DNA of 64,000 bases. It comes from Thermogemmatispora carboxidivorans (GTDB lineage: Bacteria > Chloroflexota > Ktedonobacteria > Ktedonobacterales > Ktedonobacteraceae). Below the pieces are notes generated by a model. The model was not told the origin of the DNA, did not search any database, and was given only the letters and a program-made list of their open reading frames with translations. Every line of letters begins with the position of its first letter. Position 1 is the stretch's first letter. Positions 1 through 64,000 of this stretch are shown here, in pieces. The position numbers and the translations under genes were made by a program. The stretch is taken from positions 62,001 to 126,000 of the forward strand of contig NZ_JNIM01000001.1 in assembly GCF_000702505.1 (NCBI RefSeq), written 5' to 3'.

Positions 1-693
1 ACGCATCTCGCGGAAAGCGGCCAGGGCGTAGCCCTGCAGCTCGATCCAGGCTACTGGTGGCTTGGGGGGAGCGCCATCTTCGAGCAGCAGAGCGTCGTTA
101 CTGTCCTTCCAGACCTGATTGCGCAGCCCCAGGCCGCGAGGCTGGCGCGGCTGCACCTCGATCAGCCCATCATCATCGACATCGCCATACTTCAAGGCCC
201 AATCGAGTGCTGCCAGGACATGGGGCCAGAGCTGCTCGACCAGTTGACGCCCGCCCTCAACCTGCTGCCAGACCGTCGCAGCAGCGATCAGAAAAAGATA
301 GGTCGCATCCACCGAACCGTAGTAGCGGCCCTCCCACAGCGGCCAGACACCCTCGGGCCAACGGCGCGGTTCCGGCCAGTACTCGTGAATGATTTTGCCT
401 GGCTGCTCCTCGTTTTCATCTCGCTCGCTCGTGCCTTGCGTTGCTGCCAGCGCCTGCAGGCCACGTGCAGCGAACTCCCTCACCCAAGAGGCCAGGGCCT
501 GATCGGTCGGGCGCAGTCGCGCGGCCTCCAACACTAGCAGCACCGACCAGAGTGTGTCGCGTCCAAACAGGGCATGGTAGTGATCAGCGGCGCTGCTTGC
601 GCGCAGGCCGGTAGGCGTCTGTAGCTCGTCCAACCAGGCCCGTCCTCGCTCCAGCCAGCGGACGAGATGAGCAGTCTGTTCCGACTCGTGCAT
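1..693 (-). CDS. Glycogen-debranching-like alpha-glucosidase (amylo-alpha-1,6-glucosidase family), C-terminus outside window
   Basis: The first 231 codons read without a stop from an ATG at 693 to the window edge. The order of motifs matches the (alpha/alpha)6 catalytic domain of bacterial amylo-alpha-1,6-glucosidases: HALFGRDTLW near residue 41, EGRYYGSVDATYLFL in the middle, GDVDDDGLIEVQ, then NQVWKDSNDALL and ELQGYALAAF. In this family the domain trims alpha-1,6 branches or related alpha-glucans. Here the protein starts almost at the GRDT motif, so the beta-rich N-terminal domain usual in debranching enzymes is missing. It is the last visible gene of the LacI-led sugar operon, 54 bases after a permease, which suggests it processes the imported oligosaccharide in the cytoplasm. 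The exact substrate cannot be told. Confidence 0.75.
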   Translation of the reverse strand, partial: MHESEQTAHLVRWLERGRAWLDELQTPTGLRASSAADHYHALFGRDTLWSVLLVLEAARLRPTDQALASWVREFAARGLQALAATQGTSERDENEEQPGKIIHEYWPEPRRWPEGVWPLWEGRYYGSVDATYLFLIAAATVWQQVEGGRQLVEQLWPHVLAALDWALKYGDVDDDGLIEVQPRQPRGLGLRNQVWKDSNDALLLEDGAPPKPPVAWIELQGYALAAFREMR

Positions 694-747
694 AGACTTC
701 ACCACAATCGTTCTGCGAATATCCGTGATGTTGTGCCAGCCGGACCT

Positions 748-1656
748 CTATCTGCCGGCCAGGCCCGACGTAGATAGACCCTGGATAAAGTAGCGCTGGA
801 AAATGAAGAAGATGATCACCAGCGGCGCAATCGAGATCATCGCACCCGCCAGCACCAGATTGTACTGGGTCACGTAGTTCCCTTTGAAGAAGGCCAGGCC
901 CACCGTCAACGTATAGTTCTCCTGGTGGGACATTACGATCAGTGGCCAGAGGAACTCATTCCAGGCCCCCTGGAAGGATAAGAGCGCGACCACTGTGACT
1001 GCTGGTCGGACCAGGGGGAAGATAATCTGCCAGAAGGCGCGAAAACGTGAGCAGCCGTCGATCAGAGCCGCCTCCTCTAGCTCGCGTGGCAGCGTCTTGA
1101 GAAACTGCGTCATCAGGAAGACCGAGGTGGGCGTGACCATCGCCGGCACGATCAGACCGCCATAATTATCGGTCAGGTGCAACGTATAGGCCACCAGAAA
1201 CTTCGGGATCAGAATGAGCTGTGAAGGAATCATCAACACGGCCAGTGTCAGCAGGTAAAAGAAGTTCTTGCCCGGAAATTCCATACGCCCAAAGGCGTAG
1301 CCGGCCATCGAGGCCAGGAGCACGTTGAGAACCGTCACGGCGCCGGCGTAGATGAGCGAGTTCAGAATATAGCGCGGGAAGAGCTGGGCCCCGCTCAGGA
1401 TGAAGCGATAGTTGTCAAGGGTGGCCGGATTGGGCAAGAGGCTCGGCGGCCACGAGAGCACCTGCGCGTAAGTCTTAAAGGAGGAGGAAAAGGCGAACAG
1501 GAAGGGAGCCAACGAGAATAGCCCATAGCCGATCAGCACAATATAGAGGACCAGCTGACCCGGCTGCAGCGGCAGCGGGGGCCGACGCCTCATCGAGACG
1601 GCAACTGATGGCAGCTGCGCCTTTTCTGCTCTGGCTACGCCTCCAATCGTACTCAT
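748..1656 (-). CDS. Carbohydrate ABC transporter permease, MalG/type-2 CUT1
   Basis: A 302-residue inner-membrane protein with six hydrophobic segments and the EAA loop that docks the ATPase (ELEEAALIDGCSRFRAFWQIIFPLVRP, around residue 195). This loop is the hallmark of MalG-type sugar permeases. The ATG at 1656 has GGAG eight bases upstream. It lies 86 bases after the MalF-type permease and pairs with it to form the translocation pore. The cargo is inferred from the flanking glycosidases to be an alpha-glucoside or malto-oligosaccharide. No ATPase gene is nearby, as is common in CUT1 systems that share one ATPase. Confidence 0.92.
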   Translation of the reverse strand: MSTIGGVARAEKAQLPSVAVSMRRRPPLPLQPGQLVLYIVLIGYGLFSLAPFLFAFSSSFKTYAQVLSWPPSLLPNPATLDNYRFILSGAQLFPRYILNSLIYAGAVTVLNVLLASMAGYAFGRMEFPGKNFFYLLTLAVLMIPSQLILIPKFLVAYTLHLTDNYGGLIVPAMVTPTSVFLMTQFLKTLPRELEEAALIDGCSRFRAFWQIIFPLVRPAVTVVALLSFQGAWNEFLWPLIVMSHQENYTLTVGLAFFKGNYVTQYNLVLAGAMISIAPLVIIFFIFQRYFIQGLSTSGLAGR

Positions 1657-1742
1657 AGGTCTTACTCCTCTCTTGCTTGAGAGACAGACCAGGCGCGGTC
1701 TGCCTCGCTTACCTCTCTCTTCTGCAACTCGGCCATTGCTGG

Positions 1743-2705
1743 TTAGTATTGGATGTTGGCGTCGATGTAGCGCTTCTGGAGCAGTGTGACTGCAAAGATG
1801 ATAATGAAGAGTACAAAGGCTTGAGCGCAGGCCAGGCCCATTAGCGATTTCTGGAAGGCCGTGTCGTAAATGACCATCGCCGCTGTCAGAGTTGAGCGCA
1901 GTGGGGTTCCAGAGGCCCCCTCCATGACGAAGGCCTGGTCGAACATTTGAAAGGCTCCGATCGAGCCGAGGGCCACCACGGCGAAGGTGGTTGGGCGCAG
2001 CAGGGGCACAGTGATCTTCCAGAGCATCTGCCAGCTATTGGCTCCGTCGACGCGGGCGGCCTCATAGAGGGTGGAAGGGATATCTTGCAGAGCTGCCAGA
2101 TACATCAACATGAACGTCGGGGCCGTGGTCCAGATGTTGAGCAGCATAATAGCTGGCAGAGCCGTCGAGGGGTTCTCCAGCCAGGCCGGCCCCTGGATAT
2201 GGAGCAGCGAGAGCACGTAGTTGATCCCTCCCTGGGGCTGATAGAGCCAGTAGAAGATCAGCGAAATGGCCACCGAGGAAGTCATGGACGGCAGGTAGAA
2301 AATCGTACGAAAGAAGCCCCGTCCGTGCACCTTCTGATTCAGCAGGAGGGCCAGGAAGAGAGCCAGAGTTGTCTGAAGAGTCACGACCCCAATGGTGTAT
2401 TCAACGCAGTTGCGTAGACCTGCAGCGAAGTCGCCGTCGTGAGTCAGGTCATACCAGATGTTCAGGTAATTGCGGAAACCATAGAAGATCGGTGTAGTAA
2501 AGCCGAAATCAACATAGAAGAAGCTCAACGTGAGCGCCGTCACGATGGCGATCAGCGTGAAGACGATCAAGACAAAGAGGTACGGGGCCAGGAACGTGTA
2601 GGCTGTCAGGGTCTCTGTCAGCTTGCGCCGGTTGACCTTGAAAGGCAGACTGCGGCGCGTCCCGGATGGCCCGCCCGGGCGGGCTTTGCTTGCTGCCAGC
2701 TGCAT
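1743..2705 (-). CDS. Carbohydrate ABC transporter permease, MalF/type-1 CUT1
   Basis: A 320-residue membrane protein with a basic N-terminus, six predicted membrane spans and an EAA loop (YEAARVDGANSWQMLWKITVPLLRP, around residue 215). It forms the heteromeric channel with the adjacent MalG-type permease. AAGGAG sits nine bases before the ATG at 2705. It lies between the binding protein and the second permease, the usual order for CUT1 sugar importers (binding protein, MalF, MalG). Confidence 0.92.
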   Translation of the reverse strand: MQLAASKARPGGPSGTRRSLPFKVNRRKLTETLTAYTFLAPYLFVLIVFTLIAIVTALTLSFFYVDFGFTTPIFYGFRNYLNIWYDLTHDGDFAAGLRNCVEYTIGVVTLQTTLALFLALLLNQKVHGRGFFRTIFYLPSMTSSVAISLIFYWLYQPQGGINYVLSLLHIQGPAWLENPSTALPAIMLLNIWTTAPTFMLMYLAALQDIPSTLYEAARVDGANSWQMLWKITVPLLRPTTFAVVALGSIGAFQMFDQAFVMEGASGTPLRSTLTAAMVIYDTAFQKSLMGLACAQAFVLFIIIFAVTLLQKRYIDANIQY

Positions 2706-2906
2706 GGTCTAAGGCTCCTTTGTCTAGCGGACCGGGTAGAGATACAAGGCGCGGCTCTCAGTAGGAGCTGGGAGAGCGAGGGGCCAGGCTGAGGCCGGAA
2801 TGAGCGCGGTCTGGCTCTTCTCCAACCGAGCCTGACTGCTCTCGCTCTCCTGTTGCTCTACAGGATCAGGCCGCTCGCGTCTACTCCTGAGCGCGAGCGG
2901 CCAGGG

Positions 2907-4295
2907 CTAGGGTGCGACATTCTGCTGGATCCAGGTATTGACCTTCTGGGCCGCGGCATTGAGCGCGTCGGCAGGCGACTGCTTACCGAGCATGATGGAC
3001 TGCAGGGCATTGCTGACATCGTTGTGGATCTCGGTATCGGCCACGCCGTAGAAGTCAGGCTGACCATAGGCAGCCCCATCCTGGAGAACCTTGACCCCTG
3101 GATTCTGCTGGAAGTAGGAGTCGTTGGCCAGCGAGGTCAGGGTTGGCAGGGCGAACCCGTCATGCAGCACCTGCGTCTGATACTCGGCGCCGGTCATATA
3201 CTTGATCAGCTCCCAGGCCATGCCAGGGTACTTTGTGCCAGAGTAGGCGGCCCAGGCATTGGTATAGAGCAGATTGCCGCGCTTGCCGCTCGGCCCCATA
3301 GGCAGCGGTGCGATCCCGTACTGGACCTTGGGATAGTTTTGGGCCAGGAAGGGGATCATCCAGCCGCCTTCCAGGGTCATAGCCACCTGCTGCTTGCCGA
3401 AGGCATCGCCGTCCCAGCTGGCGCCAACGTCGCCGGGCATGACGCCGGTATGGTTCTGCTTGAAGGAAGTGTAGAACTCAGCTGCCTGGATGCCGGCCTG
3501 ACTATTAAAGAGGGCCTGCTTGCCGTCGGCTGAGACCATCTGGCCGCCGTTGGCGAAGAGGAAGGCGCCCCAGCGCGAAGTGTCGGCGGGTAGGGCGATA
3601 CCATAGACGCTGTTGGCCGGGCTGCTGCCGCGCTTCGTCAGCTTCTGGGCGGCATTCTTCAGATCATCCCAGGTCCAGTTGGAGGGATCACCGAGGCCGG
3701 CCTGCTGGAAGAGCGTCTTGTTGTAGAAGAGGCCAAGCGAGTTCCAGTCCTTCGGAATGCCAAAGACCGTACCATCGGCGCAATCGAAGTCCTGCATCAG
3801 CGACGGATAGTAGGTCGAAGGCGAGACCTGGTCGCGCGCCATGTAGGGGCTGAGATTGAGCAGTTTGCCGGCGGGGATATACTCCTGGGCCATTGGCGGC
3901 TGCAGGTAGAAGACGTCAGGCACGTTGCCGCTGGCGACGTTGGCCCGCATCTTAGTGGCGTAGTCGCCGGGGATGGGCGTCCAGGTGACGCTCACGTTGG
4001 GATGCAGCTTCTCAAAATTCTGCAGTCCCTGCTTGACCAGCGCATCCTCCGCCGGCGTGGAGGACCAGCCAGCCACCACCAGATGGATCTGACCAGTCTC
4101 AGGACTGGCCGCCGTGGTGTTTGTGTTGCTCGGGCAGCGCACAAGGGCGTTCTTTGGCCCTGTAACGCTGGCACCGGTTCCGCTGTTCGTGCCTCCACTG
4201 CTATTGCTGCTGCTTCCACAGGCGGTGAGGAGGGCCACGAGGGTGAGGGCTATGAAGATACTCCAGAGGCTCCTTCTTCTCGTTCTACTGGGCAT
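2907..4295 (-). CDS. Sugar-binding lipoprotein of ABC transporter (family 1 extracellular solute-binding protein)
   Basis: A 462-residue secreted lipoprotein: basic start, hydrophobic segment, then lipobox LTAC with the lipidated cysteine at residue 26, followed by a Ser/Gly/Thr-rich tether. The mature part has the family-1 pattern (VTWTPIPGDYATKMRANVASGNVPDVFYL, and later GVMPGDVGASWDGDAFGKQQVAMTLEGGW). It captures the sugar outside the membrane and hands it to the two permeases encoded next. AAGGAG lies seven bases before the ATG. A 284-base gap with a perfect dyad separates it from the upstream glycosidase, so it may also have its own promoter. Confidence 0.93.
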   Translation of the reverse strand: MPSRTRRRSLWSIFIALTLVALLTACGSSSNSSGGTNSGTGASVTGPKNALVRCPSNTNTTAASPETGQIHLVVAGWSSTPAEDALVKQGLQNFEKLHPNVSVTWTPIPGDYATKMRANVASGNVPDVFYLQPPMAQEYIPAGKLLNLSPYMARDQVSPSTYYPSLMQDFDCADGTVFGIPKDWNSLGLFYNKTLFQQAGLGDPSNWTWDDLKNAAQKLTKRGSSPANSVYGIALPADTSRWGAFLFANGGQMVSADGKQALFNSQAGIQAAEFYTSFKQNHTGVMPGDVGASWDGDAFGKQQVAMTLEGGWMIPFLAQNYPKVQYGIAPLPMGPSGKRGNLLYTNAWAAYSGTKYPGMAWELIKYMTGAEYQTQVLHDGFALPTLTSLANDSYFQQNPGVKVLQDGAAYGQPDFYGVADTEIHNDVSNALQSIMLGKQSPADALNAAAQKVNTWIQQNVAP

Positions 4296-4491
4296 GAGTG
4301 AACTCCTTTGTTTGCTCTCATCGGCTGCTCTACCGATTCCGCTGCCAGGTCAGCTCGGACGAGATGGCGCTGTGGACGCAGAAGGCTCAATAGGAGCTTG
4401 CCTTATCACTGCTTGCCTGGCTGAGTCTGGCAGGGTTGGGTATAGACAGAGAGACAGATCAAGCAAAATGCTGTTGTTGCTCCTCTCAAAA

Positions 4492-4511
4492 TTCTTGCAT
4501 CATTGCAAGAA
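4492..4511. promoter_or_regulatory. Operator-like dyad upstream of the sugar-binding protein
   Basis: An 8-bp perfect inverted repeat, TTCTTGCA then four bases then TGCAAGAA, lies in the AT-rich part of the gap between the glycosidase and the binding-protein gene, about 200 bases before the latter's start. It resembles a repressor or activator site. It does not match the palindrome upstream of lacI, so a second regulator is possible. Confidence 0.45.
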
Positions 4512-4579
4512 AAATTGAGTAAAGATAATTGATTCGATACAACGAGTAATTATGGCGCACACTAGCTCAAGCTCACCTC

Positions 4580-7054
4580 CTAGGGATCGGTCCCGTTGGC
4601 GGAAGGGGACCAGCGTACCAGCAGCTCGTAAGTAGTGGTTTGCCGCAAAGCGGGGGCGAGCCAGATGGTGCGCTCCTCGAATCCGGAGAGCTGGACCGGA
4701 TGGAGCGTCACCGGCCTACCGTTGAGGTGGGCTTCGCGGATACGCTGGCCGGGCAGGAGGGCCAGGCCGGGCAGCAGCTCCCAGTCTGCTTCACTGATGG
4801 TGAGCTGTACTTGTAGGCCATCCGATTCTACGGTCAGCTCGACATCGAGAGAAGCTGAAGCGAGAGGGATGTGGCGCAGGGCTGCTCGGGGCCAGCTGCT
4901 GGGGGGCTGGGGGATACAGAGCAGACGGCGTTTGGCAACGTCGGGACGGAGGCCGAAAAAATAATGGACGACGGGCCAGACGATGCCGTAACTTGACCAG
5001 AGCTGCAAGAAGCAGCCGCCATCGGGAGCGTACTCGCTCAAGGTGCCAGGGGAGGCCAGGCCGAAGGCTGTGCTCATGCGCAGCATCCAGGCCAGAGCCT
5101 GATCGGGGTGACCGTAGCGAGCCGCGCCGGTTGCCAGGGCCCCCGATGGTAAGGTCATAACCGCTCGGTTGCGCCGGGCATTAAGGACCAGCCCGCAGGC
5201 TTCCTGCCACTCGGGGGTCTGGAGGCGGGCCAGCAGTGAGCCAGCCTGAGTCAGGGAGGGCAGGCCAGCATCCAGGGCCAGTGCCTGGACCATATGGTAC
5301 AATAGCCAGGGGCGAGGGGCCTCCTCGGGCTGGGTGCTGCTGGAGTCGGAGGAAGTGGCCTGTTCCTGGAGGGCTTCCTCCAGAGCTGCCGCGGCTTCCT
5401 GCAGGACCTGGGCCTCGCTCTCCTCTGCCGCCTGGGAGGCGCGGGCCCGTAACAGGGTCTGGTGCTGGCGCAAGCTGGAGGGGGAGGCGTAGAGATCGCC
5501 GAAGAGGCCCTCGCGTGCCACCCACCAGGCGTCGCGCACATGGGCGCGGGTCTGCGCGGCGCGCTGGTGCAGGTCAGTGGCCAGCCCGGGGTCGTCCAGT
5601 TCAGCGGCCAGGGTTGCCAGGCAGTCCAGGGCCTCGGCCAGGTAGGCGGCCACGTCCAGCGCCTGCACCTCATCGCTGGCCATCTCCGGCGTCTCTACGA
5701 TGCTTTTGCCGTGGGGGACCAGGGTAGCGCGCCGGTCGCAGTCGGCCAGCGGCCAGGCGCGCAGGGCCTGCAGACAGAAAGGGAACAGCTCTCTCAGCAG
5801 GCCCTGGTCCCCTGTCCAGCGGTAGGTGTGGTAGAGTGCACGCACGAAGAGCGGCAGCTCTACCAGGTTGCCACTCGCCCAGAGCTGGCCATAGGGGAGC
5901 ACTTCGTGAGGCACGGCGCTGTGAGGGTCGCAGCGTTCGCCGAAGGCGGCCAGGGTGCGCAGGCTGGCTACGGCGGCCTCGGTCTGTCCGCTGGGCAGTA
6001 GCGGCAGCACTCCATAGGCTGTATCGCAGCCAAACCACCAGGGGAAATCGGGCAGGCCGGCCATCAGACCGGTGCCGATGCCTGGCACCTCCAGTAGGAG
6101 GCGAGCGGTATTGGCCTTAGACCAGGCGAAGACCTCGTTGAAAGCCAGGTCGGGCGAGGAGAGGACGCAGTGCTCGAAGGGGGAGCGAGACTCAGCCTGG
6201 GCGCGGTGCTGAGCTTCGACGAGCACGGGCGTCAGACCACCTGTGACGTGTCCCCCACACGCCAGGCGGGCAAAGAGGTCGGCAGCCGACCCCGCGGTGC
6301 GCGCGGGGCCGGTGATGAGGAAACTGAGCTGCGCAGGTCCGGCGGAAGAGACCTGGCAGCGATACCAGAGCGCGGCGCCAGTGCCGCGCCCGCCGGTGCG
6401 CTCCGGTCCCCAAATGGGGTCGCCTACCTGCCAGGAGACAGGGGCGACTGTGGCTCCCACGCAGGCCGTCCAGCTGGGGTGGAGCGCGTCGCGCAGCACG
6501 ACGGCGGCCAGCTCCTCATCATACTCGGCCAGATCTTCCCCGTCGTGCCAGCCGAGACGTTCCTCGGCCATCCAGGCGCCGTGTAAATCGCTGCGCACCA
6601 CCAGGCCGCAGAGCACTTCGCCGGGCGCGGTCGCCGTCAGGTGTGGCGCCGCCTGGCTCTGGCGCTCTGAGGCGGGCAGCGCCCTCAAGGTCAGTTGGAT
6701 GACAAGGGCGCTCTCATCGGGAACGATCCATTCGTGTCGCTCGACGGCCAGGCTTAGGGCTGGTAGGGTGTAGCTGAATGTCACGCCGGCGGCACTCCCT
6801 TGCCAGCGCTCGGGGGCCGTGAGCCAGAGCACTTCCTCGCTTCCGGGCAGGCGCAGTGCAAACCAGTAGCCATCGAGCAGCTTGAGCGGCGGGGCCCATA
6901 GCCCGCCCATCTCGCCCGGCTGGTGCCAGCCTACATCGGGAAAGCGGCCATCTAGGGTGGCAATGCTATAGAGGCGCCTGCCGCTGAGGGCATAGTAGCG
7001 CTTCCCATCGGGACGTGCCTCTAGGGCTGGGCCTGCTTGCTGCTCTTCGTACAC
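4580..7054 (-). CDS. Six-hairpin glycoside hydrolase, debranching/glucoamylase-like
   Basis: A likely 824-residue cytoplasmic enzyme. The chosen start is a GTG at 7054 with AGGAG nine bases upstream. A longer reading frame exists but would overlap the LacI gene and lacks a ribosome site. Residues 1-300 are beta-rich, resembling a super-sandwich domain. Residues from about 300 on resemble an (alpha/alpha)6 barrel (LAFNEVFAWSKANTARLL, DFPWWFGCDTAYGVLPLL near residue 335, SGNLVELPLFVRALYHTYRWTGD). A short beta domain closes the protein. An Ala/Glu/Ser-rich insertion lies near residue 500. No signal peptide is present. Function as an alpha-glucan or oligosaccharide hydrolase is inferred from fold and operon; the GH family number is not certain. 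Confidence 0.7.
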   Translation of the reverse strand: MYEEQQAGPALEARPDGKRYYALSGRRLYSIATLDGRFPDVGWHQPGEMGGLWAPPLKLLDGYWFALRLPGSEEVLWLTAPERWQGSAAGVTFSYTLPALSLAVERHEWIVPDESALVIQLTLRALPASERQSQAAPHLTATAPGEVLCGLVVRSDLHGAWMAEERLGWHDGEDLAEYDEELAAVVLRDALHPSWTACVGATVAPVSWQVGDPIWGPERTGGRGTGAALWYRCQVSSAGPAQLSFLITGPARTAGSAADLFARLACGGHVTGGLTPVLVEAQHRAQAESRSPFEHCVLSSPDLAFNEVFAWSKANTARLLLEVPGIGTGLMAGLPDFPWWFGCDTAYGVLPLLPSGQTEAAVASLRTLAAFGERCDPHSAVPHEVLPYGQLWASGNLVELPLFVRALYHTYRWTGDQGLLRELFPFCLQALRAWPLADCDRRATLVPHGKSIVETPEMASDEVQALDVAAYLAEALDCLATLAAELDDPGLATDLHQRAAQTRAHVRDAWWVAREGLFGDLYASPSSLRQHQTLLRARASQAAEESEAQVLQEAAAALEEALQEQATSSDSSSTQPEEAPRPWLLYHMVQALALDAGLPSLTQAGSLLARLQTPEWQEACGLVLNARRNRAVMTLPSGALATGAARYGHPDQALAWMLRMSTAFGLASPGTLSEYAPDGGCFLQLWSSYGIVWPVVHYFFGLRPDVAKRRLLCIPQPPSSWPRAALRHIPLASASLDVELTVESDGLQVQLTISEADWELLPGLALLPGQRIREAHLNGRPVTLHPVQLSGFEERTIWLAPALRQTTTYELLVRWSPSANGTDP

Positions 7055-7152
7055 GGTTTCTTTCTCCTCTTCGACAATACTGGTCTGGCCGCTCTGGCTT
7101 CCAGATGCAAGGAAGACAGGTGTGCTCTGGTGTTGTTGGTGGCTATTATCGG

Positions 7153-8292
7153 CTAGTAACCGCGCGTTGAGGCGCGCACAATCAGCTCTGGTTGTAGAAA
7201 GACGTAAGGCTCTTCTGGCGGGGCGCCGTGCAGAACGGCCCACAGTAGGTGTACCAGGATGCGCCCCACCTCGTTGATGGGCTGGCGTAAGGTCGTGAGC
7301 GGGGGAGTGAGATACGAGCCAAGCCCAAGACCGTCGAAACCGATGACCGAGAAAGTAGGTCCCACCTGGACCCCGGCGTCAAGGGCGGCCCGCATTACCC
7401 CGACGGCAAGTACATCGCTGATGGCAAAGATCGCTGTTGGTGGCTCTTCCCAGGAGAGTAGTTGCTGGGTGAGAAGATAGCCGTCTTTCTGGGAGATGCC
7501 GCTTGGAATACACAGGCGTGGATCGTAGGGCAGGTTGGCCCCTGCCAGGGCCTCACGGTAGCCGGCTCGTCGGTCGCGCTCCCAGTGGTAGGTGTCGCCG
7601 CCCCCAATGAAGGCGATGCGTCGATGACCGAGGCTGAGAAGGTGCTCTGTGCCGATTCTGGCCCCACTGCGGTTGTCGACTTCGGCCCACGGGTAGGGAT
7701 AGAGACGGGCCTCGGCCAGATCTTCGGCGGAGCGACCGAAAAGCACATGCGGATAGCGGTGACGGCAGAGGTAGGCGAGACGGTGATCATTGGGTCGCAG
7801 GTCGGTCAGAATCACGCCGTCGGCGTGCCGTCCACCAAGGATGCGCTGATAGACGCCTAGCTCGCGTTCTCCTTCCTCTGCTCGTACCAGGAGAACATCG
7901 AGGTGATGACCAGCGGCCTCATCGGCGATACCAGCGAGCAGCTCAACCAGGAAGGGATCGGCGTTGCCTGCGCCTGTGTCAAGGTTGAGGGCGCGCGAGA
8001 CCAGGGCAATAGTGTCAGTGCGTGCGTGGTTGAGATGTCGGGCGCTGGCATTGGGTACGTAGTTGAGCTGGGCGGCCAGGTCCTGGATGCGCTGGCGTGT
8101 GGCCTGCGGAATCGAGGGGTCCTGACGCAGCGCGCGCGAGACGGTCGATTTGTTGACGCCCGCCCTCCGGGCGATCTCCGCGATGGTGGGCCGCACAGTG
8201 TTCAGCTCGGGAAGCGCCCGACTGGGCTGCCCCTCTGACTGTCGCGGCTCGTTCGAGCCGGCGCTTTCCATGTGCTGCTCTTGTGTGGTCAT
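7153..8292 (-). CDS. LacI-family transcriptional repressor
   Basis: A 379-residue regulator. The helix-turn-helix lies near residues 35-85 (PTIAEIARRAGVNKSTVSRALRQ, then LNYVPNASARHL for the hinge), followed by a periplasmic-binding-protein-like sugar-sensing domain (LGHRRIAFIGG, PTAIFAISDVLAVGVMRA, VIGFDG). AGGGGGG lies six bases before the ATG at 8292. The longer frame starts with TTG inside the palindrome at 8383-8398 and is unlikely. It heads the sugar operon and very probably represses it and itself until the sugar arrives. Confidence 0.93.
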   Translation of the reverse strand: MTTQEQHMESAGSNEPRQSEGQPSRALPELNTVRPTIAEIARRAGVNKSTVSRALRQDPSIPQATRQRIQDLAAQLNYVPNASARHLNHARTDTIALVSRALNLDTGAGNADPFLVELLAGIADEAAGHHLDVLLVRAEEGERELGVYQRILGGRHADGVILTDLRPNDHRLAYLCRHRYPHVLFGRSAEDLAEARLYPYPWAEVDNRSGARIGTEHLLSLGHRRIAFIGGGDTYHWERDRRAGYREALAGANLPYDPRLCIPSGISQKDGYLLTQQLLSWEEPPTAIFAISDVLAVGVMRAALDAGVQVGPTFSVIGFDGLGLGSYLTPPLTTLRQPINEVGRILVHLLWAVLHGAPPEEPYVFLQPELIVRASTRGY

Positions 8293-8382
8293 CAGAGACC
8301 CCCCTGACCGCAGTCTCGTTGCTCGTTTGATCGGTCGCTGCGCTGCGATCCGTTCTGATTGGTCCTGCCGGTTGGTTTGCCT

Positions 8383-8398
8383 ACGCAACCGGTTGCGT
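8383..8398. promoter_or_regulatory. Perfect LacI-type operator palindrome
   Basis: ACGCAACCGGTTGCGT is a 16-bp perfect palindrome with the central CG typical of LacI/GalR family operators. It is placed about 90 bases upstream of the lacI start. The layout suits autoregulation and repression of the downstream sugar genes. No second copy was seen in the window. Confidence 0.8.
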
Positions 8399-8525
8399 TA
8401 GCTTATTGATTAGATACCATACGGAACGGTTGTCTGTCAAGATGGAAACTGGGCCAAAACGGGGGGCGTCCGGGGGGCCAGATGGGTGCTAGCTGGTGCT
8501 TTTCTAGCCCGTTGTCTCTGCTCTC

Positions 8526-8554
8526 TCGACTTTGTCCTCGTGCTCGGGTATAAT
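8526..8554 (+). promoter_or_regulatory. Promoter of the radical SAM gene
   Basis: TCGACT, a 17-base spacer, then a perfect TATAAT at 8549-8554. It lies about 130 bases before the radical SAM start codon. Confidence 0.55.
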
Positions 8555-8681
8555 GAAGAAGATCTTGAACAAATATTCGATTTATTGTCAACTTGTACGA
8601 TCGGCCACGGAGGAGCCGCAGGCTCTGGGGGGGGAGGGATGGAGGCGGCCAGGGGCGCTACCACAAGGAGAGCACTCTACG

Positions 8682-10139
8682 ATGACGCAGCAGATAACGT
8701 GTGAAAAAGAGGGCATGCTGGGGGAGCCGTCGATGCTCCGACGGCTGGCGGAGATTGATCTGGTGGTCCTGGATGCTGCCGTGGCCAGTGGCGTGGCGGG
8801 GGAGCGGGCGACTCGCCTGCTGGCGAATCGCCGCCGGCTGGCGCCGGCGCGTCCCGCTCACCTGCTGCTGCACGCCCACAGTCGGCAGGAAGAAGAGCAG
8901 GCGAGTGCTGCCGCGGGGCACCTGGCGCCGCTGGTGGCAGCGGTCCATCTGCGGCGCCTCGGCAGTCGGAGCGAGGTGGCACGCGAGGCGCTGACGCTGC
9001 ATCGGCAGCTCTGGCCCGCCGAGGACGAGGCGCGGCGCAAGGCTCGTCTCCTCCTGCTCATTCGGCGCGGCGGGGCCGGCACCCCGCAGTTCATTGCCCC
9101 CTTTGTCGGCGGGGCTGGCACGACCTGTGGGGTCTGGACGCCGATTGTAGCCTACCGTCGGGGCCGCCAGACCTGGATCGCCGGCACCCGCTCCCGCGAG
9201 GAGGAGCGGGAGGCCGAACCGATTCGCGGCTTCCTGCGGGGCAACTACGCGCAGGGCGTCTGCCCGGTCGAATGCAGCTTCTGCTACCTGCGTGGCCTGC
9301 AGGGGATGGGCCTCAAGAGCGTGGCGCTCAATCTGGAAGACGTCATCCCCGAGCTGGACCGTCTGCCGCGGGGCAGTGTGGTCAACTGGGCGGAACTGGG
9401 CGGGCCTGTCGAGGAAGATCCCTGGTTCGTCGATGCGCAGGGGCGCGGCTCGCTGGTGCAGACCATTCTGGATCTCTCCAGCGCGCGCGGGATCGTCTCC
9501 TTCTTCCTGACCAAGGGGGTCTACGAGCCCTACCTGCAGCTCGATGGCCGGCTGGCCCTCGTGGCGATCAGTCTGAACCCGGCGGCTATCTCGGCGCAGT
9601 TTGAGCCAGGTGGTGCCCCACCGGAGGCCCGCCTGCGTGGGCTGGCCTGGGCCATTGAGCATGGAGCCCTGGACCATACGATCCGGCTGGGACCGATCAT
9701 TCCAGTGGCCGGCTACCGCCGAGCCTACCACGAGCTGTTTGCGCAGATCGGCGACATCCTGGGGCCGCGGCTCAAGCGGATGACTGTGGACATTCTGCGC
9801 TTCTCGCCGCAGATGCCGCGGCTGCTCAAGGCGAGCTTGCCCGAGGAGCAGGTGGCGCCCTTGCTCGCTGAGCTGGAGCCGGAGGTGGTGGCACACAAGT
9901 ATCGCCCATCGGCGGCGCGGCAGCAGCGGCTCTACCACTGGGTGCGGCTGCTCTTGGAGCGCTACGGACTGGGGCAGGTGCAAACCACTCCCTGCAAGGC
10001 GGACCCACGGGAGGCCCTGCAGTTCCTCAAAGCCGGGGTGATCAGCAGCATGCCCTGCGCCTGCCACATCAGCTATCGCCTCCGTGCTCAGCTACAACGC
10101 AGCCCGCTTCCTATCATCAATCACACTCTACAGGAGTAG
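8682..10139 (+). CDS. Radical SAM protein, spore-photoproduct-lyase-like
   Basis: A 485-residue protein. The radical SAM cluster motif is CPVECSFC (Cys194, Cys198, Cys201), followed by YLRG as in the SPL family. Downstream motifs (SFFLTKGVYEPYL, ISLNPAAISAQFEPG, LGPIIPVAGYRRAYHELFAQIG, RFSPQM) also follow the SPL-like layout. About 190 residues precede the motif, much of it Arg/Ala/Leu-rich and unrecognised. Three further cysteines near the C-terminus (438, 459, 461) could bind a second cluster. The ATG at 8682 follows AGGAG by 11 bases. The next gene downstream is a TcmP homologue, a family known to be genetically paired with Cys-motif proteins, so the two probably work together. The substrate is unknown; repair of DNA photoproducts is only one option. 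Confidence 0.75.
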   Translation: MTQQITCEKEGMLGEPSMLRRLAEIDLVVLDAAVASGVAGERATRLLANRRRLAPARPAHLLLHAHSRQEEEQASAAAGHLAPLVAAVHLRRLGSRSEVAREALTLHRQLWPAEDEARRKARLLLLIRRGGAGTPQFIAPFVGGAGTTCGVWTPIVAYRRGRQTWIAGTRSREEEREAEPIRGFLRGNYAQGVCPVECSFCYLRGLQGMGLKSVALNLEDVIPELDRLPRGSVVNWAELGGPVEEDPWFVDAQGRGSLVQTILDLSSARGIVSFFLTKGVYEPYLQLDGRLALVAISLNPAAISAQFEPGGAPPEARLRGLAWAIEHGALDHTIRLGPIIPVAGYRRAYHELFAQIGDILGPRLKRMTVDILRFSPQMPRLLKASLPEEQVAPLLAELEPEVVAHKYRPSAARQQRLYHWVRLLLERYGLGQVQTTPCKADPREALQFLKAGVISSMPCACHISYRLRAQLQRSPLPIINHTLQE

Positions 10140-10177
10140 CATTTTAATGCTCGCTTGATTATCTTAGGAGATTTCAC

Positions 10178-10206
10178 TTGCCAAAGAACCTTTCATTGGG
10201 TATACT
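10178..10206 (+). promoter_or_regulatory. Promoter of tcmP-like gene
   Basis: TTGCCA, a 17-base spacer, then TATACT. It lies in an AT-rich patch just after the radical SAM gene and would give a leader of about 195 bases before the TcmP start. Confidence 0.6.
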
Positions 10207-10408
10207 CTGATAAGGATGTATAAAACTGATAGTGCGATTTGTTTATTAAAAAATTGAAGATCCGGAGAGTGGTGCAAGCTCTGATCTCGGCGTGTAGCGC
10301 GTGTCTTGCTGTCACCAAAGAGCCTGGGCCTGGTTGACTGGTTGAGGAGGGTGGCGTTGCTAGCCTTGTCCTGGAGACGGCCAGAAGCGGCGAGCTAGAA
10401 AGGAGCGC

Positions 10409-11506
10409 ATGATGGCTCCGCAGTCAGTGATCTGGAAGCTGGATGATCACACGCGTGCGAAACACATTATTCTGCGCAAATACCTGGATGCCTGGCTCCC
10501 TATCCTCATCCGTGAGGGGAGAAGCGGGTTGCTGATCGATGGTTTTGCTGGTCCGGGGGAGTATGTCGGAGGAGAAATCGGCTCACCGCTCCTGATGATC
10601 AACGCCTATCAGCTGCATCGCGCGGAATCTCTCCGACGGGGTAGAGTGAAATTCCTCTTTGTGGAGCTTGATCCAAGGCGCGCGGCTCATCTTCGGCAGA
10701 AGCTCCAGGCCCATCTGCAGCGCCAGCCGCTGCCCGCCACCGCGACCTACGAGGTATATACGGGCAGATTTGTAGACGCAATGACCAATCTTCTGGCTGG
10801 CGGCTGCAGGCACTATGATGCTATGTTTGTCTTTATCGATCCATTTGGCTTCTCCCATGCACCTATGGATGTTATTCGCAACCTGATGGGCTGCCCTCGC
10901 TGTGAGGTCTTGATCACCTTCATGTATCAGGAAATCAATCGCTTTCTGGAAGCTGTTTACAGGACCAAGCGGCAGCACTATGACGCGCTCTTCGGCACTC
11001 CCGCATGGCAAATGCTGCTCCTGGACGCCCCTGATGTCCAGACGCGTCAGCGGCGCCTGCATGACCTCTATCGTCAGCAGCTTTTGACTGTCGCAGGCGC
11101 TCGCTACGTGCGCTCATTCTGTATGCGTGATAGGAAGAACACGACCGATTATTTTCTCTTCTTTGCTACAAAGCATCGCCGAGGCATGCAAGAGATGAAG
11201 CGGGCGATGTGGAAGGTTGACCCAACAGGCAACTTCGTTTTCTCTGACTGCACAGGCCTGGAACAGGGCTTCTTGCTCCAGAATGATGATCCAGAAATCC
11301 TGGCCACGCTGCTCTATGAGCATTTCAGAGGGCACCAAGTGACTATAGATGAAATTGAAGAATTCGTTATGGCCGATACCCCCTTTTTCAAGTACAAGTC
11401 GAGCCTGAAACTCCTGGAGGATAGACAGCAGATTGTGGTCTGTGGTGAGGAGGGGCGGAGGAAAGGCACCTACAAGGACCCTACGCTCCTGATCTATTTC
11501 CGCTAA
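10409..11506 (+). CDS. tcmP: Three-Cys-motif partner protein TcmP
   Basis: A 365-residue protein recognised as TcmP. The N-terminal block HTRAKHIILRKYLDAW and the nucleotide-binding-like loop DGFAGPG (residues 44-50) are followed by FVELDPRRAAHLRQKL and FVFIDPFGFS (around 142-149). The arrangement suggests a Rossmann-type, possibly methyltransferase-related fold. Two start codons are in tandem; the second ATG (10412) has better spacing from AGGAG. TcmP genes are typically beside a Cys-motif, radical SAM-like partner, here the gene ending 269 bases upstream. No enzymatic activity is established. Context with a possible DNA-modification operon 3 kb away leaves a defence role open. Confidence 0.82.
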   Translation: MMAPQSVIWKLDDHTRAKHIILRKYLDAWLPILIREGRSGLLIDGFAGPGEYVGGEIGSPLLMINAYQLHRAESLRRGRVKFLFVELDPRRAAHLRQKLQAHLQRQPLPATATYEVYTGRFVDAMTNLLAGGCRHYDAMFVFIDPFGFSHAPMDVIRNLMGCPRCEVLITFMYQEINRFLEAVYRTKRQHYDALFGTPAWQMLLLDAPDVQTRQRRLHDLYRQQLLTVAGARYVRSFCMRDRKNTTDYFLFFATKHRRGMQEMKRAMWKVDPTGNFVFSDCTGLEQGFLLQNDDPEILATLLYEHFRGHQVTIDEIEEFVMADTPFFKYKSSLKLLEDRQQIVVCGEEGRRKGTYKDPTLLIYFR

Positions 11507-11794
11507 GCTCTGGTTGTTGATCCTTTCTCTCCCCGACTTCATGTTCCGCTGGGCGGCCAGGGGACCGTCTTGTATGTTATCCTTCTCTCCGTGAGCAGTG
11601 TCTTGTCTGTGTTCCCTCCGCTGCTCCTGGTCGTCGTGGGGCAAGCGGGCGACCACCGGGCGTTACCCTTTCTCTCTTCTATTGAGAGCAGGAAGAGAGG
11701 AGCGGCCAGGGTCGATGTACAGGCCCAGATATGCACCTGCGTCTGAGCGAAGTCATGCTCTTACTCTGCATCTGGAGAGAAAGGAGTGTCAACG

Positions 11795-12622
11795 ATGACC
11801 GAAGCCGATCGCGCCAGCGACCGGATTGAGCGCACCATTGAAGTGCAAGGGATAGCCACCCATCTCTTCGAGGCTGGTCCTCCCACAGCTCCGCCGCTGC
11901 TCTACCTGCACGGTACCCATCTTGGTAATCTCTGGCTCGACTACCACCGTCTCCTGGCCCAGCGCTTCCACCTCTTTGCTCCTGATATCCCAGGTTTTGG
12001 CCTTAGCGAGCGGCCAGACTGGATGAACGACATGAGCGATTACGTTCTGTACTTCCGCGAGCTCATGACGGCCCTGGGCCTTGAACGTGCCGCCCTGGTT
12101 GGGCACTCGCTTGGGGGCTGGATGGCCGCCGAAATCGCCGTCTGGTATCCCGGGCGCGTCAGTCGGCTGGTTCTCTCTAACGCTGCGGGCCTGCGTGTCA
12201 AAGGGGTGCCGATGGCTGACATCTTTGCCCTGAGTCCTCAGCGGCTGCTGGAGACCTGCTTTGAGAATCTCATGACCGCTGCTCCGCTGATTCCGCGCGA
12301 GATCAACACCGACTACTTTGTGCGCCTCTATGCCGAGCGAACCACTCTGGCCGCCCTGGCCTGGAATCCTCACTACGATCCGAAGCTGGCGCGGCGTCTC
12401 CAGGGGCTGAGCTGTCCCACACTGATCGTCTGGGGAGCGCGCGATCGTCTGATTCCACCTGCCTATGGCCAGGAGTGGCAGCGTCTCATTCCCGGCGCGC
12501 AGCTTGTCATGCTTGAAGGGACGGGCCACATGCCCATGTTCGAGCAGGCCCAGCAATGGGCTGCGCACATCTCCTCATTTCTCGTGGAGCCGCAGCAGCA
12601 ACAGGAGGTGAAGCCCTCATGA
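11795..12622 (+). CDS. Alpha/beta-fold hydrolase
   Basis: A 275-residue cytoplasmic hydrolase. Nucleophile elbow GHSLGG (about residue 101), acid in GARDRLIP and catalytic His in EGTGHMPMFE give a complete Ser-Asp-His triad; an oxyanion region is seen at YLHGTHLG. AGGAG is eight bases before the ATG at 11795. Its stop overlaps the start of the flavin oxidoreductase (ATGA), so both are translated together and probably act in one catabolic step, such as opening a ring or ester and oxidising the product. The substrate is unknown. Confidence 0.88.
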   Translation: MTEADRASDRIERTIEVQGIATHLFEAGPPTAPPLLYLHGTHLGNLWLDYHRLLAQRFHLFAPDIPGFGLSERPDWMNDMSDYVLYFRELMTALGLERAALVGHSLGGWMAAEIAVWYPGRVSRLVLSNAAGLRVKGVPMADIFALSPQRLLETCFENLMTAAPLIPREINTDYFVRLYAERTTLAALAWNPHYDPKLARRLQGLSCPTLIVWGARDRLIPPAYGQEWQRLIPGAQLVMLEGTGHMPMFEQAQQWAAHISSFLVEPQQQQEVKPS

Positions 12623-13821
12623 GCCGCCCCCGACTCACTTTTCACTACTTCCATCTTATGCCCTGGCCTGATCTGCCACCCGACTTTGACGAAAAGTACG
12701 ACTCGGCCTGGGTGACGCTGCCCAACAGCATCTATGATCCCGAGAAAGGACATGCTCTCTACAACCGCTACTTTGACGAGCTAGAGCGCGCCGACAAACT
12801 GGGCTGGGACAGCGTTTGCGTCAATGAGCATCATCAAAATGCCTATGGTACGATGCCCTCGCCCAACATCATGGCCGCCGTTCTCACCCAGCGCGTCAAA
12901 CGGGCCAGGATCGGCATCATTGGCAACGCCCTGCCGCTCCACGACGATCCTCTGCGCGTTGCGGAAGAGATCGCTATGCTGGATGTCATCAGTGGCGGAC
13001 GCATCATCTCCGGCTTTGTGCGCGGCACCGGCATGGAGTACTTCAGCTACAACATTAACCCCACCCTCAGCCGTGAGCGCATGAACGAGGCGCACGACCT
13101 CATCATCCAGGCCTGGACGCGGCCCGGTCCTTTCAGCTTCGAGGGCGAGCACTACAACTATCGCTATGTCAACATCTGGCCGCGACCTCTGCAGAAGCCG
13201 CATCCGCCGATCTGGATGCCGGGCACTGCCAGCCTGGAAACCATCGACTTTGCCGCTGCTCATCGCTATCCCTATATGACCGTCTTCATGCCGATGGAGC
13301 AGCGCAAGCGCGCCTACGAGCTATATCGTCGCCTGGCTGAGGAGAAGTATGGTTACGAAGCCCAGCCTGAACAACTGGCTTTTTGCGTGCCCATTGCCAT
13401 CGCCGAGAGCGACGACCTGGCCATGAAAGAAGGTGAGCGCTACATGATGTGGCTCTTCCAGAAGGCCATGAAGGTCCCAACGGAGTTCTTCATGCCGCCA
13501 GGCTACATGAGCCTGCGCAGCATCCGAGCCGCCATCGAGAACCGGGCCAGTTTTGGCTTTGGCAACACGACCTTCAGGGAGCTGGTAGAGCAGGGTGTGG
13601 TCATTGCGGGCAGTCCGGCGACCGTTATCGAGAAGCTGAGCTACTATACGGAGGTGCTGCATGCAGGCATGCTGGTCACTGGCGGCTGCACCGATGGCAT
13701 GCCTGATTATCTGGTACTCAAGCATCAGGAGATGATGGCCAAAGAGGTGATGCCCTACTTCCGGCAACAGGAGCTACCACCGGCGTCACGACCGGTCGAG
13801 GTCCACAGTGAGCAGCCCTGA
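12619..13821 (+). CDS. LLM-class (luciferase-like) flavin-dependent oxidoreductase
   Basis: A 400-residue bacterial-luciferase-fold enzyme using FMN or F420. Family features: ELERADKLGWDSVCVNEHH near residue 50, PLHDDPLRVAEEIAMLDVISGGR, and FVRGTGMEYFSY. The ATG at 12619 overlaps the upstream hydrolase stop. AGGAGGTG is well placed inside the hydrolase 3' end. It probably catalyses monooxygenation or dehydrogenation coupled to the hydrolase. Confidence 0.9.
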   Translation: MSRPRLTFHYFHLMPWPDLPPDFDEKYDSAWVTLPNSIYDPEKGHALYNRYFDELERADKLGWDSVCVNEHHQNAYGTMPSPNIMAAVLTQRVKRARIGIIGNALPLHDDPLRVAEEIAMLDVISGGRIISGFVRGTGMEYFSYNINPTLSRERMNEAHDLIIQAWTRPGPFSFEGEHYNYRYVNIWPRPLQKPHPPIWMPGTASLETIDFAAAHRYPYMTVFMPMEQRKRAYELYRRLAEEKYGYEAQPEQLAFCVPIAIAESDDLAMKEGERYMMWLFQKAMKVPTEFFMPPGYMSLRSIRAAIENRASFGFGNTTFRELVEQGVVIAGSPATVIEKLSYYTEVLHAGMLVTGGCTDGMPDYLVLKHQEMMAKEVMPYFRQQELPPASRPVEVHSEQP

Positions 13822-14301
13822 GAGCCTGGGAAGAGAGTGCGCCGTGTGAGGAAGCGGAAGCAACCAGGAGGGAGGGAGCGAACCGGTACTTTCGGGAGTA
13901 TTCTGTCAGCTGTCGGGGGGTGGCGCGTGTCCTCCATATAGGAGAGACGCAGAACAGCGGAATTTCCTGCTTGCTTATCTACTCAGGTAATCGGATCTCC
14001 CGTTATCTGAGAGGGCAAGCCCCAAGGGGGAGATCGATTGTGTTTGCAGCGACCGCGCCACCGATCTGGCTGAAAGAGAAGCTTCCTCGGTTGGTTTGCC
14101 CACGCTGTGCCGCCCGTCAAAGGGCGGCTGTAGCCGAATCGTCTCAGCAAGCTCACATGCGAGTAATACCTTCGGAGGGCAATGCTTCTAGTGGCCTCGG
14201 TGGCTCTAGCGACTTAGCGCATAGGCGGCAGAGGCAATCTGAGGGTGAGGGGTGAGCCAGCTCTCCTGATCTCACCTGGCAGGATTGTGCTCTCGCACCT
14301 T

Positions 14302-14361
14302 CCAGCCGTCCGGGAAAGCTCTGGCTCTTGAGGTAGAGCCAGCTGTCGATCGGACGGCTGG
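14302..14361 (+). ncRNA. 60-base compound stem-loop, possible terminator or small RNA
   Basis: Outer arms CCAGCCGTCCG and CGGACGGCTGG pair perfectly over 11 bp. Inside, 14317-14328 pairs with 14335-14344 (GGCTCT/AGAGCC core plus AGCT/AGCT) with a two-base bulge around the loop TGAGGT. The bases after it read GATTTTGTG, a short T run. It lies 480 bases past the oxidoreductase gene, rather far for a simple terminator. Confidence 0.4.
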
Positions 14362-14647
14362 ATTTTGTGTGCAATACTGGGCAGTCTGGTCCTGGCCTGG
14401 CGTTGGTGGGGTCATGCTCGCCATGTGCCCTTCCCCCCTTGATGAGGGAACCAGGTAAGCTGCGCATTGGTAATAAGTAAGGCTCTTGCCCCCACGGCGA
14501 GAGCAACTGGCTAATCTCTAGAGGGTGTATAAGTGGCAATCGCTGGCAGGGCAGGCGTGAGGCTGCTCAGTTCAAAAAGAATCTGGAAGGTTGGGGGGTA
14601 TTGCCATCGATATGTGAGGAGCAAGTGACTCGAAAAGGCAGAGCAGC

Positions 14648-14676
14648 TTGCTTTTTCAAAGAGAACGAAGTATACT
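14648..14676 (+). promoter_or_regulatory. Promoter of the transglycosylase-helicase operon
   Basis: TTGCTT, a 17-base spacer, then TATACT, inside a locally AT-rich stretch that includes TTTTTAAAAA. Transcription would begin near 14683, about 60 bases ahead of the first gene. Confidence 0.55.
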
Positions 14677-14746
14677 TATTTTTAAAAAGTAGCCTCTAAA
14701 GTCGGAGGAAACTGAAGGCCATCCTCAGAAAGGAGAGCCTGCCTTT

Positions 14747-16642
14747 TTGCACAAATATGAGGGTGAAGATGAGAAGAGCATGACCACTGTGGGATTCCGC
14801 GGCTGCCGCGAGAGGGGTCCACGTTCTGGGTATTTTCAGCTCAACGAAGGCGATGTGGAGACGCCAGCGCTCTTTCCTGTCGCTTCCCTGATCACAGGCA
14901 CCACGCCGCGCGGAGGAGGGATCTGGAAATATGTGCTGCAGGCCCATCCCCAGGGGCTGCTGCGGCAGAACAGGCCCATCATGACCCAGGTCCTCCACTT
15001 CCTGGATTTTTCCCTTCGGCCCAAGTGGCTGGCTTTTTGGCGGCAGCGTCCCTTGCGCGAGCACTATCAGGCCGCCTTTCCTGAGCTGCACTATCGGGCG
15101 CCCCTCTTCTGTGACTCTGGAGGCTTCCGGCTGCTGTGGAACAGTCAGCTCGACCTCTCGCGCTATGGGTTGGAAGCCACGCCGCAGACCATTCTGCGCT
15201 TACAGCAGGATTTCGGGGCCAGTCTTCTCGCGACCCTCGATTATCCCTTGCCACCCGGACTGGTGCGCGCAGAGGCCGAGGCGCGCATGGCGCGCAGCCT
15301 GGCCAATGTGGGGATCACCCTGCGCCTGCTGGCGGAGCAGCCCGGCCCTCCCCCGTTCGTGTATGCGGCGGTCCACGGGCAGACCCCCGACGACCTGCGC
15401 CACTCGGTACAGCGTGTCTTTGCGCTGCGCGAGGCCGAGGGGCTGCAGCGCATCCCGCTGGGGATTGCCATCGGCTCGCTGGTCCCGCTTCGCCTGCGGG
15501 GGGCCGAGAAGCTGCTGACCCTGATCGACCTGGTGCAGGCCGCCATCGAGGGCATTCCGGCAGCCGAGCGGCCCACGACCCCAGTGCACCTGTTTGGGGT
15601 CACAGGCAATCTGATTCCTCTCCTCGTCTATCTGGGGATCGATACCTTTGATTCGAGCACCTACGTGCAGATGGCGCGCAGCCTCCGCTATCACGATCCC
15701 GTCAGGCATCGCTTTGTGCCGGTCCTGGAGTTACAAGAGCGGACCTGCGACTGCCCGGTGTGTCAGACCAGCTCGCTTGCGGAGCTGCAGGCGGGGCTGA
15801 CCTCCCTCACCCCGGCGGGTCGCCCATTAGAGAATGGGGCCTATAAGAGCCGCTATTATGCCGAGGTGGCCCTGCACAACCTGGAGCAAGACCTCCGTCT
15901 GGTGGAGGAAGTGCGTCAGGCGGTGGCAGCAGACGCCCTGGCGGACTTCCTGCTGCGCTGGGTGGAGGGACAGGAGCGCCTCCGAGAGGCGCTGGCCCAC
16001 CTGCAGCAGCGAGACGAGCGCTTGCGCCGGCTCGGCTCGCGGCGTTCGTTTGCTCTGGCCAGTCAGCCCAGCTTGCCGGTGGGGACCGGGAGCGGTCGAC
16101 CCGTCTCCCTGGCCTACACCCCCGAGGCGTTCAACATTGTCAGCAATGGCTATGCGCCGCCGGCGGACAAGCGGGTGTTGCTGGTGTTGCCCTGTTCGGG
16201 AGAGAAACCCTATTCGCAGTCGCGCACGCACCGCTACGTCAGAGAGCGGCTGCAGGCGGCGCTGGGTGAGCAGCTGGACGGCATTCACTGGGTAACGCTC
16301 TCGGGCCTGTATGGGCCGGTGCCCGAGGAGTGGGAGCAGGTCCCCGAAGTGCTGGGCTACGACTTCCGGTTGGAGGGAAGCAACCAGCCACAAATCGAGC
16401 TGGTGGCCGGGCGGCTGACCCGCTATCTGGAGCGCTGGGGAGAGCACTACGTGGCCTGCCTGGGGTATGCGACGAGTCGAGCCTATCGGCAGGCGATGGA
16501 GCTGGCGGCGCGCCGCACGGGCCGGCTGGAGGTGCTGCCCTGCAAACCGAAAGCCCGTCGACTGACCGAATTCTTTCGCCGGGAGCATCTGGAACAGCTC
16601 GTGGCCTCCATTCTCATGCAGCTGGAACAGGGAGACCGCTAG
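14747..16642 (+). CDS. DpdA-like 7-deazaguanine transglycosylase fused to ArcS-like domain
   Basis: A 631-residue two-domain protein. Residues 20-390 are a tRNA-guanine-transglycosylase fold. They contain the DSGGF motif (Asp123, general base position), FDSSTYVQMAR with Asp302 at the nucleophile position, and a complete zinc site Cys334, Cys336, Cys339, His377. So it should be active in base exchange, swapping guanine for preQ0 or a relative. Residues 470-630 match the archaeosine-synthase (ArcS/DUF5591-like) core: PCSGEKPYS with Cys483 and Lys487, SRTH, LSGLYGPVPEEW, and YDFRLEG. The PUA domain that lets archaeal enzymes hold tRNA is absent. Linkage to a helicase and a nuclease-like gene favours DNA rather than tRNA as target, like DpdA. 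The TTG at 14747 has AGGAGA ten bases upstream; an ATG at 14780 (620 residues) is the alternative start. Confidence 0.8.
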   Translation: MHKYEGEDEKSMTTVGFRGCRERGPRSGYFQLNEGDVETPALFPVASLITGTTPRGGGIWKYVLQAHPQGLLRQNRPIMTQVLHFLDFSLRPKWLAFWRQRPLREHYQAAFPELHYRAPLFCDSGGFRLLWNSQLDLSRYGLEATPQTILRLQQDFGASLLATLDYPLPPGLVRAEAEARMARSLANVGITLRLLAEQPGPPPFVYAAVHGQTPDDLRHSVQRVFALREAEGLQRIPLGIAIGSLVPLRLRGAEKLLTLIDLVQAAIEGIPAAERPTTPVHLFGVTGNLIPLLVYLGIDTFDSSTYVQMARSLRYHDPVRHRFVPVLELQERTCDCPVCQTSSLAELQAGLTSLTPAGRPLENGAYKSRYYAEVALHNLEQDLRLVEEVRQAVAADALADFLLRWVEGQERLREALAHLQQRDERLRRLGSRRSFALASQPSLPVGTGSGRPVSLAYTPEAFNIVSNGYAPPADKRVLLVLPCSGEKPYSQSRTHRYVRERLQAALGEQLDGIHWVTLSGLYGPVPEEWEQVPEVLGYDFRLEGSNQPQIELVAGRLTRYLERWGEHYVACLGYATSRAYRQAMELAARRTGRLEVLPCKPKARRLTEFFRREHLEQLVASILMQLEQGDR

Positions 16643-16662
16643 TCGTTGGAAAGGAGAAGACC

Positions 16663-19600
16663 ATGTCCTCCTATGAGGAGATGCGGGACCTGCTTCAGGA
16701 TATGGTGCGAGATATCATAACCGCTCGCGATTTTCCCCCGCCAAACCTGCTCTGGGAACGCTATCATCAGCGTATAGAACCTCTCTGTAAGAGGGAAGAG
16801 CTGAGGGAGGAATTCGTTGCTCTGGGAGGAGACATTTTTTTGCCTCGGGCGATAGAGCTTGTTCGTCCTCTGAAGCAGCTCCGACAGCGCTTCAGTGCTT
16901 TGGGACCGTCGAGACCACTGGTGGAGCACATGCGCATGGAAGCGCTGGTAAGGCGGCGACCGCCGCGCGATCTTCGCCTGGAAGATCTGACGGGAGAGCT
17001 TGGGGCGATCGCTCAGCTCTTGAAGGCCAGTGAGGAGGAGCAGCGGCATCAGGACAGTAGCCCTGCCGCTAAAGAAGGAGAACTCCGAGTCTCCACTTTC
17101 CAAGTCGAGGGCTGGGAGAAGGCGCTGCAGGTCATTCGCCATAGTCAGGGTATGGTGATTACTGCTCCCACAGGCAGCGGTAAAACTGAGGTTTTCTTGC
17201 TGCCTATTATCTATGAGATTACTCGCCAATTGGCGAAAAAAGTACCTGCCAATCAGGTGCCGCGCTTCGTTCTGCTCTATCCGCGAGTCGCCTTGCTGAA
17301 GGACCAGCTGGAGCGGGTCCTGCGCTATGTGTATCGTGCCGAATTGGAAATAAGCCAAAAGAGCATGTGGGGCGAGGTTTTCCATCCTGAAAGGGGGCGC
17401 ATCACGATAGGTTTTCAGTTTGGTGGGGTGGGACCGGACCCCGAGTCTGCCCTTGAAAATAGTGAAATCTTTGAAAGTCGTACATTCATATATATAGATA
17501 AATGTGTGATTTGTAAAAAAGGAAGTTATGAATTGAAGTCTGTAAAATACAATAAAAGAAAGAATACATTGTTGAAATGTAATAACTGTGGGGCAAATTT
17601 CCATGTCTCTATTGGGAGAAACTACCATGCCGACCTGATGCCGCATCTACTGATTACAACTGCTGAGTCTTTTGACCAAATATCTGTATATCCTCTGGAG
17701 AAATTTGAGAATTACATTAAGTCGATAACGGGTATTGTCCTTGATGAGGCTCACGTCTATCACTCAATCTACGGGGCGCATATCCATCACATGCTGAGGC
17801 GCCTTGAGGAACTCAGAGGCGGTCAAGCACTCGCCAAGTTAGCAGCAAGTGCAACTATTCTTGAGCCTGAGAGGTTTGCCGCCAGCTTATTCTATGGAGA
17901 GAAGTCTGACCAGCTTGTTGTGCACAAGGCTGAAGATGGCAGCAGCGTACCGACGGGTCTCGAACTGCTCTATGTCTTGCAGAAACCCGAAGAGCAGGTG
18001 GAGGCCTCTTCCTTACTGATTCAGGCAGTGATGGCTGTGGGTCATGCTCTGCTCAGGGGAGAGGGACGAAGTACTGTCTTCTGCGATTCCCTTGACATGG
18101 TCGGCAGATTCCATGCGCAGATCAGCGATGCCGAAGAGCAGCGCCGGCTCTGGTCATTTCGCTGTAACCTGGAACAGCTCTGCTTCAACCAGCGTCGGTG
18201 TCCGCGTACAGTTCCAGCCTCGTGTCGCGTCTATGAGCAGGGCGAGTGCTGGCGTGGCCTGCCTGCTGGCGAGCAGTGTACCAACGAACTTCCTGATCTG
18301 CATATGCAACCATTGAAAATAGTGGAAGTTACATCTAAGGCTAAAGCTACTTATCACGACGAGGATATTATACTAGCTACGGCGGCTTTTGAGATTGGCG
18401 TTGATGATAGTCGTATTCAAGCGGTTATCCAGTATCTTATTCCTCACACCCTATTTTCCTTTATTCAGAGGCGTGGCCGGGCTGGTCGGGGCTGGCGCTC
18501 GACTGCCTATAGTATGCTGGTCTTGGATACCTCTCCGATTAGCCATTTCTACCTCCGCCATTACAGGCGGCTGATCGAGGGCAGCTACGAGCTGCCGCTC
18601 AAGACTGACAATCCTGTTATCTCCGCAATACATGGTATCATCTCAAGAAAGCGGAAGGAATTAGCTGCCTATACCTCTCTGCACAAGGTTGAGAAAGGAT
18701 TACTGCAATGGATATGGAACAATATTAGTAATTGTGGCATAATTAAGCATTATTATGGAGATGAATTAATTAATTATGGCGATGCCTCTTTAGAGGAAAA
18801 GGTAAAATTCTTAAAAGAGTGGATAAACACTAATAAAATAGAATTGGAGCACAAATTAGGGCTAAAATCGCTCATAGATCGTATAGAAGATGAGATATGT
18901 ACGTTGGAAGAGACTGCCCGTTTGAGCCTGGATTTCTTGAAGCAGGAAGGTTCCTCCTCTGAGGAGATCTCGAAACGTTTCCTGGAAATAGATAATTATC
19001 TATCTAATATCTTGTACAATACTAAGGACAAATATACAATTGAAAAAATTTCATATATAACGAGAAAAATGGCTTATTTATGGAAAAATATTGCTGATAA
19101 TGATACGAATAATTTTAGTGATGTGGAAAGGTTGTATAAATTCTTTTTTAAACTGGGAGAGCTTTTTAAGGATAAGAGAATCCTTCGCTACCCACCTGAG
19201 GCTATGAAAATTGTGCTGCAGGCTAGCTTCTATCTCCACCTGGACGATACTAGTGACAGCGCTTGCACTTACAGAGTGGAGTACCTCTTGCCAGAGGGTT
19301 ATTTCCTGGCCACAAAGCCAATTCTTGTCAATGCCAGCCTGGCTAGAGGGGAGGGAGTAGAGCCTGAAACCAAGGTTGAGCTAGAGAACATCGGCGTACT
19401 TGCTAATGCGCTCATTCCTTACAGGACGCTCTATCGCTACTACGCTCGTCATATCTCAACCATAGACGTTGTCCCTCTCCCTGAGAGAAGTAGCGACCAG
19501 GAAATCACAATTCGGCTTCGAGGGGCTGAGGGGTTGCATCACGCTGAGTTTTTCGCGCCATATAAGGTCTCTGTAAGAACGTTAGAGACGGATAAGCAAG

Positions 19601-20721
19601 GGCAGCAGGTCGTTAAGATGTGCGAGCAGTGTCGCATGATTTATAGTATAAGTCGTACACGCCACTGCTGTGACTCGCAGCTTCGTTACGTAACGTTGCA
19701 GGCATCTCCAGTGATCAAGCGCAGCTACGCGGTTGGCCCTGCAGAGCGACGACTCACTTTCTCCCTCAGTCTTCTTAAGACCATGAAAGGCGTGACGATG
19801 GTCGAAGGGGCGGAGGTTTCCGCGCGTCGGATGCTCCCGGAAGCCAACGGGCACTATGTTCCGCAAAAGAGGCCACCGCTCTCCTTCCTGGCTCGCTATG
19901 AGATCCCCCTGCGCTACGACCTCACCACTGATGGGATTCGCTGGCAGCTTCAGCATCTCGTCACGACGCTACTCGCTGATCAGCAGCTCCAGCGGGAGCT
20001 TGGCCAGATCAAGGTACAAGGGCAGCTCAAGCATCTGGACAGCGAGCTGATTCTCCATACCGCTGCTCATATGCTCTACAAAACTATTGCCACTATAAGT
20101 GGCGTCAATGAGCAGGCACTGGAGTACTGGTATGATGTCCAGCGGTGTGAGGTAGTTGTCTGGGAAGGCTATGAGGGCGGCACTGGACTCTCGGAGGTGT
20201 TTGCCCATGCCCTGAAAACGCGACCGAAGGAAGTCTACCAGGCCTTGCTGGCTTGTGTACTTTGCCCGATTCACCTGGCAGAGGATCCCCAGCAGCCGAT
20301 AGAGCCAGGCTGGCGTGAGGAGCTGGGGCGCAGTTGGCTGGTGTCCTCAGAGCCCATGAACCCCCTGTCCCAAACGTTGTCGAGACAGATGGTTCTCGAT
20401 CAGATTGCTGACGAGGCAGAATGGACCCGTCAGCATAGCTCTGGCCGGCTTGCAGATGACGAGAGCAGCAAACTCTCCTGCTATACACATGATGGCTGTC
20501 CCGTCTGTATCTATGTCACGACCTGCTGTCGAGGACGCTACAGACAAGCGCCATATGTCAGTCGCCGTGTGGGGGAAGCCCTTTTACGGCAGCTGCTACG
20601 CCGTACCTCACGGAGCGAGGTTGATCAGCTACACGCTGACGCGGCCCGTCTGGGACTGGAAACTGTGGCTTGCTGGCCACTGGATCGTCAAGGACGGGAG
20701 TGGGCGCTCTTCCTTCTCTAA
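16663..20721 (+). CDS. DEAH-box superfamily 2 helicase with zinc ribbon and DUF1998-like C-terminus (DpdJ/DrmA/MrfA-like)
   Basis: A 1352-residue helicase starting at the ATG at 16663 with AAGGAGA just upstream, 20 bases after the transglycosylase. Walker A TAPTGSGKT is near residue 167, DEAH near 360, SATI follows, and motif VI QRRGRAGRG is near 602. A four-cysteine zinc ribbon (CVIC near 281, CNNC near 306) is inserted between motifs I and II. A second Cys pair lies near 987. The end looks like DUF1998: WEGYEGGTGLSE near 1167, LACVLC near 1196 and a Cys cluster HDGCPVC...CC near 1273-1290. Such helicases occur in Dpd, DISARM (DrmA) and repair (MrfA). Two stretches (about 17460-17720 and 18690-19200) are much more AT-rich than the surroundings, which suggests foreign origin. 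It probably moves along DNA to inspect or restrict unmodified DNA. Confidence 0.82.
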   Translation: MSSYEEMRDLLQDMVRDIITARDFPPPNLLWERYHQRIEPLCKREELREEFVALGGDIFLPRAIELVRPLKQLRQRFSALGPSRPLVEHMRMEALVRRRPPRDLRLEDLTGELGAIAQLLKASEEEQRHQDSSPAAKEGELRVSTFQVEGWEKALQVIRHSQGMVITAPTGSGKTEVFLLPIIYEITRQLAKKVPANQVPRFVLLYPRVALLKDQLERVLRYVYRAELEISQKSMWGEVFHPERGRITIGFQFGGVGPDPESALENSEIFESRTFIYIDKCVICKKGSYELKSVKYNKRKNTLLKCNNCGANFHVSIGRNYHADLMPHLLITTAESFDQISVYPLEKFENYIKSITGIVLDEAHVYHSIYGAHIHHMLRRLEELRGGQALAKLAASATILEPERFAASLFYGEKSDQLVVHKAEDGSSVPTGLELLYVLQKPEEQVEASSLLIQAVMAVGHALLRGEGRSTVFCDSLDMVGRFHAQISDAEEQRRLWSFRCNLEQLCFNQRRCPRTVPASCRVYEQGECWRGLPAGEQCTNELPDLHMQPLKIVEVTSKAKATYHDEDIILATAAFEIGVDDSRIQAVIQYLIPHTLFSFIQRRGRAGRGWRSTAYSMLVLDTSPISHFYLRHYRRLIEGSYELPLKTDNPVISAIHGIISRKRKELAAYTSLHKVEKGLLQWIWNNISNCGIIKHYYGDELINYGDASLEEKVKFLKEWINTNKIELEHKLGLKSLIDRIEDEICTLEETARLSLDFLKQEGSSSEEISKRFLEIDNYLSNILYNTKDKYTIEKISYITRKMAYLWKNIADNDTNNFSDVERLYKFFFKLGELFKDKRILRYPPEAMKIVLQASFYLHLDDTSDSACTYRVEYLLPEGYFLATKPILVNASLARGEGVEPETKVELENIGVLANALIPYRTLYRYYARHISTIDVVPLPERSSDQEITIRLRGAEGLHHAEFFAPYKVSVRTLETDKQGQQVVKMCEQCRMIYSISRTRHCCDSQLRYVTLQASPVIKRSYAVGPAERRLTFSLSLLKTMKGVTMVEGAEVSARRMLPEANGHYVPQKRPPLSFLARYEIPLRYDLTTDGIRWQLQHLVTTLLADQQLQRELGQIKVQGQLKHLDSELILHTAAHMLYKTIATISGVNEQALEYWYDVQRCEVVVWEGYEGGTGLSEVFAHALKTRPKEVYQALLACVLCPIHLAEDPQQPIEPGWREELGRSWLVSSEPMNPLSQTLSRQMVLDQIADEAEWTRQHSSGRLADDESSKLSCYTHDGCPVCIYVTTCCRGRYRQAPYVSRRVGEALLRQLLRRTSRSEVDQLHADAARLGLETVACWPLDRQGREWALFLL

Positions 20722-20754
20722 AGTCGCCTGATAGGTCAGGATAGGAGTTGAGCC

Positions 20755-21318
20755 ATGGCAACTGAAGAGAGGGCCGACCTTTTCTCCCCTATTTCACCCT
20801 CGTCTCCTACACCCTCGATGATGCCAGAGGCCCATCGCGCCGAGGAGCTCAGCCTGGCATATGTCCTGGCTCTTGCCGCCAAAGCTGGCGTCAATTACTC
20901 GCTCCTGAAGAGAGATTACGGCATCGACATCTCTTTTCGTAGGCCAAGGATCATTGACGGCGAGATCGATGATAGTGGCAGCATGATGGTAGATGCGCAA
21001 TTGAAAGCCTCGCGCAACTACCGCCTGAAAGGAGACTATATCGTCTATGATCTCCCTGCAAAAAATTATCGCAAGCTCGTGAATAGCATCTTTTCTGTTC
21101 TATTACTACTCTGCCTGCCACCAAGTATTGATCACTGGCTCCATCAAAGTGAGGAATGCCTGAGCATCTACAAGTGTTGTTACTACTGGAGGCCCCAGGG
21201 ACATGTTGAAATTGATCAAGTAAGATCTAAAACAATCTATGTTCCTAAAGCGAACCTCTTTACGGAAGCAGTGTTGCTCAGTCTGCTTGATGAGGCGCAA
21301 GCGAAGGTAAGGTTATGA
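20755..21318 (+). CDS. DUF4365 protein, probable PD-(D/E)XK-type nuclease fold
   Basis: A 187-residue protein matching the DUF4365 pattern: EELSLAYVLALAAKAG (Glu30/31), DYGIDISFRRP (Asp58), then VDAQLKAS (Gln82, Lys84), YDLPAKNYRKLV and the late IYVPKANLFTEAVLLSLL. The E...D...QxK series is that of restriction-endonuclease-fold enzymes with Gln in place of the second acidic residue. It follows the helicase by 33 bases with AGGAG before the ATG and ends in an ATGA overlap with the next gene. In the operon it is the best candidate for the cutting activity. Cleavage is not proven, and the fold assignment rests on motif reading. Confidence 0.72.
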   Translation: MATEERADLFSPISPSSPTPSMMPEAHRAEELSLAYVLALAAKAGVNYSLLKRDYGIDISFRRPRIIDGEIDDSGSMMVDAQLKASRNYRLKGDYIVYDLPAKNYRKLVNSIFSVLLLLCLPPSIDHWLHQSEECLSIYKCCYYWRPQGHVEIDQVRSKTIYVPKANLFTEAVLLSLLDEAQAKVRL

Positions 21319-22460
21319 TGCACAGATCGTTAGAGGAGCTCCCGCTTGACCTGGTGAGCATTGCCGACGTGCAGGCTTACCTGCAAGCGCATGACTGGCG
21401 CCAGATCGAGTGCAGCGATCAGCAGCTGCTGGTCTTTGCTGGCCCGCCCAATAAACTAGGTGAGCCGATGCTCATTGCATTGCCCCGTTCGAAGGATCTG
21501 GGAGGTGCCGAGCTGCGCCTGACCGAAGCTCTGCACAGGCTGGCGGAGATTGAGCGTGTGCCTCCAACTACCCTCATTAGCCGCATTCGTGCGGCCAGTG
21601 CTGATGCCATTTACTTGCGCTTGCTTATTGCTCCCTCAGAACTTCCCTCGTTAGAGACTGTGTCTTCCTTCTTGAGCGGCTGCAGAAATCTCGTCACCTT
21701 TTCTGCCTGTATGGAGCTGATAGGACAACGCTATTTCGTCCAGCCAACTGCTACTGCCAGGAGGCTCTCCAAACGTTTTCAATTCGGTCACACCTATCAG
21801 TCGAGCTTCGGTTTTGTATTTCAGGCCCCAGTGACTAGTGAGCAAGGACAGCTGCCGTTTGCTTCCCTGGAGGGATCTCCTGTTCCTCTTGGCAGAAGGG
21901 TAGTCGAGCGGATTACAAGAGGGCTGCTCATGCTTAGCACTGCCGCTCAGTTAGGAGATGATCGACTTCTCGTCGAGCGCTACTCAGAAGGATTGAATGC
22001 CAATATGTGCAGCGCTGTGGCCGAAATGCTCAAAGTAGTTGGTGATACCGCTGTGGAGTACTCTGTTAGCTGGTCACCTCTCTTGTCTGCTCCTAGCGAC
22101 CTCTCTCGTCTCCCTCCCCTGCAACTGCATCGCTCTTCAATTCCCTACCTTGAAAAGGCTGCTCAGCTCCTGCGAGTTGGCCACGAGGGAATCAGTGGAG
22201 AGGAGCAAACCATCACAGGTGTAATCACTGAATTACACTGGGAGGATGCAGAGCGAGGACAGGTGCGCCTGAAAAGCCCTGAACTGGGTACGCTGCACCT
22301 CTCCCTCGAATCCTCCCAGTATGCACTTGCTTGTGATGCTCATCGCGATCGACGCCTTGTCAGCGTGACCGGAACACTGGTACCTACCCCCGGGAAGCGT
22401 AGGAAAATCTGGAACTTACTCTATCCCCGCGATTTTCGGATACTTGAGCAACTGGCTTAG
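21315..22460 (+). CDS. Unrecognised protein with OB-like C-terminal domain, operon partner
   Basis: A 381-residue protein (380 if the second of two tandem ATGs is used). I do not recognise the family. The N-terminal 100 residues look alpha/beta (VQAYLQAHDWRQIE, LLVFAGPPNKLGEPMLIALPR, then ELRLTEALHRLAEIE). The middle is mixed with a long helix-rich part (RVVERITRGLLMLSTAAQLGD, residues 195-215). The last 90 residues alternate beta strands in a pattern like an OB fold: ITGVITELHWED, GQVRLKSPELGTLHLSL, RRLVSVTGTLVP. Its start overlaps the DUF4365 stop, so the two are made together. A role as nucleic-acid-binding or specificity subunit is a guess from this tail. Confidence 0.6.
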   Translation: MMHRSLEELPLDLVSIADVQAYLQAHDWRQIECSDQQLLVFAGPPNKLGEPMLIALPRSKDLGGAELRLTEALHRLAEIERVPPTTLISRIRAASADAIYLRLLIAPSELPSLETVSSFLSGCRNLVTFSACMELIGQRYFVQPTATARRLSKRFQFGHTYQSSFGFVFQAPVTSEQGQLPFASLEGSPVPLGRRVVERITRGLLMLSTAAQLGDDRLLVERYSEGLNANMCSAVAEMLKVVGDTAVEYSVSWSPLLSAPSDLSRLPPLQLHRSSIPYLEKAAQLLRVGHEGISGEEQTITGVITELHWEDAERGQVRLKSPELGTLHLSLESSQYALACDAHRDRRLVSVTGTLVPTPGKRRKIWNLLYPRDFRILEQLA

Positions 22461-22466
22461 TAAGCC

Positions 22467-23681
22467 TCATTTCTGTCCATAGACTACATAATATTGATAC
22501 TCTATTTGCAATATTTCCATCTCTCGATCGATTTCCCGTAAGACGAGATCAAATTGCTTCTCATCAATATTGAGCTGCTGATGTAAAAGCGGGAAAAGAC
22601 CTGGAAAAGTGGCCATCAGGTTCTTCTGCAGCATCACACCCTCGTGGCGACCCCAGGGGCCAACCGGCACGCTCAGCGTCTCTAGACGGACATGGCGCAG
22701 ACCGAGACCCTGGAAAAGGTTGCCAAGACGATCCGCGATGGCTGGATCATAGCCAGCTCGCTTGCTGGCCTGGCGATACCACTCGATGAATAGCCTGAGA
22801 GCGGGACCCGCGTTCACGAAGGTGTCTCCCCCTTCGAATAGCTCGATCCAGCCGCCGGGCGCTGTCACCCGCTGCAACTCTTGCAACAAGAAGGGCCAGC
22901 TTTTCGCTGGAATACCCATTGCAAGCAAACGCTGGTGAACATAGTCAAAGGTATGGGCGGGAAAGGGCAGGCCCTGCAGAACGTTCCCTTGCAAAAAGCT
23001 CACATTCGGCGGCAGCTTCTGCGACGGCGTCGACCACTCCAGATCGATACCATAGACACGCGCCTGGGGAAAAGCCCGCGCCATCTCGATGACCCACCGT
23101 CCTGTACCGCTGCCGACGTCGAGAATCGCCCGCACTCGCTCCTTGTCAAGCGGCGCCAGGTAGTTGCTCTTAAGGACATGCTTCAGGTAGAAGTGCTGGA
23201 AATCAAGTCGATTGGCCTCAACGAGATCCTTCGGCAGCAGATAGTCTGTATCGATCAAGTAGCGCCTGGCGAAAGCCGCGACCTGCGGTGGCTGAGGAAG
23301 CCGGACAGTCGGATACCGCTCTAGCGCCTGTCGCTGGGTGAGCGTACTGCCAGCTCCCACCAGCTCCAGCTGGTCCGTGGCCCTGGGCTGCTGAATCTGT
23401 CCGTTGCCTCCACAGCCTGGCCTGCTTCCAATCGCTACATATTTCACGACGCCGGCGGCCTGCAAGGCCCCAGGAGATGCTGGCCCGAAAGAGGTAGTCG
23501 CTACCGGCCTGACTCGATTTCTGTCTCTCCGAGCCTTCGATGCCTGCTCTGGATGAGCCTCCGTCGGCCCTCGCTCCGCTGCTCCGGTCCCAGCAACTAT
23601 CTGCAATGGCGCCGCTCTCCGCAGCCCGCGCCTTTGACCCTTGCCTTGCCACAACTGCTTCAGCCAATGCAAGATATTCAT
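22467..23681 (-). CDS. Class I SAM-dependent methyltransferase
   Basis: A 404-residue protein. Motif I AILDVGSGTGRW lies near residue 190, followed by VYGIDLEW, VSFLQGNVLQGLPFPAHTFDYVHQRLLAMGIP and RVTAPGGWIELFEGG, the methyltransferase domain order for small-molecule substrates. The first 110 residues are basic, Ala/Arg/Gly-rich and probably disordered. GGGAG precedes the ATG by 11 bases. It is convergent with the defence-like operon, six bases away, with no clear terminator between, so it is probably not part of that system. The substrate is unknown. Confidence 0.85.
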   Translation of the reverse strand: MNILHWLKQLWQGKGQRRGLRRAAPLQIVAGTGAAERGPTEAHPEQASKARRDRNRVRPVATTSFGPASPGALQAAGVVKYVAIGSRPGCGGNGQIQQPRATDQLELVGAGSTLTQRQALERYPTVRLPQPPQVAAFARRYLIDTDYLLPKDLVEANRLDFQHFYLKHVLKSNYLAPLDKERVRAILDVGSGTGRWVIEMARAFPQARVYGIDLEWSTPSQKLPPNVSFLQGNVLQGLPFPAHTFDYVHQRLLAMGIPAKSWPFLLQELQRVTAPGGWIELFEGGDTFVNAGPALRLFIEWYRQASKRAGYDPAIADRLGNLFQGLGLRHVRLETLSVPVGPWGRHEGVMLQKNLMATFPGLFPLLHQQLNIDEKQFDLVLREIDREMEILQIEYQYYVVYGQK

Positions 23682-24408
23682 AGCTACAACCGCTCCCTAC
23701 GATATTTTTTTCGCTCCTCCTGAGCTTCATCCAGATCCTTTCTTGCCCTGTGACGGCGCGCTCTCTTGCCTCGCCCCATTCCCATTCGTTGACTGGCCGC
23801 GGCGCGGTGCTGCTCTGCGACCTCCTTGTTGGTTGCTCTCTTTGCTTCTCCACTGAGTCCTCGCCCGTTCCCGGCCTGCCAGCATAGGCCCTCGCTGGAT
23901 GGTCTGGACGTGAGACGATTGCAAGTGCTTCTTTATTGTACTACGTTTCTATGGGCCTATTTTTCAAGGCTCTGGCTGGAAATTTTAGACATATTTCCTA
24001 GCTTCAATCAGATTTCTTGTGTACAGCAGAACCAGGGAAACCTTGCTATTAAAATTGTAATAACCACTAAATATTACTGCCTGCCTGCTATCAAGCAGAC
24101 GGTAATATCGATTTTTACATCGATAAAAAATGTAGTTCCTGGGTGAGAAGGCCAGAGAGAACCGCAAGAGGGCAATAGGGAGGGATGAGAGGGCAGGTCA
24201 GGCGGAGAAAAGCGGAAGAAGACCAGGAGGCAGCTCAGCAGAGGCGAAGAGGGGGTGCTCGAGGAGAAGAGACAGCGGTTGCTGGCGATCGCGCCTTGGT
24301 ATGGTGCTGCTCTTCATCTAAAGAAGTGGAGCGAGCGCAGTCAGCTCTTACCTGGCCCGCTCCTGACTGAGGACACGGTTGTACCTGTCTCGTCTCTGAA
24401 GGGAAGAG
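23682..24408. other. Gene-free interval with AT-rich centre
   Basis: No credible gene. 23930-24130 is clearly AT-rich within GC-rich flanks and has two dyads: ATTAC...GTAAT around 24072-24105 and TATCGAT/ATCGATA around 24106-24126. It probably carries the promoter of the methyltransferase on the minus strand. 24150-24400 is purine-rich with nothing recognisable. Confidence 0.4.
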
Positions 24409-25545
24409 TCACTTGCGAAGCCAGAAAGCCTTTTTCGTCTGGCTGTCGCCGAGGCTCCGGTAGTGCCACAGGAGCAGGCCGGAGATGAGCAGCAAGAGAG
24501 CAACCACCTCTAGCACAATGGGCAAACTACCCGTGGGCAGAGCGGGCACCCATCCGGGTAGGGAGAAACCGTCTGGCTGTGGCGCTTGCTGGGGAGGGGT
24601 CCCGAAGGCCACGCCGTGCATCAGTCCGGGCTGTGGAGTGACCTGCAAATCGTAGGTCACCTGTGGCGCTGGCGCTGCCAGGCTGAGATAAGTAAGCCAG
24701 CCACCTGGCCAGACCCAGCCCATATTGCGATCCCTCACCAGATCGTGATAGAGGGTCGTGCTCAGCGGCTCCTGGAGTTTGATCTCTAGACCCGGGGCGC
24801 CGGGTACCTGGCTGCCCACCGGTGAAAGTCCCAAATGATAGGCCCAGTCGCTGGTATAGAGAGGCTGATCGGTCAGCAAGAACAGATCGGCATTCACGGT
24901 ATCGGTGCCGATCGCCAGCACCTCCAGCGGTACCCAGAGCTGGGGTAAGCGCATCGTAATCAACAGCGGCGTGCCGTCTCCCTGCTGCAGGCCACGCTGA
25001 TGAGCCTGGGCCGAGTCAAACTGCACAGCCATGAAAAAGGGACTGGCGTGACCATAGACCAGCAGATGGGCCCGCGTTTCCTCGTCGAGTAAGAAGCCAT
25101 GCTGGGTGGCCCAGTCGAGCACGGCGGCCCCACTGCCCTTGACCACCGTGATATTGAGGGCTGCAATCTGCACACGCTGCACTACCTCAGCGCTGGCTGA
25201 GACGAAATGCTCTGGCTGCCCAGTACTGGAACGCTGGCGCCGCTGAACTTCCTGATTTAGACGCTGCAGCGTCCAGGCGCCCCCCTCCTGAATACGCAAC
25301 GGAGCGGTCGGCAGCGGCACGATCCAACCGAGATGGCTGGCATCTCCCTGGTAAGTAAAACTTGTCAGGTAATACTCGATGCCTGCATGCCAGGCGACCA
25401 GAGTGGTGGCGCGCTGGAGGCGCACACTGCCGTTGGGGGCCACCAGTCCCCCGCAGGCCAGCACTGGTGCGGTCTGTAACAAGGTAAGGAGAAGCAACAA
25501 CAACAACGCAAGCGGCCCCTTCCAGAGGCGGTAGATGATCGACAT
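24409..25545 (-). CDS. DUF2330-type secreted/membrane protein
   Basis: A 378-residue protein: a signal sequence with a run of leucines (residues 8-25) ending in LACGGLVAP, where the cysteine follows the cleavage region as in DUF2330 proteins. A large extracytoplasmic domain follows (FTYQGDASHLGWIVPLP, and YDLVRDRNMGWVWPGG near the end). It closes with a C-terminal membrane helix (IVLEVVALLLLISGLLLWH) and a basic tail. GAGGAGG lies nine bases before the ATG at 25545. The function of the family is unknown. It is presumably anchored facing outside. Confidence 0.8.
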   Translation of the reverse strand: MSIIYRLWKGPLALLLLLLLTLLQTAPVLACGGLVAPNGSVRLQRATTLVAWHAGIEYYLTSFTYQGDASHLGWIVPLPTAPLRIQEGGAWTLQRLNQEVQRRQRSSTGQPEHFVSASAEVVQRVQIAALNITVVKGSGAAVLDWATQHGFLLDEETRAHLLVYGHASPFFMAVQFDSAQAHQRGLQQGDGTPLLITMRLPQLWVPLEVLAIGTDTVNADLFLLTDQPLYTSDWAYHLGLSPVGSQVPGAPGLEIKLQEPLSTTLYHDLVRDRNMGWVWPGGWLTYLSLAAPAPQVTYDLQVTPQPGLMHGVAFGTPPQQAPQPDGFSLPGWVPALPTGSLPIVLEVVALLLLISGLLLWHYRSLGDSQTKKAFWLRK

Positions 25546-25689
25546 GGGGGCACCTCCTCCTCGGATGAATTCCTCCATCCGAAGGACGAAGCCGTCGTTC
25601 TGAAAGTTCCGCTTCTCTCCGGGACCGCTCGCTCTTCTGTTCTGGGCGGCCCGCTTGCTTATCTGTGGGCAGCCGCGACACGGAGACGG

Positions 25690-26598
25690 TTACTTTCCGC
25701 TGTGCCCCAGGATATAGATATTGATAAAGAAGTAGAGCGTCATAGTGACGCCGACCAGAGTCACAAAGAGGCGAACCCAGCGCTGATCAATTTTACGCGC
25801 GTAGTAGGCGCCACCGTAGCCACCGATCACAGCTCCCACCACCATCAGCAGGGCCTGGGGCCAAAGGACCGCGCCGGCCAGCGCAAAAGTAATCACTGCA
25901 ACCCCGTTGATCAGACCTGCCAGCAGGGTCTTGAGGCCATTCATCTCATGGATATTTTCCATGCCCATCATACCCAGCGTGGCCAGCATCAAGATGCCAA
26001 TCCCGCCGCCGAAGTAACCTCCATAGGTAGCGATCAGCAGCTGGAAAAAGGAGACGCTGACCAACTTGAGCGGAGAGAGCTTCTCGACGCTCAAGGCCAG
26101 GGTCTCGGTCGTCGGGACCTCGTCGGGGTGCGTGGCCGTCTGAGACACAGCCGGGCCGACGGTCGCCACTGGCGCGGTGGCGCTAGCCACCGGGGAGGCC
26201 GCTACTGCGCGCCGCTTGCGCAGGAGGGCTGTCAGCCGTGGGCTAACGGCAAAGAGCACCGTGGCGATCAGGAGTAAGGGCGGAATCAGCAAGGTGAAGG
26301 TCTGCGGAGGTGTGTGCAGCAGGAGCAATGCGCCCAGAATGCCGCCGATGAGGCTGGTGCCGCCCAGCACTAACATCAATGCCCGCTGCTGCTGGGCCAG
26401 CTCGCGCCGATAGGCACCGGCACTGGCTACCACACCGGGCCAGAGCGCGACTGTGTTAGTAGCGTTGGCATTGATGGAAGGTACACCAGTAAAGATCAGT
26501 GCTGGAAAGCCGATAAAGCTGCCTCCACCAGCAACCGAATTCAACATGCCGCCGAGCACCGCGGCCACAAAGAGCAGAATGGCCTGTGCAAGGGTCAT
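25690..26598 (-). CDS. TSUP-family (TauE/SafE) membrane transporter
   Basis: A 302-residue integral membrane protein with eight or so hydrophobic segments in two related halves. Each half opens with a glycine-rich motif: GGGSFIGFPALIFTG near residue 23 and GGYFGGGIGILMLATLG near residue 190. This is typical of TSUP exporters of sulfite, sulfoacetate or other small anions. A charged, Ala/Val/Thr-rich cytoplasmic loop of about 40 residues lies between the halves. The ATG at 26598 was chosen because membrane segment 1 begins directly after it. Cargo unknown. Confidence 0.88.
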   Translation of the reverse strand: MTLAQAILLFVAAVLGGMLNSVAGGGSFIGFPALIFTGVPSINANATNTVALWPGVVASAGAYRRELAQQQRALMLVLGGTSLIGGILGALLLLHTPPQTFTLLIPPLLLIATVLFAVSPRLTALLRKRRAVAASPVASATAPVATVGPAVSQTATHPDEVPTTETLALSVEKLSPLKLVSVSFFQLLIATYGGYFGGGIGILMLATLGMMGMENIHEMNGLKTLLAGLINGVAVITFALAGAVLWPQALLMVVGAVIGGYGGAYYARKIDQRWVRLFVTLVGVTMTLYFFINIYILGHSGK

Positions 26599-26789
26599 AG
26601 ACGTATTCCAACTTTCCTTTGCGAGAATGATCCTCCTGTAATCATAGCAGCAAGAAAGACCGGAAAAGGAGGGGCTCCGAGTCACCCGCACTCCCCACTC
26701 TCATGAGCGCCAGCTCACGGGAGTGGCAGCGTGCCAGCGGTCGGAGCCTCTGCCTGACCGGGATCGTGGAGGCGACGGCAGGCGGGAGC

Positions 26790-28460
26790 CTAGTGGCTTA
26801 GCTCGCTCAGGCTGGCCTGGTGTCTGCGTCGCTCCTCCTTGCCACGCACGAGCGAGGTCCCTACGCCGATGACAGCGATCACGGCGCAGACCAGAAAGGC
26901 GCTCTGAAAGGCGTGAGAGAAGGCCTGCTCAAGCGCGGCAGCCCTGGCTGCGGAAAGAACACCGTGAGTGCGTAACATGACGAGCTGCAGGCCGGCGTTG
27001 GCCCCACCCAGGCTGGTAAAGACCGCGCCGGCCAGGGCGACGCTGATGCTCTGGCCCATCGTGCGGCCCGTAGCCAGGAAGCCTGAAGCACTGCCTTGCT
27101 GCTCACGTGGGGCATCGCCCATCAGCGCGCTGCTATTAGGCGATTGGAAGATGGCCTGGCCCAAACCTGTGACCACCAGGCGCCAAATGATATCCCAGAT
27201 AGAGCTGTGGGCGTTGAGCTGGCCCAGCAAAAGCAGCCCCAGGCATGAAATTGCCAGCCCCGTGGCCGCCAGCCAGCGCGAGCCAATGCGGTCCGCCAGG
27301 CTGCCACTGAGTGGCGCCACACAGGCAAGCGTGATGGGGAGCGGCGTCAGTAAGAGGCCAGCCACCTCCGTCGGAAAGCCGTGCAGCTGCTCCAGATAGA
27401 AGGGCATCAGGAAGCTGACCGCGAAGAGCGACATGAAGCAGAGAATCAGGCTGATGTTGGCCGAAAGGAAGACCCGTCGCCGTAACAGCGAGAAGTCGAT
27501 GACCGGGTAGGCCACGCGCTGCTCTATGAAGTAGAGCGCGATCAGGGCAGCCAGGCCAACAAACAAGCTGCCCATAACCAAGGGCGAGAACCATCCCAGC
27601 TCCTGGCCGAAGGAAAGAGCCAGGGTAATGCCAGCCAGGCCCAGACCCAGAGTCAATGCTCCCAGTGGATCGAAACGCCCCTGACGCTGGGCATGGCGCT
27701 CCTTCAGCAGGAACCAGGTGGCGAGGAGGCCAATGATGCCAACCGGAACGTTCACATAGAAGATCCAGCGCCAGGAAAGAGAGGTGGTGATCAGCCCACC
27801 TACGGTGGGGCCAACGCTGACGCCAAGAGCAACGTTAATGGCGTTGAGGCCCAAAGCTCGCCCCCGCTCCGAGGGAGGGAAGGCACTGGTCAACATGGCC
27901 GGCGCGATGGCCATCATCAGGGCACCACCAATGCCCTGGAAGCCCCGAGCAATGACGAGAAAGAGCAATGTGGGCGCCGCACCGCAAATGGCCGAGCCAA
28001 GGGTGAAAATGATGAGCCCCAGCAACCAGACCGGCTTTTGCCCTACCATATCGGCCAGACGCCCTGCTGTGAGCAGCATGGAGGCCGTGGTGACAAGATA
28101 AGCAATGGTGACCCACTCGACGGCTCCATTGAGCGGTACATGAAAATAGCTCGCTATAGCAGGCAAGCTGATATTGACGATTGAGCCATCAAGGGTGGCC
28201 ATGAAGACACCTATGGCCAGAATGACAAAAACAAGCCATTTGTTGGTCTCGATGACCGTTGCTGACTGGCTCCCCTGCCGCTCGCCTTGTACGACAGCAC
28301 CCAGGGGACGCGGCTCTGCTACCGGCAAGACAACAGTCTCTCCTGTCCGCCGCTCCTGCTCGTGGCTATGGCCGTTGCGCTCTACCCGCTCGCAAGGCTG
28401 GCTCGTCTTCTCCTCTGAGAATAAACGCAGTTCTGACAGTTGGGGATCTTGTTGCTGCAT
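26790..28460 (-). CDS. MFS drug exporter, DHA2 (EmrB/QacA) family
   Basis: A 556-residue transporter with 14 predicted spans. The family signature TLDGSIVNISLPAIASYF is in the first span (about residue 80), then AGRLADMVGQKPVW, GFQGIGGALMMAIAP and SWRWIFYVNVPVGIIG. About 75 hydrophilic residues precede span 1. It would export toxic compounds using the proton gradient. The ATG at 28460 follows AAGGA closely. No regulator gene is adjacent, but a short dyad in the upstream gap could be an operator. Confidence 0.93.
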   Translation of the reverse strand: MQQQDPQLSELRLFSEEKTSQPCERVERNGHSHEQERRTGETVVLPVAEPRPLGAVVQGERQGSQSATVIETNKWLVFVILAIGVFMATLDGSIVNISLPAIASYFHVPLNGAVEWVTIAYLVTTASMLLTAGRLADMVGQKPVWLLGLIIFTLGSAICGAAPTLLFLVIARGFQGIGGALMMAIAPAMLTSAFPPSERGRALGLNAINVALGVSVGPTVGGLITTSLSWRWIFYVNVPVGIIGLLATWFLLKERHAQRQGRFDPLGALTLGLGLAGITLALSFGQELGWFSPLVMGSLFVGLAALIALYFIEQRVAYPVIDFSLLRRRVFLSANISLILCFMSLFAVSFLMPFYLEQLHGFPTEVAGLLLTPLPITLACVAPLSGSLADRIGSRWLAATGLAISCLGLLLLGQLNAHSSIWDIIWRLVVTGLGQAIFQSPNSSALMGDAPREQQGSASGFLATGRTMGQSISVALAGAVFTSLGGANAGLQLVMLRTHGVLSAARAAALEQAFSHAFQSAFLVCAVIAVIGVGTSLVRGKEERRRHQASLSELSH

Positions 28461-28988
28461 TATCCTTCCTGTTCCACTCACTCCCAATAGATACAAAAAT
28501 TGGAGTCTATGTATATATCTTGAATAGAAGCACTGAAGTGCTGTCTAACCCGTGTAATCGCGGTAGTGTAGATAGCCTGAAAGAAGAGGGTGTGTGGCAA
28601 GGCGCTCACATCCACAGAAGAGATCTCGTGATCTGTTCCATAAGCGATGGAGCGCTGTGGTAGCGAGACACTCTCTTCATACTCTCTTTAGATAAAACAA
28701 CTCTGAAAGAAGGGACATTCCTCATACCGACATATCGCCAAGTTGGAGCGATAAAAACTGTCCTTTTGGACAGGTTGTTCTATCCCGGTGGCCTGCTGAT
28801 TCTGGCGGCTCGTCCAGGCCCGACTGATGGCTCGGCTTTCCTCGGTGAGGCGGACGTGCTATCATAAGTCACGGTTTTAGGAGCTATGGGGGGATGTGCT
28901 CTTTGTTCCGTCCTGTTTAGCACCGCACAAGATTGCTACCTGCTCCTCTGTTAAAGAGTTTTAAAGAGAGAAAAAGGATTGATGGGTG
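28461..28988. other. Divergent intergenic region between drug exporter and queA
   Basis: A 528-base gap. It must carry promoters for both directions. The only marked structure is a short hairpin near 28758-28774 (CTGTCC TTTT GGACAG). No gene was seen. Confidence 0.4.
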
Positions 28989-30161
28989 ATGCAAGACAAT
29001 CCATCAGCATTCCAGGATCAACAGCCAACTGTAGGAGAATCTCAGGGAGGGGAATTCTCCTTTCGAATCAGTGACTACGACTACGAGTTGCCGCCGGAAC
29101 TGATTGCTCAGCGGCCGATCGAGCCGCGCGATGCCTCGCGCTTGCTGGTGGTCCATCGCGCTACAGGGACCTTAGAGCATCGCCACTTTCGCGATATCGG
29201 CGCGTATCTGCGGGAGGGCGACCTGCTGATTGCCAACCAGAGTCGTGTTATTCCCGCCAGACTGCTAGGCAAGCGAGAGGGCACCGGTGGAGCGGTCGAG
29301 GTGCTGCTCCTGGCCCATCGGGCCGATCTGGGAACGGACACCTGGGAAGCCTTGGTCCGTCCTGGGCGGCGACTACGGGAGGGGGCGCGCATCCTCTTTG
29401 GCGAGGATCGGCAAGCGGGCCTGCCGCCGCGTCTCCAGGGCGAGATTCGCGGGCGTACCGAAGCGGGCGGGCGCTTCATTCGCTTTACGCTGACGTCTGA
29501 GTATCTGGCTGTCCACCAGCAGGCCCAGACCACGCCGCCGGCGGTTGCCCAGGTTATCGAGGAGATAGGGCGCATGCCCTTACCGCCCTACATTCGTGAG
29601 CCGCTGGCCAATCCTGAGCGCTATCAGACTGTCTACGCGCGGATCGCCGGCTCGGCGGCGGCCCCCACAGCTGGACTCCACTTCACGCCGGAGCTGCTCG
29701 ATCGTCTACGCGCCCAGGGGGTGCGTATTGGCTTCGTGACCCTTCACGTTGGTCTGGATACGTTCCGTCCAGTCGATGTCGAGGATGTGCGCGACCACAA
29801 GATGCATAGCGAGGAGATCGACATCGACGAGGCCACGGCTGAGCTGGTCAATGAGACGCGGCGGGCCGGTAGGCGTGTGGTCGCGGTGGGCACGACCTCG
29901 GTGCGCGTGCTGGAGAGTGTGGCCAGCCTCTTCAACGGTCAGGTGCGCCCTTATCATGGCCACACCAACCTCTATATTACCCCGGGCTATCGTTTCAAGG
30001 TGGTCGATGCCCTGATCACCAATTTCCACCTGCCGCGCTCGACGCTGATCCTGCTGGTCAGTGCCTTTGCGGGGAAGGCCCTGATCGAGCAAGCCTATCA
30101 AGAAGCTATTCGCCAGCGCTATCGCTTCTACAGTTTCGGCGACGCGATGTTGCTGCTCTAG
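28989..30161 (+). CDS. queA: S-adenosylmethionine:tRNA ribosyltransferase-isomerase
   Basis: A 390-residue QueA, which transfers the ribosyl part of SAM to preQ1 in tRNA to give epoxyqueuosine. Conserved stretches are visible throughout: YELPPELIAQRPIEPRDASRLLV, ANQSRVIPARLLG, MPLPPYIREP, AAPTAGLHFTPELLDRL, LHVGLDTFRPV and HLPRSTLILLVSAFAG. An insertion of modest size in the middle is normal for the family. AAAGGA precedes the ATG at 28989. It shows that the cell makes queuosine and thus preQ0, the shared precursor the transglycosylase-like protein at 14.7 kb would need. Confidence 0.96.
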   Translation: MQDNPSAFQDQQPTVGESQGGEFSFRISDYDYELPPELIAQRPIEPRDASRLLVVHRATGTLEHRHFRDIGAYLREGDLLIANQSRVIPARLLGKREGTGGAVEVLLLAHRADLGTDTWEALVRPGRRLREGARILFGEDRQAGLPPRLQGEIRGRTEAGGRFIRFTLTSEYLAVHQQAQTTPPAVAQVIEEIGRMPLPPYIREPLANPERYQTVYARIAGSAAAPTAGLHFTPELLDRLRAQGVRIGFVTLHVGLDTFRPVDVEDVRDHKMHSEEIDIDEATAELVNETRRAGRRVVAVGTTSVRVLESVASLFNGQVRPYHGHTNLYITPGYRFKVVDALITNFHLPRSTLILLVSAFAGKALIEQAYQEAIRQRYRFYSFGDAMLLL

Positions 30162-30184
30162 GCGCGCTCTCCCTCTGGTCCGGT

Positions 30185-31369
30185 TCAGGCTTCCAGCAGA
30201 GCACAGGCGTAATGCTGATAGAAGCTGGGGTTAGCCCAGCGCAGCGGAGAGAGGAGTGGCAGGGGGAGCCCACGGATGAGGGCCTCGCGCAGGACCTGGT
30301 GGGCCTCGGTCTCGCGTCCCGCTGCGGCCCAGATGGCAGCCTGCCAGAACGGCCCTCCCCAGTGCTCTTCAGAACTGGGGGCGGCCAGGACCCGGCTGAT
30401 GACGGCCTGAGCCTTGGCCTGCTCTCCCCGTATCCAGGCACTAACCGCCTGGCAGAGCAGGGCTACATACTGCTCGGGTGCGGTGCCAGCCAGGGCTTCC
30501 AGGCGCTCGGCAATGTACTCGTGCGGAGGCTCTTCGCAAAGGGTCACCCAGCAGGCCAGCCAGCCATGATCGATGTGCATCGGGTTGAGGGCGGTAGCTC
30601 GCTGGCAGTCCTGGCGTGCCCGGGCGAGATCTTGTAAGTAGAGGGAAGCCAGGGCGCGGTAGTGGTAGGCACAGGCAAAGTTGGGACGGGCTTGTAGCAC
30701 GCTGTTCAGGTCGGCGATGGCCTGGCGCGGCTCCCGTAGTTGTAGGTAGATTAAGGCCCGCTGAAAGACAAGTGAGGCCTCGTGCGGGCTGTATTCCAGG
30801 GCGCGACAGTAGTCGCGAAGGGCGGCGTGGAATTCTTTGCGCCGTTGATAGAGAGCCGCTCGCTCCGGGTAGATATGAGTGGCCAGACCCGGGTCGAGTT
30901 CCAAGGCCCGCGTGTAGCTGCTCAGAGCCTGCTGGTAGGCAGCCAGACGGGTGCAGATGCGCCCGCGCAGATAATGGGCCTCGGCCAGGACGGGATGAAG
31001 ACGCAGGGCCTGTTCACAGTCGCTCAGGGCCTGCTGGTATTGGCCAGCCTGATAGCAGGCTTCGCCACGACGCAGATAGAGGATGGCCTCATCGCCAGCG
31101 ATGGCCAGGGCCCGGCTGTATAGCTCGATGGCTCGCTGAGGTTGGCCACGATGGAGATACATGCTCCCCCGCCGCGCCAGCGCAGCGGCCTCCGCCTGAC
31201 CGCCTTCCTCCTCTCCTTCCCGCCTCCTGGAGTAGAGCAGCAGGCCAGGCCCCTCCCCCTGGAGGCAAGGAGCAATATGTAAAAAGCGATAAATAAAGTG
31301 GTAGATGGGGATAATGCTGGTAAATGTTGTAAAGATGCTCAAAGCGGTAAACACACTGGATGGGTTCAT
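30185..31369 (-). CDS. Membrane-anchored tetratricopeptide-repeat protein
   Basis: A 394-residue protein. A hydrophobic N-terminal stretch (residues 8-32) suggests a membrane anchor. From about residue 60 there are at least six TPR units with the usual spacing (AILYLRRGEACYQAGQYQQALSDCEQAL, AEAHYLRGRICTRLAAYQQALSSYTRAL, ACAYHYRALASLYLQDLARARQDCQRA). It is a protein-protein interaction scaffold of unknown partner. It is convergent with queA. Confidence 0.85.
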   Translation of the reverse strand: MNPSSVFTALSIFTTFTSIIPIYHFIYRFLHIAPCLQGEGPGLLLYSRRREGEEEGGQAEAAALARRGSMYLHRGQPQRAIELYSRALAIAGDEAILYLRRGEACYQAGQYQQALSDCEQALRLHPVLAEAHYLRGRICTRLAAYQQALSSYTRALELDPGLATHIYPERAALYQRRKEFHAALRDYCRALEYSPHEASLVFQRALIYLQLREPRQAIADLNSVLQARPNFACAYHYRALASLYLQDLARARQDCQRATALNPMHIDHGWLACWVTLCEEPPHEYIAERLEALAGTAPEQYVALLCQAVSAWIRGEQAKAQAVISRVLAAPSSEEHWGGPFWQAAIWAAAGRETEAHQVLREALIRGLPLPLLSPLRWANPSFYQHYACALLEA

Positions 31370-31478
31370 GCGGGCCGCTCCCGGTCAACTTTGGCTCTCT
31401 GTTGTCTTTCATATATTATTGTAGGAAACAGAACAACAGAGGACAGGGGAGACGGACAGCGGTAGGCAGGCTTAACGT

Positions 31479-31856
31479 TCATGGAGAGAGGGAGCGGAAA
31501 GGCGCCAGTGCTTGCAAGACATCCTCTACCGAGAAGGGCTTTGGCATCAGGCCATCGGCCTGCAGGGAGGCAGCGGCGGCCAGGTGGTTCATGGCCGACA
31601 TCAGAATAATGCGGTGGCGGTGGCGCAGCTCCGGCTGAGCGGCCAGTTGGCGGCAGAGCGTGCTGCCATCCATGATGGGCATCATCAGGTCCAGGAAGAC
31701 CACGTAGTGCTCCTCGCCCTGCTGCAGCACCTGCAGGGCCTCCTGGCCGTTGCGGGCTGTCCGCAGGTGATAGCCCTCGAATTCGAGAATATCGATCATC
31801 ATCTCACGGATGAGCGGATCGTCATCGACGATCAGGACGTTAAGCCGACTCGTCAT
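31479..31856 (-). CDS. Single-domain response regulator (CheY-like)
   Basis: A 125-residue receiver domain alone. The acidic pair DDD is near residue 11, the phospho-acceptor Asp in VVFLDLMMPIMDG near 56, the Ser/Thr switch in ILMSAM and the Lys in MPKPFS. It has no output domain. Its ATG lies inside the 3' end of the histidine kinase gene (17-base overlap), so the two form a two-component pair. Confidence 0.92.
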   Translation of the reverse strand: MTSRLNVLIVDDDPLIREMMIDILEFEGYHLRTARNGQEALQVLQQGEEHYVVFLDLMMPIMDGSTLCRQLAAQPELRHRHRIILMSAMNHLAAAASLQADGLMPKPFSVEDVLQALAPFRSLSP

Positions 31857-34544
31857 GGTCGCTGGCCGTTTCTCCCTCCTCCTGGTCGTGGGCTTCGGGC
31901 GGTGGGCTGGTACGTGGCAGATAGAAACTGAAGATCGAGCCCTCGCCTGGCACGCTGCGCTCCAGCCAGAGTTTGCCGCCCATCGCCTCGATAAAGCGAC
32001 GACAGATATAGAGGCCCAGGCCGGAGCCGCGCACGGGCGTCGTCAACGTTCGCGAGGCCCGCACGAACTTCTCAAAGATCTTGTGCTGCTCCTCTGGGAG
32101 GATGCCCTCGCCCTGATCGCAGACGCTCACCACGGCCACTGGCAGGTCAGCCCCCTTCTCGATGAGGGCCTCATGATCGACCTGCTCCTCGGGGAGCGGC
32201 ACCTCGCCCAGCGTCATTTCACGGACGCGGATCTCGATCTGGCTATCCGGAGGCGAATATTTGGCGGCGTTATCGAGCAGGTTTGTCAGCACCTGGCGCA
32301 GCAGTTGCGGATCGCAGTAGAGCCAGGTGCCCTTGGGCACGTTGACCTGGATCTCCTGCTCGATAGTGATGTTCAGAATGCTCACCGCCATCTCGACAGC
32401 GGTGCGCAGCTCGACAGGACTGGGATGGAGCTCCAGCTTGCGCCCCAGGGCGTCCATATTGGCGGCTTCGGTCATGTTGGCTACCAGGGCACTCAGCTGC
32501 TGGGCGGAAGCCGCAATCTTGCTGGCAAAGCGCAGAATCTGCTGCGGTGTGGCGCGCGCGCTCTGGCGCTTGAGCAAAGAGGCGTAGCCGCTGATGGCGC
32601 TCAGCGGCGTGCGCAGCTCATGGGAGGCTGTCACGATAAACTCATCCTTGAGGGTATTCATGCGCTGCAGCTCGGCATTGGCCTCCTGAATCTGCTCGAA
32701 GAGCTGGGCATTGCGGATGGCGCTGGCGGCCTGACTACAGAGGGCCAGCAGCATGCCAATCTCTTCGGGCTGGAAGACGCGGTCCTGGTGCGGCGTGTGA
32801 AGGGAGAGCAGCCCCATCAGCTCGGTCTGGTACTGGACCGGGATCATGATCATGCGCTGAATCTGGGTCTCGCGCAGGAAGATCGCCCCTCCCTCACTGG
32901 CTGTTTGCGCCAGCTCCTCGGCCAGGGCGCCATCGAGATAGAAGAAGGCCCCTTCGCTGGCCATGCGCTCCAGAAGAGACCCCTTGAAGGGCAAGCGAAT
33001 CATCTCGATCAGCTCGCGCTCCTTCTCGCTATCGGCGTGCATGAAGGACAGCGCTTCGTTGCTGGCGCCTTTGTTGCTGCGGGCGTAGATGGCCTGAGCG
33101 ATTAACTCCTGCCCGTCAGGCGACAGCTGGAAGAAGACGCCGATCTCCGCCTCCACCAGATTAGCGACGGCCCGCACGAAGTTGTCGAGCATCTCGCGCA
33201 CGTTGAGCACGAGGCTGATGGACTGCAGGGCGCTATTCATGGCAGCCAGCGATTCCTCGCGCTGTCGGGCCTTGCGCAGCAGGCGTCGCGAGCGCTCGTA
33301 GAGCCGGGCGTTCTCGATCCCGACGGTGATGATCTGGACCATCGTCTCCAGTACCTGGATGTCCTCGTGCCGGTAGGCGTTGGGCCGTTGGCTGGCCAGG
33401 CTGACGGAGCCGATGACACGATTGAACATTTTCATCGGCAGCAGGAGAAATGACTCAGCCTGGCGCTGGTCGCCCCAAACGCCTTTCAGCAGCTCGTCGT
33501 ATTCGTGCTGACGCAGATGGGCCGGGCTGAGCAGCAGGGTGCGCTTCTCTTCCTGCGTGACACGCCACCACTGCCGGCGGGTGCGCGGTTCGACTGATTC
33601 GGTCGGCAGACCCTCGACAGGCCGACCATCACAGACGGCGTAGACATCATAGATCATGCGCGTGTCGCGGTCGTAGAGGGTGACGAGCATGGCCGAGACG
33701 TCGACGATGCGCCGCGTGAACTGATAGACCTGTTCCAGCAGATAGGCGAGGTTGACGGTCGAAGGAAAGATGGCGCTGAGCTGCTGCAGCGATTGCAGGT
33801 GCTCGCTGGTGCGACGCTGGATCTGGCGCAGACGATGGTTTTCCAGATAGAGAGCCATCCGCTCGGTGAAGGTGTGGACCTCCTGACGCTGTTTGAGGTC
33901 AAAACCAGGCGAGGGCACCAGCTTGTAGAGAACGACCACCCCCAGAACCTGTGGCTGAGGCCCCGAGCGCTGACCACTCTCTTCATGGGCTAGAAGCGGC
34001 TCCTGGATGGGGGCGGCAAAATACCAGTATGGTCTGACGTCGAGGCTGAGGGACGTCTTGTGCTGCCCATGAAAGGCATAGACGTAGCTTTCGTGCTCCA
34101 TTATACAGGACCGATTCTCGCGCCAGGTATAGCCGATCAGGTCCTGACCTGGGGTATAGCGACCGCCGACCGGGAAGAGACTCCCTGGCAGTGGCGGCAC
34201 GTCTTCCAGCTCCTCTTGAGGCCCGGGCGTTCGCTTCAGGCGCCCTACTGCTGAGGAAGAAGGATCTTGCAGGTTAATGGTTGTTCGCCTGCCGACGCGA
34301 TGAACACCCTCCGCGCCGCTCTGGCCTGTGCTCAGGCTCAGGCTGGGCTGGCCCCTGCGCCGCCGTTGCGCAGGCGCACGTGGAGCCTGATGACCATCTG
34401 CCCTAGCAGAGCATCGTACAGCGCTAGACACGCCCCCTGTGCCGCGAAATGCACCATCATCTGGTGAACCAGCTGCTTCAGGGTTGCTAGCGGATAAGCC
34501 TCGTTGCGTTCTGGCTCCAGCTCCCCCCAGATTGCTGTCGGCAT
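31840..34544 (-). CDS. Multi-GAF sensor histidine kinase with a probable single-base frameshift near its N-terminus
   Basis: A cytoplasmic-type sensor kinase of about 900 residues if the frame is restored. Two or three GAF modules (start to about 200, then AYLLEQVYQFTRRIVDVSAMLVTLYDRD, then MLDNFVRAVANLVEAEIGVFFQ) are followed by a dimerisation helix with SHELRTPLS and an ATPase domain with QVLTNLLDNAAKYS, CDQGEGI and GSGLGLYICR. The natural start is the ATG at 34544, with AGGAG nine bases upstream. That frame stops at 34338, while the rest of the protein runs in the frame one base back. Adding one base in the CCCC run at 34352-34355 would join them smoothly. Either the gene is disrupted or the read has a missing base. 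Confidence 0.8.
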
Positions 34545-34810
34545 GGGTCTATTCTCCTGTTCCCACTGCAGTGGCGCGCAGGCGGCAGGGAGGCGCAGTC
34601 TGACAAAGCTGCCCACGCGCTCGCCGCCGCAGATGGCGTCTGCTGTGCTCGCGCTCTTCCTGTCGCGAGACAGGATATCACAAGCTGTGTCTGTTGTCAT
34701 CAGGCTGGGGCCTGTGGTAGGGGGGAGAAGCCAGGGTACGCTGAACCGGCAGAGCGAGCGGTACCGTGCTGGGCCGCTCCGCGGCCCGCACGGCCTGCTC
34801 CCCTGGGCTG

Positions 34811-35929
34811 TTAGATGCTGCTCGCGACTGCCGCCTGATGGCGCAGGCTCCAGGCGGCCAACACGAAGAGCAGCAGGGTGGTGCCGGCGATGACTGCCAG
34901 ATCGGTCAACATCGTCGCGGCTGGCGTCTGGCTGGTCAAGGCGTTGTAGATGCCTTCAGCCAGGTAGTAGACCGGAATGGCCTTGATGATCGTCATGAAA
35001 GACTGGTTCTGAATAAACTGCCCTAATGGACCGACGAACAGCGCTGGCACGATGAAGAAGAAGACAAGGATGCCTCCAACCGCTCCCGAGGCCGAGATGG
35101 TGTTAAAGAGACAGCCGATCAGAAGACCGATGGCGTTGGTCAGGCAGGCCCCCATGAGGAGGAAGAGCAGCAGCCAAAGCAGGTTGCCTGTGAACCCCTG
35201 CATGATAAGGAAGACCAGCAACAGCAGCAACGCCTGGTAAGTCAGGCTGACCAACAGCTTGCCGGCGATAATATCGCTGAAAGAGATCGGCGAGGCCAGC
35301 AGCATGCGCAGAGTCTTCTTTTCTTTCTCCTCAATGATCAGACCAGGTACGATGCCTGTGGCATTCATGATGGTCATGACGAGCACATACATGACGAAGA
35401 AGGCTTTACTGTTTTCAGCGAAGGTGTTCGGTTGTGGCGGGTTAATGGTGCTGGTAACTATCGCCAGCGGCGGCTCGGGATTGACGACCTGGCGCCCGTA
35501 GTCGGTCAGGGCCTGGGCCAGCAGAGCGCGCTGGGTGGTGCCGATGCTGTCCCCGTTGATGAAGAGCTGTAGCTGCGGATGGCGACCCGCGCGCAGGTCG
35601 CTCTCGAAGGTGGGGGGCACGATCAGGCCAAGGGCATAGTCTGACTGCTTGTGGGCACCGTCGGGGCCGAAAGCTGTCTCAACGTCGCTGGGGCTGGCCG
35701 CATGCGTGATTGCGGGCGTGGAGAAGGCGGCGCTGACAACCTGCTCGATCGGCGATTGGCCCGGGTTGTAGATGAGCAGGCGTGTCGGCGATCCGCCGAT
35801 GATGCTGTTGATGAAGCTGAAGAGCACAGCCATGAAGATGGGCAGGAGCAGCCCGACGAGCGTCGCCTTGTTCTGGACGATATCGATGAGGTCTTTGCGG
35901 GCAATGGCTAGAATGCTGCGCAGGTGCAT
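34811..35929 (-). CDS. ABC-2 type export permease
   Basis: A 372-residue membrane protein with one N-terminal span (LVGLLLPIFMAVLFSF), a large extracytoplasmic loop (residues 45-180), then five spans (VLVMTIMNATGIVPGLIIEEKEKKTLRMLLASP is the ABC-2 signature region). The ATG at 35929 has a GGGAG site. It lies 72 bases after the ATPase gene on the same strand, making a two-gene exporter, perhaps for a drug or lipid. Confidence 0.9.
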   Translation of the reverse strand: MHLRSILAIARKDLIDIVQNKATLVGLLLPIFMAVLFSFINSIIGGSPTRLLIYNPGQSPIEQVVSAAFSTPAITHAASPSDVETAFGPDGAHKQSDYALGLIVPPTFESDLRAGRHPQLQLFINGDSIGTTQRALLAQALTDYGRQVVNPEPPLAIVTSTINPPQPNTFAENSKAFFVMYVLVMTIMNATGIVPGLIIEEKEKKTLRMLLASPISFSDIIAGKLLVSLTYQALLLLLVFLIMQGFTGNLLWLLLFLLMGACLTNAIGLLIGCLFNTISASGAVGGILVFFFIVPALFVGPLGQFIQNQSFMTIIKAIPVYYLAEGIYNALTSQTPAATMLTDLAVIAGTTLLLFVLAAWSLRHQAAVASSI

Positions 35930-36001
35930 AGTGATCACTCTCCCTGAAGCAAGAATCTCCGTTTTTCTGCTTTTGCTACGCTGCTGAAAAGAGACGACGG
36001 T

Positions 36002-36889
36002 TTACGATAGTGGCACACCGGCAACGTGGAAGAAGACCTCTTCCAGGCTGGCTTCCTGCGTGTGGAGGGAGCGAACCCGGCCCTCGCTGAGCCAGCGCGT
36101 CAGCCGCTGCTGGTCGTCGGCATCGTCTAGCTTCAGTGTAATGTCGCGCAGGCCCTGGCTGTGGTCCTGCTGCTCTTCCAGCGTGACCTGCAGCAGGCGT
36201 TTGCCGTGCTGCAGCTTCAGAAGCCGCGGAGCGTCGTTGGCGACCAGGCGCCCATTGACAATGAAGGCCACGCGCTGACAGAGTTGATCGGCCTCTTCCA
36301 TCAGGTGGGTGGTCAGCAGGATCGTGGTGCCAGCTTCGCTCAGGCGCTGGACGATCTGGCGAATAGTATGGGCCGAGATGGGGTCGAGACCACGGCTTGG
36401 CTCGTCCAGAAAGAGGACGGCTGGCCGATGAAGCAGGGCACGGGCGATGAGCAGGCGCTGCTTGAGACCCTGAGAGAACTTCCCCACCGGCTCGCGCGCT
36501 CGGTCGCGCAGATCTACCAGGGTGAGCACTTCGTCGATGCGCTTCTCTGGCAGATTGTAGAGCCAGCAGGAGAAGCGCAGGTTGGCGCGCGCGGAAAGCC
36601 GCTCGTAGAGGTTCTGCTCCTCAAAGACAACGCCGATGCGCTGTTTGAGTCGCTGGCGCTCCCGAGCTACGTCGCAGCCCGCCACGCGCGCCCAGCCGCT
36701 GTCTGGGATGATCTGACCTGTGAGAAGACGGATGGTGGTGGTCTTGCCGGCTCCATTGGGGCCGAGCAGACCGAAGATTTCGCCGCGCCTGACGCTCAAG
36801 CTCAGGTCGGCAACGGCCTGGCGTTGGCCGAAGGTGCGTCGGAGCTGATGGGCTTCGATCATCAGTTCCGACTCTGACTGGTGCTCCAT
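36002..36889 (-). CDS. ABC transporter ATP-binding protein (exporter, DrrA/CcmA-like)
   Basis: A 295-residue ATPase: Walker A GPNGAGKTTT near residue 50, signature KFSQGLKQRL, Walker B VLFLDEPSRGLDP and switch His in LLTTHLMEEAD. A C-terminal domain of about 80 residues follows, as in DrrA-type pumps. The ATG at 36889 was chosen because GGGGAG lies six bases before it; the longer frame would run into the divergent promoter region. It powers the ABC-2 permease encoded next. Confidence 0.93.
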   Translation of the reverse strand: MEHQSESELMIEAHQLRRTFGQRQAVADLSLSVRRGEIFGLLGPNGAGKTTTIRLLTGQIIPDSGWARVAGCDVARERQRLKQRIGVVFEEQNLYERLSARANLRFSCWLYNLPEKRIDEVLTLVDLRDRAREPVGKFSQGLKQRLLIARALLHRPAVLFLDEPSRGLDPISAHTIRQIVQRLSEAGTTILLTTHLMEEADQLCQRVAFIVNGRLVANDAPRLLKLQHGKRLLQVTLEEQQDHSQGLRDITLKLDDADDQQRLTRWLSEGRVRSLHTQEASLEEVFFHVAGVPLS

Positions 36890-37261
36890 GACGATCTCCC
36901 CTTTCTGTTCTTGAGCTTCCATGTTCATAGCTGAATTGCTGACTGCCTGGCCAGGTCGCTTTCCCCTGGCGGTGGCTCTGTGCTGACTGTACCATCTGCG
37001 GCTGCCCGGCGCTATAAAAAACGGCTGGCTGGCGCGGTAGACAGGGTAAGAGGCGCTGTTGAGGAGCTGAGTGGTCGCGGGTTGGGGCTGAATGGAGCAG
37101 ATACGGGGATGAATGGCGCAGCTCTTCCTGACGGTCCCTGACCGCCAGGCGAGGTGGATCTCCTCTTTCTGTCCAGACTGGCTATCCTGTATAATGATCT
37201 GCGGAAATGCGCTAGCGCTCGATCCAGGCCCAATGGCCACTGTGCAAGAACAAGGAGTGTC
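36890..37261. other. Divergent promoter region of exporter and ABC-LytTR regulator
   Basis: A 372-base gap between oppositely oriented genes. A TATAAT at 37190-37195 on the plus strand is a fair -10 element for the regulator gene; no good -35 is seen. The arrangement suggests that the LytTR protein controls the exporter. Confidence 0.45.
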
Positions 37262-38305
37262 ATGCAGTTAGAGATATGCCGGCTAGAGAAGACATTTGAG
37301 GGAAGAACTGTGCTTTCGATCCCTCAATTGCAGATACACGAGAGAGAAATTGTGGCCCTGGTTGGTCCTTCGGGCTGCGGCAAAACTCTCTTGTTGCACA
37401 TGCTGGCCGGTCAGCTCAAGCCCAGTGGGGGGAGTGTCACCCTGGATGGACAGGATCTCTCAGGTGATCGGCGGGCAAGGGCCCGCGTCGCCTTGCTCTT
37501 TGCTGAGGACCTGCTCTATGAGCGCTTGAACCCGCGGCAGTTTCTGGCCTTCTTCTGCACGCTGCATGGCCTTCCTGGCCGGCGGATCGATGAGGTGCTG
37601 GCGACGGTCGGATTAAGCGACCAGGCCCGGCAGCCGATCAGCCGGCTCTCGCTCTCGGCCAAACGTCGTCTCTCCTTCGCTCAGCTGCAACTGCGACAGC
37701 CTGCCCTGGCGCTGCTCGACGAGCCGGTCGAGCGCGTCGATTGGGATACGGCCCAGCTCTTTGCTCAACTGATTCAGGATCTGGCCTCCCAAGGCAGTGC
37801 CGTGCTGCTCAGCGCCAAAGATCTCGCCTGGGCAGGCAAGTTCTGCACGCGCGTGATCGAGCTGGACGCCGGGCGCGTCAGCGGCGACTATAGCTATGCT
37901 GCTCGTTCGGCTGAAGGTGGCAGCAAGGAAGGTGAAGAGGGAACGGCTGTGGCGCCCACGCGCTATGTGCCCTATAAGGTGACAGCGCGCCGCGAAGATC
38001 GCATCATGCTCTACGATCCCGCGGAGGTCCTCTATGCGACCAGCCGCGATGGCCGAACTATTCTGCGCACCGTCGCCGGCGAAGAAGCAACTACCAATCT
38101 GACTCTGCACGAGCTGGAGCAGCGCCTGAGTGGGCGGGGCTTCTTCAAGGCCCATCGCGCCTACCTGGTTAATCTGCAGCATATCAAGGCCGTTATCCAG
38201 TTCACGCGCAACAGCTACACTCTGCAGCTCGACGATCCCCAGGAAACAATGATTCCTTTGAGCAAGCAGTCAGAAAAAGAGCTACAGAATCTGCTCGACT
38301 ACTGA
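37262..38305 (+). CDS. ABC ATPase domain fused to LytTR DNA-binding domain
   Basis: A 347-residue regulator. Residues 1-215 are an ABC ATPase: Walker A GPSGCGKT (35-42) and Walker B LALLDEPVERVDW, but the signature motif is degenerate (RLSLSAKRRLSFAQ rather than LSGGQ). Residues 240-347 are a LytTR DNA-binding domain (RIMLYDPAEVLYATSRDGRTILRT, FFKAHRAYLVNLQHIKAVI). No membrane part. Such fusions occur beside ABC-2 exporters, as here, and probably sense their state and control transcription. AAGGAG lies four bases before the ATG at 37262. Confidence 0.88.
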   Translation: MQLEICRLEKTFEGRTVLSIPQLQIHEREIVALVGPSGCGKTLLLHMLAGQLKPSGGSVTLDGQDLSGDRRARARVALLFAEDLLYERLNPRQFLAFFCTLHGLPGRRIDEVLATVGLSDQARQPISRLSLSAKRRLSFAQLQLRQPALALLDEPVERVDWDTAQLFAQLIQDLASQGSAVLLSAKDLAWAGKFCTRVIELDAGRVSGDYSYAARSAEGGSKEGEEGTAVAPTRYVPYKVTARREDRIMLYDPAEVLYATSRDGRTILRTVAGEEATTNLTLHELEQRLSGRGFFKAHRAYLVNLQHIKAVIQFTRNSYTLQLDDPQETMIPLSKQSEKELQNLLDY

Positions 38306-38398
38306 AGGGGTCCGGCGAGGCGGGCAATTCCTGGGCTCGAGTGCATGGGGCTGGACCTGGCTGGGGCTGGCTGTGTCGAGAGAAGGAGGCGAGGCGAT

Positions 38399-38427
38399 TC
38401 GACGCTGTCGGCAAAATCTGTTATAGT
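38399..38427 (+). promoter_or_regulatory. Promoter of the glycine-cleavage operon
   Basis: TCGACG, a 17-base spacer, then TATAGT, ending 61 bases before the gcvT start. The hexamers GACGCT and AGCGTC flank the -10 region as a dyad. The leader is too short for a glycine riboswitch. Confidence 0.5.
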
Positions 38428-38487
38428 GGAAGCGTCAAGCGGGTAGGCCCACCAAGCCAAGCCTCGAACCTTGCCAAGGAGTCAACG

Positions 38488-39645
38488 ATGACAGCAGAGC
38501 ATGCCGCAGCAGCTCCTCTCAAGCGCACACCGCTCTATGGGCAGCATCAGGCCCTTGGAGCGCGCATGGTCGAATTTGGAGGCTGGGAGATGCCGCTGCA
38601 ATACAGCAGCATCCTCGAAGAACACCGGGCCGTGCGCACGCGAGCAGGCCTCTTCGACGTCAGCCACATGGGTGAATTCCAGATCGAAGGTCCGGAGGCG
38701 CTGCCATTTCTCCAATATTTGGTCCCCAATGATGTCGGGCGACTGGCCATCAACCAGGCGCTCTATACGACGCTCTGTCTGCCCACTGGGGGCGTCATTG
38801 ACGATCTGCTCATCTATCGTCTGGAGGCTGAGCGCTACATGGTCGTGGTCAATGCGGCTAACATTGCCAAAGACCTGGCCTGGTTTCAGGAGCAGGCCCG
38901 GCGCTTCAGCGCTCTCCAGATCACCGATCGCTCGCAAGAAACCGCCCTGCTGGCCCTGCAAGGACCGGAGGCCCAGGCTATGCTTCAGCCCCTGGCTGCC
39001 GTGGACCTGGCGACGATTCGTTACTATCGCTGCCTGCCAGGCAATGTAGCGGGACTAGCCTGCCTGATTTCGCGCACGGGCTACACAGGCGAAGATGGCT
39101 TTGAACTCTACTGTGAGGCGGCTCAGGCCCCGCTGCTCTGGGAGCGCCTGCTCGCGGCAGGGAAAGAGCGCGGCCTGGTCCCCGCAGGACTGGGCGCGCG
39201 TGATACGCTTCGTCTGGAGGCTGGCTATTGCCTCTATGGCCACGAGCTGACAGAGCAGACCAATCCTCTGGAAGCCGGCCTGGCCTGGACGGTAAAATTT
39301 GAAAAAGGTGACTTCATTGGCCGTGAGGCCCTGCTGCGGGTCCGCGAGCAAGGGCCAGCGCGCAAGCTCATGGGCCTGGAGATGCTAGAGCGGCGGGTGC
39401 CCCGTGGCGGATATACTATCTATGACAGCGACGCTGGCGGCGAAAGCGGGAGCAGCGGGGCAGACCAGCGCGCCATCGGCGTGGTCACCAGCGGTGCCCC
39501 CAGCCCAACGCTCAACAAGAGCATCGGCATGGGCTATGTCGAGGCAGCTCGCGCGATCCCCGAGCACCTCGTGCAGGTCGAGATTGGCGATCGGCGCCTG
39601 GCCGCGCGCCTCCTGACTCTGCCTTTTTACAAGCGCCGCAAGTAA
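38488..39645 (+). CDS. gcvT: Aminomethyltransferase, T protein of glycine cleavage
   Basis: A 385-residue GcvT that moves the methylene group from lipoyl-bound aminomethyl to tetrahydrofolate. Family stretches: VEFGGWEMPLQYSSILEEHRAVR, GLFDVSHMGEF, RTGYTGEDGFELY, RLEAGYCLYGHELTEQTNPLEAGL and GVVTSGAPSPTLNKSIGMGYV. AAGGAG lies nine bases before the ATG at 38488. It opens a complete T-H-P(alpha)-P(beta) set; only the lipoamide dehydrogenase is missing here. Confidence 0.96.
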   Translation: MTAEHAAAAPLKRTPLYGQHQALGARMVEFGGWEMPLQYSSILEEHRAVRTRAGLFDVSHMGEFQIEGPEALPFLQYLVPNDVGRLAINQALYTTLCLPTGGVIDDLLIYRLEAERYMVVVNAANIAKDLAWFQEQARRFSALQITDRSQETALLALQGPEAQAMLQPLAAVDLATIRYYRCLPGNVAGLACLISRTGYTGEDGFELYCEAAQAPLLWERLLAAGKERGLVPAGLGARDTLRLEAGYCLYGHELTEQTNPLEAGLAWTVKFEKGDFIGREALLRVREQGPARKLMGLEMLERRVPRGGYTIYDSDAGGESGSSGADQRAIGVVTSGAPSPTLNKSIGMGYVEAARAIPEHLVQVEIGDRRLAARLLTLPFYKRRK

Positions 39646-39763
39646 AGAGCTGGACGCGCAGGCAATACCAGCGCAGAGATAGACGGGGCACGCAGAAGTC
39701 CTGGCCTGCGCTGCAAGCTGACCAGAAGCACAACGCTGATCAGAGCAGAAGGAGACAGAGGAT

Positions 39764-40159
39764 ATGGCGAGCCTGAACCATCCGGCTGACCTCAAGTATA
39801 GCAAAACCGATGAGTGGGTCCGCATCCAGGGCGACCAGGCAACCATCGGCATCACGGACTACGCCCAGGACCAGCTCGGGGATGTCGTCTATGTCGAGAT
39901 CCCTCTGACGCCCGGGCAACAGCTCAGCCGCGATCAGAAGTTCGGCGACATCGAATCGGTGAAAGCCACCTCGGAACTGGTGGTGCCAGTCAGCGGCGAG
40001 GTCCTGCAGCTGAATGAGCAGCTCAAGGATCACCCTGAGCTGGTCAATGAGCAGCCTTACGGGGATGGCTGGATGTTGGTGGTCAAGCTGACTAACCCTG
40101 CAGAACTAGACGATCTTATGACCGCTGAAGAGTACATTGCCTATCTTGAAGGGCGCTGA
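39764..40159 (+). CDS. gcvH: Glycine cleavage H protein
   Basis: A 131-residue lipoyl carrier. The lipoylated lysine is in DIESVKATSE near residue 68, with the flanking GITDYAQDQLGDVVYVEIP and YGDGWMLVVKL typical of H proteins. It shuttles the aminomethyl group between the P and T proteins. It lies between gcvT and gcvPA on the same strand. Confidence 0.97.
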   Translation: MASLNHPADLKYSKTDEWVRIQGDQATIGITDYAQDQLGDVVYVEIPLTPGQQLSRDQKFGDIESVKATSELVVPVSGEVLQLNEQLKDHPELVNEQPYGDGWMLVVKLTNPAELDDLMTAEEYIAYLEGR

Positions 40160-40495
40160 CTGCCTGCCCGCTGAATTGACTGACTGGCCGAAGCTTGCTT
40201 GCTCACTTGCTGTGGCCCGCTCTGCCTATGCCGCTACCCTGCTGCTTCTCACTCGCCTGCTTGTTTCACTCAGCAACCCTGTTAGCCAGATCAGCCACTG
40301 GGAGAGGCGCAGAGGGGTGCGCAGCTGTAGCGCCGCCCGCGCTGGCGGGCCACCTTTGCCACAACTGGTCAGATGTCTGGATGTCCTGTGCTTGCTCTGG
40401 AGCAGCCGCTGGCAGGCGGCTTCAGCGGTGGGCCAGTGAGCGTTGAGTCTGACCGACCCTGATTCCCAGTTCGCCGTTCGGGAGAGGAAGCTACG
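40160..40495. other. Spacer between gcvH and gcvPA
   Basis: 336 bases. I see no gene, strong promoter or clear terminator. It is presumably an intra-operon spacer. Confidence 0.4.
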
Positions 40496-41851
40496 ATGGG
40501 ATACATACCGAACACGCCCCAGGAGCAACAGGCCATGCTTGAGCGCCTGGGTTTGCGATCGATGGAAGACTTATTAGAGCCGGTGCCCGAGGAGGTGCGC
40601 CTGCGTCGTCCCCTCAATCTGCCGCCCGCGCTGGCCGAGCCGGATCTGAAGCGGCTCATGATGGGCATGGCTGCCAGGAACAAGAGCCTTGATCGAGTCA
40701 TCTCCTTTCTGGGTGCCGGCAGCTACGAGCGCGCCATTCCCAGCGTTGTACCGCATCTACAGCGTCGCTCCGAGTTCGTTACCTCCTACACGCCCTATCA
40801 GCCGGAAGTCAGCCAGGGCATGCTGCAGGCCATCTACGAATTTCAAACGATGGTCTGCCAGCTCACTGGTCTCGACATCGCCAACGCCTCTCTCTACGAT
40901 GGCGCCACCGCCCTTGTCGAGGCTGTTTTCATGGCTCTCGGTCCTGGAGGCCAGGGCGAGGTTGTTATCTCTGCCGCTATCGATCCCCAATATCGGCGCG
41001 TCCTGCGTACCTACGCGCACGCGCGCGGCTTCAGCGTACGCGAGGTGGCAACAGAGAACGGCGTCACCTCGCTGACTGCTTTGGAGGCCGCCATCGGGCC
41101 GCAGACCGTGGCTGTTGCCATCCAGCAACCGAATTTCTTTGGCTGTATCGAGGATGTCAAAGCTATCGAACCGCTGGTCCATCGTCATAGCCGCACCGTC
41201 TTTATCAGTGTCACCAGTGAACCCGCCTCCTTTGGTCTGCTGGCCTCACCGGCGGAGTACCAGGCTGATATCGCGGTCGGCGAGCTGATGAGTTTCGGCA
41301 ATCCGCTGAGTTTCGGCGGGCCGGCCCTTGGCTTCCTGGCTGCGCGCGAGCGCTTTCTGCGCCTGATGCCTGGGCGTCTGGTCGGGCAGACCGTTGAGGA
41401 GGGCAGTGCCAGGCAGACCGGCTATGTGCTGACGCTGCAGGCGCGCGAGCAGCATATTCGTCGTGAGCGCGCAACCTCCAATATCTGTACCAATCAGTCG
41501 CTGCTGGCCGTCGGGGCCACCATCTACATGGCAGCTCTGGGCAAAGAGGGCCTGCGCGAGCTGGCGGCTCTCTGCCTGCACAAGGCTCACTATGCCCAGC
41601 GCCAGATTGGCGCCCTGCCCGGCTTCGAGCCTGCCTTCAGCGCTCCCTTCTTTGATGAATTCGTGATCCGTCTCCCGATCTCGGCCAATCGCTTACAGGA
41701 GCATCTCTTGCAGTACGATATCATCGGCGGCTATGACCTGGGCCGCGACTACCCCGATCTGGCCAATCATATGCTCTTCTGTGTGACTGAGATGCGCACT
41801 CGCGACGATATCGACCGCCTGGTGGCGGCTCTCAAGGAGGTGGCGGCATGA
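40496..41851 (+). CDS. gcvPA: Glycine dehydrogenase (decarboxylating) subunit 1, P protein alpha
   Basis: A 451-residue N-terminal half of the split P protein. Family features: [82 protein letters not shown] and [16 protein letters not shown]. With subunit 2 it makes the PLP enzyme that decarboxylates glycine onto the H protein. Its stop overlaps the gcvPB start by four bases (ATGA). Confidence 0.97.
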
Positions 41852-43359
41852 GTGTGGAACCGCTGATTTTTGAGAAAGGCGCCCCTGGACGACGTGCCGC
41901 GACCTTACCGGCGCTCGACGTGCCCGCGGAGCCGGTGGAGGGTCTGGTACCGCCGCATCTGCTGCGTCAGGAACCGGCCCCACTGCCCGAGGTCAGCGAG
42001 ATCGAGATCGTGCGCCACTATACCCATCTGTCGCAGCGTAACTTTGGCGTCGACACCGGCTTTTATCCGCTTGGCTCCTGCACGATGAAGTACAATCCCA
42101 AGTTGCACGAGGACATGGCCGCTCTACCAGGCTTTGCCTTGCTCCATCCGTTGCAACCTGAAAGCACTGTGCAGGGAGCAATCCAGCTAGAGTACGAGCT
42201 GGAGCAGTATCTGGCCGAGATTGCTGGTATGGCCCGCGTGACCCTGCAGCCCTCGGCGGGTGCGCACGGCGAGCTGACTGGTCTGATGCTCATCAAAGCC
42301 TATCACGAGCAGCGTGGCGAGGGCCATCGCAACCTGGTGCTCATTCCCGACAACGCCCACGGGACCAATCCGGCCAGTGCCACCCTGGCTGGCTACCGCG
42401 CTGTCGAGATCAAGACCGACCCTGCCACTGGCGGCCTCGATATGGATCGTCTGCGCTCGCTGCTCGATAGCCAGGGGGGGCAGGTGGCGGCCATCATGCT
42501 GACAAATCCCAATACCCTGGGTATCTTTGACCAGAACGCTGTCGAGATCGCGCGCCTGGTCCATGAGGCCGGGGGGCAGCTCTACTACGATGGGGCCAAC
42601 GCCAATGCCGTGCTGGGCATCACGCGCCCGGGCGATATGGGCTTCGATGTCGTGCATTTCAATTTACACAAGACCTGCAGCACGCCGCATGGTGGCGGTG
42701 GTCCGGGCGCCGGTCCCATCGGCGTCAAAGAGCACCTTGTTCCCTTCTTGCCTGGTCCGCTGCCAGCCAAAGACGAGCAGGGAAACTACTACTGGGCCGA
42801 TCCGGGGCCGCTCTCGATCGGCAAGGTGCGCGCCAACACTGGCAATTTCGGGGTCCTCGTGCGAGCCTACACCTATATCCGCACCTATGGGCCAGAGGGC
42901 CTGCTGCGCGTGGCCCAGAGCGCCATTCTCAACGCCAACTACCTGCGTCACGAACTGGCGTCGGACTATGAGATCGCCTTCCCCCAGGTGCGACTCTGCC
43001 AGCACGAGTTTGTCGCCACGGCTCAGCGCCAGAAGCAAGAGAGTGGTGTTACGGCCAACGACATTGCCAAACGTCTACTCGACTTTGGTATGTATGCCCC
43101 GACCGTCTACTTCCCGCTCATTGTCCACGAGGCGATGATGATTGAGCCGACCGAGACCGAGACGCGCGAGACGCTCGACTACTTTATCAAGGTTATGCGC
43201 CAGATAGCTCAGGAGGCGCGCAGCAATCCTGAGATTGTCAAGACGGCGCCGCATACCACGCCGGTTGGGCGGCTGGATCAGGCGCTGGCGGCGCGCCGTC
43301 CCAACCTGCGCTGGAAGCCGGGGCAGGAAGCGACACACGGACTCGGGCAGCTGCTGTAA
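41848..43359 (+). CDS. gcvPB: Glycine dehydrogenase (decarboxylating) subunit 2, P protein beta
   Basis: A 503-residue C-terminal half of the split P protein. The PLP-binding lysine is in [18 protein letters not shown] near residue 274. Other hallmarks are [29 protein letters not shown] and [15 protein letters not shown]. Translationally coupled to gcvPA. The split form is usual in Chloroflexota, Firmicutes and archaea. Confidence 0.97.
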
Positions 43360-43605
43360 AGCTTTCGCCCTTGGGTTGGGAACACGCGGTCGCGCGGGCA
43401 GGAAGGATGGTGGCCTTTCTCATCAGTCTGACTGGCCATCTTCTGTCTGCGCGACTTTCCTGTTTGTCTGGGAGCTTGGCGAGAGCGCGTAGATGGGGGG
43501 AAGTTGGAGCGTGGAGGCAGATCTATGCGTGGTACAATAAAAGGAAAGCCTAGTTACCCATTGCCCGGGGCAGATAGCGTACATTGCGCAGTGTGAAAGG
43601 GAAGC

Positions 43606-45015
43606 ATGCTCTATCGATCCATTCGCGAGCTGGCGGAAGACATCCGCTCTGGAATGACAACCCCTGGAGAACTCGTCAGCGAGGCCCTGGAGCGCATCGA
43701 GGCCCTCGATCATGAGCTACAAGCTTTTACCGCCGTGATGCGCGACGCGGCCCTGCAGGCTGCCGACGAAGCCGAGCGCGAGCAGCGGCGCGGCTTCTTC
43801 CGTGGTCCCCTACATGGTATCCCTATTGCCGTCAAAGACCTTATTGCCGTACAGGGGGAGCGTCTGACCGCTGGTTCGCGGGTTCTGGCTGACTATGTGG
43901 CATCCGAAGATGCGAGTGTTGTAGAGCACCTGCGACGGCACGGGGCCATCATCATCGGCAAGACCAATACCCACGAGTTCGGCCTTGGCGTCTTTACGCC
44001 ACCGACGCGCAATCCCTGGAAACGTGACCACGTCCCCGGTGGCTCAAGTGGTGGCTCGGCGGTCGCGGTTGCTGCCGGCATGTGCTCTGGGGCTATCGGC
44101 ACGGATACTGGTGGCTCAATTCGCATTCCGGCTGCCTGCTGCGGTGTCACCGGTCTCAAGCCGACCTATGGGCGCGTTAGTTGTTATGGGGTCATACCGC
44201 TGTCGCGCTCGTTGGATCACGTTGGGCCGCTGGCGCGCAGCGCTGAGGACTGCGCTTTCATCTTTGATGTCATTGCTGGCTATGACCCACGTGATCCCGA
44301 GAGTGTCTCGGGTCCTCCCTCGCGCTCTTCAGCGCTGCTCATTGAAGGACCAGAGGGGCGGGGACCGCTCTCGCTGCAGGGCTTACGGCTTGGCCTGCCG
44401 CTCGAGGACTTTGTGGCTCCGCTCGATCCCGAAGTGCGTGCAGCCTGGCGCGCGGCGGTCCTCATCTTCCAGGAAGCCGGGGCCCAGATCAGCGAAGTGC
44501 GGCTCAGTCGGCCCTCGCTGGCGACCTTCCGTACTATTCAACTGCCCGAGGCAGCCTTTGCCCATCGTGAGCGTGGCTGGCTCAGCGAGCGCGCGGCCTT
44601 TTATGGTCCCCTCACGCTGCGTCGTCTGCAAGAGGGGGAGCGCATCAGTGCCATCGACTATCTCCGGGCCCAACAGGAACGGCGCCTCTTCTCCACACAG
44701 CTGCGCTCGGTGCTGCAGCGAGTTGATGCGCTTGTGCTGCCTGCTCAACCCATGCCGGCCATTCCCATCGCCCAGATCGACCAAGAGATTACCATTGAGG
44801 GTCAACAGGAGGAGGCCACCACGGCCTCGCTGCGCCTCACGCTGCCTTTCAACCTGGCTGGTCTTCCTGCTGTGGCCTTTCCCTGTGGCTTTAGTCAGGC
44901 CGGCCTCCCGCTCAGCCTCCAGGTCGTGGGCAATGCCTTCGACGAAGCGACTGTCTTAAGAATTGCCCACGCTTACCAACAGCTGACCGATTGGCATCGG
45001 CGAGACATTCCCTGA
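43606..45015 (+). CDS. Amidase signature family hydrolase
   Basis: A 469-residue enzyme with the complete amidase triad: Lys in GIPIAVKDLI (about residue 78), cis-Ser in PGGSSGGSAVAVAAG and nucleophilic Ser in GTDTGGSIRIPA. It would hydrolyse an amide. It is close to GatA in sequence style, but no gatB or gatC is beside it, so a free-standing amidase is more likely. The start ATG lies 246 bases past gcvPB. A TACAAT at 43533-43538 may be its -10 element. Confidence 0.88.
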   Translation: MLYRSIRELAEDIRSGMTTPGELVSEALERIEALDHELQAFTAVMRDAALQAADEAEREQRRGFFRGPLHGIPIAVKDLIAVQGERLTAGSRVLADYVASEDASVVEHLRRHGAIIIGKTNTHEFGLGVFTPPTRNPWKRDHVPGGSSGGSAVAVAAGMCSGAIGTDTGGSIRIPAACCGVTGLKPTYGRVSCYGVIPLSRSLDHVGPLARSAEDCAFIFDVIAGYDPRDPESVSGPPSRSSALLIEGPEGRGPLSLQGLRLGLPLEDFVAPLDPEVRAAWRAAVLIFQEAGAQISEVRLSRPSLATFRTIQLPEAAFAHRERGWLSERAAFYGPLTLRRLQEGERISAIDYLRAQQERRLFSTQLRSVLQRVDALVLPAQPMPAIPIAQIDQEITIEGQQEEATTASLRLTLPFNLAGLPAVAFPCGFSQAGLPLSLQVVGNAFDEATVLRIAHAYQQLTDWHRRDIP

Positions 45016-45055
45016 CCAGCAAACGGCAGAGAGAGAGGAAGGAAAGGAGAGCCTT

Positions 45056-46408
45056 ATGGAAGCTGGTCCGCGGCGTGACCCTGATCCTGATCCGGCCCAC
45101 CGGAATGGTCCAGGCCAGCATCAGGACCAGCTGGGGGCGCAGCAACAGGCCCTGGTTGAGCACCTGAAGGAGCGTGGCTTCCTGCGCGCAGCTCGCATCG
45201 AGGCGGCCTTTCGGGCTGTGCCCCGCCATCTCTTCCTGCCTGGGGTTCCTCCCGAAGAAGTCTATCGTGACCAGGTCATCCCTCTCAAGATTGTCGACGG
45301 AGTCTGTATCAGCTCCTCTTCGCAACCAGCTATCATGGCCATTATGCTCGAGCAGCTCGATCTAAAGCCAGGTCAGCGAGTACTGGAGATCGGAGCTGCC
45401 AGCGGCTACAATGCGGCCCTCATGGCTCACATCGTGGGTGAGAGCGGCACTGTTGTGACCATCGATATCGATGAGGACCTGGTGGAGGGGGCGCGTGCCC
45501 GTCTGGAAGCTGCCGGCTACCGCCAGGTGCATGTTCTCTGTGGAGATGGGGCTCAAGGCTATCCGCCCGCGGCCCCCTATGACCGCATCATTCTCACCGT
45601 GGCCGCAGGCGATATAGCCGCGCCCTGGTACGAGCAGTTGAAGCCTGACGGGAGGCTACTCCTCCCGTTGGTTCTCCGTGATGCTCAATTCTCGGTTGCT
45701 CTAGAGCGACGCGCTGACCATCTTGAGAGCGTCTCAGTACGCTGCTGTGCTTTCATGATGCTACGCGGCCCCTTTGCAGAGGCAGGGGGTATCTTCGCCC
45801 TTGGGGCGCGGACCGAGGCCAGTCCTGCGCTCCAGCTGCGCTTGAATAACTACCAGCCGGTGGATGTTGCCGCCCTCTATCGAGATCTCGCCGGTCCCTG
45901 GTACGACCTGCCCAGTGGCGTGCTTGCCAATCTCCACGAGGTCCATTACGGTTTTAACTCCTGGCTCTCCCAACACGAGCCGACAGCCTGTAGCCTCGTG
46001 GCTCAGCGCGAGCACCCAGCGCTGACCGAGCTACCCTGGCTCTTCAAGGTCGCTGGTCTAGAGGCCCGTGCCACCATAGGAATGGTGGCCGACAATCACA
46101 TTGCCTTGCTCGCCCTGCCTCCGGGCTGGAGGCAGTCGGCCAGTGGCGCTGGCCAAAGCGGCCAGGCCGTCTGTGAAATCATGGTGCGCTGCTTTGGCGG
46201 GGCCGAATATCTGGCTCGACGCCTGCTTTCTCTCCTTCGCTCCTGGGATACGGCGGGGCGTCCCGCCAGCTGGCTGCTTGTCCCTGGCGATGAGCGCTTG
46301 CGCCTGCGGATCTATCCCCTGCACGTTCCCTGTCCCGAGGAACCAGCCCCCGGACGCCTCATCTTTACCCGGCGCTGGTCTCGTCTGGTGATTGAACGCC
46401 AGGCTTGA
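45056..46408 (+). CDS. Protein-L-isoaspartate methyltransferase-like protein with long C-terminal extension
   Basis: A 450-residue protein. Residues 25-240 are a PIMT-type methyltransferase: VPRHLFLPGVPPEEVYRDQVIP, a Ser-rich substrate loop ISSSSQPAIMAIML, motif I RVLEIGAASGYNAAL and VLCGDGAQGYPPAAPYDRII. Classical PIMTs are about 210-220 residues; here another 210 residues follow, with no recognised domain. It is 40 bases behind the amidase on the same strand. The role could be repair of damaged proteins or methylation of another substrate. Its last 44 bases overlap the end of the convergent channel gene. Confidence 0.87.
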   Translation: MEAGPRRDPDPDPAHRNGPGQHQDQLGAQQQALVEHLKERGFLRAARIEAAFRAVPRHLFLPGVPPEEVYRDQVIPLKIVDGVCISSSSQPAIMAIMLEQLDLKPGQRVLEIGAASGYNAALMAHIVGESGTVVTIDIDEDLVEGARARLEAAGYRQVHVLCGDGAQGYPPAAPYDRIILTVAAGDIAAPWYEQLKPDGRLLLPLVLRDAQFSVALERRADHLESVSVRCCAFMMLRGPFAEAGGIFALGARTEASPALQLRLNNYQPVDVAALYRDLAGPWYDLPSGVLANLHEVHYGFNSWLSQHEPTACSLVAQREHPALTELPWLFKVAGLEARATIGMVADNHIALLALPPGWRQSASGAGQSGQAVCEIMVRCFGGAEYLARRLLSLLRSWDTAGRPASWLLVPGDERLRLRIYPLHVPCPEEPAPGRLIFTRRWSRLVIERQA

Positions 46409-47555
46409 TGGTCTCAAACTTCCTCTGCAGCGTCAGCATCTTGCGCTGCCAGGTCAAGGTATCTCGACTGGCGGCCAGAAGTTCCCACGGACTGGTCTGC
46501 CAGTCATCGATGACTTTGGCGGGCGCCCAGGCAGGCAGCGGCATCTCCAGCCGCCTTGCCAGACTCTGAACATAGCGCTCGTAGAGCTGTCGTAACTCGG
46601 CCAGGCGCTGCTCGCGCTCCGGTGAAACCTCCAGCCCTAGCGTCTCCAGTGCCGCCAGTAAGCGAGCGCGCTCCTCACCAGTCAGACGATCCACGCTGGC
46701 GGGCCGCGGCCTCACATCGAAGACCTGGGCCAGATCGACCGCGGCATGGCGCGCGATGGCAAAGGTGAACCAGGCAGTCTGTGCTGGCAAGTCGTCCAGA
46801 TAAGCGATGATCAACGCACAGGCGTCGAGCAGGGTGGTCAGGGCGGCCAGCCATGACTGGCGTTCGTGCTGTGAACGATAATAGATGAGCACCGGGTAAG
46901 AGAGATGGCTCTCCAGCAGCTCGGCAGCCCAGCGCTCCCACTCGCGCAACAGGCGCACCAGCTCTGGAAACTGCTCCCCCTGGGCGTGGCGGCGCAGCAG
47001 CTCCAAGGCACTGGGCGGCGAGCCGGCGTGAGCATCGAGCTGAGCGATACTGGCCTCCCGCCGCGAAAACGCCTGATAGATGACCGGGAGATAGCTAAGC
47101 ACCAGCGCCAGGAAACCGAAGCCCGTGCCAGCCTCGATGACTGTCACCAGGCGCGGCAGACCCGCTGCCGGCGCAATGTCGCCAAGCCCGAGCGTAAAGA
47201 AGGTGGTTCCGCTAAAATAGAAAAGCGTGCTCAGCGACGCCTGCTGTTCGGGCGCATGCACCGTCATGCCCAGGCTCCATTGCAGCAGCGCAAAGCCGCT
47301 GACTAAGCCGACAGCCCAGATCACCAGGAGGAATAAGAGCGACAGCGGCCCGTACAGGCTCAAATAATATTCGCGTCGCCCTCCATTGTGGATCAGATGG
47401 GCAGGACCACGCCACAGCCACCAGCTCACCCGAAAAATCAGGCGTGCCAGCCGAAAGCGGCGAGAGATGCGGCGAGGTAAAACCACAGTCTCGAAAGCGT
47501 CCAGCAAGATCACGAGTATCAGCACAACGCTGAGGGAACCAACCAACCAGGGCAT
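46365..47555 (-). CDS. Potassium-channel-like membrane protein (two-TM pore family)
   Basis: A 396-residue protein with an N-terminal membrane helix (residues 3-20), a second hydrophobic helix (around 75-98), then the pore region FSGTTFFTLGLGDIAP, which corresponds to the TVGYGD selectivity filter with changes, and a further helix. The last 220 residues are a cytosolic helical domain without a recognisable RCK fold. AGGAGG precedes the ATG at 47555. It is an ion channel by family; the altered filter leaves potassium selectivity uncertain. Confidence 0.8.
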   Translation of the reverse strand: MPWLVGSLSVVLILVILLDAFETVVLPRRISRRFRLARLIFRVSWWLWRGPAHLIHNGGRREYYLSLYGPLSLLFLLVIWAVGLVSGFALLQWSLGMTVHAPEQQASLSTLFYFSGTTFFTLGLGDIAPAAGLPRLVTVIEAGTGFGFLALVLSYLPVIYQAFSRREASIAQLDAHAGSPPSALELLRRHAQGEQFPELVRLLREWERWAAELLESHLSYPVLIYYRSQHERQSWLAALTTLLDACALIIAYLDDLPAQTAWFTFAIARHAAVDLAQVFDVRPRPASVDRLTGEERARLLAALETLGLEVSPEREQRLAELRQLYERYVQSLARRLEMPLPAWAPAKVIDDWQTSPWELLAASRDTLTWQRKMLTLQRKFETIKPGVQSPDETSAG

Positions 47556-48097
47556 AACGCCACTCCTCCTCTCAGGATACGCAAGGGAACATGAACGATG
47601 CCTGCTCTCCAGCGAGGCAACCCAGCCGGTCAATAGACGAGGCTGTTTCAGGCTAGCCCATGCCAGTGGGGGACGTCAATGCCCCCTGGTGCAGCCGCCT
47701 CAATTGCTGGTGAGCGGGCAGCGCGTGAGCAACACCAACCGCCTGCCTGCCCGTGGAACCGACAGGTGAGGGAGAGCTCGCCGCCGACGGCGAACTCCAT
47801 TGACAAAGTGCCCGTCTCTCCTGTAATCTGTCTGGAGAGATAAAAAGGGCCTCTCTTCTCTGGCCTGCGCTTCTGATCGGAACGGGGGGGCCAAAGAGCA
47901 GGAAGAGCCGTCTCTTCTCTGCCCGTCGATCATGCGTACAGGCTGGAAATCAGCGAGCTTCGCTGTCTCATCCCGCCTCCGCCGGGGGCTTCATGGCTCA
48001 GGGAGGGATGCGGGAAGAAGGCAGCCACTACTCTAACGGAAGATGAGGGCGCTGAACGCTTGAGGGTGCTGAAGGAAAGAAAGCCAGCAAGTACAAG
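47556..48097. other. Intergenic region carrying the rsgA promoter
   Basis: A 542-base gap between divergent genes. The promoter at 47800-47827 is the only clear element. Just after it, a 7-bp dyad (TCTCTCC/GGAGAGA, about 47815-47840) overlaps the -10 and could be an operator. Confidence 0.45.
47800..47827 (+). promoter_or_regulatory. Promoter of rsgA
   Basis: A perfect TTGACA, a 16-base spacer, then TGTAAT. It would yield a leader of about 265 bases before rsgA. Confidence 0.6.
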
Positions 48098-49096
48098 ATG
48101 GAACTGCTGACCGGTATAGTGCTTAGCGGAGCACACGGCATTTATGAGGTCTATACCGATCAGGGCAAGCTGCGCTGCACACTCCGCGGCAAGCTGAAGA
48201 AAGCCTTCGCCGAAGCGGCCCGGGGACGCCCCGTACGTGGGAAAGTCACCGGCCCCCTGGCCCGCCAGCAGCGTGCAGAGGCAGAGGTCGCAACGTTGCC
48301 TTCGCGTCTGAGCGTCGGTGATCGCGTCAAGGTCCGGCGGCTTGATGCGGAGACGGGCCTGATTGAGGAGGTCCTGCCACGGCAGAGCGAGCTCGCACGG
48401 CGCGATGTCGGTTCGCGCGAGAGCAATCCGCGGGCGCAGACGCTGCTTGCGAATTTGGATCAGGTGGTGATTGTTTTTGCCACCACGCAGCCCGAGCCTC
48501 ATTTTGGCATGCTTGACCGCTATCTGGCCATCTGCGAGCATGCCGAGCTGCGCCCGATCATCTGTATCAACAAGGTCGACCTGCCGCATGATAAGAGCGT
48601 CGAAGAAGCTGTCGCCCTGTATCAACAGCTCGGCTATACGGTCCTGTGGACCAGCTGCGAAACTGGCCAGGGCATCGAGCAACTGCGCGAGCTCCTCAAG
48701 GGCCACATCACCCTCTTCACCGGTCCTTCCGGCGTAGGCAAGTCTTCGCTCGTCAATGCGCTGGAGCCGGGCATGGCCGTGCGCACCGGCATGGTTAGCT
48801 CCGCCACGGGCAAGGGACGCCATACCACCACCAGCTCGCAGCTCTATCCACTCTCTAGTGGCGGCTGGCTGGCCGACTCTGCCGGTATCCGGGCCCTTGC
48901 CGTCTGGAACATCCCAAAAGAGGAACTGGCGAGCTGCTTTGTCGAGTTCCGCCCCTACCTGGGTGAATGCTTCTACTCAGACTGCCTCCACGTTGATGAA
49001 GAAAACTGCGCCATCCAGCAGGCGGTTAAAGATGGCCTCATCAACGAACGGCGCTATCAGAGCTACGTCCGCCTGTTGAAGGAAGAAGAGCGTTAG
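48098..49096 (+). CDS. rsgA: Ribosome small-subunit biogenesis GTPase RsgA
   Basis: A 332-residue circularly permuted GTPase that checks 30S maturation. An N-terminal OB domain is followed by G4 NKVD (about 163), G1 GPSGVGKSS (about 210) and G3 DSAG. The C-terminal zinc finger is complete (C-x4-C-x-H-x5-C in ECFYSDCLHVDEENCAI). No strong ribosome site is seen before the ATG, only AAGGAAAG at long distance. Confidence 0.96.
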   Translation: MELLTGIVLSGAHGIYEVYTDQGKLRCTLRGKLKKAFAEAARGRPVRGKVTGPLARQQRAEAEVATLPSRLSVGDRVKVRRLDAETGLIEEVLPRQSELARRDVGSRESNPRAQTLLANLDQVVIVFATTQPEPHFGMLDRYLAICEHAELRPIICINKVDLPHDKSVEEAVALYQQLGYTVLWTSCETGQGIEQLRELLKGHITLFTGPSGVGKSSLVNALEPGMAVRTGMVSSATGKGRHTTTSSQLYPLSSGGWLADSAGIRALAVWNIPKEELASCFVEFRPYLGECFYSDCLHVDEENCAIQQAVKDGLINERRYQSYVRLLKEEER

Positions 49097-49144
49097 AGTC
49101 TGCTCTCAGCTCCCTGAGTGAAAGGGGCGCAAGGGCCAGATGCT

Positions 49145-52100
49145 ATGCCCGAAGAACGCAAGCTTGTCACGATCCTCTTCGCCGATGTGACCGGCTCTAC
49201 TGCTCTGGGCGATGAACTTGATCCTGAAGACTTGCGAACCTTGATGAGCCGCTACTATGCCCATGCCCGGCAGGTAATCGCGGCCCACGGCGGTACACTG
49301 GAGAAGTTCATCGGCGATGCAGTCATGGCTGTCTTCGGCTTACCACGTGCTCATGGAGACGATGCCGAGCGCGCGCTGGCGGCGGCCCTGGCCCTGCGCC
49401 AGGCCGTGGAAAACGATCCCCTCTTTCCCCCGGCGTTTCGTCTGCGCATCGGCGTCAGCAGCGGTGAGGTCGTCGCCACAGGCGATAGCAGCCAGGGCGA
49501 TTTCTTAGTGACGGGCGACGCGGTCAATGTAACCGCCCGCCTGCAGCAAGGCGCAGCGCCTGGCGAGATCCTGGTGAGCGAGCGCACCATGCAGGCAACC
49601 AGGTTTTCCTTCCTCTTCACCTCAGCGCGCGAGCTGACCGTCAGAGGCAAGCCGCAGCCGCTGCGCGTCTTTCCCCTGAAAGCTCCTCTTCCGCAGCGCC
49701 TGCTACAAATGCCGCCTTTTGTTGGCCGACAGCGTGATCTGGAGCAGTTGCAGCTCTTGATCGATCGTGCCTGTGAAGAGCAACGACCGTATTACCTCTC
49801 CCTCATTGGCCCGGCGGGCGGTGGTAAGACGCGCCTGCTAGGAACCTTCCTGGACGCGCTTGCCTCCCGTCCCGAGCTGCGTGTTGTGCGCGTCTCTTGT
49901 CCGCCCTACGGTCAGCTCTCTGCCGTTCAGCCCCTGCGTGCACTGCTCAGCAGCCTGATTGCAGGACAGGGGGAGCCTGTGCCGGAAAGCGAGCGAGTGA
50001 GGCTGCGGCAGCTCTTTGATGAGAGCGGCTATGGTCAGGAAGAGGCCGTCCGCCTGGCTGGGCTGATCCTGCAGTCGCTCGGTCTCGTCCCAGGCAGCAA
50101 CCTCCTCCCGGAGAGTATCTTCAGCGCCTGGCGTCAGCTGCTGGAGTGCCTGGCCCGCCGCTCCCCTCTCCTGATCGGCATTGATGACCTGCAGTACGCC
50201 CCGGACAGCTTACTTGATCTCATCGAGGCTCTGCTGGGCATCCGCGCCTCTGTACCCCTGTTGCTTGTCCTGCTAAGCAGACCCGAATTGTTGGAGCGTC
50301 GTCGCACCTGGGGAGCAAGCCGTCAAAACTTTTTTTGTCTGAGTCTCCCACCCCTCACAGCCGGGCAGCTGCGCCAGTTGCTAGAGGGGAGTGCGCCAGC
50401 CCTGCCCATCGCTATACGCGAAGCCATTGTTCAACGGGCCGAAGGCAATCCCTTCTTTGCCCTGGAGCTGGCGCGTGGTCGGCTAGAGCTGCAAGACCAG
50501 GGTCGCAACCCGGTAGAGATCGCTCTACCCGATACCGTTCATGCCAGCCTGCTAGCCCGCCTTGACCTGCTGCCGGCGCCGGCACGTCGTCTGCTGCAGA
50601 TCGCCGCAGTGGTCGGACGCAGCGCTCCCCGGTCCCTACTGCAGCCTATCTTTCTCCTGCAGCACAATCAGGCTCAGGCTGAGAAGCCTGGCGAGCCTGC
50701 CGAAGGCTTTACGGAGGCTCTCGATGATCTGCTGCTGCACGCACTGCTAGTAGCTGAGCCTGGCGGAACGCTGGCTTTCGCGCAGAACCTCGTACGCGAC
50801 GTTGCCTACGGGACACTGGCCCGTGGCGAACGCATCCGCCTGCACAGTCAAATAGCGACCAGCCTAGAGCAAACAGCTCTCCTCTCGGAGCAGGCTACCA
50901 GGGAGCTGAAAGCTTATCACTACCGCGAAGCTCTGCGTCTGGCTCGTCAGGGAGCTGTACGGCAAGAACCGCCATTTCCTCCGGCTGCAGCCCAGCAAGC
51001 CTTCGAGCAGGCCGGCCTCCTGGCTATCCAAAGCGCGGCCTTTACCGAAGCCAGGCACTGGCTGGAGCTGGCTATCGAGCTGGCCTCACCGCTGGAGCAG
51101 GTGCGTCTCTATGAGCTGCTCGGCGACAGCTTCTATTGGGGGGACACACGGCGGAACGCCTATCGGCAAGCCCTCGCGTGCTGGCGCAGTCTGGAAACTG
51201 CTGAACCACTCACCGGCGCTCGCCTGCTGCGCAAGATCATCGTCGGCGGCACCCGCTTCGCCCTGGTGCGCCCACTCTCGCCGCAGGAGGCTGCTCGCCT
51301 GGCACAAGAGGCCCTCACCCTTGCTGAGCAGGCGGGAAGCGAAGAAGAAGTCTGGCGCCTGCGCGTTGCCATCTGCTTCACCGTCGTCCTCGATCTGCTC
51401 CAGCACCCTCTTGCTTCACTCGAGACCCAAGCGAATCTGAAAAAACTGATCATCTCGTTCACAAACGTCTTCGCGCAGGCGAGTCCTGACCCGGCTCAGA
51501 CCTATGAGCGGCTGGAAGCGCTGTGCGATAGGGCGAACGAGGCCGTAGACTACTTCGGGCAGCGTGACGATCAGGCCGCTCTCAGCGAGGCGCTCGACGC
51601 CCTGGGGCTGCTGCACTGGTATCTGGGAAAAGAGGAAATCACACTCAGTGCGGCCCGGCGCCGCTTAAGTCTCCCCGATCTGCCACCAGAGGAATATATT
51701 GATGCCATCAATGTAGCAGCCTATGCCAATCTTGTCTTCGGCAACTTCCAGGAGACAATCGAGCTTGGCAAAATGGCCTGCGCTCGTGCTCGCACGGACC
51801 TGCCTCTGCCGCTCCTCAGCAGAACGCTGTCCGCGCTTGCCATCGCAGCCTTTCTCGCTGGTCGCTGGGAGGAGATCGAGGCGCTGGCATCCTTGCTACA
51901 TGCTATTCGCGAAGAAGTAGCTCCTGATGAGGAGCGCCTCGCCCACCTGTCGGATGCATATTGTTCGCTCTTCCTGGTCGCTCAGGCACGTGAAGACGAG
52001 GCCCAATGTGCTGACCTGGCCACCCTCCTGCGCTCCTTGCTTCCCAGAGAGCAAGGCCTCGAAGCCGATCGTAGCTTTCAAGAAGCACTTCTCCAGGATG

Positions 52101-52504
52101 ACCCAGAGCTTATGCCTGCGGAAGGCTTCCGGCGTGATCAACTCCACCTGCTCTACCGCCTGAGATTCTGCAGCGAACACGGCCTGAGCGCCCCGCCGGC
52201 CCTGCTAAGCTGCGCGGACCAGGTTCTCAGAGAGCGCCAGGGCGCCGTGCTGGCTCCCTACCTTGCGATCGCCCAGGCCCTGACCATCAACGACCCGGCA
52301 GCTCTGGCCCAGGCCATTGAGGCAGCTGAAGGAGCGGGACATCTCGTGCACGCCGCCCGCATGCGCCTCATCCTCGCTCAGCGCAGCGGCGACCGGCGAC
52401 AGCTAGAGCGCGCCCGTCCCATCCTGGAGCGCCTGAGAGATCGACGGACCCTGCGGCACCTGGCCGAGATAGAGGCCAACCTCGGCGGGACTCTCTCCAG
52501 CTAG
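49145..52504 (+). CDS. Class III nucleotide cyclase domain fused to AAA-type ATPase and TPR-like region
   Basis: A protein of 1119 residues. Residues 5-190 are a class III adenylate/guanylate cyclase domain with both metal-binding Asp sites (LFADVTGST and FIGDAVMAVFG) and GDAVNVTARLQ, so catalytically plausible. An ATPase follows (Walker A GPAGGGKTR near 220, Walker B IGIDDLQYAP). The remaining 600 residues are helical, TPR/MalT-like. Such proteins are common in Chloroflexota and act as signalling switches, probably making cAMP on a stimulus sensed by the helical part. A GTG at 49118 is an alternative start. It is 48 bases after rsgA. Confidence 0.9.
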   Translation: MPEERKLVTILFADVTGSTALGDELDPEDLRTLMSRYYAHARQVIAAHGGTLEKFIGDAVMAVFGLPRAHGDDAERALAAALALRQAVENDPLFPPAFRLRIGVSSGEVVATGDSSQGDFLVTGDAVNVTARLQQGAAPGEILVSERTMQATRFSFLFTSARELTVRGKPQPLRVFPLKAPLPQRLLQMPPFVGRQRDLEQLQLLIDRACEEQRPYYLSLIGPAGGGKTRLLGTFLDALASRPELRVVRVSCPPYGQLSAVQPLRALLSSLIAGQGEPVPESERVRLRQLFDESGYGQEEAVRLAGLILQSLGLVPGSNLLPESIFSAWRQLLECLARRSPLLIGIDDLQYAPDSLLDLIEALLGIRASVPLLLVLLSRPELLERRRTWGASRQNFFCLSLPPLTAGQLRQLLEGSAPALPIAIREAIVQRAEGNPFFALELARGRLELQDQGRNPVEIALPDTVHASLLARLDLLPAPARRLLQIAAVVGRSAPRSLLQPIFLLQHNQAQAEKPGEPAEGFTEALDDLLLHALLVAEPGGTLAFAQNLVRDVAYGTLARGERIRLHSQIATSLEQTALLSEQATRELKAYHYREALRLARQGAVRQEPPFPPAAAQQAFEQAGLLAIQSAAFTEARHWLELAIELASPLEQVRLYELLGDSFYWGDTRRNAYRQALACWRSLETAEPLTGARLLRKIIVGGTRFALVRPLSPQEAARLAQEALTLAEQAGSEEEVWRLRVAICFTVVLDLLQHPLASLETQANLKKLIISFTNVFAQASPDPAQTYERLEALCDRANEAVDYFGQRDDQAALSEALDALGLLHWYLGKEEITLSAARRRLSLPDLPPEEYIDAINVAAYANLVFGNFQETIELGKMACARARTDLPLPLLSRTLSALAIAAFLAGRWEEIEALASLLHAIREEVAPDEERLAHLSDAYCSLFLVAQAREDEAQCADLATLLRSLLPREQGLEADRSFQEALLQDDPELMPAEGFRRDQLHLLYRLRFCSEHGLSAPPALLSCADQVLRERQGAVLAPYLAIAQALTINDPAALAQAIEAAEGAGHLVHAARMRLILAQRSGDRRQLERARPILERLRDRRTLRHLAEIEANLGGTLSS

Positions 52505-52524
52505 TCACTGGGCTGCTCCTTCCC

Positions 52525-53898
52525 TCACCCATCACGCAGGCAGGCCAGCAGACCACGCAGCAGCTCCTCATCCTGCTCCTCCAGGACCGTGCGCGGATCA
52601 AGCAAGAGCGCATCGCGCAAGATCCGTCCCACGATCGGTACTGGACGAGAGCGCAAACGACGTGCCAGCTCCTCCAGCGGGCAAGGTACCTGTCCCTCCT
52701 CCAGGGCCAGCAGCGCTGTAGGGAGCGTCTCCCCTGGCAGCGAGCCCCCGCCGATCGTCGACTCACCGGGGCGGACGCTGGCCGCAACTCCCTGCCCCTG
52801 CAAAGTCTGGGCCCAGCGTGTCGCGCGCTCCTGCAAACGCGCAAGAGGAAACGCAATCATCCGCCAGACAGGAATCGCCTCCTCAGCCTCGCCGCGCTGA
52901 TAATGGCGCAAGGTTGCCTCCAGAGCCGCCAACGTCAGCTTATCCACCCGCAGCGCTCGCATCAGCGGATGACGAGCGATACGCTCCAGCAGAGCGGAGC
53001 GTCCCAGGATAATCCCCGCCTGGGGACCGCCCAGTAACTTATCACCCGAAAAGCAGACCAGGTCAACACCCGCCGCCAGACTCTCCTGCGGCATCGGCTC
53101 ATGGGCCAGGCCATAGCGCTCGCTTGGAATCAAGCAGCCGCTGCCCAGATCCTCCATGACCAGCAGCCCATGATCGTGGGCCAGGTGCACCAGCTCACCG
53201 ACCGGGGTGGACTCCACAAAGCCCGTCAGGCGGAAATTGCTCGGATGGACCGCCAGCAGCAGGGCAGTGCGCTCGGAGATCGCTGCCGCATAATCGCCCA
53301 GGCGCGTTCGGTTGGTCGTGCCCACCTCCACCAGCAGGCAGCCGCTCTGGCGCATCACATCGGGCACGCGGAAACCGCCGCCGATCTCCACCAACTGCCC
53401 GCGAGAAATAATCACCTCGCGGCCCGCCGCCAGCGTTGAGAGAGCCAACAAGACCGCAGCAGCATTATTGTTCACCACCAGCGCCGCCTCAGCGCCGGTC
53501 AGCTCACGCAGCAAAGCCGCGGCATGCACGGAGCGAGAGCCGCGCTCGCCGGCCTCCAGGTCGTACTCCAGATTGGCATAGCCTTGAGCCACGGCCTGGA
53601 GCGCCTGGAGGGAGGAGGCGCTCAAAGGAGCACGGCCCAGGTTTGTATTAATAATCACCCCGGTAGCATTAATCACCGGGCGAAGGGAAGGCTGGAGGGT
53701 CACCGAGAGCCAGCGGCGAGCGGCAGAGAGCAGTTCGGAAGGTGAAGGGCAGGGAGCGCCCTGGCGGAGCGAGACGCGGGCCTCTGCTACCACCTGGCGC
53801 AGAGCGCGTGTCGCCAAAGAGCGCCCAAACTCAGCGCTCAGCTGCAGCCCCTCGGGTGACTGCAACAGAGCGCTAATCGAAGGAAGAAGACGCAACAT
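52525..53898 (-). CDS. selA: L-seryl-tRNA(Sec) selenium transferase
   Basis: A 457-residue PLP enzyme that converts seryl-tRNA(Sec) to selenocysteinyl-tRNA(Sec). Typical blocks: RPVINATGVIINTNLGRAPLS, NLEYDLEAGERGSRSVH, VNNNAAAVLLAL, EVGTTNRTRLGDY, EDLGSGCLI and FSGDKLLGGPQAGII with the PLP lysine. The ATG at 53898 has GAGG eight bases upstream. It implies selenocysteine use, so selB, selD and tRNA-Sec should exist elsewhere. They are not in this window. Confidence 0.95.
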   Translation of the reverse strand: MLRLLPSISALLQSPEGLQLSAEFGRSLATRALRQVVAEARVSLRQGAPCPSPSELLSAARRWLSVTLQPSLRPVINATGVIINTNLGRAPLSASSLQALQAVAQGYANLEYDLEAGERGSRSVHAAALLRELTGAEAALVVNNNAAAVLLALSTLAAGREVIISRGQLVEIGGGFRVPDVMRQSGCLLVEVGTTNRTRLGDYAAAISERTALLLAVHPSNFRLTGFVESTPVGELVHLAHDHGLLVMEDLGSGCLIPSERYGLAHEPMPQESLAAGVDLVCFSGDKLLGGPQAGIILGRSALLERIARHPLMRALRVDKLTLAALEATLRHYQRGEAEEAIPVWRMIAFPLARLQERATRWAQTLQGQGVAASVRPGESTIGGGSLPGETLPTALLALEEGQVPCPLEELARRLRSRPVPIVGRILRDALLLDPRTVLEEQDEELLRGLLACLRDG

Positions 53899-53994
53899 CG
53901 CAGCATCCTCAACAGAGAAGAAGGCAGTGTACAGCAATCCAGCAATCCAAAGCGGCGACTGACCAGGCGCACACCCGCGGTTGCGTCCTCAACA

Positions 53995-54426
53995 TCAATG
54001 CAAAGAATAATACATTGTAATGCCCAGGCTATTGGCGATCTTCCCCATAATGGCGTAGAGATCTGCATCGTGGAGCCGGCAGATCGCGTATTGGTCCGCG
54101 AGCAACGTGCGCAGAACGGGGTAGAGGAGCTCCGTCTTCACCAGGCTATCGGTATCCAGAAGAGGATAATCGCGCTTCAAGAGCAGGTGGTGATAGGGAC
54201 GGAGCTTACCCCGATAGGACGTCAGTGCGACCACATTGACGGCGCCGGCATGGCGGCAGAACGGTTCAGCGGAGACCACCAGGGCCGGGTGCCAGTCCAG
54301 GATGCGCTTCTCCTCGATGCCGGGGGGAAGGGCGGGATAGCCGAAATTCACCCAGTATACCATGCCGAACTGCACAGGCGTATGATACGTCAATGCTTCA
54401 GGCGGCAACTCTGGTGGATGAGGCAT
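53995..54426 (-). CDS. PemK/MazF-like toxin-family protein
   Basis: A 143-residue protein with the PemK/MazF pattern: FGYPALPPG before DWHPALVVSAEPF (cf. RPALVVS), VVALTSYRG, then LLDTDSLVKTELLYPVLRTLL. Family members are mRNA interferases neutralised by a partner antitoxin. There is no strong ribosome site before the ATG. A 77-residue acidic ORF lies 111 bases upstream on the same strand and may be the antitoxin. It may also be an inactive relative. Confidence 0.65.
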   Translation of the reverse strand: MPHPPELPPEALTYHTPVQFGMVYWVNFGYPALPPGIEEKRILDWHPALVVSAEPFCRHAGAVNVVALTSYRGKLRPYHHLLLKRDYPLLDTDSLVKTELLYPVLRTLLADQYAICRLHDADLYAIMGKIANSLGITMYYSLH

Positions 54427-54537
54427 AGCGTTTTATCCAGACACCCTACCTTGACACATCACATGATAAATTGAGATAGTACTCAGTAACGAGAATAATA
54501 CCACAAAAAGGGCCAGCGTGCATCTGGCGCAGGGTAG

Positions 54538-54771
54538 TTATGACCGTAACTGGTGAGCGGAGACGGCGGAGGTGCGACTGGATGTGTCACCGCTTTCGCG
54601 CTGGGCATAGAAGCAAGCGCTAGTGAGGGGCCAAGAGCGCTCGACCAGGCTCAGGCGCTCCTCGCGTTCCTCCTCACTTTCCTCCAGGAGGGCCTGAGAG
54701 ATCAGCTCCATCTCCTGCTGATACTGCTCAGCGAGCAAAGAAGAGCGCTTGAAGTCGCAATTCGTTGCCAT
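54538..54771 (-). CDS. Small acidic protein upstream of PemK/MazF-like gene, possible antitoxin
   Basis: A 77-residue ORF starting at the ATG at 54771 with GAGG eight bases upstream. Its middle is a strongly charged helix (EMELISQALLEESEEEREERLSLV), and the tail is Ser/Thr-rich. It has no clear DNA-binding fold. It precedes the toxin-like gene on the same strand, as antitoxins usually do. A longer in-frame version up to 55080 lacks support. Confidence 0.4.
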   Translation of the reverse strand: MATNCDFKRSSLLAEQYQQEMELISQALLEESEEEREERLSLVERSWPLTSACFYAQRESGDTSSRTSAVSAHQLRS

Positions 54772-55096
54772 AGAGAATACCTCGTTCCTTCTTCCTTCCT
54801 TCGTCCTTTTCCGTCCTGACCAGAGAACAGCGCCCGGCGCCATCAGGCCCAGGCCGAGCTGTTGCAGGCTGGCGCGAGGGTTACACCCGTGCTGGTGGGG
54901 AAGCGCATTTTCTTCGACGCAGGAAATTATACCAGCAAAACTGGCCTGCGACAATGACAGGCCCCCAGACTTTCCTAAACCGCTGTGCTCTTCACCAACC
55001 TTCCCAGAAAAGTGCTTGACATCATCTGCCCCGTCAGCTATAATGGACACGTCAGCCAAACAGCAAGGAGCTGGCAACAACTGAGTAATTTCGCGT
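54772..55096. other. Intergenic region holding the tRNA promoter
   Basis: 325 bases. It carries the perfect promoter at 55016-55044. Nothing else was recognised. Confidence 0.4.
55016..55044 (+). promoter_or_regulatory. Perfect consensus sigma-70-type promoter of the tRNA-tuf cluster
   Basis: TTGACA, exactly 17 bases, then TATAAT. Transcription would start near 55051, 46 bases before tRNA-Tyr. This is the strongest promoter in the window. Confidence 0.85.
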
Positions 55097-55180
55097 GGGC
55101 AGTTTCCGGAGCGGTCAAACGGGGCTGACTGTAAATCAGCTGGGAAACCTACGGGGGTTCGAATCCCTCACTGCCCACCA
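55097..55180 (+). tRNA. tRNA-Tyr (anticodon GTA)
   Basis: An 84-base cloverleaf including an encoded CCA. Acceptor GGGCAGT/ACTGCCC, D arm, anticodon stem GCTGA/TCAGC with loop CTGTAAA, a variable arm of about 12 bases, and T arm GGGGG-TTCGAAT-CCCTC. Tyr tRNAs have such a long variable region. Confidence 0.93.
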
Positions 55181-55358
55181 GCGCAACAGCGGCATGCCTC
55201 GCTCAGAGCGTGCGCTCGGATGAGGTGAGTGGACGAGCAAAGAGGCGGCTGCAGGTCAGCGGTGCGCCTGGCGCGCGTGGAGAAGGTGAGGGTGTGACAG
55301 GATAGCGGTTGAGGGAGATGGCCCGCCGCCTGGTGTCAATGCGCTGATGATCTGTCTG

Positions 55359-55430
55359 GCCCGTGTGGCGCAGCGGTAGCGCACAGTCTTGGTAAGACTG
55401 TGGTCATGGGTTCGATTCCCATCACGGGCT
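55359..55430 (+). tRNA. tRNA-Thr (anticodon GGT)
   Basis: A 72-base cloverleaf: acceptor GCCCGTG/CACGGGC, anticodon stem CAGTC/GACTG with loop TTGGTAA, T arm ATGGG-TTCGATT-CCCAT, discriminator T. The CCA is not encoded. It lies between tRNA-Tyr and tuf, as in classic tuf clusters. Confidence 0.92.
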
Positions 55431-55852
55431 CCCGTGGTTTCTGATGATGCCTTGCTGCTTTCTGAGGCATGCATCTTCACGAATATCCGCGCCGGATCTT
55501 TCTACGTTTCGCTGCCGTCTTCTGATACCGTCGCCGCTTCCCTCCTTCTTCGAAGATTCTTTCCTCTCCCGGTGGCTTGCGTCAACGACCATCCTGAGAA
55601 GAGGCGAAGAATCCGAAAGGCGAGAGAAGTCAGGTTGGATACCAGACCGGTCCGTTCGCTCGGTCACTCGCTCGTCAATCCGCCTGAAGAGAACCATAAG
55701 AAGCGTTAGAAAAAACGAGGGTGCCGCAACGAGGCGCGAGTCCTGAAAGACTCAGGAGACGGCTGCTGTATGTCTAGCGCTGGTTGCTCTTTTGTTATCT
55801 CTTCATCATTTTGCTCTAGTACGGTCGAATTCCAGGAGGAGCCTTTGAGGTT
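55431..55852. other. Leader region between tRNA-Thr and tuf
   Basis: 422 bases. No further tRNA was found here, although many bacteria have tRNA-Gly at this place. No gene was seen; it is probably transcribed together with tuf. Confidence 0.4.
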
Positions 55853-57067
<1,215 letters not shown>

Positions 57068-57448
57068 TCGTCGGTCCGGCCTCTAGCGGTCAGTGTCCGC
57101 CGCCTACCTGGTCAGCCATCGCTTCGCTCTGGCTGGCGCTCTCTGCTGCCCCTGTTGCCGCAGAGCGCTGGGCTGTGAGAGTACGATGAGCAAGCGCCGA
57201 CAAAGAAACAGCAAGGGCGCTCCCGCGCGTAGCGGCCACAGCGCGGACAACAGCAGATGACCTTATGGTCAGGAAGGAAGCCCAGCGCGGCTCAACCTGC
57301 TGCCTTGCCTGCCAGTACAGCAGCAGCATGTGAGAGGTGCCCGGCTGTTGTTCCCTTCCTGACCTTCGCGCGTAGGTGAGTGACTTGACGGTCAGCAAAC
57401 TCTCCTACTGCCGTCAGAGGAGGGTAGCATCCCTGAACGGAGAGAACT
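57068..57448. other. Gap between tuf and rpmG
   Basis: 381 bases without a gene. No tRNA-Trp was found, although it often sits here. No clear terminator was seen. Confidence 0.4.
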
Positions 57449-57619
57449 ATGGCTAGCAAAAGTAAAGAGAATCGGATCATTGTTGCTCTTGCCTGCTCGA
57501 ATTGCCGGCATCGCAACTACCATACTTCAAAGAACAGGCGCACTCATCAGGACCGCCTTGAGCTGAGAAAGTTCTGTCCCAACTGTCGCACTCATACGAT
57601 CCATCGCGAGACCAGATGA
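57449..57619 (+). CDS. rpmG: Ribosomal protein L33
   Basis: A 56-residue protein starting with [19 protein letters not shown], with two CxxC pairs (ACSNC near 16-19 and FCPNC near 42-45) forming the zinc-ribbon type of L33. GGAGAG lies close before the ATG. It is followed by secE and nusG, the standard order rpmG-secE-nusG. Confidence 0.95.
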
Positions 57620-57659
57620 TAGCCGGGCAACGATCACTCCTGATCGAGAAAGGGTCAAC

Positions 57660-58037
57660 GTGGCAAATAAAATGGCCGAGAAGAAAAAGGCTACTTCCGC
57701 TTCAAGCGAGGTTCTCCAGGCCAAGCCCCGCGGCGAGAAGGATGCTCCTGCCCGCAAGGAGTCGAAGCAGATGACGCAGCGACGCGAGGGCCGTCAGGAG
57801 GTACGCCGCGAACAGAAGCCGTCTGTTTTTGCTCGCTTGCTCCAGATGAGGCTGTTCCGCTTCCCCTATGAGGCCTATTACGAGCTGCGCTACAAGGTCA
57901 CCTGGCCAACGTTCGAGGAAGCGCGCAATATGACGATCGCGGTGATTGCGCTCTCCATCGCCCTCGGTGTCGTCCTCGGGCTGGTCGATATTGGCCTCTT
58001 CCAGCTATTCCGCCTGATCACTGGTACCGCCAGGTAG
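57660..58037 (+). CDS. secE: Protein translocase subunit SecE
   Basis: A 125-residue SecE. About 60 charged residues (Lys/Ala/Arg/Glu-rich) precede the conserved amphipathic helix YYELRYKVTWPTFEEARNMT and the single membrane helix VIALSIALGVVLGLVDIGLF. It holds SecY in the membrane. The start is a GTG at 57660 preceded by AAAGGG. 40 bases after rpmG. Confidence 0.95.
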   Translation: MANKMAEKKKATSASSEVLQAKPRGEKDAPARKESKQMTQRREGRQEVRREQKPSVFARLLQMRLFRFPYEAYYELRYKVTWPTFEEARNMTIAVIALSIALGVVLGLVDIGLFQLFRLITGTAR

Positions 58038-58639
58038 ATTCACGCGGGTCGGGAGCGAGGTAAGTAAAGCACGCCAGCAGAGTAGCTGCCTGTGCTGGCT
58101 ACCTGCCTGCTCTCTTCTGTCAGAAGGCGGCGCTTTTGTCGTGATCGGGGACCTGGTGGGGGAGCTTGCCGGGTCGGCGGATGCTGGCAGATCAGGTATG
58201 CTGAGAGTGAAGTCGGTCTTGCGCTGTGCAAGTGGGCGAGTCGAGTGGGGTGGCCTGGAGACTGGGCCTGGGGGGCTGTCTCATATCTCGTGCCAGGTGC
58301 GGGCGTTGGGAAGATAAGGAAGAGAAGCTTGAGGGGGTTGATGAGTAGTGGGTGCCAGTCTGCACAGGTCTGCACAGGGCCTCGGTGTAGAAGTGCTGGT
58401 CTGGGGATGATGTGGTGAGTGACGGCGCCGGGGCATATCTCCGCACATAACAAGGATCGGGCGCCTGCAGGTCCTGTCGAGAGAAGAGGGGGAGCAACAG
58501 ATTCCCGCGCCTCTGTGTTGTAATTTCTGTGGATATGGAACAGACGAATTGGAAGGACGCCCTCCCAGTGGCCGGCCAAGAAGACGCCGCTGAGGTGGGG
58601 GTACCAGCTTTAGCGGGCAATAAGCAAGAGGGAAATACC
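58038..58639. other. Gap between secE and nusG
   Basis: 602 bases. No gene was found; a longer in-frame start of nusG (58529) has no ribosome site. A small direct repeat, GTCTGCACAG twice, lies near 58358-58378. Confidence 0.4.
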
Positions 58640-59260
58640 ATGGTTGCTGATGACCCAAATCCAAACGAACGGGCTGGCTCGGAAACGCGGTTCAGCACTG
58701 CGCTGTCGAAGTCAGGTAGCCCTGGTGCTGGAGAGCGCGCCTGGTACGCGATCCACACCTACTCCGGCTACGAAAATAAGGTCAAGAGCCATCTCGAAGC
58801 GCGCATTGCCTCGATGAACATGCGCGATAAGATCTTTCGGGTCGTCGTGCCAATGGAAGAAGAGGTGGAGATTAAGCAGGGGCAGAGGCGGACGGTACAG
58901 CGCAAGGTCTTCCCTGGCTATGTACTGGTCGAGATGATCTTGACCGAGGAGTCGTGGTATGTGGTGCGCAACACGCCGGGGGTCACCAGCTTTGTTGGGT
59001 CGGGAACACGCCCGGTGCCTCTTCAGGAACATGAAGTCAGGGCGATCCTGAAGCAGGTTTCTGAAGAAGCCGAAAAGCCGAAGACGAAGATCAGCTTCAC
59101 GAAAGGTCAAAGTGTGCGTGTCATCGATGGTCCCTTCACCGATTTCATTGGGACTGTCAGTGACATCAACATGGATCGCAACAAAGTCACGGTTCTTGTC
59201 TCCTTCTTTGGGAGAGAGACGCCAGTGGTCCTGGATTTTCTCCAGGTCGAGAAGATTTAA
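58640..59260 (+). CDS. nusG: Transcription antitermination factor NusG
   Basis: A 206-residue NusG. An acidic or Ser-rich leader of 30 residues precedes the NGN domain (AWYAIHTYSGYENKVKSHLEARI, VFPGYVLVEMIL, NTPGVTSFVGSG) and the KOW domain (KGQSVRVIDGPFTDFIGTVSDIN). The ATG at 58640 has GAGGG seven bases upstream. It binds RNA polymerase and couples to S10 or Rho. A terminator follows directly. Confidence 0.97.
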   Translation: MVADDPNPNERAGSETRFSTALSKSGSPGAGERAWYAIHTYSGYENKVKSHLEARIASMNMRDKIFRVVVPMEEEVEIKQGQRRTVQRKVFPGYVLVEMILTEESWYVVRNTPGVTSFVGSGTRPVPLQEHEVRAILKQVSEEAEKPKTKISFTKGQSVRVIDGPFTDFIGTVSDINMDRNKVTVLVSFFGRETPVVLDFLQVEKI

Positions 59261-59277
59261 CAATCCACAATGGAGGC

Positions 59278-59306
59278 GGGAGGTTTAGCGTAACCTCCCA
59301 CTTTTT
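59278..59306 (+). terminator. Rho-independent terminator after nusG
   Basis: An 8-bp perfect stem GGGAGGTT/AACCTCCC with a six-base loop, followed by AC and five T. It lies 18 bases after the nusG stop and separates nusG from rplK or acts as attenuator. Confidence 0.85.
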
Positions 59307-59310
59307 CATA

Positions 59311-59330
59311 CATGCATGCTCGCATGCATG
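59311..59330. repeat. 20-base inverted repeat beside the terminator
   Basis: Arms CATGCATGC and GCATGCATG separated by two bases, directly after the terminator's T run. Each arm also contains a smaller palindrome. It could be a protein-binding site ahead of rplK. Confidence 0.6.
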
Positions 59331-59544
59331 AAAGGCGACGCTCGGCGCGCTGCCCCGCCAGGTCAGCCAGGCGCTCCGGCCCCTGCCGGAGCCGCTTCGG
59401 CGGTGCCTGCCGCCAGGCCCTGGCGTCGCCGCTCACTGTCGGCCTCTGCCAGCGAATGGTCTGTCTCTTCTCTGGCCTGGCTGACATGGGCGCGAGCACG
59501 CACTCATTTTGCGATTGTCGCTTGTTGAGGGAGCTGGAGTTACA

Positions 59545-59967
59545 ATGGCGAAACGTATCAAGACTGTGATCAGGCTGGAGCTGCCTGCCGGTGAGGCTAA
59601 GCCTGCGCCTCCGGTCGGTACGGTGCTTGGCTCACAGGGCATTAATATCGTGGCCTTCTGTAAGGAGTATAATGCTCGCACGGAAAGCCAGCGGGGCATG
59701 ATTATCCCCGCCGAGGTCACGATCTACGAGGATCGCTCGTTCACTTTTGTCACGCGCACACCCCCGACGACATTCTTGCTGAAGCAGGCTGCGGGCATCG
59801 AAAAAGGGTCTGGCACCCCCGGCAGGGCAAAGGTCGGTACGATTGACCGCGCCAAGCTACGTGAGATTGCTCAGCTAAAGATGAAGGACCTCGATGTCCA
59901 CGATATCGAGGCCGCTGAGCGCAGTGTCGAGGGGACGGCCCGCAGTATGGGGATTACCATCGTCTGA
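59545..59967 (+). CDS. rplK: Ribosomal protein L11
   Basis: A 140-residue L11 that binds the GTPase centre of 23S rRNA. Family pattern: [53 protein letters not shown] and [11 protein letters not shown] at the end. The start is the ATG at 59545 with GAGGGAG/CTGGAG upstream. Confidence 0.97.
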
Positions 59968-60190
59968 GCAGGCGCGACTGTGCTTTGCTCGCCAGAGATC
60001 GGCCATCCCTTCCTGTCCCGGCCCAGGTGAGAAAAGTGGTCCGATCGGCTTGGCATAGACCGTCACCCGAGCCTGAGACTTAGACCCGCTCTCGCCTGGC
60101 CAGGACAAGACCAGGTCCCGGCGATCTGCTGACAACACGTATCTGCCCGTCAGTCACTGCGGTCGATCACCACAAGGAGGGCTTTCTGTC

Positions 60191-60898
60191 ATGCCGAAGA
60201 AACACGGGAAGAAATATCTTGAAGCTTTGAAGTGGCTTGAGCCGGGAAAGCTCTACCAGCCCCAAGAAGCTATTCCCCTGCTCAAGAAGATGAACTACGT
60301 CAAGTTTGATCCAACTCTTGAGGTTCATATGCGCCTCGGGGTTGACCCACGACACGCCGATCAGATGGTGCGCGGCGTGGCCTTGCTGCCAGCGGGTACC
60401 GGCAAGGATGTCAAGGTCCTGGTCTTTGCCCAGGGCGAGAAGGCACGCGAAGCCGAGGCCGCTGGGGCTGACTTTGTCGGCCTCGATGATTTGATCAAGC
60501 AAATTGAAAATGATTGGCTGGGCTTCGATGTGGCGATCGCCACGCCGGATGTCATGCCGAGGATAGGTCGTCTGGGTAGGAAGCTCGGCCCGCGCGGCTT
60601 GATGCCCAATCCTAAAACAGGTACGGTCACGATGGATGTGGCCCGTGCTGTACGCGAGGCGAAAGCCGGGCGCGTGGAGTTCCGCGTTGATCGCACAGGG
60701 TTGCTGCATGTACCAGCGGGCAAGCTATCTTTTAGCGATGAGGCCCTGCTCTCCAATCTGGCTGCCATTCTCGATGCGGTAATGCGCGCCAAGCCAGCCA
60801 GCTCCAAAGGGGCCTACATCCGCAATGTCGTCCTGGCTTCGACAATGTCGCCAGGGGTGCCGCTGGATCTGCAGTCGGCTCTTTCCTTGCGCGTCTAG
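60191..60898 (+). CDS. rplA: Ribosomal protein L1
   Basis: A 235-residue L1. [18 protein letters not shown] at the start, then [35 protein letters not shown] and the late [26 protein letters not shown] lies ten bases before the ATG. As in other bacteria it may regulate its own messenger. Confidence 0.97.
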
Positions 60899-60928
60899 CT
60901 TGAGCGGGGACGTGGAGGCGAGGCTGGC

Positions 60929-60958
60929 TTGACGGCCTGCCCGTCTCTTGCCTATAAT
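60929..60958 (+). promoter_or_regulatory. Promoter of rplJL
   Basis: TTGACG, an 18-base spacer, then a perfect TATAAT, 31 bases after the rplA stop. Confidence 0.75.
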
Positions 60959-60974
60959 CTGAACAGCCTGTAAC

Positions 60975-61045
60975 CTTTGCGACCGAAGACAGCAAGTATG
61001 CCCGGGGCATGTAAATGATACCGTCCGGTATCAGCTTGCCGAGGA
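60975..61045 (+). promoter_or_regulatory. L10 leader element (autoregulation of rplJL)
   Basis: The string GACCGAAGACAGCAAG followed later by CTTGCCGAGG matches the conserved parts of L10 leaders, where L10(L12)4 binds its own messenger; AGCAAG and CTTGC(C) can pair. A dyad GATACC/GGTATC lies between. This is a family-level recognition from the sequence alone. Confidence 0.6.
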
Positions 61046-61254
61046 GCGCGCTCTGCTTCTTGCTTGCTGGCATATGGGTAGGCGATGTCTGAGCAAGGCA
61101 GAGCACAGAGGAAAGGATTGCAAGAGGGCATATGTTCTGTGCCGTGTTAGCGGCCTGCTGCTCTGTTGACCAGGCCGCCGCTGCGCTCGCTATGCCCGGT
61201 TATGCGTAGCTGCGATCCATCCACTGCTACTGCTTCCAACGGAAGCTTGCCTCT

Positions 61255-61286
61255 GGGCCTTCGGTGTTGCACTGAAGGCCCTTTTT
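61255..61286 (+). terminator. Rho-independent terminator/attenuator in the rplJ leader
   Basis: A 12-bp stem GGGCCTTCGGTG/CACTGAAGGCCC (one G-T pair) with a three-base loop and then TTTTT. It lies about 390 bases before rplJ. It fits an attenuation switch acting with the L10 leader. Confidence 0.85.
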
Positions 61287-61675
61287 CTTCGCGCGCTCTG
61301 GTGATGAGTCAGGTCGTTGACCTGGCTGGCCTGGTTGAGTGTTGACCGGCCCGGCCAGCGGCTAAGGTGGGTGCTGATCTCCACGTCGCGTCAAGAGCTT
61401 GCTGCCGACCGAGGGAGCTGTTCCCGCCGCTGCGCGCCAGGTCTCAGGGCTGGCGCGGGGGTCAGGTGAGACCGCTTTTTTCCCCGCTGACCCGGTCGCG
61501 GGACATACTTGCCCGTCTGCGAACCCATGTTGCCAGAGACTGCTCTCCCCAAGCGCATTGGGAGGCTCTCCCCGCTTGCTGGGGGGAGCGGAGCAGCTGG
61601 CGGCTTTCTCCTGTTAAGCAGACTAAGCAGACGCAAACTGCAACACAATATGAAAAGAAAGGAGGGGAGAGCGGA

Positions 61676-62218
61676 ATGCCTACACCGGCGAAGGCGGTAA
61701 AGATCGAAGAACTGGCCGAGAAGCTGGCGCGCTCGCGGATCGCCATCCTGATTCAAACGCAGGGGCTTTCGGTCAAGGAGATGAACGACCTGCGCAATAA
61801 GGTGCGCCCGATGAGTGTCGAGGTGCAGGTGGCCAAAAATACCCTGCTGCGCCTGGCTGCCGAGCGCAACCAGCTGGAAGGTGTGGACCCAAACATCTTT
61901 CACGGCCAGACAACCGTAGCCTTCGGCTACGATGATGAGGTGGCAACCGCTAAGGCGATCGCCGATTACTTGCAGAATTCAAACACGGTGGTCCTCAAAG
62001 CGGCAATTCTGGGGGGGCACTCGCTGACACCAGAGCGCGTCGAGGCCCTCGCCAAGATCAGCGGCGGCAAGCCTGCGGCTCAGGCGCAGTTGGTCGGTGG
62101 TCTGCAAGGGCCGCTGTCTACAACCTATAGCCTGCTGACTGCTCCCTTACGCGACCTCTGCTACGTTCTACAGGCGCGGGCCGAGCAGCTACAGGAGCAG
62201 CAAGCTGAGCATGCCTGA
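61676..62218 (+). CDS. rplJ: Ribosomal protein L10
   Basis: A 180-residue L10, base of the stalk. AKAVKIEELAEKLARSRIAILIQTQGLSVKEMNDLRNKVR, VAKNTLLRLA and FHGQTTVAFGYDD are the usual L10 blocks; the C-terminal helix is the L7/L12 dock. AAAGGAGG lies before the ATG. It is co-transcribed with rplL. Confidence 0.97.
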   Translation: MPTPAKAVKIEELAEKLARSRIAILIQTQGLSVKEMNDLRNKVRPMSVEVQVAKNTLLRLAAERNQLEGVDPNIFHGQTTVAFGYDDEVATAKAIADYLQNSNTVVLKAAILGGHSLTPERVEALAKISGGKPAAQAQLVGGLQGPLSTTYSLLTAPLRDLCYVLQARAEQLQEQQAEHA

Positions 62219-62284
62219 TGTCACTTGTATTGAGCGTTATCTAGTGCCTATCACGAGATCATCCGAATCGGAGGAGGTTGCTCC

Positions 62285-62671
62285 ATGTCCGTTGAGAGCA
62301 TCATTGCAGAAATTGAAAAGCTGAACGTTTTGGAACTCGTTGAGCTGACCAAGCAGCTTCAGGAGAAGTGGGGAGTCAGCGCGGCTCCAGTCGCGGTAGC
62401 GGCAGCCCCGGCGGCAGCTGCTCCGGCTGAGGCAGCTCCTGCGGCCCAGCAAGAGGAGAAGACCGAGTTCGATGTCATCCTGAGCGAGGTTGGCCCCGAG
62501 AAGATCAAGGTCATCAAGGTGGTGCGCGAGCTGACCAATCTTGGCCTCAAGGAAGCCAAGGAGCTGGTCGAAGGCGCTCCCAAGCCGGTCAAGGAAGGCG
62601 TCTCCAAGGAGGAGGCTCAGCAGATCGCGGCCAAGCTGCAGGAAGTGGGCGCCAAGGTTACCGTCAAGTAA
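62285..62671 (+). CDS. rplL: Ribosomal protein L7/L12
   Basis: A 128-residue L12: N-terminal dimer helices ([20 protein letters not shown]), an Ala/Pro-rich hinge (residues 35-55), and the C-terminal factor-binding domain ([42 protein letters not shown]). GGAGG precedes the ATG. Confidence 0.98.
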
Positions 62672-63143
62672 GACATGCTGGCTGTCCTGGCGCTGGCTCT
62701 CCGCCTCGCCAGGCCGGCAGAGCAGAGGGCGCGCCTCACAGCGCGACTCGCGCCGTCGACGGCCAGCCGCTCCTGTGGGCGCCCCTCTCGCGGCTCTGAT
62801 CGCCATTGTTGCTGCTGCCCCTTCAAGCAGCAAATGGCTGTTGCAACCTCGACCCGGCTCCCAGCCCGCCAGTCGGAACTGCCAGGCGGCTCTTGTTCCC
62901 TCTACCATCCTGGAACATCGCCCCCTGCTTGTGGAAGAGCCTGGCCAGCCAGAGAACTCCCCGCGGCAGCCGGCATCAGAGCCATCTAGACGCTGACAAA
63001 CTAGCGTGATATAATGCATGGGTGTATCATCCAGGACTAGTCGGATTACTACACAGGCTGAGAGGCGCTCGCCAGAGCATCCTTTCAAACCTGCTAAAAG
63101 CTTGACTATCTCACCTGAGCCTGCTGAGGAGGTGAAACAGAGG
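62672..63143. other. Gap between rplL and rpsO
   Basis: 472 bases with the rpsO promoter at 62987-63015. The in-frame extension of rpsO from 63018 is not conserved-looking and starts three bases after the -10 element, so it is leader, not protein. Confidence 0.45.
62987..63015 (+). promoter_or_regulatory. Promoter of rpsO
   Basis: TAGACG, a 17-base spacer, then a perfect TATAAT, 128 bases before the GTG start. The leader could fold for S15 autoregulation. Confidence 0.6.
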
Positions 63144-63413
63144 GTGGCATTGACTCGCGAGGATAAAGCTGACATTATCGCTTCGTCGCACGTCCACGAG
63201 GCCGATACCGGCTCGCCCGAGGTGCAGGTCTCGCTGCTGACGGCTCGTATCAATCAGCTCACCGAGCATCTGAAGGTCCATAAGCATGATTTTCATTCCC
63301 GTCGCGGCTTGATGATGCTGGTGGGCCAGCGGCGTCGCTTGCTTGCTTATCTCAGCCGCAAAAGCCCGGAGCGTTATCGGGCCTTGATTGCGAAGCTCGG
63401 CCTGCGTCACTAA
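63144..63413 (+). CDS. rpsO: Ribosomal protein S15
   Basis: An 89-residue S15, the standard length, from a GTG at 63144. [57 protein letters not shown] and the end [13 protein letters not shown] are diagnostic; the helices bind 16S rRNA. AGGAGG lies 11 bases upstream. pnp, the usual neighbour, may follow outside the window. Confidence 0.96.
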
Positions 63414-64000
63414 GGCCCAAACAGAGGCGAGGCCTGGTGACCTCGCAAGCGATCGGTCGGCATGTCTCCTGGCTCCTCCTCCGCTAACTCGCCTCGCGGA
63501 CGCTCCTCTGTGTCTCAGGGCAAGGGTGAGAGTGGCAGTAAAAGCAAGCAGGAAGAGAAAGAAAAGAGGAGGGGCGTTCTCTTGTAATGCTTGCCGACCG
63601 CTCGCTGCGCGGCTACTGGCGCAAGCTCCTGCAAGTCTGGCGGTATGGTCCCTGGCCGGGTTATGGCTGTGAGCAGGACCACTGGCTGACGTTGCTGGCC
63701 AGTGTCTTGCCTACCGTCCCAGGAAGGGAAGGGTAGAGGTGCTTGCTGGGCAGCTTGCCAATCTGGGCCTGAGCCAACGACAAAAGAGGGGCTTGTTTCT
63801 CTCTCTCACCTGCATATGATGGGCTATGCGCTCGCTGACAATGATGGTGTGCACGTCGCTTGTCTGGAATCATGAGTGATCATCTCTGGCTGTTGCCTAG
63901 GAAGGAGGCGGGGCTGTAGCCTGCTCCCTGTCGGCCAGCTAGCCAACCAGCCAGCCGAGAATCAGTCGGCCTGCGTGAGAGAGCGGGAAACGTAGAACTT
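63414..64000. other. Gene-free right end of the window
   Basis: 587 bases after rpsO. The reading frames here are short and biased; none looks like a gene. No clear terminator was found. Confidence 0.4.

Follow-up and report, generated by a model that had tools for sequence, protein, structure and literature searches.

The window analysed here is a stretch of 64,000 nucleotides (62001-126000) of the 5.6-Mb single-contig genome of Thermogemmatispora carboxidivorans, which its relatives place among the Ktedonobacteria (Thermosporothrix and Dictyobacter are of the same family). The window contains four intact open reading frames, designated A, B, C and D, on the + strand; A and B are separated by 20 bases and B and C by 33, while C and D overlap by 4; this arrangement, described in an earlier note on this DNA, was reproduced in full from the ORF coordinates. 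Gene A (14780..16642, +) encodes a bifunctional TGT-ArcS protein of 620 aa when read from its ATG; an alternative start is the TTG at 14747 (+), where the ORF opens, with AAGGAG just before it. Gene B (16663..20721, +; ATG start) encodes a YprA-family helicase of the Dpd branch, 1352 aa in length; gene C (20755..21318, +) encodes a DUF4365 nuclease of the PD-(D/E)xK type, which is PDC-M02A in PADLOC; and gene D (21315..22460, +) encodes an unknown protein, PDC-M02B in PADLOC, with a possible C-terminal OB-like beta domain. The domain calls made earlier (TGT, ArcS core DUF5591, DEAD/DEAH helicase and DUF4365) are borne out by Pfam and other searches. The single promoter that had been proposed did not emerge: in a consensus scan, neither the region ahead of A nor the intergenic gaps gave a sigma-70-like site.

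The limits of the cassette (14128..22467, +; an 8.3-kb block) are set by empty sites in two congeners (L145 in G038 and L146 in G042), in which window position 14128 joins 22467 over a spacer of ~480 bp and the flanking genes are syntenic, with 77-86% identity. Because the whole of 14128-22467 is replaced by ~480 bases while the flanks are kept, the four genes have been gained or lost together, and A-B-C-D behave as one acquired cassette. A sister species (L022 in G039) has all four genes at the same locus with 90% DNA identity; comparison with this genome gives dN/dS values of 0.15 for A, 0.20 for B, 0.09 for C and 0.14 for D, and there are no internal stops, so all four genes are under purifying selection. 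The absence of the block as a unit from two congeners and these ratios (0.09-0.20) show that the grouping is more than chance. Within the genus the four genes are jointly present or absent; the exact A-B-C-D set is found only in two sister species, at one locus in one genus.

Gene A, its family and its settings

A has a TGT domain (15092..15970, +; Pfam TGT, E 1e-21), and this is followed by an ArcS core domain, DUF5591 (16139..16504, +; E 8e-15). Within the latter, the motif PCx3KPYx2Sx2H (PCSGEKPYSQSRTH; 16190..16231, +) is what we take to be the ArcS signature, which in this analysis is also found in the ArcS of Methanolobus; a DUF5591 core with this motif is a feature that A shares with ArcS proteins. 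Against NCBIfam models, A scores 99 bits with ArcS (NF040592), short of the equivalog cut-off of 440 bits, and 97 bits with TgtA. It has no match at E 0.1 to the DpdA equivalog (NF041059, cut-off 200 bits), with which Nostoc DpdA scores 483. An AlphaFold model of A, built with 18 family members (pLDDT 83), has the archaeosine TGT 1j2b as its best PDB match (E 5e-19), and a profile of the A family also matches 2q07 (AF0587) over the ArcS-core part. No PUA tRNA-binding domain was detected in A with Pfam; the C-terminus extends only ~45 residues beyond DUF5591 and so has no room for one. The possibility that DUF5591 is homologous to DUF6884 or to small Dpd genes found no support with hhalign.

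A scan of ~85,000 species genomes by peptide patterns, in which members may be missed, found full-length relatives of A in Cyanobacteria, Poribacteria, Ktedonobacteria, a Kuenenia MAG and a proteobacterial MAG, and three further relatives lie on two haloarchaeal plasmids. All aligned full-length homologues keep D112, D154 and D291 together with the Zn ligands C323, C325, C328 and H366. The ArcS signature is likewise kept in all of them, with single changes in two (L025 and L026). In Methanolobus ArcS, by contrast, the signature remains but D154 and the Gly site are gone. Retention of both the TGT residues and the ArcS signature argues that this is a family with both steps of an archaeosine-like pathway in one chain.

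The genes found next to A differ from lineage to lineage. In Spirulina, A-B is followed by genes for GmrSD_N and HEPN_MAE_28990 proteins; in other cyanobacteria A is accompanied by the GmrSD_N/HEPN pair, and the helicase is absent; in Thermosporothrix the arrangement is NurA-HerA-A, and in Poribacteria a PLD-SNF2 helicase lies ahead of A. A adjoins defence genes in several lineages (Spirulina, Thermosporothrix and Poribacteria), and it is the constant part, while the helicase and the effectors vary. The sister species G039 has a second copy of A (90% identical), which lies in an integrated phage-like element. Its neighbours there are genes for a primase-DNA polymerase (family-A) on one side and a DNA methyltransferase on the other, and a serine-type integrase gene is close by; such a location would fit a role in protecting the DNA of the element itself. 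In G038 only a 3' fragment of A is present, in a related element. A was not found in phage records, and viral contigs gave one weak TGT match only. In another of the Ktedonobacteria (G013, locus L024) A was considered as a replacement for the methyltransferase of DISARM. This DISARM-like locus, however, appears to have a methyltransferase-like gene of its own (large, 1430 aa, with NPPY, judged by the motif only), and A is convergent to it, so that the locus is taken to be merely a defence-island neighbour.

The helicase B and the C-D pair

Protein B has a Walker A motif at residue 171 and DEAH at residue 361, and a search of the PDB matches it to YprA (6znp, E 4e-11). RecA1 of B contains a zinc-binding insert (CxxC...CxxC; 17503..17589, +) of the kind known from the helicases of Dpd and DISARM (PMC12458937). 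Toward the C-terminus lies a DUF1998/MZB-type cluster of four cysteines (C-x5-C-x2-C-x5-C; 20479..20526, +), whose Pfam MZB/DUF1998 match is weak (E 0.074, below the cut-off) and which is largely common to the Spirulina homologue; in canonical Dpd the DUF1998-type cluster has been lost (PMC12458937). With an SF2 core and a DUF1998/MZB zinc cluster, B has the features of the YprA family. Its N-terminal half resembles DpdJ (PADLOC DpdJ, E 6e-64); against the DpdJ equivalog NF041067, B reaches 198 bits, with a cut-off of 800. In a tree of 17 relatives, B pairs with the Spirulina homologue; these are joined by the Dpd-branch helicases carried on the Natrinema and Haladaptatus plasmids (support 93/98), and B falls outside the DpdJ clade. 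A relationship between the C-terminal half of B and DrmB found no support with hhalign.

In protein C the active-site residues E30, D58 and D80-x-Q82-x-K84 are invariant, and the PD-(D/E)xK-type site is intact; no modified-base reader domain was detected with Pfam. PADLOC assigns C to PDC-M02A with 166 bits and D to PDC-M02B with 813 bits, and the two, being adjacent, make up PDC-M02 as PADLOC defines it; in the literature searched, no paper names PDC-M02. For D, neither a PDB profile search nor a fold search with a single-sequence model gave a match, and D was not found in viral contigs. The "OB tail" that had been assigned to D is compatible with the strand order of its C-terminal part, but model confidence there is <50. 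In Rhizobium p3, Pusillibacter and Ktedonobacteria G028, C-D occurs as a bare pair, which in Rhizobium p3 adjoins a different helicase locus. C-D is a separately mobile, stand-alone candidate defence pair that is not peculiar to the A-B system.

Relation to known systems

BRIGADE, a haloarchaeal hybrid of Dpd and ARMADA, has been reported only in halophilic archaea (PMC12458937). On plasmids of Natrinema and Haladaptatus we find an ARMADA-like helicase, a Dpd-branch helicase, a PLD gene and a TGT-ArcS gene with both motifs; these loci, identified here by annotation and homology, appear to have the layout of BRIGADE type I. The cassette resembles such loci in that their TGT-ArcS proteins are of the same family as A, with 34-36% identity over the full length, in that B is a Dpd-branch YprA helicase like that of type I, and in that PD-(D/E)xK nucleases are sometimes used in BRIGADE. 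However, BRIGADE has two YprA helicases, whereas the cassette has one and no ARMADA-like YprA; it is also bacterial, consists of four genes only and has no PLD gene. Of a 7-deazaguanine cluster as in BRIGADE, the cassette itself contains the homologous TGT-ArcS and no preQ0 genes; those of the host lie elsewhere.

With Dpd, the cassette shares a TGT enzyme, a DpdJ-like helicase and the presumed 7-deazaguanine logic. A second domain on the TGT is also seen in some Dpd systems: the DpdA of a Nostoc plasmid is fused to an N-terminal YaaA-like domain, and DpdC belongs to the YaaA family (PMC12839542). This Nostoc fusion is an independent analogue of the coupling of insertion with conversion. In contrast to Dpd, the cassette lacks dpdB, dpdC, dpdD-I, dpdK and the preQ0 genes, and A has an ArcS core in place of DpdC. 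The earlier observation that the usual Dpd partners are not visible thus holds: the cassette consists of A-D only, and its flanks are common to the empty-site genomes.

C and D are the two components of PDC-M02, in identical order; here, however, they lie directly 3' of a modification enzyme and a helicase. As in BREX-related capture (BRC) systems, a TGT appears to have been recruited as a presumed self-marking enzyme (PMC12839542), but the cassette is without PglZ, BrxC, HerA and GNAT. Both domains of euryarchaeal ArcS/ArcTGT are present in A; in contrast to these, A is bacterial, keeps both catalytic functions in one polypeptide and has neither PUA nor RaSEA. Because the cassette is related to BRIGADE and Dpd, yet fails defining features of both, it counts as a new variant. 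It is best read as a system that is neither canonical Dpd nor BRIGADE and whose A-B core has exchangeable effectors.

Proposed substrate, function and modified base

We put at roughly 60% the probability that the four genes form a compact modification-restriction system based on 7-deazaguanine. In such a system, A would take preQ0 from the chromosomal queuosine pathway of the host, and its TGT domain would exchange guanines in the DNA of its own cell for preQ0; the ArcS domain would then join the nitrile to ammonia/glutamine or lysine as nitrogen donor, giving deoxyarchaeosine or a preQ0-amino-acid adduct, so that the exchange could not be reversed. The helicase-translocase B, which is YprA/DpdJ-like and has zinc modules, would inspect or unwind DNA and license attack where the mark is absent, and the PD-(D/E)xK nuclease C, with its partner D, would carry out the cutting. 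We infer the use of DNA as substrate, the identity of the base, the cooperation of C-D with A-B and the cutting of unmodified DNA by the system. A minimal system of this kind had been proposed earlier; the catalytic residues of TGT-ArcS, all present, the Dpd-branch helicase, the intact PD-(D/E)xK site and the presence of all of these in one cassette speak for it. It is refined in that A has no DpdA match and B lies far below the DpdJ cut-off, both grouping instead with components of haloarchaeal BRIGADE-like loci, and in that C-D is not specific to the system. Also in favour of the modification-restriction reading are the lack of a PUA domain in A, the copy of A in the phage-like element, the defence genes beside A in several lineages and the preQ0 genes of the host. 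Against it stand the finding of the exact A-B-C-D set in two sister species only, the occurrence of C-D alone elsewhere, the missing RaSEA, on account of which the ArcS domain might be idle, and the lack of a promoter match ahead of A. If the proposal is correct, BRIGADE-like base-exchange immunity exists in bacteria in a set of four genes small enough for testing, a writer and helicase core works with exchangeable effector pairs, and one bifunctional writer connects the archaeosine pathway of archaea with Dpd and BRIGADE.

It is possible, but in our judgement unlikely, that the cassette holds two independent defence modules, A-B for modification and helicase action (with its effector elsewhere or with none) and C-D as PDC-M02, a stand-alone nuclease. 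The bare C-D pairs of Rhizobium p3, Pusillibacter and Ktedonobacteria G028, and the Spirulina locus, in which A-B lacks C-D, are in favour of this. However, the B-C gap is 33 bases with no promoter-like site in it, in Spirulina there is again a two-gene effector directly 3' of B, and the four genes are jointly present or absent in the genus.

Under the modification-restriction reading, DNA is the probable substrate of A; it is favoured because there is no room for a PUA domain, because Tgt, QueA and QueF already serve tRNA in the host, and because a copy of A lies in a phage-like element. That A instead makes archaeosine-like bases in bacterial tRNA, among unrelated defence genes, is very unlikely: archaeal TGT and ArcS do act on tRNA, and the best PDB match of A is an archaeosine tRNA TGT, but the absence of PUA, the existing host enzymes for Q, the position of A among defence or phage replication genes and its patchy presence (6/400 Chloroflexota genomes, one of the six with a fragment only) all argue otherwise. 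Similarly improbable is a type IV-like system in which B-C-D attack foreign-modified DNA and the mark made by A is tolerated or blocks other systems; GmrSD_N, of a modification-dependent restriction family, does accompany A in cyanobacteria, but in C, which is of the DUF4365 PD-(D/E)xK type, no modified-base reader was detected, and Dpd-branch helicases belong to systems thought to restrict unmodified DNA.

For a modification-restriction system, preQ0 would have to come from outside the cassette, since the preQ0 genes lie elsewhere in the host genome: QueC, QueF and a Vut_1 (YhhQ-type) transporter are clustered, and there are also PTPS/QueD proteins, a QueE-like protein and the host's own tRNA enzymes Tgt and QueA. 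RaSEA (TIGR01210) had no match in the genome; archaeal genomes, searched as a control, did give matches. A radical-SAM gene at 8532-10139 was considered as a substitute and rejected because it is part of the flank that the empty-site genomes have as well and is next to TcmP. The ArcS of T. kodakarensis acts on RNA fragments, and even on a nucleotide, by attaching lysine to preQ0; the adduct prevents reverse exchange, and RaSEA then yields archaeosine. This ArcS requires RaSEA as its complex partner for activity, while that of M. jannaschii uses ammonia, glutamine or asparagine as donor (PMC11298593). Consequently, the product of A may be dG+ (by the ammonia route), the lysine adduct or, if the ArcS domain is idle because it needs RaSEA as in T. 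kodakarensis, plain preQ0. What an ArcS domain makes when RaSEA is absent is a chemical question that can be tested directly. One can also speculate, with considerable doubt, that A is a one-protein writer by which preQ0 is placed in genomic DNA and lysine, or another amine, is then attached, that, with no RaSEA detectable in the genome, the resulting amino-acid-bearing 7-deazaguanine serves as the self mark, that the restriction modules are interchangeable, and that phage-like elements carry A alone to bear the same mark. If so, the DNA would carry a base that the literature cited here does not describe.

TGT-ArcS gene neighbourhoods in other bacteria

In Thermosporothrix hazakensis, a single operon (locus L025, 5368-10977) encodes a NurA nuclease, a HerA translocase, and TGT-ArcS. 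In Poribacteria MAGs (L042, 6533-11833; also L038) the TGT-ArcS gene lies directly downstream of that for a PLD-SNF2 helicase (PADLOC HKD+Snf2). The cyanobacterial operon, seen at loci L028, L030-L033, L050, and L051, combines TGT-ArcS with GmrSD_N (DUF262) and HEPN_MAE_28990, an association that is apparently undescribed.

TGT-ArcS in a phage-like element

An integrated phage-like element in the sister species (L023, G039:C29, 2606-15195) contains genes for a DUF3987 primase, a primase-PolA, TGT-ArcS, a DNA methyltransferase, and a serine-type integrase. Its TGT-ArcS gene is 90% identical to cassette gene A; a truncated copy is present in the congener G038. By wearing the host mark, the element may be pursuing an anti-restriction strategy.

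Other loci in the window genome

Upstream of the cassette (window 8532-11506), a spore-photoproduct-lyase-like radical-SAM protein is followed by TcmP, a three-Cys-motif partner (PADLOC candidate PDC-M30A, E 4e-64); together they possibly constitute a second defence pair. Part of this region is deleted in G038. A second Tgt-like paralogue (L134, 5637-6809; genome 1390.6-1391.8 kb) adjoins a DinG-like helicase-exonuclease.
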